A DNA stretch of 32,886 bases, from the NCBI GenBank assembly GCA_031281225.1, contig JAITFQ010000009.1, positions 1 through 32,886 of the forward strand. Reading direction: 5' to 3'. The position numbers and the translations under genes are program-made. The notes below the pieces were generated by a model, which did not search any database, had not been told where the DNA came from, and saw only the letters and a list, made by a program, of their open reading frames with translations. Positions 1 to 32,886 of this stretch are shown piece after piece. Origin of the DNA: Chitinispirillales bacterium (GTDB lineage Bacteria > Fibrobacterota > Chitinivibrionia > Chitinivibrionales > Chitinispirillaceae). Position 1 is the stretch's first letter, and each line of letters begins with the position of its first letter.

Positions 1-526
1 TCCAACTAGATGCAACAATAACAGTATTTATTGATCTCCTAGATCAGCTCAACATGTTTCGGGCAAACATTTGCCCATCTTCAGGAGCGCAAGAATTAGT
101 TTTTTACAGCATATGGTGTAATGTCCTGTAAAGATGGAAAATACAATAGATCTTTTGTGATAAGTTGCAGTGTTTCATGTTATCTATAGTTAGTGGCTGT
201 GTATTGTTATATTTAGGCATTATTGTAGTTGTATTTTAATGTGTGCTGTATAGTTGTTGGTATGTGTGTGGTAGTACGTGATTTTCGTATTCTGGGTATG
301 GGGTGGGGGGTTTTTAAGTGGTAATTAATGGGTAGGTTTTATGTGTGTAATGTATTTATTGGAATGTACATACCTGTTATGTGGTAGGCAGGGGTTTCCG
401 ATCTTGTTGCTTGTCACTACGAGTGTGTCTGTTCTACTGTCTTCTGTGAGTGGTATGCGGGTTATGGTCAATGGCGAGTTGAATGAGGGGGGTGGAGGGT
501 TCTCCACGGCTCTGTTCGGGGATTAG
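1..526. other. Non-bacterial-looking repeat DNA, possible insect host sequence
   Basis: No bacterial gene can be supported here. Base use changes sharply: the plus strand is rich in G and T, full of TGTGT and TATATTG words, while everything to the right is codon-structured and GC-richer. Bases 61-76 form a near-perfect palindrome (GGGCAAA-CA-TTTGCCC) inside a block that reads, on the minus strand, CTCCTGAAGATGGGCAAATG followed by CCGAAACATGTTGAGC. I associate that wording with interspersed repeats of insect and other animal genomes; this is recall, not a search. Frames across the region hold only short open stretches. The boundary at about 526 falls exactly where the kinase reading frame stops making sense. 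The likeliest explanation is an assembly or library chimera with host DNA. A real insertion cannot be excluded. Confidence 0.55.
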
Positions 527-997
527 AGTTATATGTATCCTGTTCTTTTTGTCGAGGAGTATGTTTTGCGGTTTTATGTCGCGGTGGATGATGTTGCGGC
601 TGTGCGCGAAGAGCAGGCCTCTGCATATCTGTTTTGAGAAGTCAATTATGATCGGTATGGGGACCCGTTTTGTTTCGGTGATGTATTCTCCCAGGTCCAT
701 GCCGTCTATAAACTGCATAGCGATGAAACTGTACCCGTCGGTATCGCCGTATTCGTAGATGTTTACTATGTTTTGGTGTTCTATAAGCGAAATTGCGTCC
801 GCTTCTGCCTTAAACCTTTTCGCGAACTCGTCGTCGCGCGATAGCTGCGGCGGAAGCACTTTAAGGGCTACGACCCGCTCAAGCGGCTCCTGCATCGCCC
901 TGTAAATGTCGCCCATGCCGCCCTTGCCGATCCTGCCAAGGATTCTGTAGCTGCCAATCTTTTCCGGCATGTTATCCGAAAACTTGCTTTTTGACAT
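434..997 (-). pseudogene. Serine/threonine protein kinase (PknB/Hanks type), truncated before DFG
   Basis: The N-terminal two thirds of a eukaryotic-type kinase domain are clear. They show a glycine loop GRIGKGGMGDIYRA (residues 21-34), the VALK lysine (about 46), an alpha-C glutamate region, and the catalytic loop HRDIKPQN (138-145). After IHIT (154-157) the expected DFG metal-binding motif is missing. The frame runs into about 30 unrelated residues (LIPEQSRGEPSTPLIQ onward) and stops at 434. The activation segment, C-lobe and any sensor domain are absent, so the reading frame as written cannot give an active kinase. The start is well supported: GGAG at 1007-1010 overlaps the stop of the upstream transporter gene, and the ATG follows 9 bases later, so the two are translationally coupled. 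The intact gene probably phosphorylates threonines read by the FHA domains of its neighbour. True kinase sequence ends near base 527. Confidence 0.88.
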
Positions 998-1009
998 AAA
1001 TAAAAACTC

Positions 1010-3214
1010 CTATGCGGCACCGCCGCGGCTCGTGCGCCATGAGAGCGCTACCCAAAATATAATAATTAATCCAGCGCAAAGCAAAAATAATTCTGTCCAG
1101 TCAGAATGCCAGAACAGCGGCCTGTCCAAAAAGAACACCTGCTTCATGACGCTGAAAACCGGACGCGAGACTGTGAGGTGGGAAATCTGCCTGCCCAATT
1201 CAGCCATATATTCGAATTGAACAAGTATCCCGGAGAAAAAAATCTGCGGTATGAGGACTATCGGAAGCGTGCTGATGGCGCGGCCGACGCTGCCGCTGCA
1301 AACGCTGACAACAAGCCCCAACACGTTGCCGGCAACTATTGCCGCGAACAACAGTATAAGAAGTTCTATCGAAAATTCCAGATTATGAAAAATGGCGACT
1401 GCGGAGATAATGAACAGAACCGCCTGCGAAGCCGACAGGGCGGCGGCCGTGGCAATCCGCGCCGTTATATATGATACGCGGTTCAATCCGCACTTTGATT
1501 CTCTAGCAAGAAGCGGCAGCTCCGCCGCGACCTCGCGCACGGCATCGAGACCGCCGACCCAAATGCCGGTCACTGTAAGGCAAAAATAAAAACTGATCGG
1601 AAATTGTAAAATGTTGAACTTGTAGACAAAGCCCAAAAGCAACGTAATGAGCGGCGTCTGCGCCATCAACAGAAGCATGTTGCGCCTGTCCCTGAGATAA
1701 ACCCTGCCGTAGCGCGCGGTCAGTACGCACGTCTGGCGCGCGAAGAGCGTTGCTGTCTGTAAAGGCCGCCTGAACGCCGCCGCCCACTCCCCGCGCGGCT
1801 GCGGCTGTTGAAGCTTCAGCACGGTGATCGGCTCGGCGGCATGCTTCCCCGCCTCAACCTCCGCACCGAACTCGCTGAGGTTCGTCTGATCGTAGACCCG
1901 CGCGATCTCCTCCACGCCGAAGTGCGCGCAAATCTCGCCCGGCGCACCTGAAAAAAGTACCTTGCCCCCCTGTATGTAGACCGCCCTGTCGCAAAGTTCC
2001 AGCTTCTCAAGATTGTGGGTGATGAGGATAAGCGTATGCCCCTTGTCGCAAATACGCCTGAAAAGCTGCATGAATTTCCCGATAAGCCCAGGGTCAAGCC
2101 CCGCGAGCGGTTCGTCGAGAATCACTACCGCCGGCGACGCCAAAAGTTCAACGCCTACGTGCAGCCGCCGCGCCTCCCCGCCGGACAGGTTGGCAACGCG
2201 CCGGTCGCGCTGCCGCGTAAGCTCCATGATGTCGAGCACCTCCTCGGCACGGATCAACCGCTCTCTGGCTGTGCTGTCGCCGGGGAGCCTGATCAGGCTT
2301 TGGTCGGTCAGCGTTTCCCATACCGTCAGCTCCGGGCGTAAAAGTATCTGTTGAGAAACGTACCCTATCCCCCGCGCGAACGCCGCGCTGAATTTAGTGG
2401 CAGGAAAACCGTTCAAAAAAAGCCGCCCCGACGTGGGGGCAAGCTGACCCGATAAAACTTTTGACAGCATGGACTTCCCCGCACCGCTCGCTCCAAGAAA
2501 CGCGACAAAGGCGCCGGGCTCAATCGTCAGGTTTACGTTGTCGAGAATTTTTTTTCCCTTAATACGCACGCCGAGGCCGTGAGCGTCTATCCTGATTTTG
2601 TTGATCGCCTCTATCCGGCAAAATTTCCCACCGGTCACATAAAACCTGAACGGCCCGATATGCACGACATCGCCCTCGCCAAGCGCCGCCGTCCCAACCG
2701 CGCAGCCATTGAGATAGGTGGAATTGGCGCTGCCCAGATCGGTAATCGAAAGTTTGCCGTCGGCGGTCTTTACGACAGCGTGAAAACGGGAGACCATCGG
2801 GTGGTGCAGGCAGATATCGTTTGCGGAGTCGCGCCCGATTTTTATCGCGTCTGCCCCCTCCCCGCTAAATTCGGTCGCATACTCGTCGGAATTGACGTGG
2901 GTGAGGCTAATGTATCCGTCGTCAATAAAGACCTGCAAAACGTGGATGCCTATGGTAACCGCGGCGCCGCTCGGCAAAACTGTCTCCTTGATGAGTTCGC
3001 CGTCGAGCCGCGTGCCGCAACTGCTGTCCAAATCAATAATAACGGGGCGCTCGCCGCACCGTATTACCGCGTGCTGCCGCGATACACCAAAACCGGCGAG
3101 GCAGACATCGCAGACCGTACCATCACGCCCAATCCTGATTTCACGGCCATCAAGGGGAAAAGAATACGCGGCTTGCGGGGCCGCCGATGCTGGTGTTGAC
3201 GCTGACTGGTTCAT
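1010..3214 (-). CDS. ABCG-type ABC transporter with two N-terminal FHA domains
   Basis: 734 aa. Two forkhead-associated domains, which bind phosphothreonine, come first: one around residues 25-95 (IRIGR, SRQHAVI, SSCGTRLDG) and one around 122-192 (IKIGRD, VSRFHAVV, NSTYLNG). An ABC ATPase follows (about 208-440) with Walker A GASGAGKS (241-248), signature LSGGE (343-347), Walker B VVILDEP (363-369) and an H-loop ITHN. The C-terminal ~230 residues contain about six hydrophobic segments of an ABC2-type permease, so this is a half-transporter of the White/ABCG kind that should dimerise in the inner membrane. The substrate is unknown. The gene lies 57 bp after a small membrane protein and 12 bp before the kinase. 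That order suggests kinase-dependent control of the transporter through its FHA domains (inference). No strong ribosome site is seen; GGGG lies about 12 bases upstream. Confidence 0.92.
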   Translation of the reverse strand: MNQSASTPASAAPQAAYSFPLDGREIRIGRDGTVCDVCLAGFGVSRQHAVIRCGERPVIIDLDSSCGTRLDGELIKETVLPSGAAVTIGIHVLQVFIDDGYISLTHVNSDEYATEFSGEGADAIKIGRDSANDICLHHPMVSRFHAVVKTADGKLSITDLGSANSTYLNGCAVGTAALGEGDVVHIGPFRFYVTGGKFCRIEAINKIRIDAHGLGVRIKGKKILDNVNLTIEPGAFVAFLGASGAGKSMLSKVLSGQLAPTSGRLFLNGFPATKFSAAFARGIGYVSQQILLRPELTVWETLTDQSLIRLPGDSTARERLIRAEEVLDIMELTRQRDRRVANLSGGEARRLHVGVELLASPAVVILDEPLAGLDPGLIGKFMQLFRRICDKGHTLILITHNLEKLELCDRAVYIQGGKVLFSGAPGEICAHFGVEEIARVYDQTNLSEFGAEVEAGKHAAEPITVLKLQQPQPRGEWAAAFRRPLQTATLFARQTCVLTARYGRVYLRDRRNMLLLMAQTPLITLLLGFVYKFNILQFPISFYFCLTVTGIWVGGLDAVREVAAELPLLARESKCGLNRVSYITARIATAAALSASQAVLFIISAVAIFHNLEFSIELLILLFAAIVAGNVLGLVVSVCSGSVGRAISTLPIVLIPQIFFSGILVQFEYMAELGRQISHLTVSRPVFSVMKQVFFLDRPLFWHSDWTELFLLCAGLIIIFWVALSWRTSRGGAA

Positions 3215-3271
3215 TTGTCGGTTTTTACCCCGATAGTGAGAGGGTTAACGGGTACTCCGCCCCCGTGATGC

Positions 3272-3529
3272 TTACTCATTACTGTCCGCAGCTTTCTGTA
3301 TGTTTTCCGCGATACGCTTCGTATTGTAAAATTCATCAAACTTCTTGTCCGCCGCCTTGGCTTTATATTTCGTCTCAAGCGCCTCCAGCTTTATATCGCA
3401 CTCCTTACGCACCATATACTCCAGTTTATACAATGAGTTATCAATCCCCCCCGCAGCCTTGCTCACCACGAGGAACAATATAAAAAGCGCCGAAAGCATG
3501 CCGGCCGCGAGTATGACTTGAGTAATCAT
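3272..3529 (-). CDS. Small membrane protein with coiled-coil tail
   Basis: 85 aa, not recognised. Residues 2-25 (ITQVILAAGMLSALFILFLV) form one transmembrane helix. The remainder is charged, Lys/Glu-rich and helical, with a likely coiled coil (LEALETKYKAKAADKKFDEF). A good ribosome site (GGGGAG, about 3541-3546) precedes the ATG, which supports this start. It is the first gene of the operon leading to the FHA/ABC transporter and the kinase, so it may be an accessory or tethering subunit of that system; this rests on position only. Confidence 0.7.
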   Translation of the reverse strand: MITQVILAAGMLSALFILFLVVSKAAGGIDNSLYKLEYMVRKECDIKLEALETKYKAKAADKKFDEFYNTKRIAENIQKAADSNE

Positions 3530-3685
3530 ATTGTCGATCTCCCCTGAAAATCGTATCTTATCCGGATGTGACTATGGGGTAATATAATATTTGCGGACTG
3601 AAATTCAAAAATAATTCACGCAACTCGGTGCGTAGCGGCTAATCAAAATATCTTTTTCGGAATAGTATGTTTTTTTATTTACCTC

Positions 3686-3714
3686 TTGACCTGCTCCGCT
3701 ACATATAGTATTTT
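3686..3714 (+). promoter_or_regulatory. Sigma70-type promoter for smc
   Basis: TTGACC (3686-3691) and TATTTT (3709-3714) are separated by exactly 17 bp, in the divergent intergenic region about 80 bp before the smc start. The same TATTTT hexamer appears in the candidate promoter of the toxin-antitoxin operon in this window. Confidence 0.6.
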
Positions 3715-3724
3715 ATCTCGTACC

Positions 3725-3747
3725 GTTACCTACATATGGTAGATAAC
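3725..3747. promoter_or_regulatory. Inverted repeat just downstream of the smc promoter (possible operator)
   Basis: GTTACCTAC (3725-3733) and GTAGATAAC (3739-3747) are inverted copies with 8 of 9 bases paired around a 5-base centre (ATATG). The element begins about 10 bases after the -10 hexamer, so it covers the predicted transcription start. It could be a repressor operator or a 5' leader hairpin. No regulator is identified. Confidence 0.4.
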
Positions 3748-3796
3748 GACGTGGAAGCATTGTCAAAAAAATACTCAAAAAAAGGCGCTTAACCTT

Positions 3797-6700
3797 ATGA
3801 TTTTACGTAAGTTGTCGATATATGGCTTCAAGTCGTTTGCCGATAAAACCGAGTTCACCTTCGGGGAGGGGATGACCGCCGTCATCGGGCCAAACGGATG
3901 CGGGAAGAGTAATGTGGTGGACGCCATCAGGTGGGTTTTCGGGGAGCAGAGGGCCTCCATGCTGCGCAGCGCGAACATGCAGGAGGTGATCTTCTCCGGT
4001 ACGCAGAGGCGCCAGCCGCTCAATATGGCGGAGGTGACGCTCGTTATCGAGAACACCCGCGGGGTGCTGCCGGTCGAATACCGCGAAGTGTCCATCACGC
4101 GGCGCATATACCGGAGCGGGGAGAGCGAATACAGGCTCAACAAGGTTCCGTGCCGCCTGCGAGACATCCAAAATATCTTTTTGGATACCGGGGTGGGGAG
4201 CAGCGCCTATACTACTATAGAGAACAAGATGATCGACAAAATCCTCTCCGACAAGCCCGACGAGCGGCGGATCCTTTTTGAGGAGGCCGCGGGGATCGGC
4301 AAGTACAAGCAGGCGCGCAAGGAGAGCCAGTCAAAACTCGAAAAGACGCGCCAGGACCTTTTGAGGATTAACGACAAGGTGCAGGAGGTCGACCGCCAGG
4401 TACGTATGCTCGCCCGCCACGTCGAAAAGGCGAAGCGTTATAAGAATTATTTTGACGCGCTGAAATCGCTTGAAATCGCGTTTGAAAATAAAAGGTACAC
4501 CGCGCTTACCGACGAGATAATCCGGCGCAAGGCGTTTTTGAAAGAGACCGAGGCGAGGCGGGAGATTTTGCGCGCGTCGGTTGCCACGCTCGAGTCGCGC
4601 ATTGAGAAGATGCAGCTCGACGCGCTTGAACGGGAAAAGGATTTGGAGATCGCCTCGCGCAACGTGGCGGAGTCGAGCGCGGAGATTGTGCGCATCGACA
4701 AGGAGGCATCTGTGGCGGCGGAGCGGCTCAACAACTTGAATACGACCATCAGGCGGCTCGACGACGACGCCGCGCAGCTCGACAAGCAGACCGAAGAGAA
4801 CTCGCTCCTCAAAACGCAGATTGAAAAGAGTTTGGTCGAACGTTCCGCGCAGTTGGAAAAGAGCACGGAGCGCGTGGCCGGCGCGAGCGGGGAACTCGCG
4901 CGGTTCGACGAATCTCTGAGCGCCAAAAAACGGGAAGCGGATGAACTCGGGCGCGGGCAGATTGAGCTTATAAACCAGATTGGCGAAGCAAAAAACGGCC
5001 TGAACGCCGCCAACTCCGGGCTGAACAACGCGTTAGAAAAGAAAGAGCGCTACGAGCGGGAGATACAAAGCCTTGAAGCGCGCTTCGAGGAGTACAGCGA
5101 CACCGTCGAAGCCTGCCGCCGGCAGCTTGACCAGATGAACACCGCGAACCGCGATTACATGATGTCCCGCGAAACGCTTCTAGGGCGGATCGAAAAAGAG
5201 GAGGAGCGCTACAGCGGCCTGGTCGAGAGGGAAAAGCATTTTGAGGCGCAGATAGCGTCATGCAAATCGCAATTAAAATTTCTTGAAGGGTTAGACGCGG
5301 CTTTTGAGGGATACGAGTCGGGCGTCAAGGCGCTTTTGACCGCGAGCCTGCCGGGCCTGCGCGGGATTGTCGCGGACCTGATAAGCGTTGACGGCGACGC
5401 GTACCTGCCGCTTGTGGAAAAATTGGCCGGCAGCGCGGTGCAGACGGTCGTTTTCGATACCGACGAACAGCTTGCGGCGGCCGTGGAGTTTTTACGCAGC
5501 GAAAAAGCCGGCGCGGCGCGCGTCGTCTCGTTAGAAAGATTAGAGCGGTTCGCATCCGCAAATTACGACAATATCAACAAAAACCCCGCGCTGAAAAACG
5601 TGTGTTCGCTGATAAAAACCGCCGACGGCTGCGCGATACTCGCAAGCCATTTCTTCGGCAAGTTCGCCATCGCCGGCGATTACGCAACGGCGGCCGACGC
5701 CGCGCGCGGCGTCGGTATGGGCGGCGCGGTGATCTCCGTTGACGGCGTAATTTGCAGCGGCGACGGGAGCGTTATCGCCGGGGAATCAAACAAGGAAACC
5801 GCCGGCATATTGCAGCGCAAGCAGCAGATTGAAAAACTGTCGTCAGATATAAAAACGTTTGAGACGGAACATCAAACCGTCCTTGTAGAAAAGGACTCCT
5901 GCGCGATGTCCCGCGACGAGGCCAAGGTGGAACTCATCGAAATCAACGAGATGATCAACAAGAGCCAAAGGCAGCAGCAGGAGCAGCAAACCACCATCCG
6001 CCACAACGAAAACGAGATGCAGAACATAACGCAGCGCGTCGAAGCCGTCGCTCCGGAGCTTTCGGGGCTGGCCGCCAAAATAGCGGAGCTGCGGGAATCT
6101 ATCGCCGGCATGGAAGCCGGGGTGGCGACGCTGAACAGCCGCCGCGACATGCTCGACGAGCAGGTCGAAGCCGCCCGCACCGGCGTACGCTCGATGGAGG
6201 AGGAGCGTATAGCGCTCGCCGAACATCTCAAAAACATCGAACTCGAAGCGCACGGCCTCACAAACAGAATCGGCAACGACAAGCGCGATATAGAGCGGCT
6301 CGCGGGCGACATCGCGCAGTCCGGCGAGAGGAAGCAGGCAAAAATCGCGGACAGGGGCAAGTGCCACGCCGAGATCGCCGGCCTCGAAACCTATCAGGCG
6401 AGGATGCGCGAAGACCTTGAAGTCGCGAGGGCAAAGAGAACCGAACTCGAAACCGCGCGCGACCTGATCCGCGAAGATTACAACGGCCGCCTGAACGAAA
6501 TTGAGCAATCGCGCAAAGAGGTAAAATCGGTAAACGGCGAGCTCGAAAGCGCCGGCAATCTAGTACACGACGCGCAGCTCAAACAGGAGCGCGACGAGCA
6601 GGAACGCCGCCGCGCGAGGGAGAGGATGTGGGAAGCGTACGAGCTTGATTTGGAATCTTTGGATAAGGAGGAACTGGCCGTTATCGAAGAGGACGACGAG

Positions 6701-7363
6701 GCGGTCATGCGCGATATAACAATGTATAAGGAGCGGATCAAGCACGTTGGCCAGGTGAGCATGTCCGCGCTTGAGGACTACGAAGCGGAGAGCGCGCGTC
6801 TAAAAGAGTTTACCGAGCAGCGGGACGACCTGCAAGGCGCCGTCGACGAGCTTGAGAAAGCGATCGCCAAGCTCGACAAGGAGGCGCGGGCGCAGTTTTT
6901 GAGCACGTTTGAGCAGGTGCAGAAAAATTTCACAGAGATGTTCACCACGCTCTTTGAGGGCGGCGAGGCGAGCATTTCGCTTCAGGAGGGCGTGTGCCCG
7001 CTTGAGGCGGAGATACATATAAACGTGCGCCCCGCCGGAAAAAAGATGCGCGGCGTGCAGCTCCTGTCGAGCGGCGAGCGTGCGCTTACGGCGATATCGC
7101 TCCTGCTCGCCCTGTATCTGGTAAAACCGTCCGCGTACTGTATCTTAGACGAGTTGGACGCGCCGCTCGACGAAGCGAATATTTTACGTTTCGTAAAAGT
7201 GCTGAAACGCTTCGCGGAAAAGACGCAGTTCATAGTAGTCACGCACAAAAAGCGCACCATGGAAGCCGCCGACCTACTATACGGCGTAACGCAGCAGGAA
7301 TCGGGCGTGTCGACGATTGTGTCTGTAAAATTTGAAGACGCGGAAGACCTGCGGGCAGCGTAA
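3797..7363 (+). CDS. smc: Chromosome segregation ATPase SMC
   Basis: 1188 aa, the usual length for bacterial SMC. The N-terminal head starts with LRKLSIYGFKSFADKT and carries Walker A GPNGCGKSN (about 31-39). A long coiled coil follows to about 500, then the hinge (about 515-660, LRGIVADLI to GDGSVIAGES), the returning coiled coil, and the C-terminal head with signature LSSGERALTA (about 1088), Walker B CILDELDAPLDE (about 1115) and the His switch VVTHKKRTMEAADLLYG. The SMC dimer with ScpA/ScpB compacts and helps separate the chromosome. The signature has Ser where most SMC proteins have LSGGE. The gene stands alone, with its own promoter and a GC palindrome after its stop. The ribosome site is modest (AAAGG, about 11 bases upstream of the ATG). 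Confidence 0.97.
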   Translation: MILRKLSIYGFKSFADKTEFTFGEGMTAVIGPNGCGKSNVVDAIRWVFGEQRASMLRSANMQEVIFSGTQRRQPLNMAEVTLVIENTRGVLPVEYREVSITRRIYRSGESEYRLNKVPCRLRDIQNIFLDTGVGSSAYTTIENKMIDKILSDKPDERRILFEEAAGIGKYKQARKESQSKLEKTRQDLLRINDKVQEVDRQVRMLARHVEKAKRYKNYFDALKSLEIAFENKRYTALTDEIIRRKAFLKETEARREILRASVATLESRIEKMQLDALEREKDLEIASRNVAESSAEIVRIDKEASVAAERLNNLNTTIRRLDDDAAQLDKQTEENSLLKTQIEKSLVERSAQLEKSTERVAGASGELARFDESLSAKKREADELGRGQIELINQIGEAKNGLNAANSGLNNALEKKERYEREIQSLEARFEEYSDTVEACRRQLDQMNTANRDYMMSRETLLGRIEKEEERYSGLVEREKHFEAQIASCKSQLKFLEGLDAAFEGYESGVKALLTASLPGLRGIVADLISVDGDAYLPLVEKLAGSAVQTVVFDTDEQLAAAVEFLRSEKAGAARVVSLERLERFASANYDNINKNPALKNVCSLIKTADGCAILASHFFGKFAIAGDYATAADAARGVGMGGAVISVDGVICSGDGSVIAGESNKETAGILQRKQQIEKLSSDIKTFETEHQTVLVEKDSCAMSRDEAKVELIEINEMINKSQRQQQEQQTTIRHNENEMQNITQRVEAVAPELSGLAAKIAELRESIAGMEAGVATLNSRRDMLDEQVEAARTGVRSMEEERIALAEHLKNIELEAHGLTNRIGNDKRDIERLAGDIAQSGERKQAKIADRGKCHAEIAGLETYQARMREDLEVARAKRTELETARDLIREDYNGRLNEIEQSRKEVKSVNGELESAGNLVHDAQLKQERDEQERRRARERMWEAYELDLESLDKEELAVIEEDDEAVMRDITMYKERIKHVGQVSMSALEDYEAESARLKEFTEQRDDLQGAVDELEKAIAKLDKEARAQFLSTFEQVQKNFTEMFTTLFEGGEASISLQEGVCPLEAEIHINVRPAGKKMRGVQLLSSGERALTAISLLLALYLVKPSAYCILDELDAPLDEANILRFVKVLKRFAEKTQFIVVTHKKRTMEAADLLYGVTQQESGVSTIVSVKFEDAEDLRAA

Positions 7364-7368
7364 CAATA

Positions 7369-7387
7369 TGGGCGGGCGAACCCCGCC
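7369..7387. repeat. GC-rich intergenic palindrome after smc
   Basis: GGGCGGG (7369-7375) pairs perfectly with CCCGCCC (7381-7387) around a CGAAC loop, immediately after the smc stop, and is followed by CTACA. No T-run follows, so it is not a canonical intrinsic terminator. It shares the GGGCG, CGAAC and GCCCCTAC elements with the palindrome at 28762-28780, which suggests a dispersed REP-like family. Confidence 0.5.
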
Positions 7388-7471
7388 CCTACAGATATCT
7401 ATTTGTAAATGTGTGAAATACATCGTATACTCCAAATAAATTTTTTATTAAAAAAACATCTTTTTCGTACT

Positions 7472-7498
7472 TTGACGGTTTCCAAAAACTTATATTTT
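7472..7498 (+). promoter_or_regulatory. Possible promoter of the activase operon
   Basis: TTGACG (7472-7477) is followed after a short 15-bp spacer by TATTTT (7493-7498), about 80 bp before the start of the 70-aa gene. Spacing is below optimum, so this is a weak prediction. Confidence 0.3.
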
Positions 7499-7576
7499 AG
7501 ACGTGGGGCTTGAGACGCGGTGTCCGGGCCGACCATGTTTTTCAACTTTTTTAACAAATTTCGGGAGCAGTGTAAG

Positions 7577-7789
7577 ATGTCAAAGTACGCTATAGCGTTC
7601 ATTACGCCGTCTAAAAGAATTCAGCTTTGCCACAAAATTGTGGAGGGCGACAGCAGAGATTCCGCGCTGAGACGCTTCTTCGGCGAAAACGCCAGTGAGT
7701 ATTACTCAGACGACGAAAAGGGGTTTCTGTACTTCAAGGAAGATTTTTACGACGAGGCGAGCCCGGCGGGGAGCATTATTGAACTGTAA
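7577..7789 (+). CDS. Small conserved-looking protein of unknown function
   Basis: 70 aa with the start at MSKYAIAFITPSKRIQL. A ribosome site (GGGAG, 7563-7567) lies 9 bases before this ATG. The longer open frame from 7520 has no such site. It is acidic toward the C-terminus (DDEKGFLYFKEDFYDE), has no signal or membrane segment, and one Cys. It ends directly against the next gene (TAA at 7787-7789), so it is co-transcribed with the acyl-CoA dehydratase activase. I do not recognise the family. It might be a small partner of the activase, but only position supports that. Confidence 0.6.
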   Translation: MSKYAIAFITPSKRIQLCHKIVEGDSRDSALRRFFGENASEYYSDDEKGFLYFKEDFYDEASPAGSIIEL

Positions 7790-10700
7790 TTGACTATGAC
7801 CAAACCACCGACATCCGCAATAGGTATCTGTTTCGGCTCGTCCGCCATCATGACGGCCGAAGTCTTTCAGGACGGCGGTACCGTCCGTATCGGCCGCGTA
7901 TCGTACAAAAGCCACGAGAGCAACCCGCGCAAGGCGTTTCTGGAATTGATAGAAAGCGTTGACTTGGGCGGCTACGATTTTGGTATGCTCACCGGGCGCA
8001 AGTTCCGCGGCCTCGTTAACGCCAAGTCCATCACGGAACCGGAAAGCATCGAGTACGCGCTGCGGTTTCTTCGGGAGACGGGGTCGTACGGCGCACAGCG
8101 GAGGCCGGGCGCGGTGGCAAGCCTCGGCTCGGAAAACTTTATCGTCTACGCGCTCGACGGCGAGGGGACGATCTGCGGCGTTGAGACGGGCAACAAGTGC
8201 GCGAGCGGGACGGGCGAGTTTTTCTTGCAGCAGATACGGCGGATGAACGTCTCGCCGAAAGAAGCGGTGAGGCTCGCGGCGCGGTCCGAGGAGTTTAAGG
8301 TGTCGGGGCGGTGCTCCGTTTTCTGCAAGAGCGACTGCACGCACGCGCTCAATAAAAATATCCCCATCGGCAGGGTGAGCGCGGGGCTTTGCCGGATGAT
8401 GACGGAAAAAGTTCTCGACCTGCTCGAAAAAGTCCCCAACAAAAATATTATCGCGACGGGTGGGGTTACGAAAAACACCGTCATCATGGAGATGCTGGGG
8501 AGATGTGTCGATGACCTCTACGTCCCCGAATTTGCGGATTGTTTTGAGGCGGTGGGCGCGGCGTTTTACGCGCTTGTGAATAAAACGCCTGTCGATATCA
8601 ATAAGGATAACCCGCTAAGCGACGGCACCGCGTCGTTCTCCCTGCTTCCGCCGGTCAGCGCGGGGAAGCCGCTAGTCAAATTTGAGAAAATCACCGCAAA
8701 AAAAGCGAAAGCCGGAGATGAATTGATACTTGGGCTCGACGTGGGCTCGACGACGACAAAAGCCGTCGCGCTGCGCACGAAAGACGACGCGATTGTCGCT
8801 TCAATTTATCTGCGGACAAACGGCAACCCGGTAAAGGCGTCGCGGGAGTGCTACTCGGCGATTTTGGAACAGATCACCGTGCCCGTTAATATAATCGGAT
8901 TGGGGACGACGGGTTCGGGGCGGCAGATCGCGGGTTTGCACGGAGGGACGGACGGGGTGATAAACGAGATCATCGCCCATGCCGCCGCCGCGTCGTATTT
9001 TGACAAGGATGTCGATACGATTTTTGAGATCGGCGGGCAGGACGCGAAGTATACGTATTTAACGAACGCCGTAGCCTCCGACTACGCGATGAACGAGGCT
9101 TGCAGCGCGGGGACGGGGTCGTTTTTGGAGGAATCGGCCGGCGAGACTTTGGGGATAGGGTATACGGAGATCGAGGGGATCGCCATGAAAAGCAAGCGCC
9201 CCCCGAATTTTAACGACCAGTGCGCCGCGTTCATAAGCTCCGACATCCGCACCGCCTCGCACGAGGGGGCGGCGAAAGAGGATATAGTCGCGGGGCTTGT
9301 CTACTCTGTGTGCATGAATTACGTCAACAGGGTGAAAGGCCAGCGCCCCGTCGGCAAAAAGATTTTCATGCAGGGCGGCGTGTGCTACAACAAGGCCGTC
9401 CCTCTCGCGATGGCGAACCTCATTGGCAAAGAGATAATCGTTCCGCCCGAACCGGGGCTGATGGGGGCTTTCGGCGTCGCGCTTGAAGTTAAGGACAGGA
9501 TAGAAAAAGGTTTGATGGAGCAGGCGTCGTTCGATTTAGAGACGCTTGCCGAACGTGAAGTCAAATACGGAAAAAGGTTCGTCTGCGCCGGCGGCGCGGA
9601 GAAGTGCGACCGCAAGTGCGAAATCAATACGATGATTATCGACGGCAAAAAATTCCCGTTTGGCGGGGCGTGCAACATGTATTACAATTTAATACATCAC
9701 GTGCAATTTGAAAAGAGCGAGTACGATGATGTGGCGATTCGCCAGCGGATGGTATTTGCTGCGCTTGATGAAAATAATTCTGATGATAATAAAAGCAATC
9801 TCACATTAAAAACCGTTGGGATTAACAGGGCGTTTTTAACGAATACATTTTATCCGTTATATTCAACATTTTTCAAGTCGCTCGGGTTGGAGGTAGTATT
9901 GTCGCCGGACGTCAGCGTTGACGGGATGAAACGCAAGCGCTCCTCGTTTTGCTACCCCGGGGAGATCGCTCACGGGACGCTGCAAAGTTTACTTGATACC
10001 AATCCCGATTTTGTTTTTCTCCCTAAAATCGTAGAGCTTTACGTTGAGGGGATGCCCGACCGCAGGAGAGAGTATCAGTGCACCTGCCTGCTTTTACAAT
10101 GCGAGCCTTATTATTTGAAGAGCGCGTTTAAGGATGTGCTTCACAAAACAAAACTCCTCTCTCCCAACATCGATTTTTCAAAAGGTTATGAGAGCATGGA
10201 GGGGGTGTTTATAAAATTGGCGCGGGACTGCGGGTGTGACGCCGAACAGGGCAGGGCCGCGTTTGACTCCGCGTTGAAAGCGCAGCGGGAATTTTTCGCG
10301 GCGCTGCGCAAGCGCGGCGAGGCAGTTCTCAAAAAATTGGAAGAAGACCCGTCCCGCACCGCTGTCGTCCTCTTTGGCCGCCCATACAGCGCGTTCGCCG
10401 ACGAGGGTAATTTGGGCATTCCGGCGAAATTCGCTTCGCGCGGCGTGGAGATTATTCCGTGGGACATGTTGAATTATGATTTGGAGCCGTGTTCGTTGGA
10501 GATGAACTGGGCGCTCGGCCAAAATATTTTGAGAGCCGCGAAACTTATACGGAATCACCCGCAACTGTTCGGCGCGTACATCACAAATTTCAGCTGCGGG
10601 CCCGATTCGTTTTTATTAGGCTATTTCAGAGACATAATGAAAGACAAGCCGTCCCTGACTCTGGAACTCGACAGCCACACCGCCGACGCCGGTGTAAACA

Positions 10701-12112
10701 CGCGCATAGAGGCTTTTCTTGACATCGTCGCGCGTTACAGGACGCTGAAAAAATCGCCGGAAGAAGAGGCCCCTTTCCAAAAAGCGTTCATTGATTATTC
10801 CGGCCGCAAGCCGGTGTTTGTAGCGTCCGACGGTACGCGCGTATCGCTTAAAGACCCCAGGGTGCACGTCCTTTTCCCGTCGATGGGCAAGCTGACCAGC
10901 GACGCTTTCGCCGCCGTATTCAGCGGCGCGGGGATTCGGGCTTCGGCGATTCCGGTTTACGACGCGGAAGTGCTTAAAACCGGCAAGGGCCACAGTTCGT
11001 GCAAGGAATGCCTGCCGCTGATTTTGACGACGGGCGGATTGCTCTCATATCTGTCGCAGCGTAAGGATACGGATGAATATCTCGTTTACTTCATGCCGAC
11101 CTGCGGCGGGAATTGCAGGTTTACTCAATATAATGTCTACATCCGGGGATTGATTGAAAAGCAGCGTATAGAAAACGTGACGTTGCTATCGCTGACAAAT
11201 GAAAACGGCTACGCCGGCCTCGAAATTTCGGACGCTCTCAACGTGCTCAAAGGCGTTATCGTTTCCGACACCATGGAGGATATCAAAAACGCGCTTAGCG
11301 TGTTAGCGAGGGACAGAGAATCCGCGATGAAAGTTTTTGACGATGAGTGGGGGAAGATAATCGCGCTTTTCAAAACCGGCAAAACGTCGCCGCTATATAA
11401 AATATTGGAGAACGCCGCGCGTAATCTTTGGAAAATACCGCTAAAATACCCGCTCCGCGAAGCCAAGGTTGTTTCGCTGCTTGGGGAAATTTTTGTACGT
11501 CGCGACTATTTTTCGGGACAGGATTTGATTGAGCGTTTGGAAAAGCGCGGCATAATCGTAAAACGCGCTCCGATGTTCGAGTGGCTTGAATATTGTGACT
11601 GGAACGTGAAAAACGATATTTACGAAGCGAACTTCGACTGGAAGGGCGCGCTTGAGTTCAAGGCGCGGCGGATATTGCAATTGCATTACGAGAAAAAAAT
11701 AAAAACCATTCTGGCAAAATCGGGGCTGTACGCTTTTGAGATGACGGAGATGGACAGGATTATAAAATACGGCAGTGAGTTTTTTGACACCAGGCTGACG
11801 GGCGAAGCGATTTTGGTCGCCGGGGTATTTTTCAAGGATATTCTGCACTCCACGCACGGATCGATACAGATAGGCCCGTTCGCCTGTATGCCGACGAGGG
11901 TGACGGAGGCGGTGCTGAGCGCGGAGGCGACGGTTGACAATAAAAAAGCGCTTGATATCAAGGCGAAAGTAAAGGGATGCAGCCGTGACAATATAAATAC
12001 GCTGCCGTTTTTATCCATAGAGAGCGACGGCAATCCGTTCCCCGCTATTTTGGAATCCCGTATCGAGGCGTTCTGTTTGCAGGTGGAAAGACTGCACGAT
12101 AAAATGAGATAA
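7790..12112 (+). CDS. Double-domain acyl-CoA dehydratase activase (BadF/HgdC family) with DUF2229/HgdB-like region
   Basis: 1440 aa, typical of the large activase-related family. Two ASKHA ATPase domains lie in tandem. The first (about 10-270) has cysteines in NKCASGTGEF and GRCSVFCKSDC. The second (about 313-570) has LGLDVGSTTTKA, EIGGQDAKY, EACSAGTGSF and DQCAAF. In HgdC two such cysteines bind the [4Fe-4S] cluster held between subunits, and both copies keep them. A Cys-rich link (about 598-628, CAGGAEKCDRKC) leads to a region like the D-component/DUF2229 family (FYPLYSTFFKSLGLEVV, SSFCYPGEIAHG). Known small relatives use ATP to drive an electron onto 2-hydroxyacyl-CoA dehydratases; the substrate of these large fusions is not established. 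The start is either TTG at 7790, abutting the previous stop, or ATG at 7796; neither has a good ribosome site. A coupled gene begins one base after its stop. Confidence 0.9.
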   Translation: MTMTKPPTSAIGICFGSSAIMTAEVFQDGGTVRIGRVSYKSHESNPRKAFLELIESVDLGGYDFGMLTGRKFRGLVNAKSITEPESIEYALRFLRETGSYGAQRRPGAVASLGSENFIVYALDGEGTICGVETGNKCASGTGEFFLQQIRRMNVSPKEAVRLAARSEEFKVSGRCSVFCKSDCTHALNKNIPIGRVSAGLCRMMTEKVLDLLEKVPNKNIIATGGVTKNTVIMEMLGRCVDDLYVPEFADCFEAVGAAFYALVNKTPVDINKDNPLSDGTASFSLLPPVSAGKPLVKFEKITAKKAKAGDELILGLDVGSTTTKAVALRTKDDAIVASIYLRTNGNPVKASRECYSAILEQITVPVNIIGLGTTGSGRQIAGLHGGTDGVINEIIAHAAAASYFDKDVDTIFEIGGQDAKYTYLTNAVASDYAMNEACSAGTGSFLEESAGETLGIGYTEIEGIAMKSKRPPNFNDQCAAFISSDIRTASHEGAAKEDIVAGLVYSVCMNYVNRVKGQRPVGKKIFMQGGVCYNKAVPLAMANLIGKEIIVPPEPGLMGAFGVALEVKDRIEKGLMEQASFDLETLAEREVKYGKRFVCAGGAEKCDRKCEINTMIIDGKKFPFGGACNMYYNLIHHVQFEKSEYDDVAIRQRMVFAALDENNSDDNKSNLTLKTVGINRAFLTNTFYPLYSTFFKSLGLEVVLSPDVSVDGMKRKRSSFCYPGEIAHGTLQSLLDTNPDFVFLPKIVELYVEGMPDRRREYQCTCLLLQCEPYYLKSAFKDVLHKTKLLSPNIDFSKGYESMEGVFIKLARDCGCDAEQGRAAFDSALKAQREFFAALRKRGEAVLKKLEEDPSRTAVVLFGRPYSAFADEGNLGIPAKFASRGVEIIPWDMLNYDLEPCSLEMNWALGQNILRAAKLIRNHPQLFGAYITNFSCGPDSFLLGYFRDIMKDKPSLTLELDSHTADAGVNTRIEAFLDIVARYRTLKKSPEEEAPFQKAFIDYSGRKPVFVASDGTRVSLKDPRVHVLFPSMGKLTSDAFAAVFSGAGIRASAIPVYDAEVLKTGKGHSSCKECLPLILTTGGLLSYLSQRKDTDEYLVYFMPTCGGNCRFTQYNVYIRGLIEKQRIENVTLLSLTNENGYAGLEISDALNVLKGVIVSDTMEDIKNALSVLARDRESAMKVFDDEWGKIIALFKTGKTSPLYKILENAARNLWKIPLKYPLREAKVVSLLGEIFVRRDYFSGQDLIERLEKRGIIVKRAPMFEWLEYCDWNVKNDIYEANFDWKGALEFKARRILQLHYEKKIKTILAKSGLYAFEMTEMDRIIKYGSEFFDTRLTGEAILVAGVFFKDILHSTHGSIQIGPFACMPTRVTEAVLSAEATVDNKKALDIKAKVKGCSRDNINTLPFLSIESDGNPFPAILESRIEAFCLQVERLHDKMR

Positions 12113-12113
12113 T

Positions 12114-13475
12114 ATGTACGACAGTAAAAATTCAGGTTCCGTTGAGAAATATTCTTCCGCCGTGTCGCTCTCCGACATGGAAGTTTTTATTTTTCCGCAG
12201 CTCATGTACTCGCTCATGCTCGCCAACATCATGTCGCCGAGGCTTTGGAGGTGGAAAAACGATCCGTGGTTCGCCAAGACGCCGGGCCAGCGCGAATTAA
12301 AACGGATTCAGCGGCTCAAACAGTATATCATAGACAACTTTGTTTTTAACCTCGACCTTAACACATGGGGGCTGACTACAAAGGAGAAAGAGCTCGCACG
12401 GTTTTCCGAATTTGTAAACGAGAGTGTTTTATCAAAAAGCAACGCGCTCTTTGGCTACGAGGGCGACAAGTATTATTTTGATATGGACATCAGGCGGCAT
12501 TTCGGGCTCGACAAGTATAATTCAAATATCATCCCCTACTGGAAAACCGAGACGCTTGAAGCGATGGAGGCGTTCCGTTTCAAGGACGGGTATCATACCG
12601 GGGCCGGCGAGTGCGTTTCCTTTTCCGCGCTCTACGCTTCCGCGGCTTTTGCCGTGGCGGATATTCCGCTTGAAAAGATTTTTTTGCTCGCCACGCCGCT
12701 CCACTCCCAAAATTATTTAGATATCGGCGACGGAATAATTACAAACAATCGCCGCATCGTCACAAAAAATATGTGGTACAACGGTACCGAACTTTCAGCC
12801 AAAGCGCGGCGTGCGCTTGAGAACGAAAACGTTACCATCATAGCGCATAATACCGGGCACGTCCATACCATATACCCATCGGCCACTATCGATAAAAATT
12901 CTTACGAACACTTGAAAGACAACCTGATAAGATTTTGCGAATTTACGCCAAAAATGCCGGATGAAAAAAAAGACTGGCTGACGTCAACGAAACCGATCAC
13001 TCTCGACGGCGTCAAAAGCGCTGAGGACGCGCGGGCGTCGCTTATGGAACAGCGGCACGAAAGCGAAACCGCCGACCTCGCGTTCATGGCGTTTCGGGAT
13101 TTGTCAACGTCGCCGTGGAAACCGTTTTTGAAGGCCGCGGTTGAGAGAAATCCGGTGTGGTTAGACGGGGTTGGCGGTTTATCGGTCGACGACGCGTACA
13201 GGTGTTTGACCTCGCCGTCGTTTGTCAACGCGTCAATCTATGACGAATCGTCCCGCCTCGCCCAGCCCGATGAAGTTTGGAATTACGGGAGAGGCGACGG
13301 GTTAGAAAAAGCTGTTGCGCTGGCGTCGGTCTGTATCAATAAACACCCGGGAAGCGGCGTATCCATTGACATCGGCCCAAACAAGGTTAAGCTGGCATAC
13401 GGAAAAAACGAATATCTGTTCGGCACAAATAAAAAACTCGCCCCGCCGGTAAACGACGATTGGTTATTCCAATAG
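12114..13475 (+). CDS. Uncharacterised protein with transglutaminase-like Cys-His-Asp arrangement
   Basis: 453 aa, cytosolic as far as can be seen (no signal peptide). The central part GAGECVSFSALYASAAFA (163-180), then ATPLHSQNYLDIGDG (193-207), resembles the core of transglutaminase/papain-like enzymes: Cys167, His197, and Asp203 or Asp206 with following Asn residues. The N-terminal 100 residues are helical, with an aromatic SPRLWRWKNDPWF stretch. The C-terminal part (from about 285) looks like a separate helical domain. The ATG lies one base after the stop of the activase gene, so the two are translationally coupled and probably act together. No function is known to me. The transglutaminase-like assignment is from motif spacing only. 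Confidence 0.65.
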   Translation: MYDSKNSGSVEKYSSAVSLSDMEVFIFPQLMYSLMLANIMSPRLWRWKNDPWFAKTPGQRELKRIQRLKQYIIDNFVFNLDLNTWGLTTKEKELARFSEFVNESVLSKSNALFGYEGDKYYFDMDIRRHFGLDKYNSNIIPYWKTETLEAMEAFRFKDGYHTGAGECVSFSALYASAAFAVADIPLEKIFLLATPLHSQNYLDIGDGIITNNRRIVTKNMWYNGTELSAKARRALENENVTIIAHNTGHVHTIYPSATIDKNSYEHLKDNLIRFCEFTPKMPDEKKDWLTSTKPITLDGVKSAEDARASLMEQRHESETADLAFMAFRDLSTSPWKPFLKAAVERNPVWLDGVGGLSVDDAYRCLTSPSFVNASIYDESSRLAQPDEVWNYGRGDGLEKAVALASVCINKHPGSGVSIDIGPNKVKLAYGKNEYLFGTNKKLAPPVNDDWLFQ

Positions 13476-13480
13476 TTTTT

Positions 13481-13513
13481 TGCTTGCGAAACGGGAACGT
13501 TAAACCGCAAGCA
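13481..13513. terminator. Hairpin between converging genes
   Basis: TGCTTGCG (13481-13488) pairs perfectly with CGCAAGCA (13506-13513) across a 17-base loop that contains the lactate permease stop codon. It sits between the converging ends of the transglutaminase-like gene and lctP. The T6 run lies before the stem on the plus strand, so a classical intrinsic terminator is not satisfied in either direction. Confidence 0.25.
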
Positions 13514-15044
13514 GGATGTAATTTATGACCCCCATCGCCAAAGCGATCACCAACACAGGCGGAATCAGTTTTTTGAGAATCACCGATTCCTGCCCGATCT
13601 GATCCGACGCGAGCGCGCCCATCAATATTAAGGTGGGCCCGATTGCCACGCCCACGGAGGCGGAGAGCGACTGCGAGGCGGTCATCATCGCGGTGCTTAT
13701 CTGCAAGCGGTAGGCGATTGCGTACTGGAATTTTCCAAACAGTATGTTTGCGTTGGTGTTGTTACCTGTCAGAAAACTTGCCAGCACCCCAAAGAAAGGC
13801 GAGAACAGGGGAAACAGGCTGCCCGTCAGATCGGCGACGGTGTAGGCAAACCGCCTGGTCATGCCTGACTCCATCATAACAAGCGACATGCAGCCCAACG
13901 CCAACAGCGCGAGCGTCGCGGGGACACCTTTTTTGACGGTTTTTTGTAAAGCGCCCCTAAAGACACCCGCGTCCCAAATACCCACCCGCCTGTAGATTAA
14001 GCAGGACACGGCGGCGGCAATTAACAAAACGAAAACAGGATGCGCGAACAGCCTGATCGGGCTATAGTTCACAACCCCGGCAACCGTATGAGTATAGGGA
14101 TACGGAAGCGCCGTTTCAAATCCCCGAAAATTGGGCGAAACCGCGATGGAATCTTTGACCGCGGCAGGTATCAACTGAAACAACAGCAGTAATACGAGAA
14201 TCAGCGCGTAGGGGAACACCGCCTGCCAAAGGCTCAGCTTGTCCCGGTAAAAACTGTTTTTAATTTTCCCCTCTTTGCCCTTTGCCCGCAGCCTGTACAG
14301 CAAAAACATTACAGCTAACCCAGCTAAAGCCGTGTTTAAGGTGGCAAGGGCATACATACCCGATGTTAAGGTAAAGTATTGAACAAGCGCCATCACAAAC
14401 GACACGGGCAGAACGTACGCCAATCCTTTTTTTATACCACTAAAACCGTCGTGGAGCCAGCAGACGCCGATACCCGTCAGAAAATGGGCTATTGTGGCGA
14501 ATATCCACATGGGGACGCCCAAGTCCGCTTTCGGAACCCCGGTCAGCCCCTGTATCACAAAGAAAGCCACGCCCATCGAGCCGAACGTCACCGCCCACGA
14601 ATGCCCCAAAAGCGTCGCCGTCAGCGATTTGACGGGATTAAACCCGAGGGCGATTAAAATCGGCGTGACAATTACAATCGGTACGCCAAAGCCCGCTATA
14701 CCCTGCAAAAGCCCCGTAAAAAGCCACGCGAGAAGGAGGAACGCCACAAACTTGTCTTTCACAAAAATCATAATATTTTTGTTGATTACGTCGATCGCGC
14801 CAAAACCGCTTACCAAATGGTACAGAAACAGCGCGCCCCACACAATCAGCGAAACAAACAATCCCAGCCAAAGCGCCTTCCCCAAAGCGACGGACAAACC
14901 GAACGCGGGCAGCCCAAAGAACCCAAGCGCGATAGCAAGGGCAATAACCAAAGAGACCCCCCCGGCCTTCGCAACCGAGGTTTTAACTATAATCAAAAGC
15001 CCAAGCAGGCTGAGTATGGGCAGTAGCGATAGAATAGCCATCAT
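13500..15044 (-). CDS. lctP: L-lactate permease (LctP/LldP family)
   Basis: 514 aa, close to the family length, with 12 or more hydrophobic segments. The family signature is plain: WLFTGLLQGIAGFGVPIVI, TPILIALGFNPVKSLTATLLGHSWAVTFGSMG, and a C-terminal FLTGNNTNANILFG and SLSASVGVAIGPT. These carriers take up lactate or glycolate with protons across the inner membrane. The gene begins 12 bp after the stop of PEP carboxylase, with AAGG overlapping that stop, so the pair forms an operon. The start may be either of two adjacent ATG codons (15044 or 15041). The pairing suggests lactate uptake or exchange linked to C4-acid fermentation, which is inference. Confidence 0.95.
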   Translation of the reverse strand: MMAILSLLPILSLLGLLIIVKTSVAKAGGVSLVIALAIALGFFGLPAFGLSVALGKALWLGLFVSLIVWGALFLYHLVSGFGAIDVINKNIMIFVKDKFVAFLLLAWLFTGLLQGIAGFGVPIVIVTPILIALGFNPVKSLTATLLGHSWAVTFGSMGVAFFVIQGLTGVPKADLGVPMWIFATIAHFLTGIGVCWLHDGFSGIKKGLAYVLPVSFVMALVQYFTLTSGMYALATLNTALAGLAVMFLLYRLRAKGKEGKIKNSFYRDKLSLWQAVFPYALILVLLLLFQLIPAAVKDSIAVSPNFRGFETALPYPYTHTVAGVVNYSPIRLFAHPVFVLLIAAAVSCLIYRRVGIWDAGVFRGALQKTVKKGVPATLALLALGCMSLVMMESGMTRRFAYTVADLTGSLFPLFSPFFGVLASFLTGNNTNANILFGKFQYAIAYRLQISTAMMTASQSLSASVGVAIGPTLILMGALASDQIGQESVILKKLIPPVLVIALAMGVINYILLAV

Positions 15045-15056
15045 AGTTTTCGAACC

Positions 15057-17867
15057 TTAGCCGCTGTTACGCAACACCGCAGCGATTCCGTTTATAGATA
15101 TATGCACCGCTTTGCGGATGCGTTCGTTTGCTTTATCGGAGCCGCCGTCGCGGGCTCTGTCGCGGTAGCGGCGCAACATCTCCACCTGCACGTGGTTGAG
15201 CGGGTCGAGATAGGGGACACGGCTGGCAATGACACGGCGGAGCGTCGGGTTGCGGTCAAGCAAAGCCTCTTGCCCGGTGATAGCGAGCAAGTGCTTGCGC
15301 GCGCGCTCATATTCCGCCACTATGCGGGGGAAAATAGAATCGCGCAGTTCCTTGTCCTCCACTAAAGCGGCGTAACGCGCGGCGATGTTCATATCCGCTT
15401 TTGCCAAAACCATCTCCATATTGGAGAGCAGCGTGGAAAATACCGACCAGTTTTGGAACATCGACTGCAGAAGCGCTACCCCCTGATCCCGCCCGTGTTT
15501 AGCCAGCAGTTCATCCACCGCGGAACCGAATCCGTACCAGCCCGGCAGCATCACCCGGCACTGCGACCATGAAAATACCCAAGGGATCGCGCGCAGGTTT
15601 TCAATGTCGCGCCCCTTGGTGCGGGACGCCGGGCGCGAGCCGATGTTGAGCGAAGCTATCTCGGAAATTACGGTCGTTTGCCAGAAATAATCCTCAAACC
15701 CTTCCGTTTCGTACACCAAACCGCGGTAGGCGGCGAAAGCGGAATCGGAAAGTTCGCCGAGAGCTTTCAGGAAACGTTCGTCGGGCTGTTCGGCCTGCGC
15801 GGGCTGCAGCGTCGCGGCCAGGGTGGCGGCGACGATAACTTCAAGGTTCCGCCTGCCGACCTCCGCGTTACCGTATTTGGCGGCTATCACTTCGCCCTGC
15901 TCCGTCAGGCGTATCTGCCCCTGCACCGCGCCTTTCGGCTGCGCTAAAATCGCCTGATAACTCGGCCCGCCGCCGCGACCGACAGAGCCGCCGCGGCCGT
16001 GAAACAGCATCATCTTTACGCCATGTTTGGCAAACAGCTCCACAAGCCCGACCTCGGCGCGGTAGAGTTCGCAGCGGGAGGTGAGGTAGCCGCCGTCCTT
16101 GTTGCTGTCGGAATAGCCAACCATCACCTCTTGCACATTTCCGCGGCTTGCAAGCAGCTTGCGGTAAAACGGCAGAGAGAGGAGCGAGTCCATAATTCCC
16201 GAGGACGCACGCAGGTCTTTTATTGTTTCGAACAGGGGTACGATGTTAACGTCGAGCATATCCTCAGACAGCCGCAAAATGCCGGCCTCTTTGAGCAGCA
16301 CGGCAAGTTCCAAAATGTCGGACAACCCGTCTGTCTTGGAGATTATGGAGGTACGGATACACCCTGTGCCGTAGCGCAGATGCGCGTCGCGGGCGGCATC
16401 AAAAAACGCCAGTTCCTTCGCTGTGTCGGCGCTGTATTTCGCGTGGCGGGAAGCAAGCAGGCGCGAGGAGGCAAGCTCTTTAAGCAAAATTTCAACGCGT
16501 TTCGCTTCGTTCTGTTCTAGATAATTTGTGCCGGGATCCGTAAACTCTAAAAGTTCCGCTACCACGCGCTCGTGCACGTCGGAGTTTTGGCGTAAATCAA
16601 GCGGTGCCAATGTCCAGCCGAACGCACGCACCGCGCGCAGCAGATCGCCGAGCCTGCCCTGTGCCAAAAGTTTTGAACCGTTGCGCAAAAGCGACCGTTC
16701 AATAACGGCAAGGTCGGCGACAAAATCCTCCGGCGCCGCGTAAGGCGCCGCCGCGGCTTCGCGCACGTATGACTCTATGGCGACCGACGGTTTATCTTCA
16801 AGCAACGCCTCGTATGTAGCCACAAGCCGCGCCTGAACGCCGGCAAGCGCCAGCCGGTAGGGCTCGTCCGCGCGGTGCGCGTTGCGGTCGGGCGATTCTT
16901 CAATCATTTTTTGCAATTCTGGCGACATCTCGGCCGGCATCCCCGTAAGCGAAAGCTCATGACGCAACCGCCATGTTTCCTTAATATAGAAATTAAGGGC
17001 GCATTCGGCATGGCGCGCGAGCGCCCCGTTCAGCACGGCGGCGTCCACAAACGGGTTGCCGTCGCGGTCGCCCCCTATCCAGCTCGCGACCTGCAAAAAC
17101 GGGGGCAAAACATCCGTCTCGTCGCCAATAGCGCGCTCTACAGCGGCATAGAGTTTCGGCACCGCTGTAAAAAAAGTGGAATCAAAGAATGTGAGTACGT
17201 TTTTCACCTCGTCGAGCACCGAGAGCTTTGAACTGCGCAGCACGCGCGTCTGCCAAAGCGTGAGTATCTGCGTGCGCAGCTCGGTCTCAATCTCCTCGTA
17301 CTCCTCCTTAGTTTCGGCAAGGCGGTCGCGTCTGTTGAGCAGGGCGGCAATGGCGTTCAGAATGTCGAGAATCGAGCGGCGCTGCACCTCCGTCGGGTGC
17401 GCGGTCAGCACCGGAGCGATGTATGCGGTGTGGAAAAACTCTTTCAGCCGCGCCCCGTCGAATCCGTGCGCCTTGGCGCGGGCGATGTCCGCTTCTAGAG
17501 TGCCCTCACACGCGGCGGAGCCGGCAACCTGACGCGCGCGCCAGCGGCTGATGTGGTGGTGATCCTCGGCAATATTGGCAAGGGTGGAAAAATAACCGGC
17601 GGCGGCGGTGATCTTGTTCATGTCGTCGTCGGAGAGTTTGCCTAGAATATCTTCCATTTCGGCCTGAGCGGCATGATCCATATCGCGGTGGAAGCGCACG
17701 GAGAGCCGCCGCAGCTTCTCAATCAGATCGTAGGTCTGCTGCCCTTCCAAATCGCGGATTGTATCACCCAGCATCTGCCCGAGCAGGCGGATATCCTTGT
17801 GCAGAGCTTTTTCAGCGGCCTCTATATCGGCCGTCGCGCTCTCGTTATTTTCCAGCAAATAGAGCAT
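15057..17867 (-). CDS. ppc: Phosphoenolpyruvate carboxylase
   Basis: 936 aa. It makes oxaloacetate from PEP and bicarbonate. Landmarks in order: catalytic-His region VLTAHPTEVQRRS (about 154-166), GGDRDGNPFV, GYSDSNKDGGYL, the glycine loop FHGRGGSVGRGGGPSYQAI (about 630), IPWVFSWSQCRVMLPGWYG, and SRVPYLDPLNHVQVEMLRRYR. It ends in RNSG where the family consensus is (Q/R)NTG; the essential C-terminal glycine is present. The length slightly exceeds the ~880-920 aa common in bacteria. It is first in a two-gene operon with lctP. In a fermenting gut bacterium it would feed the reductive branch to malate, fumarate and succinate. A weak GGA lies about 11 bases before the ATG. Confidence 0.98.
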   Translation of the reverse strand: MLYLLENNESATADIEAAEKALHKDIRLLGQMLGDTIRDLEGQQTYDLIEKLRRLSVRFHRDMDHAAQAEMEDILGKLSDDDMNKITAAAGYFSTLANIAEDHHHISRWRARQVAGSAACEGTLEADIARAKAHGFDGARLKEFFHTAYIAPVLTAHPTEVQRRSILDILNAIAALLNRRDRLAETKEEYEEIETELRTQILTLWQTRVLRSSKLSVLDEVKNVLTFFDSTFFTAVPKLYAAVERAIGDETDVLPPFLQVASWIGGDRDGNPFVDAAVLNGALARHAECALNFYIKETWRLRHELSLTGMPAEMSPELQKMIEESPDRNAHRADEPYRLALAGVQARLVATYEALLEDKPSVAIESYVREAAAAPYAAPEDFVADLAVIERSLLRNGSKLLAQGRLGDLLRAVRAFGWTLAPLDLRQNSDVHERVVAELLEFTDPGTNYLEQNEAKRVEILLKELASSRLLASRHAKYSADTAKELAFFDAARDAHLRYGTGCIRTSIISKTDGLSDILELAVLLKEAGILRLSEDMLDVNIVPLFETIKDLRASSGIMDSLLSLPFYRKLLASRGNVQEVMVGYSDSNKDGGYLTSRCELYRAEVGLVELFAKHGVKMMLFHGRGGSVGRGGGPSYQAILAQPKGAVQGQIRLTEQGEVIAAKYGNAEVGRRNLEVIVAATLAATLQPAQAEQPDERFLKALGELSDSAFAAYRGLVYETEGFEDYFWQTTVISEIASLNIGSRPASRTKGRDIENLRAIPWVFSWSQCRVMLPGWYGFGSAVDELLAKHGRDQGVALLQSMFQNWSVFSTLLSNMEMVLAKADMNIAARYAALVEDKELRDSIFPRIVAEYERARKHLLAITGQEALLDRNPTLRRVIASRVPYLDPLNHVQVEMLRRYRDRARDGGSDKANERIRKAVHISINGIAAVLRNSG

Positions 17868-18046
17868 GGCAAATGGTTTCCATTCTGTCGTTACTTAATG
17901 ATCAGTAGAATAACTCCCAAACTGTTTCAGTAAAATAATATATTACCAAAACACAAAATGGATGTTTTTTGCCCAATGCTCCGTGTTGTGTCATTAAGGA
18001 AATTAAATTCGGGACGCTGCTTCGCGCAGGCGTCTGCACTCAGCCG

Positions 18047-19408
18047 TCAATACACATAACTTGCCCCCACGCTCACTTGATGCATCAGCTTTCCTTTTTC
18101 CCTGTCGAATTCTCTTAGCCCCGCGCAGAATCTTGCGTCGATTGATATGTGGGGGTGTACTTGGACGCTGGCTCCGAAAACTACGCCGAAATCTACGGAC
18201 GACCTTATGCCGCTCTCCACAGGCTCGGATTCGGACTCGTCGGCCCATTTGATTTTGGTGCCGAAGGGGATGTCCATTTGAAGGCCGGCCAACGCGCGGA
18301 CGGGGGTTTGGAACAGGCGCCACTCAATGAGCGCGGGCACGCTTACGGCAAACTCGGTTATCCTCGCGGCGTCCGATACGTGCGGGGTTCGCATTATGAA
18401 ACCGGGTTGCAGGCTGAACGCGATGTCGTCGGTAACGCTTACGCTGGTAACGAACGATATTTCAAAACCAGAGCCGGCGCCCACCTTGCCGGGATTGTCG
18501 TCGTTGTAAACCAGATGCCCCAGCACAGGATCGTAATCAACCAGCGTGAAACTCAGCTTGGTAACGTAAGAGTTGTTGTAGGCCGCCCTCACGCCAAACC
18601 TCACCTTTCTCTCCGGCTTGTCCAAATAATCCTCCGGGTACAGTTTTTTGAACATCTCCGCAACCACGTCCGCCGCCGCGTTTTTCAGGTCGTCTATCGT
18701 CCTGAGCGTGCTCGTCGATACGCCTACGGTTTTTACCTCGGCCGTCTCTACGTCGAGAATGCGGGCGGAAATCTGAAAACCGCGCAGCGCGGGGATAATG
18801 TCCGCCACGCAGACGTAACGTACGCCGGACTGCTTGCCAAGAGCGCTAATCTGCGAGTCGTCGATGGCGCCGCTGCGCTGCCTGATCTGCTCGTTGTCAA
18901 TCTCCGCGAGAAACGCCTCGCTGCGCTCTATCGGCGTGTAGCGCCTGGTTCCGGCAATGGCGTCGAGGATGTAGGTGGCGAGCGCGCGGCTTTTCAAAGG
19001 GTCGTCGCCGCCGGTGACGTAAACGGCGATTGTGGGTTTTCCCGTTGAAACCGGCGTGGCGGCAGCCACGGCAGGCTCAATAATAACCGGCGCGGGCGGC
19101 GGCGCGACAGGCTCCGCGATGATGACAGGCGCCGGGACCGGGACGGCGGGTTCGTCGATTACGATGGGCTCGTCAATCATAATGGATTCGTCAACCGTGT
19201 AAGGCTCGTCGGCCGCAACAGGCTCATCAACCGTGTAAGCGGCGGGCTCATCGGTCACGATGGTTTCTTCGCTCGTGAAAACATCTTCGCCAATGGCAGG
19301 CTCCTCCGCTGACATGAAGTATTCTTCCGCCGGCTGCTCCTGAGCAAACAAGGAAACAGCGAGACAGCACAATGTTACAAATGACAATATTTTCCTGTTC
19401 ATCTTCAT
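18047..19408 (-). CDS. Outer-membrane beta-barrel protein with CsgG/FlgO-like periplasmic domain
   Basis: 453 aa from the preferred start MKMNRKILSFVTLCCLAVSLFAQ, a good signal peptide; AAGGTG lies 9 bases upstream at 19418-19423. A longer open frame to 19447 needs a TTG codon and lacks a ribosome site. After the signal comes an ~100-residue acidic, proline-rich spacer with repeats of (V/I)xDEP. A domain about 125-270 (KPTIAVYVTGG, LGKQSGVRYVCVADI, ISARILDVETAEV) resembles the CsgG/FlgO nucleotide-fold family. The last ~180 residues alternate polar and hydrophobic residues and end in ASYVY, as expected for a barrel inserted by the BAM complex. It may tether the envelope to, or sense, cell-wall components. 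The function is unknown. Confidence 0.75.
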   Translation of the reverse strand: MKMNRKILSFVTLCCLAVSLFAQEQPAEEYFMSAEEPAIGEDVFTSEETIVTDEPAAYTVDEPVAADEPYTVDESIMIDEPIVIDEPAVPVPAPVIIAEPVAPPPAPVIIEPAVAAATPVSTGKPTIAVYVTGGDDPLKSRALATYILDAIAGTRRYTPIERSEAFLAEIDNEQIRQRSGAIDDSQISALGKQSGVRYVCVADIIPALRGFQISARILDVETAEVKTVGVSTSTLRTIDDLKNAAADVVAEMFKKLYPEDYLDKPERKVRFGVRAAYNNSYVTKLSFTLVDYDPVLGHLVYNDDNPGKVGAGSGFEISFVTSVSVTDDIAFSLQPGFIMRTPHVSDAARITEFAVSVPALIEWRLFQTPVRALAGLQMDIPFGTKIKWADESESEPVESGIRSSVDFGVVFGASVQVHPHISIDARFCAGLREFDREKGKLMHQVSVGASYVY

Positions 19409-19447
19409 CCTAAATATCACCTTCTTATCCATCCTTTCAAAAATCAA

Positions 19448-19678
19448 AAGATTAAAGTCAAATTCTTTTTATGGGGACAGGGGCTCCGCCCCCGTAACGC
19501 CCCCATTCTAAAACCAAATACGCTAAAACCCATACCCTAAAACCCTACGGCCTTATGAACCCTAAAATCAACACCACCCAATGTTTTGACATTAATTTCA
19601 CATTTTCCTTACCAAAAATCCCGTAATATTGTTTTGACGTTAATTTCGCATTTCGCATTCCGCATTTCGCATTTTCTC
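19448..19678. repeat. Repeat-rich spacer between GLUG protein and barrel protein
   Basis: No gene seen. From left to right it contains a GC palindrome (GGGGC-TCC-GCCCC, 19480-19492); four spaced copies of CTAAAA(C/T)C (about 19508-19567); two direct copies, about 48 bases apart, of TGTTTTGAC(A/G)TTAATTT followed by C(A/G)CATTT (from 19582 and from 19630); and a tandem run of 7-mers GCATTTC, GCATTCC, GCATTTC, GCATTTT (about 19648-19676). This looks like slippage-prone low-complexity DNA with no clear promoter. Confidence 0.6.
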
Positions 19679-21226
19679 TTACGAATCAAGCTCAAACCTC
19701 GCCTCTACCCACAACGTCCGGTCGGGGACCAAGTCGGAGCGGATTGTGTCGGTGTCTATCAGGTTGTCGGATTCGAACCAGCCGGTGAAACGCCAGCCGG
19801 GGGATGGGACGGCGGTTATTGTCGGCAGCCTTGTGTTTAGGGCGGCGGACTGGTCGTTGTAGATGTCGACGAGGTTTTCTATCCCGTCTACCCTGAGTTT
19901 GCCGCCGGTGCCGGATGTGTACATTACGAAGTTTGCCGAGCCGTCGCCTACCCTGAACATGGCGGTTAGGGTTGTGTTCTCAAAGACTATGTCGTCGCGG
20001 GAGGGGGCGGTCAGGCCGTCGCTCCAGCGGTCGAAGACGTAGCCCGTGTTGGGGGAGGCCGTTACCCGCAGACCCTTTACGCCGGGGCCTAAAATCATGA
20101 CGCACGAGTCGCCCTCGGTGCGCTCCCCGTCTATGATTAGCGCGAGGTTGCCGCCGGGGCCGGCTCTGTATGTCAGCGTGCACAGGGGTATCTCTTTAAG
20201 CTGCGGGTAGTAGGAGCCGGGCGAGATTGTCCACGTTGTTGTGAAGTCCCAGCCTTCGAATGTGGAGGCGCTCAGCATTTCCGCCGTGGGCCTGCCTGTT
20301 CCGCCGGTCGACACGTTTTGGTTTGACGCGCCGATGTCCCAAAAGCTGTTGGTTACCGCGACGTTTTTTACCGCCTCGCCGGCGCTGTTTCTGCCCCGCA
20401 CGTTCCATGCGGGGTTGCCCGCGCTAAAATCCTGACCGCCCAAGCCGCCTACGGTGCCGCTCCCCACCACCTGACCGACCGAAAAGCACTTGTCTATGGT
20501 TCCGCCAAAGGTGTAGCCAACGAGGCCGCCCACGTTGCTCGCGCCGCCGCTGCCCACCCGGCCGGCGGCATAACTGTCGGCGATTGAACCGCTGACGACC
20601 GCCGCCAGAAAGCCAACTAACCCGCCCACGTTTTCCCTGCCGTCTACCGTGGCGGTAGAGAAGCTCTTTTCTATCCGCCCGCCGTTTACGCCCACAAGGC
20701 CGCCGACGTTGCTCTCGGTAAGGCGCAGGCCGTTTACGTAGCCCAGCGTATAGGAGCTGATTATGTCGCCGTCGTTGCTGCCTGCCAGAATGCCGACAGC
20801 GTACGAGCCTGTAACGCCGTGCGAGCTGCTACCTGCCGCGGTGTCTGCGGAAACGCCTAAATTCCGTATTACCGCGCCGCGCCCGACGTAGCCAAACAGG
20901 CCGACGTTGCCCTCCGATACGCGGTTGATATAAAGCCCGGTTATCACCTTGCCGGCGCCGTTGAACTCGCCGGTGAAGGGCGCCGCTGCGGTGCCGATGG
21001 GCTTCCACCCCAAGTTGCCGGCGGCTTCGCGGCATATCTGGGAGATGTCGATATTGTCGGCGAGCTCAAACCTGCCGCTCAACGAATAACCGGGGCGGTC
21101 GCCGCCTATCCAGCTTAGCTCTTCGGCCGTCGATATCATGGTGTAACCCTGAGCGGCGGCGGGCGCCGCCGATAACAGCATAACAGCCGCCGCAAGGCCG
21201 GCCGACAACAATTTTTTGCTAATCAT
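19679..21226 (-). CDS. Secreted GLUG-repeat protein with InlB-type repeats
   Basis: 515 aa. Signal peptide 1-25 (KKLLSAGLAAAVMLLSAAPAAAQ). From about 90 to 270 it has six GLUG-type repeats with cores VGLFGYVG, VGILAGSN, VGGLVGVNGG, VGGLVGFLAA, VGGLVGYTFGG and VGGLGGQ, then the segment that usually follows them (NSFWDIGASNQ, TGRPTAEMLSASTFEGWDF). Two divergent InlB B-repeat-like domains follow (YRAGPGGNLALIIDG to YVFDRWSDG, and YTSGTGGKLRVDG to WRFTGWFESD). GLUG domains occur in cell-surface and protease-associated proteins; no catalytic motif is seen. The gene starts 2 bp after the giant surface protein ends. Its GGAG (21237-21240) lies within that gene, so the two are coupled. It lacks the C-terminal sorting-like tail of its partner. 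Confidence 0.88.
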   Translation of the reverse strand: MISKKLLSAGLAAAVMLLSAAPAAAQGYTMISTAEELSWIGGDRPGYSLSGRFELADNIDISQICREAAGNLGWKPIGTAAAPFTGEFNGAGKVITGLYINRVSEGNVGLFGYVGRGAVIRNLGVSADTAAGSSSHGVTGSYAVGILAGSNDGDIISSYTLGYVNGLRLTESNVGGLVGVNGGRIEKSFSTATVDGRENVGGLVGFLAAVVSGSIADSYAAGRVGSGGASNVGGLVGYTFGGTIDKCFSVGQVVGSGTVGGLGGQDFSAGNPAWNVRGRNSAGEAVKNVAVTNSFWDIGASNQNVSTGGTGRPTAEMLSASTFEGWDFTTTWTISPGSYYPQLKEIPLCTLTYRAGPGGNLALIIDGERTEGDSCVMILGPGVKGLRVTASPNTGYVFDRWSDGLTAPSRDDIVFENTTLTAMFRVGDGSANFVMYTSGTGGKLRVDGIENLVDIYNDQSAALNTRLPTITAVPSPGWRFTGWFESDNLIDTDTIRSDLVPDRTLWVEARFELDS

Positions 21227-21228
21227 AA

Positions 21229-24200
21229 TTAACGCACTCCTATCTTGAATGATACTTTTTCTCTTCTGCCGTCAACAGTGGTAACCTCGCCTTTAAACAG
21301 ATACATCCCCGCGCCTACCGGCCTGCCGCGCGCGTCCGTCAAGTCCCACGAACCTACCGCGCGCCACGATTCGGCGGCGGAAGCGGGCGAAGACGCTGGC
21401 CTGCCCATGCGGTGGCCGTCATTAATAGCTATCCGGCTGACAATATTGCCAGACGCGTCGTACACCGTCAGCGCCGCGTCCGCGACGCGCCCGCCTTCCC
21501 GGAAAATTCTGACGACGGACGGCGAACTGCCCCTGCGGATGACGTTTGGCCCGGCTGTGAACTTGCCGAGCGGCTCGGCAGGCTGCGGCAGCGCGAACTC
21601 CTCAGCCTCCGCTTCCGGCGCGTTGTTCTCTACCGACGGCGGTATTACACGCAGGGCCGACGAAGCGGAAATTACTCCGCTGCCGGTGTCGACAGACACG
21701 GTAAAATTAACTACGCCGCCGGAAACGCCGCTCGCCAGCACCAAGCCGAATACCGCAACGCCGGACGCGTCTGTCATAATAACCTTATTGATGGAGTATC
21801 CGGAGATATTTACCGTAAACGTCAGGCCGACAGCGCTCTCCGTGAACGGCGCTCCCAGCGTATCGAGCACGCGGACGCGGACATTGTGAGACGCCCCCGG
21901 CCCCGCGTACATCGTGTCGGCAGGCACAAGAAATTCCACCCCGCCCAAAACCGGAATAACTACCACAACCGCCGTCCACTTCGCGTAAAGCGCGGCGGCA
22001 GACGTTACGTTTGTTAGCGGAAACGTTACCGCGGATGTGAACTCCGGGTCGCTGTACCAGCCGTCAAAAGTGTAGCCCGCCCGGGTCATCGCCGCCGGTG
22101 CGGTTATCACGCCGCCGTGGTCGACGGATGTCTGCGTGGGCGCTGGGAGGCCGCCGCCCGCGCTCCACGTGACCGTGTAAGTGTCGGGTGTGCCGGATGT
22201 CCAGTTTGCCGTATACGCCAAATCGCCCGTGCTGCCAAGCGCAACCGTTACGATTATCTGCGGGGTTGTGCCGTTGCTGCCCGTCCAGCCGGCAAACGTG
22301 TAGCCCGTTTTTGTAGGATTAGACAGCGTAAAAGCAGGCGTCTCTATCGTGTAGGTTACCGGATTGGCAACCGCCGCCGTACCGCCGTCGAGTTCGTAAG
22401 TTATGCTGTATGCCGCAGGCTCCCACTTAACGTAAAGCGTTATGCTCGCGTTGACCACCGTAGTGCCGAACACAAACTCCGTGTACACGAAATTGGGAGC
22501 CGTGCCGACGCGGGTGTACCATGCGCCGTCGTGAGCGTAGCCGTCTCTCGTAATGCCCGCAAGCGAAGGCTGCGACGACACAGGAATACTCTGCCCCGCC
22601 ACAACATCAAGAGGCGCGGGAATAGTGCCGCCAACGCCGCCGTTGCGGTCAAAAGTAACGGTATGCGTAACAGCCGCCGTCCACCGCAAACTGAGGGTGA
22701 TGTCGGAAGTAACGGGCGTAGTGCCAAACACAAACTCGGTATAAGTGAAATTCGGAGCCGTGCCGGTGCGGATATACCAAATGTCGTCGTGTGCGTGCCC
22801 CGCCATCGTAACGCCCGCAGACGAAGGCCGCGACGACACGGGAATCGTGCCGTTCGGCGCTACATAAAGAGCCTCGGGTATATTACCGCCCGTGCCGCCG
22901 TTACGGTCGAAACCAACGGTGTGCGTAGCGCCGGCAACAAGGACGATGTTATCGCCGCTCGTGGCCAAAGCGTGATTGGGCAAGGTTTGCAGAGAGAAAC
23001 GGGGCAGATGAGCGCCCCCGCCGCGCACCATTATTGCGCCGTCGGTTTGAGCCCTTGTAGGAGGGTCGAGCGCGTATACGTTGTTGCCGGTTAGGGGAGA
23101 TACGAAAGGCACCTCTATGTTGCCGGCGTCGAAGCTGGATATACGGCCGGTGATTGTTGGGTTGCCGCTGAGGTTAAGGCGGCCGTTTCTGTTGGCGGCG
23201 GTGTTGGAATTTGTGTAAGAGTTGAAAATGGCAATGCCGCCGGCGGTGTTTTCTATCGTTCCGCCGGTTATTGATATGGCGTCCGTGGCACTGGATTGAT
23301 TGAAAATAGTTCCGTTGTTAATTGCAGTATTACCGGAGGTAACCAACGCTGTTTCTGATATGGTAACCCTTCCGCCCGCAATCTCAATCGCTCTGCCTCT
23401 CTCGGAACTGACGGTTCCGCCGGTGATGGTAACCGTGGCATTGGAACCGGTATTATAAATAGCGCTGTTCGTTCCCGGTACAAAAACTCTCCCGCCGCTG
23501 ACTATAACCGAACCGGAAGCATTAGTGGCGGGGCTGTTGCGAATCGCGTTCCACCCCGCTACCGCTACCGTGATGTCTCCACCCTCAACAACTGTTATTG
23601 AGTAATCCCTACCAGCAGTACCGGCGGCGTCAGTAGTACCGATGGCGTGGGTATTGTTCATGGCCGCAATGCGCCCAGCGACTGCTATTGAGATACCGGT
23701 ACTCACGTTAATCGTATTAGCGGCACTAACATTAGTGGACGCCGTAACAATCCCCCCCGTAAGCGTCACCGGACTCCCCCACGCTTCACCATTCGTTACA
23801 GTTGTATTGGCAAAAGTTATGCCGCTTGTCCCAAGATTCAGGATATTACTTCCACCACTCCCAAACTGTATGATACATGGTTCGGCGGCAGCGTCTCTTC
23901 TTATAGCCTCAATGGCAGCCTGTATGGTCACGCCTGTTCTCACGGTAGAATCACTCCTCACCACATTAAAATCCGCGCCGTTGTTTGTGATAATATAGAC
24001 AGGTGTAAAAGTTTCGTGATTGTCTTTGAGAGAAAGTATAATATTATCACCGCTTCCGGTTAATTCGTATATGCGTCCGTTCAGCCTGAATTTATCTAAA
24101 TGTCCGCTACCGCCGCGCACCATTATCGCCCCATCCGTCCGGGCTCCCAATACGGGGTCGAGCGTGTATACGTTGCTGCCGGTTAAGGAAGATACGAAAG

Positions 24201-26199
24201 GCACCTCTATGTTGCCTGCGTTAAAGCCGGTTATGTGCCCGGTAATTGTTGGGTTGCCGCTAAGGTTGAGGCGGCCGTTTCTGTTGGCGGCGGTGTTGGA
24301 ATTTGTGACGGAGTTAAAAATGGCTATGCCGCCGGCGGTGTTTTCTATCGTTCCGCCGGTTATCGATATGGCGTCCGTGGCACCGGATTGATTGAAAATA
24401 GTTCCGTTGTTGATTGTAGTATTACCGGAGGTAACCAACGCTGTTTCTGATATGGTAACCCTTCCGCCCGCAATCTCAATCGCCCTGCCTCTCTCAGAAC
24501 TAACGGTTCCGCCGGTGATGGTAACCGTGGCATTGGAACCGCCGGTATTAAAAATAGCGCTGTTCGTTCCCGGTACAAAAACTCTCCCGCCGCTGATTCT
24601 GACCGAACCGGAACTAGTACCAGAGGTGCCGTTGCGAATCGCGTTTTGCGATGTTCCCGTCGCTGTAACATCTCCACCCTCAACAACTGTTATTGAGCCA
24701 CCACTGGCAACACCGATGGCGTGGGTATTGTTCATGGCCGCAATGCGCCCGGCGACTGCTATTGAGATACCGGTACCCACGGTAATCGTATTATCGGCAC
24801 TAACATTAGTGGACGCCGTAACAAGCCCCCCCGTAATCGTCACCGGACTCCCCCACGCTTCACCATTCGTTACAGTTGTATTGGCAAAAGTTATGCCGCT
24901 TGTCCCAAGATTCAGGGTATTACTTCCTCCGCTCCCAAACTGTATGATACACGGTTCCGCGGCGGCGTCTCTTCTTATGGCCTCAATGGCAGCCTGTATG
25001 GTCACGCCGGTTCTTACGGTAGAATCGCTTCTTGCCACGTTAAAATCCGCGCCGTTGTTTGTGATAACATAGACAGGTGTAAAAGTTTCGTGATTGTCTT
25101 TGAGAGAAAGTATAATATTATCACCGCTTCCGGTTAATTCGTATATGCGTCCATTCAGCCTGAATTTATCTAAATGTCCGCTACCGCCGCGCACCATTAT
25201 CGCCCCATCCGTCCGGGCTCCCAATACGGGATCGAGCGTGTATACGTTGCTGCCGGTTAAGGAAGATACGAAAGGCACCTCTATGTTGCCTGCGTTAAAA
25301 CCGGTTATGTACCCGGTAATTGTTGGGTTGCCGCTAAGGTTGAGACGGCCGTTTCTGCTGGTAGCGGTGTTGGAATTTGTGGCAGAGTTAAAAATGGCAA
25401 TGCCGCCGGCGGCGGTATTTTCTACCGTTCCACCGGTTATTGATATGGCGTCTGCGGTACTAGATTGATTGAAAATAGTTCCGTTGTTAATTGCAGTATT
25501 ACCGGAAGTAACCAACGCTGTTTCTGATATTGTAAGTATATTGCTATTTTCAATCGCCCTGCCGCTCTCTGAACTGACGGTTCCGCCGGTGATAGTAAGC
25601 GTTCTCAGATTGTAAATAGCAGTGTTTGTTCCCGTTGCTGAAACTCTTCCACCGCTGATTCTAACTGAACCGGAACTAGTAATACTGGTGCCGTTGCGAA
25701 TCGCGTTCCACCCCGCTACCGCTACCGTGATGTCTCCACCCTCAACAACTGTTATTGAGTAATTGCTACCAGTAGTACCGATGGCGTGGGTATTGTTCAT
25801 GGCCGCAATGCGCCCGGCGACTGCTATTGAGATACCGGTACCCACGGTAATCGTATTATCGGCACTAACATTAGTGGACGCCGTAACAAGTCCACCCGTA
25901 AGCGTCACCGGACTCCCCCACGTCTCCCCCGTCACATTCGCAAACGATATCCCCGCTGTCCCGATATTGAGGTTATCGCTCCCTCCGCTCCCGAACTGTA
26001 TCGTAACCGCCGCCCCTGCCGCGTCGGCCCTTATGGCGTTGACCACCGTTTGTATTGCCGCGCCCGGTTCGCCCACTGCCGCCCCGCTTCTCGTTGCCGT
26101 AAACCCAGTTCCGCTTGCCGTGACGACGTATGTTTGCGCCGCTGTTGCCGCGGCCATCATCATCACCATTACCGCGCATAGCGCGAAGACACGTTTCAT
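21229..26199 (-). CDS. Giant modular surface protein: three beta-helix modules, InlB repeats, Ig-like domain and sorting-type C-terminus
   Basis: 1656 aa. Signal peptide 1-21 (MKRVFALCAVMVMMMAAATA). Three tandem modules of about 355-358 aa (about 23-376, 377-734, 735-1092) are built from short strands such as SGSVRISGGRV, VTITGGTVSSE and ISITGGTIENTAGG, typical of a right-handed beta-helix. Next are two ~85-aa InlB-type repeats (FDRNGG, TAPNFxYTEFVFGTT), then two further InlB/Flg_new repeats (GYTFAGW, GYTFDGWYSDPEF) to about 1410. A bacterial Ig-like domain (about 1415-1525) follows, then a FlgD/type IX-like tail (GPNVIRRG, LTVYDASGNIVSRI, GRPVGAGMYLFKGEV, ending KIGVR). It is probably exported and surface-anchored, as an adhesin or stalk-like protein. 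A good ribosome site (AAGGAAAA) precedes the ATG. No catalytic residues were recognised. Confidence 0.88.
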   Translation of the reverse strand: MKRVFALCAVMVMMMAAATAAQTYVVTASGTGFTATRSGAAVGEPGAAIQTVVNAIRADAAGAAVTIQFGSGGSDNLNIGTAGISFANVTGETWGSPVTLTGGLVTASTNVSADNTITVGTGISIAVAGRIAAMNNTHAIGTTGSNYSITVVEGGDITVAVAGWNAIRNGTSITSSGSVRISGGRVSATGTNTAIYNLRTLTITGGTVSSESGRAIENSNILTISETALVTSGNTAINNGTIFNQSSTADAISITGGTVENTAAGGIAIFNSATNSNTATSRNGRLNLSGNPTITGYITGFNAGNIEVPFVSSLTGSNVYTLDPVLGARTDGAIMVRGGSGHLDKFRLNGRIYELTGSGDNIILSLKDNHETFTPVYVITNNGADFNVARSDSTVRTGVTIQAAIEAIRRDAAAEPCIIQFGSGGSNTLNLGTSGITFANTTVTNGEAWGSPVTITGGLVTASTNVSADNTITVGTGISIAVAGRIAAMNNTHAIGVASGGSITVVEGGDVTATGTSQNAIRNGTSGTSSGSVRISGGRVFVPGTNSAIFNTGGSNATVTITGGTVSSERGRAIEIAGGRVTISETALVTSGNTTINNGTIFNQSGATDAISITGGTIENTAGGIAIFNSVTNSNTAANRNGRLNLSGNPTITGHITGFNAGNIEVPFVSSLTGSNVYTLDPVLGARTDGAIMVRGGSGHLDKFRLNGRIYELTGSGDNIILSLKDNHETFTPVYIITNNGADFNVVRSDSTVRTGVTIQAAIEAIRRDAAAEPCIIQFGSGGSNILNLGTSGITFANTTVTNGEAWGSPVTLTGGIVTASTNVSAANTINVSTGISIAVAGRIAAMNNTHAIGTTDAAGTAGRDYSITVVEGGDITVAVAGWNAIRNSPATNASGSVIVSGGRVFVPGTNSAIYNTGSNATVTITGGTVSSERGRAIEIAGGRVTISETALVTSGNTAINNGTIFNQSSATDAISITGGTIENTAGGIAIFNSYTNSNTAANRNGRLNLSGNPTITGRISSFDAGNIEVPFVSPLTGNNVYALDPPTRAQTDGAIMVRGGGAHLPRFSLQTLPNHALATSGDNIVLVAGATHTVGFDRNGGTGGNIPEALYVAPNGTIPVSSRPSSAGVTMAGHAHDDIWYIRTGTAPNFTYTEFVFGTTPVTSDITLSLRWTAAVTHTVTFDRNGGVGGTIPAPLDVVAGQSIPVSSQPSLAGITRDGYAHDGAWYTRVGTAPNFVYTEFVFGTTVVNASITLYVKWEPAAYSITYELDGGTAAVANPVTYTIETPAFTLSNPTKTGYTFAGWTGSNGTTPQIIVTVALGSTGDLAYTANWTSGTPDTYTVTWSAGGGLPAPTQTSVDHGGVITAPAAMTRAGYTFDGWYSDPEFTSAVTFPLTNVTSAAALYAKWTAVVVVIPVLGGVEFLVPADTMYAGPGASHNVRVRVLDTLGAPFTESAVGLTFTVNISGYSINKVIMTDASGVAVFGLVLASGVSGGVVNFTVSVDTGSGVISASSALRVIPPSVENNAPEAEAEEFALPQPAEPLGKFTAGPNVIRRGSSPSVVRIFREGGRVADAALTVYDASGNIVSRIAINDGHRMGRPASSPASAAESWRAVGSWDLTDARGRPVGAGMYLFKGEVTTVDGRREKVSFKIGVR
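22924..23997 (-). repeat. Tandem module 3 of the surface protein
   Basis: Third unit. The 5' part is nearly the same as module 2, the centre carries an extra DAAGTAGRD stretch, and the 3' part (TGRISSFDAGNIEVPFVSPL to FSLQTLPNHALATSG) is clearly diverged. That leaves the last unit the least constrained at its C-terminal edge. Confidence 0.85.
23998..25071 (-). repeat. Tandem module 2 of the surface protein
   Basis: Unit of 1074 bp (358 codons), measured between matching bases at 25071 and 23997. Its first ~230 bases read (24840-25071) match module 3 at 23766-23997 almost base for base. Bases 24020-24290 match module 1 at 25094-25364 with only scattered, mostly A/G, differences. Confidence 0.9.
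25072..26132 (-). repeat. Tandem module 1 of the surface protein
   Basis: First of three head-to-tail units. The N-terminal part (TYVVTASGTGFTATRSG) is the most diverged. The central and C-terminal parts are nearly the same as module 2 (ASTNVSADNTITVGTGISI; DKFRLNGRIYELTGSGDNI). It shares SITVVEGGDITVAVAGWNAI with module 3 rather than module 2. The left boundary is set by the 1074-bp periodicity. Confidence 0.85.
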
Positions 26200-26376
26200 A
26201 GAGATTTTCCTTCCCTGATATGTTGAGAGTGTTTATTTACCAATTTTCCCCGTGGGTTTGCCGCCGGCACATTCCCCTTGGAGGGCGGGTGCCCCGACGG
26301 GGCGGGGTGTTTTGTTCGGTCACGCGATGGGATAGCAGCGCGGGCTGCCTTCCCGCGTAGAATAGGCATACACACA

Positions 26377-26397
26377 CTATATATGGAGTATATATAG
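26377..26397. repeat. Perfect AT-rich inverted repeat
   Basis: CTATATAT (26377-26384) and ATATATAG (26390-26397) are exact inverted copies around GGAGT. It lies about 180 bp upstream of the giant surface protein on the coding strand's promoter side and could be a regulator-binding site. Confidence 0.35.
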
Positions 26398-26475
26398 CGG
26401 ATAGCTGTCTGTGTTTGACAGGATAATACAGATGTTTTTTGTTGTTTACTGTGTTTCTTTGGTACGGTATTGGAA

Positions 26476-26488
26476 GGGGGGGGGGGGG
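26476..26488. repeat. Homopolymer of 13 G
   Basis: Thirteen consecutive G on the plus strand (C on the strand coding for the surface protein), about 277 bp upstream of that gene's start. Tracts of this length slip during replication and can vary promoter spacing, but are also error-prone in sequencing. Confidence 0.9.
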
Positions 26489-26749
26489 TCGCGTTTGCGT
26501 TTTTCGCGGTTGTTTGGCGTGTTATTTCCGGCCATAGCGCGGCTACGTGCGCCGAGCGCGTGTTTTCAGCACGCTTCCCCGGAACCCTCGTAGTCACAGC
26601 CGCCAGCGCCGCCACCGCCATACATTCACCCGTTCATTAAAAATTTTGGCCAAAATCAGGGCGCCCCTCTCTGCCCCAACCGTAAACACAGAAAGACAAA
26701 ATAATTCATGCGGTACGTCCGCGCAAGGAAAATATTTTATTTTTTTTAG

Positions 26750-27652
26750 TTATATCATTCTCAGGATGTCATCGACCGTGAGTCCTGTAAGCTTTGCTAT
26801 TGTATCAACATCCGCCCCATTGGCTCTCATGGTTTGCACCATTTCCATCCTGCCTCTCTCCATTCCCTCCTCCCTACCCTCCTCCTTTGCCACCTTTACA
26901 GCAATGTCCAGATTCCATTCTCTCGTCAACATATTAAAAACCTCCTTTTTATGGGTATCTAAAAAGTTTTTAAGGATATTATGTTCGATACAGTATTCTA
27001 TTGCACGCGCCATCGCTTCTTCGGGACACATGGCCTTTTCGTATTCGCGGATTTTCGCGATAAACGTTTCGTAGCCATCAAGCGTGGGGCTGCGTTTGGC
27101 CATTTCTATGTTGCGGCCTTTGTTTATGTTGTACACCCGCACGGTAAGTTCAAGGTCTATACGGTTCTCGCCCTCATGTTCGATGAACATGTCGGAGAGT
27201 TTCAAAACGCGCATATCCTCCGGCATATCCTCAACCCCGTTGTACAGGACTATAAACTCAGGGCGCGGGATCGGTATCCTTTTACGGCGGTATTCATCGT
27301 GGTCTTTGCTGTGCCAGTTATAGATCGCTGCTATGAAAAACAGCATTCGGTACGGCATGTTTTCATTAATCGTCGACTGGTGCTCAATTAGAACCACGAG
27401 TTTGCCGTCTATCTCAAAGGACAAGTCGTTAACACGGCTTGTGGTGAGCAAATTATCAAGTTTTATGAGTTTTACTTCTGTATCGGCGCTGTAATTTGAC
27501 TCCGTAATGCTGTTATATAGCTCTATTGGCAGCCCCGGCTGGCTGAACAATAGCCCAAAAACCGAGTCTTTATGCTCGCGGTTCGCGGTCGGGTTGACCA
27601 TTATGTCTGTGTTTGTCGTGTCCATTTGATTATGAATATATATCCCGCGCAT
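26750..27652 (-). CDS. Rpn-like PD-(D/E)XK nuclease family protein
   Basis: 300 aa. It matches the Rpn / PDDEXK-transposase-like family: NREHKDSVFGLLFSQPGLPIELYNSI near the N-terminus, the nuclease core DLSFEIDGKLVVLIEHQST (D, then E-x-Q in the usual place of E-x-K), the conserved PEFIVLYNG strand, and a charged C-terminal tail GREEGMERGRMEMVQTMRANG ending in a small helix-turn-helix-like segment (VDTIAKLTGLTVDDILRMI). Rpn proteins in E. coli are DNA endonucleases linked to recombination-promoted transfer and phage defence; many relatives are multicopy. The start is uncertain: ATG at 27652, 27625 or 27601 are all possible, none with a good ribosome site, and homology would favour one of the later two. 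No transposon ends are seen. Confidence 0.88.
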   Translation of the reverse strand: MRGIYIHNQMDTTNTDIMVNPTANREHKDSVFGLLFSQPGLPIELYNSITESNYSADTEVKLIKLDNLLTTSRVNDLSFEIDGKLVVLIEHQSTINENMPYRMLFFIAAIYNWHSKDHDEYRRKRIPIPRPEFIVLYNGVEDMPEDMRVLKLSDMFIEHEGENRIDLELTVRVYNINKGRNIEMAKRSPTLDGYETFIAKIREYEKAMCPEEAMARAIEYCIEHNILKNFLDTHKKEVFNMLTREWNLDIAVKVAKEEGREEGMERGRMEMVQTMRANGADVDTIAKLTGLTVDDILRMI

Positions 27653-28102
27653 TCAAAAAACAATTTTTATGCTGCAAATGTTAGTTCAGGAAGCCACTAC
27701 CGGACGACTTCAAAGGTCTCATACGCTGTTTGAACTCAAATGATGTTCGATACCTGCTTGTCGGCGGGTGGGCTGTTGGGATGTACGGAAGCCCGCGGCT
27801 ACGTTCCCCATCCTACCCCCATTACCCAATTCCTGACCATTTCGGTACTTAATAGCTTCCCTATCACCCGGTATCGGGAATCGTTCAGCGGGTTTCTGCC
27901 TTCGAGCGGCTATGAGAATGATGGTGTGCGGTCTCATACTATTAAAGATAATTTAATGATTTGAAGATGGCAAGAGGTTTGAGCGCGTTGATTATTTTAA
28001 AAAAAAGTAACACTTTTGTATTCGAAATGGATTATATTAATATATAGGGGATTAAAATATCAATCCCTACAAATAAATCTATTTTAATGAAGGAGTAGTG
28101 TT
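27653..28102. other. Gene-free region with a possible structured RNA or small mobile element
   Basis: No supportable protein gene. Bases 27715-27939 are GC-rich compared with the AT-rich flanks and are bounded by identical 10-mers GGTCTCATAC (27715-27724 and 27930-27939). Inside are potential stems GTGGGCT/AGCCCGC (near 27768-27795) and CCCG-GTAT-CGGG (near 27870), and at the right edge TATGAGA (27911-27917) pairs exactly with TCTCATA (27932-27938). From 27960 to 28088 it is AT-rich leader to the lipoprotein gene, with weak promoter-like words (TTGTAT near 28016). Confidence 0.35.
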
Positions 28103-28720
28103 ATGGGGAAGTTTTTGACACAAACGGCCGTTGCGCTTTTCGTGATGGTGGCCGTTATGCAGTTTGTTGGCTGCATAGGGGACAATCCGTTCGGCATTGT
28201 TGACGGGAAAACAACCGAGGGTGATAACGGCAAGGACGGCGGCGAAAAAGAGCCGGTAGTAATCGACCCTGTCTGTGACGACAGCAAGACCGCCATAAAC
28301 GCCCAGTATGTACGAGCAGAGTATTTTTACAGCGACGAGTGGCCGCCAAGCATTCCCATCACTATCATACCTTCAAGGAGTGAACTTGAAGAACATTACG
28401 AACAGCACAGGAGGCGTGTATTTAACGGGCGCGGCGACCTGTTGCCGGATGAAAACTTCCTGAACGCGATTAAAGGGTACACCGACGACTATTTTGCCGA
28501 CAATTATCTTGTAATCGTCGGGCTTACGGAAGGCAGCGGTTCCATCAGGCATGAAGTGGAAAAGATCTGTAAAAACGGCGAGATTGTTATCAACCGATTG
28601 ATACCCGAAATCGGTACCGCCGACATGGCGTCATGGAGTATAATAATTGAACGTAATAACTGTTTTCAGGTGGAACAATTTCATGTGACGCTCGTTTCAA
28701 TTTCATGTTACACCCATTGA
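28103..28720 (+). CDS. Lipoprotein, possible PrcB-like domain
   Basis: 205 aa. A signal peptide ends in a lipobox (MQFVGC, Cys about 24), so it should be lipidated and anchored in the inner or outer membrane facing the periplasm. A charged, Gly-rich linker (IVDGKTTEGDNGKDGGEKE) follows. The C-terminal part (about 135-205: DDYFADNYLVIVGLTEGSGS, EVEKICKNGEIVINRLIP, WSIIIERNNC, VEQFHVTLVS) has the strand pattern of PrcB C-terminal/protease-complex subunit domains, which is a tentative match. An excellent ribosome site (AAGGAG, 28090-28095, 7-base spacing) fixes the start. The gene stands alone, converging on mnmE. Confidence 0.82.
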   Translation: MGKFLTQTAVALFVMVAVMQFVGCIGDNPFGIVDGKTTEGDNGKDGGEKEPVVIDPVCDDSKTAINAQYVRAEYFYSDEWPPSIPITIIPSRSELEEHYEQHRRRVFNGRGDLLPDENFLNAIKGYTDDYFADNYLVIVGLTEGSGSIRHEVEKICKNGEIVINRLIPEIGTADMASWSIIIERNNCFQVEQFHVTLVSISCYTH

Positions 28721-28761
28721 CATCGAGATTTGGCGTTGATGTTTATGTTTTGATTTTAAAC

Positions 28762-28780
28762 GGGCGAACAGTGTTCGCCC
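28762..28780. repeat. Palindrome between converging genes
   Basis: GGGCGAAC (28762-28769) and GTTCGCCC (28773-28780) form a perfect 8-bp stem with a 3-base loop directly before the mnmE stop. It is followed by CTAC, as is the palindrome at 7369-7387. It could help end transcription in both directions, but no T-run follows on either strand. Confidence 0.5.
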
Positions 28781-30193
28781 CTACTTTCCTATACAAAATT
28801 TACCAAAAACGCTGTCCAAAACCTCATCCCCCGTGACGTGCCCGGAAAATTCCGCGAGGCGTTCCAATGACGCTTTCAGATAATGCGCCGCGACCTCTTC
28901 CCGGTTAAAATTTTCGATGGAATCACGCAAGTCGTTGATTATTAAGGCGGTAATGGCGCGGTGACGGTCGTTTATGGCGATTTCGGGGGAGGGGAGGGTG
29001 TCTATGATTTCACGGATAGCGGCGCTTATTTTGTCGAATAATTTATTGGTGTTAATTTTTTCTGTCAGGCTCGCTTCTATGTATTCTAACGAATGCTGTT
29101 CGCAAAACCGCGTTTTTTCGGCTGGCGCGGCGAGGTCTATTTTATTGACGACAATAATGACGGGCGCCGCGTTATCCTGCCCGATAATGTCAATAACGGC
29201 TTCGCGCTCGCCATCCCCAAACGGCGCGTCCGCGGAGGTCACCCACAGGACAAGGTGTGCGTCCCCAATGGCGGACATTGTCCGCTCAATCCCAAAACGC
29301 TCAACTGCGTCGTCGGTATCGCGGATACCGGCGCTGTCAAATAATTTCACCGTGACGCCGTCAAAAACTATCCGCTCCGAAACAATGTCCCGCGTTGTCC
29401 CCGGGCGGTCGTGGACTATCGATCTGTCGTACCCCAGTATCTCGTTGAATAGACTGGACTTTCCGGCGTTTGGCGGGCCGGCGAGGGCGACGATTACGCC
29501 GTCGTCAAACGCCCTGACCCGGTCGCCGCGGCGCAGTTCATCCTCCAATTCCCGCACAATCAGCCCCAGCCCGCGCCTGTTCGCGTCCGCCCGCCCCTCC
29601 CCCAATTCGGCAACGTCGTCGTCCTCGCCAAACTCAATCCGGCTCTCGACATCCGACAGTATGTCAATGATCCGGTGTTTCAGTTTCTCTAACAATTCCA
29701 ACTGCTTACCCTGATACGCCAACTGCGCGGATTTCAGATGTTTTTCTGTTTGGCAGTCTATCAATCCGGCGATGCTCTCGGCTTTGAGCAGGTCCATTTT
29801 CCCGTTCAAAAACGCCCTGCGTGAAAACTCACCCCGGCCGGCCGGCCGCGCGCCCCCGTAAAACAGCCTGTCCAAAATCTTTTGCGGGACGACCGCCCCC
29901 CCATGGCAGAAAATCTCCACCATATCCTCACCGGTGAAAGAGCGCGGGGCCGCGTATTTTATGGCGGTCACCTCATCAATGATTTTTAAGCTGCCGGTTT
30001 TCGTATCGTTATCAGCGTCAATCACCGTATAAACACCAATTTTACGGGCAGATTCCCGGTCGAATTTCTCTTTTTCAGCGATTACAGAGACAAACAACTC
30101 ATGCACGCCATCCCCGGAGAGGCGGATAGCGGCCAAGGCGCCGCGGCCGGGGGGGGTGGAGAGGGTGGCGATGGGGGGGGATTGTGTACTCAT
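28781..30193 (-). CDS. mnmE: tRNA modification GTPase MnmE
   Basis: 470 aa from the ATG at 30193. With MnmG it installs the 5-carboxymethylaminomethyl group on wobble uridine 34 of several tRNAs. Seen: N-terminal formyl-THF-binding fold (PIATLSTPPGRGALAAIRLSG, FTGEDMVEIFCHGG, GEFSRRAFLNGKMDLLKAE), the G domain with P-loop GPPNAGKSS (about 236-244), PGTTRD, DSAGIRD (usually DTAGxR) and NKID, and the C-terminal CIGK (FGKFCIGK) that carries the catalytic cysteine. The start overlaps the PIN toxin stop as TGATG, so it is translationally coupled to the toxin-antitoxin genes. Two runs of 8 G (30149-30156, 30173-30180) fall in the first 15 codons. Codons for GVHELFVSVIAEK are duplicated at the end of the neighbouring ATPase gene. 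Confidence 0.97.
   Translation of the reverse strand: MSTQSPPIATLSTPPGRGALAAIRLSGDGVHELFVSVIAEKEKFDRESARKIGVYTVIDADNDTKTGSLKIIDEVTAIKYAAPRSFTGEDMVEIFCHGGAVVPQKILDRLFYGGARPAGRGEFSRRAFLNGKMDLLKAESIAGLIDCQTEKHLKSAQLAYQGKQLELLEKLKHRIIDILSDVESRIEFGEDDDVAELGEGRADANRRGLGLIVRELEDELRRGDRVRAFDDGVIVALAGPPNAGKSSLFNEILGYDRSIVHDRPGTTRDIVSERIVFDGVTVKLFDSAGIRDTDDAVERFGIERTMSAIGDAHLVLWVTSADAPFGDGEREAVIDIIGQDNAAPVIIVVNKIDLAAPAEKTRFCEQHSLEYIEASLTEKINTNKLFDKISAAIREIIDTLPSPEIAINDRHRAITALIINDLRDSIENFNREEVAAHYLKASLERLAEFSGHVTGDEVLDSVFGKFCIGK
30070..30110 (-). repeat. 41-bp direct repeat, copy in mnmE
   Basis: Encodes GVHELFVSVIAEK inside the N-terminal domain of MnmE, where it is part of a full-length, in-frame family member, so this is probably the source copy. 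It matches 30995-31035 at 38 of 41 bases. Confidence 0.9.
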
Positions 30194-30591
30194 CAAATTA
30201 CTTTTATTAACCTGTCAATAAATTCTTTGGGTGAGATTATTCTGTGATCGTCAGGGAAATGCCTCATGTTTCCGGTTACTAGATAATGGGCTTCCCCGGA
30301 TTTATAAACTTCGTAAAACACTTTATCGTCCTCATCGTCAAAATTCACATTTAAAATATCCGCATTTATAAATTCCCCGCTATGTCTGACGTAATCTATA
30401 AAACCGCTTACCGCTTCCGTACTAAAAACAAATTTACGCCTTGAAAGTACATCCATATATTCAAAAAGAATTCTATTGTCGTACAGTATTTTTATCCCTC
30501 CATTCAAAATCAACGATAACACCTTTGCAGGGAATCCATTTACATTTATTAACGCAGAGACAATAACATTTGTATCAACCACGACTCTCAT
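30193..30591 (-). CDS. PIN-domain toxin (putative RNase, COG1569-type)
   Basis: 132 aa from MRVVVDTNVIVSAL. A longer frame to 30612 adds 7 residues, but GGA lies just before the 30591 ATG and the family begins at this point. PIN signatures: Asp in VVDTNVIVSAL, Glu in YDNRILFEYMDVL, and the acidic pair DDEDDKVFYEV followed by LVTGNMRHFP. PIN toxins are Mg-dependent ribonucleases restrained by a partner antitoxin. It overlaps the antitoxin gene by 17 bases and its TGA overlaps the mnmE ATG, giving a fully coupled three-gene chain. Confidence 0.9.
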   Translation of the reverse strand: MRVVVDTNVIVSALINVNGFPAKVLSLILNGGIKILYDNRILFEYMDVLSRRKFVFSTEAVSGFIDYVRHSGEFINADILNVNFDDEDDKVFYEVYKSGEAHYLVTGNMRHFPDDHRIISPKEFIDRLIKVI

Positions 30592-30874
30592 TTTTCCTGG
30601 CTTCCCTAACATCCTTGATTGTTAAATTTATTTCTTCAAGCGTCATCTTGTCGTTACCCAGGGCAAGAGAGGTTTCTTGCATTTTTCTCACGGCATTTAT
30701 TGCTTTCGCTCTTCTGACTGCGGAAACAGTATCTTCAAACGTTTCATCGTTTAGTGAGGTCAGCATAGCTACAGGTTTCCCATTGTTTGTCACAATCAGC
30801 TCACTCTCGGACGGCAACGTATTCCATATACTGGACGGGAAAATCCTGAAATCTTCTACTGTAACGAATTTCAT
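30575..30874 (-). CDS. Phd/YefM-type antitoxin
   Basis: 99 aa starting MKFVTVEDFRIFPSSIW. A strong GGAGG, 7 bases upstream, selects this ATG over the one at 30907. The N-terminal part has the Phd/YefM DNA-binding pattern (LPSESELIVTNNGKPVAMLTSL). The C-terminal part is charged and helical (VRRAKAINAVRKMQETSLAL, TIKDVREARK), as expected for the segment that wraps the toxin. It probably neutralises the overlapping PIN toxin and represses the shared promoter. Confidence 0.88.
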   Translation of the reverse strand: MKFVTVEDFRIFPSSIWNTLPSESELIVTNNGKPVAMLTSLNDETFEDTVSAVRRAKAINAVRKMQETSLALGNDKMTLEEINLTIKDVREARKNESRG

Positions 30875-30912
30875 TAAGTGTCCTCCTGTATCTATGAAAT
30901 CCCACAAGCCAT

Positions 30913-30942
30913 AAAATACTTTATATCGCCCACAAATGTCAA
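30913..30942 (-). promoter_or_regulatory. Promoter of the antitoxin-toxin-mnmE operon
   Basis: On the minus strand TTGACA (30942-30937) and TATTTT (30918-30913) are 18 bp apart, about 39 bases before the antitoxin ATG. The -35 is consensus. No obvious palindromic operator overlaps it. Confidence 0.6.
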
Positions 30943-30986
30943 TATTTATTAAAAATTAACCTATCCTACCCCGCGTAACCCGATTT

Positions 30987-32336
30987 CTACCCACCTTTTT
31001 CAGCTATTACGGAGACAAATAACTCATGCACGCCAGCAGGCGCGATAAATAATGCCATATATAGCGGCAGCGTCACTTTGTTTTCCGTAAAACCCGCGTT
31101 GCCGGCTATGAGTTTAATTCCGAACGGCGGTGCGAATTCCTCTAAAAATCTATTCAGGGAAACGGTTGCGTTGTTGCCGGATTTTACTTCTACGGGGATG
31201 ATGTCGGTTTCCTTAGTGAGCAAAAATTCTATTTCCTGCGCGTTGTTTTCCGGCTTGTAGAAGTATAGCGGAATATTTTTTTTGACGAAGATGTCGGCGA
31301 TTAAATTTTCATAAATTCCGCCTTTCGCGTGGCCGGCAAGGGTGTTTTTGATGATTGCCTGTTTCATCTCGAAGCCGTACATGGCGGTTAGCATTCCGAT
31401 ATCCATCAAGTAAACCTTAAACCAGTTTTTTTTGGAATAGGCGACTATCGGGAATTGCGGCGTGGAGACGTTTACGCAAAATTTTATGAGGCCGGCGTCT
31501 CTGAGCCATTCGAGCGAGTTTTCGTATTTTCGCGCGGAGCCGCCTTTTTCTATTACTGAAAATTGAAATTTTTTATTTTCTTTAGCGAGTTGATTCGGAA
31601 TGGATAAAAAGGCGTTTCGCGCTTTTGGTTTTTCCGCAGCGGAGGCGTATTTGGCTATGTCGTCCAAGTAGCTGCTTAATATTTTTTGTTGCAATTCATG
31701 AACTTTCACGAAATTTCCGGTTTCGACAAAAGTTTTAACAACCGCCGGCATCCCGCCGACAACCATGTATTCTCTAAGATATTTAAACATGGTTTCGTTT
31801 ACGTCGTCAGGGATTTTCTTTTTTTCCGAATAAAACCCCTTAATGTACTCTATTGCGTCTTTGTTTACCCCTTTCGCCCATAAAAACTCCTCAAAGTCCA
31901 TAGAAAACATCTCTACTTGATATTCGTATCCAACAGGGATTGAAGCAATCTCCTTATATGCGACACCTAACATTGAACCGGAGGCAATGCAGTCGAATCC
32001 AGAGCCTTGCGCCAAAAATTTTAACGCGGTTCTCGCTTGCGGGCATTCCTGAATCTCGTCTAAAAACAAAAGTGTATGATTTTCTATAAAATTGAACTCC
32101 GGCAAATGAATGGATAACTTTTGCAATATATCCTTTGCCGATAATCCGCCGGCGAAAATTTCCTTATGCTCAGGTCTCTCAAAAAAATTCAGGCTTATGA
32201 CGCTTTCATAGTGCTTTTTACCAAAATCCTCTACTATATAGGTCTTCCCAACCTGCCTGGCGCCTTTTACCAGCAGGCATTCTTTCCTGTGGGACTCTTT
32301 CCACTTCAAAAGAAAATCTGTAAACTTTCGTTCCAT
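30987..32336 (-). CDS. AAA ATPase with DUF4143 domain
   Basis: 449 aa. The N-terminal AAA domain has Walker A KGARQVGKTYIV (about 23-34), Walker B LLFLDEIQECPQA, and the sensor-like FDCIASGSMLGVA. The C-terminal DUF4143 region contains SLEWLRDAGLI, KVYLMDIGMLTAMYG, GGIYENLIADI and EIEFLLTKETDIIPVEVKSG, the last matching the nuclease-like E-x-K pattern of this family. Members are multicopy in gut bacteria and of unsettled function, possibly defence or mobile-element linked. The family normally ends soon after LPLYMA; here a tail IAPAGVHELFVSVIAEKGG copied from mnmE is added. No ribosome site is visible and the predicted transcription start is at the ATG, so it may be read from a leaderless mRNA. 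Confidence 0.9.
   Translation of the reverse strand: MERKFTDFLLKWKESHRKECLLVKGARQVGKTYIVEDFGKKHYESVISLNFFERPEHKEIFAGGLSAKDILQKLSIHLPEFNFIENHTLLFLDEIQECPQARTALKFLAQGSGFDCIASGSMLGVAYKEIASIPVGYEYQVEMFSMDFEEFLWAKGVNKDAIEYIKGFYSEKKKIPDDVNETMFKYLREYMVVGGMPAVVKTFVETGNFVKVHELQQKILSSYLDDIAKYASAAEKPKARNAFLSIPNQLAKENKKFQFSVIEKGGSARKYENSLEWLRDAGLIKFCVNVSTPQFPIVAYSKKNWFKVYLMDIGMLTAMYGFEMKQAIIKNTLAGHAKGGIYENLIADIFVKKNIPLYFYKPENNAQEIEFLLTKETDIIPVEVKSGNNATVSLNRFLEEFAPPFGIKLIAGNAGFTENKVTLPLYMALFIAPAGVHELFVSVIAEKGG
30995..31035 (-). repeat. 41-bp direct repeat, copy at the ATPase 3' end
   Basis: In the same orientation and reading frame as the mnmE copy, encoding the last residues (GVHELFVSVIAEK, then GG and stop) of the DUF4143 ATPase. 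The three mismatches are TTG/TTA, TCT/TCC and ATC/ATA, all synonymous. Confidence 0.9.
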
Positions 32337-32343
32337 ACTTAGT

Positions 32344-32372
32344 AATATATATTATTTTCCAAGAAAATGCAA
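32344..32372 (-). promoter_or_regulatory. Promoter of the DUF4143 ATPase
   Basis: On the minus strand TTGCAT (32372-32367) and TATATT (32349-32344) are 17 bp apart. The -10 ends 7 bases before the ATG at 32336, so transcription should start at or next to the start codon. Confidence 0.55.
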
Positions 32373-32387
32373 GCGAAAAATTAAAAT

Positions 32388-32473
32388 TGCATATTTTTGG
32401 ACATTGAATTTTCAAAAACTGCATATTTTTGGACATTGAAAACCACATAAATTGCATATTTTCGGACATTGAA
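32388..32473. repeat. Three iteron-like repeats upstream of the DUF4143 ATPase
   Basis: Three copies of a 21-bp unit, TGCATATTTT then T, T or C, then GGACATTGAA, begin at 32388, 32420 and 32453 (spacing 32 and 33 bp, about three helical turns). Copies 1 and 2 are identical and copy 3 differs at one base; the intervening 11-12 bases are unrelated. They lie directly upstream of the -35 box, on one face of the helix. Confidence 0.9.
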
Positions 32474-32674
32474 ACCTGAAAAAGCGCGAAATTCAACTCT
32501 AATCAGCGATTCGCGCGTTTCGGAAAGGCTCCGAACGTTTCAACCGCCGTTTCCGCGACCTGACAGCCCGAATCGCAGGCCAGCAGAACTCGCGTAAACC
32601 CGGACGGTTGTACCCATCGTCCCATTGCGTCCGTTGGTTTGGACAAATCAGAAAAGTTTTTGACTTTTATATTG
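32474..32674. other. Spacer between iterons and IS5 end, possible gene remnant
   Basis: GC-richer than its flanks. One minus-strand frame stays open (DAMGRWVQPSGFTRVLL, QVAETAVETFGAFP), but it starts inside the insertion sequence and matches nothing I know. It may be the tail of a gene cut by the insertion, or chance. No RNA or promoter is evident. Confidence 0.3.
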
Positions 32675-32886
32675 CTATAGCCTGTTAACACTACAAATCG
32701 CATCCATACTCATTGCCAATAATATAAATCCAGCAAACATGTAATCCAGTTTATCGTATCGCGTAAAAATCCTGCGAAAGCGTTTCAAGCGTCGGAAATA
32801 ACGTTCTATCTCATTACGTTGCTTATACCGCTCTTTATCATAATCCCACGGTTCTTTACGATTCGCTTTGGGGGGAACCACTGGAA
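32675..32886 (-). mobile_element. IS5-family transposase, C-terminal part, cut by window end
   Basis: The open frame runs off the right edge. What remains (about 69 aa) is the C-terminus of a DDE transposase of the IS5 group: VPPKANRKEPWDYDKERYKQ, then NEIERYFRRLKRFRRIFTRYDKL, whose ERYFRRLKRFRR segment holds the catalytic Glu, then MFAGFILLAMSMDAI. The stop is at 32675-32677, followed closely by TAGCCTGTTAACAC on the plus strand, probably the terminal inverted repeat that marks the element's end near 32673-32690. The rest of the transposase and the other end lie outside the window. Such multicopy elements commonly end contigs. Confidence 0.88.

Follow-up and report, generated by a model that had tools for sequence, protein, structure and literature searches.

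In the Chitinispirillales, a gene encoding a protein kinase with a Pkinase domain (PF00069) lies beside the gene for an FHA-ABC transporter. A homologue of this kinase is present in 59 of the 61 genomes that we searched, the closest being complete frames of 350–405 aa at the kinase locus, and the closest named relatives of the kinase studied here come from metagenome-assembled genomes of the Chitinispirillales and Fibrobacterota. The first termite-associated Chitinispirillaceae were reported in PMC7024585, whose 589 genomes, obtained from the guts of higher termites, occupy the accession range WQRH–WRNX; one of the relatives, WQTH01000030.1 (isolate Co191P3bin71), falls within this range.

The window analysed here is the whole of contig C10 (C10:1-32886; 32,886 bases), which belongs to a draft genome of 163 contigs and 2.57 Mb that is 89% complete. 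This contig has the same kinase domain and the same neighbouring gene as the other Chitinispirillales, but it differs from them in that only one half of the kinase gene is on the contig. The features of its left end are the following.

1–526, no strand assigned: foreign-looking tail, non-coding, CpG-poor, TpG-rich and G/T-rich on the plus strand (from composition; no stop-free stretch above 65 codons; no relative found)
52–84, minus strand: CTGAAGATGGGCAAATGTTTGCCCGAAACATGT, a short hairpin word that the preliminary description tied to insect repeats (single copy in the genome)
434–526, minus strand: 30 spurious C-terminal residues and a stop, which the kinase frame gains by reading into the foreign tail (no Pfam match for these residues)
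527–997, minus strand: N-terminal half of a bacterial Ser/Thr protein kinase, native C10 sequence, continuing at G000:C82:1-590 (from Pfam and the orthologue alignment)
1010–3214, minus strand: FHA-FHA-ABC transporter gene, the neighbour of the kinase (same order and orientation in relatives)

The break in the kinase gene

The frame at 434–997 carries the Pkinase domain at residues 17–157 only, corresponding to Pfam positions 1–140 of 263 (E 1e-28). The C10 kinase aligns with five orthologues, taken from its own genus and family, as far as HRDIKPQNILLDKKNRIHIT (...NRIHIT / ...NILLDKKNRIHIT); in all five DFGIAK comes next, and it is exactly before DFG that the C10 frame diverges. The extent of the Pfam match and this alignment together bear out the earlier claim of a change in the kinase frame at about base 526, just before DFG, and the discontinuity of the sequence is confirmed as real. 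We have set the border at 526/527 by protein homology and not by base composition. The N-terminal half is about 64–74% identical to its close relatives, and the right side of the junction is native, since the FHA-FHA-ABC neighbour has the same order and orientation in relatives.

The other half of the gene

A true interruption of the gene should leave its other half beyond the foreign block, while a chimeric contig should leave it elsewhere in the genome and clean. The C-terminal half of a same-genus kinase orthologue, searched against the bacterium's own genome, located this missing half on a second contig, at C82:1-590, with a match that starts at base 12 (E 1.7e-72, 63% identity to the orthologue); all six further matches of the same query were far weaker, none better than E 4.5e-20. 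On C82 the reading frame is already open at the first bases; it reads FSNTGITMTGSTIGTPEYMSPEQ... and closes with a C-terminal tail resembling that of the orthologues. There are no foreign bases at this end of C82, which opens directly in kinase sequence. When the halves are aligned to the five orthologues they succeed one another as N-terminal half, DFGIAK(I/M/T/L/V) and C-terminal half, with no overlap; what is absent between them amounts to about 19 nt, namely the six codons of DFGIAK and the initial base of the codon that follows.

That the C-terminal half lies clean at the start of C82, some 19 bases from the break, argues that the bacterium almost certainly carries an intact kinase gene and that bases 1–526 are a chimeric contig end; we infer that C10 and C82 join across the 19 missing bases. 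The foreign-looking block is the very start of C10 and touches the contig end, and the native continuation is found elsewhere without the block. Of the two options offered by the preliminary description, an assembly chimera and an interdomain insertion, it is thus the first that is strongly supported. We consider it very probable indeed that 1–526 is an assembly or library chimera, in which the path was lost inside an intact kinase gene and the contig end was extended from another organism, most likely the insect (termite) host. In such a scheme the assembler would have lost its path within the kinase gene, so that C10 received the N-terminal half, at its left end, and C82 opens with the C-terminal half. 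The end of C10 would have been extended by 526 bases from another organism of the same sample, most likely through a wrong graph step, or a chimeric pair of reads, that joined host-derived sequence to the contig.

With respect to the join itself, we considered a template switch at a common 10-base word, CCCCGAACAG, which occurs 6–15 nt into the tail and again at C82:62. Sharing to this extent was seen in 3 of 400 random pairs. The word lies away from the junction, however, and leaves the join unexplained. The tail also contains TTCCGATCT at 396–404, its sole copy in C10 and with no longer adapter match; these 9 bases, identical to the end of the common Illumina adapter, may be either chance or the trace of a library chimera.

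The practical consequences are housekeeping only: bases 1–526 are to be trimmed from C10, annotation of the kinase as a protein of 187 residues is to be avoided, and C10 and C82 may be handled as adjacent contigs. The tail is an ordinary artefact, with no biological function implied.

Composition and origin of the tail

The tail differs strongly from the rest of C10 by several measures. Its GC content is 0.40 against a mean of 0.53 for the remainder, its GC skew 0.39 against a mean of −0.01, and its CpG observed/expected ratio 0.56 against a mean of 1.41 and a minimum of 0.99; the minimum in the first 20 kb of C82 (0.87) is likewise above the value for the tail. With 10 CpG where 17.9 are expected (shuffle P about 0.01), the depletion is a moderate one; TpG+CpA exceeds that of every other stretch compared. 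Among the 1226 stretches of 526 bases in C10 the tail has the highest trinucleotide divergence, with 0 of the 1225 others as deviant, and of 1274 other stretches only 2 have a longest stop-free run as short as its 65 codons or shorter. The earlier claim of a switch in composition at about base 526 therefore holds as regards the strong difference of 1–526 from the rest, but not as regards the position, since a simple two-segment fit puts the break at 687–784.

The tail is present once in its own genome. Nothing corresponding to it was seen in 168 Fibrobacterota genomes, the phages and plasmids searched gave no match, and no exact pieces of it were found in viral contigs; with no match in those searches, we have rejected the idea that it is a phage, a plasmid or a phylum-wide repeat. 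A transposon protein was likewise rejected, as the six longest frames of 1–526 have no Pfam match below E 0.2, a result that a non-coding repeat would also give.

The words that had been quoted as reminiscent of insect repeats do exist in the left block, on the minus strand at about 50–90. The hairpin word CTGAAGATGGGCAAATGTTTGCCCGAAACATGT does not occur in any of the 167 other Fibrobacterota genomes, and a literature word search for the hairpin motif gave no match. A looser version of the pattern had a single match in viral contigs, in phage-like coding DNA and with a different loop, which looks like chance. The preliminary description associates such words with insect repeats, and words of this type probably occur in arthropod repeats. 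We also considered a hammerhead ribozyme, since CTGAAGA...GAAAC resembles the hammerhead motifs of Penelope-like elements and retrozymes. Like these, the tail has a core-like CTGAAGA and GAAAC flanking a minus-strand hairpin; it differs from them in that the core contains an additional unpaired T and no third stem is visible. The hammerhead reading was rejected, as no Rfam hammerhead match appeared even at E up to 5, and no other Rfam family matched the hairpin word.

Methylated animal DNA is characterized by a loss of CpG with a gain of TpG, and the tail, with its CpG depletion and TpG gain, is likely to be animal DNA. In termites, genes are heavily CpG-methylated and the methylation tracks CpG depletion (PMC5111047). 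Termite DNA is the likeliest source of the tail because the close relatives of the kinase are Chitinispirillales metagenome drafts, at least one of them from a termite-gut study. The insect-gut habitat proposed earlier is accordingly plausible, through metagenome-derived relatives and the one whose accession fits the termite-gut set, but this support is indirect. If the tail matches a termite genome, the host species of the sample would be identified.

The tail could instead be chimeric but derived from another gut microbe, a phage, a protist or a food plant. A CpG ratio of 0.56 is not unique to animals, being seen in some bacteria, and the tail encodes no transposon protein. We nevertheless consider such a donor rather unlikely, given the lack of matches in phages, plasmids and the Fibrobacterota genomes, the absence of any frame above 65 codons, which is unusual for bacterial DNA, and the pairing of CpG loss with TpG gain that suits methylated animal DNA. 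Much less probable is a truncation of the kinase by rearrangement within the bacterium, the tail then being native intergenic or mobile DNA. Intergenic DNA can indeed be AT-rich and free of frames, but this tail is single in the genome and without counterpart in any relative, no other 526-base stretch in C10 or in the first 20 kb of C82 has so low a CpG ratio, and the matching orphan C-terminal half is present in the genome.

We give almost no credence to the idea that animal DNA or a mobile element truly inserted between the codons for HIT and DFG in the living bacterium: C10 as written does have one junction, but an insertion should have two, with the gene resuming after the insert, and the C-terminal half on C82 contradicts it by starting without foreign sequence about 19 bases from the break. 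Moreover, the block touches the contig end, so that with a single junction neither a target-site duplication nor element ends can be demonstrated, and no relative carries it. Equally hard to credit is an insertion of animal DNA carried by some members of the population, in which case C10 would represent the interrupted version and C82 the uninterrupted C-terminal half, both retained by the assembler.

Other features of C10 and comparison with known chimeric contigs

Elsewhere on the contig, mnmE has near its start a 41-base stretch of which a 93% copy lies at the 3' end of an AAA/DUF4143 ATPase gene (30070–30110 and 30995–31035), and because of this repeat the ATPase terminates in GVHELFVSVIAEKGG. 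Between the two copies is a PIN-domain / Phd-YefM-like toxin-antitoxin pair, as if the toxin-antitoxin module or the ATPase had inserted with a target duplication. Just upstream of the DUF4143 ATPase gene, at 32384–32483, a unit of 32–33 bases (AAATTGCATATTTTTGGACATTGAA...) occurs three times head-to-tail. At 32675–32884 the right contig end enters a frame, RYKQRNEIERYFRRLKRFRRIFTRYDKLDYMFAGFI, which resembles the final part of a putative IS5-type transposase; contigs commonly break off at such genes. Finally, 21229–26199 encodes a large secreted-looking repeat protein (1656 aa) whose three internal repeats are long and nearly identical, adjoined at 19679–21226 by a GLUG / InlB-repeat protein.

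The left end of C10, a case known here from assembled contigs, shows no notable difference from the chimeric contig ends and host contamination of metagenome-assembled genomes. Like them, it has a foreign tail at the extreme contig end, a cut in mid-frame with the other half of the gene lying at one end of a second contig of the same genome, and a habitat that is probably rich in host DNA.
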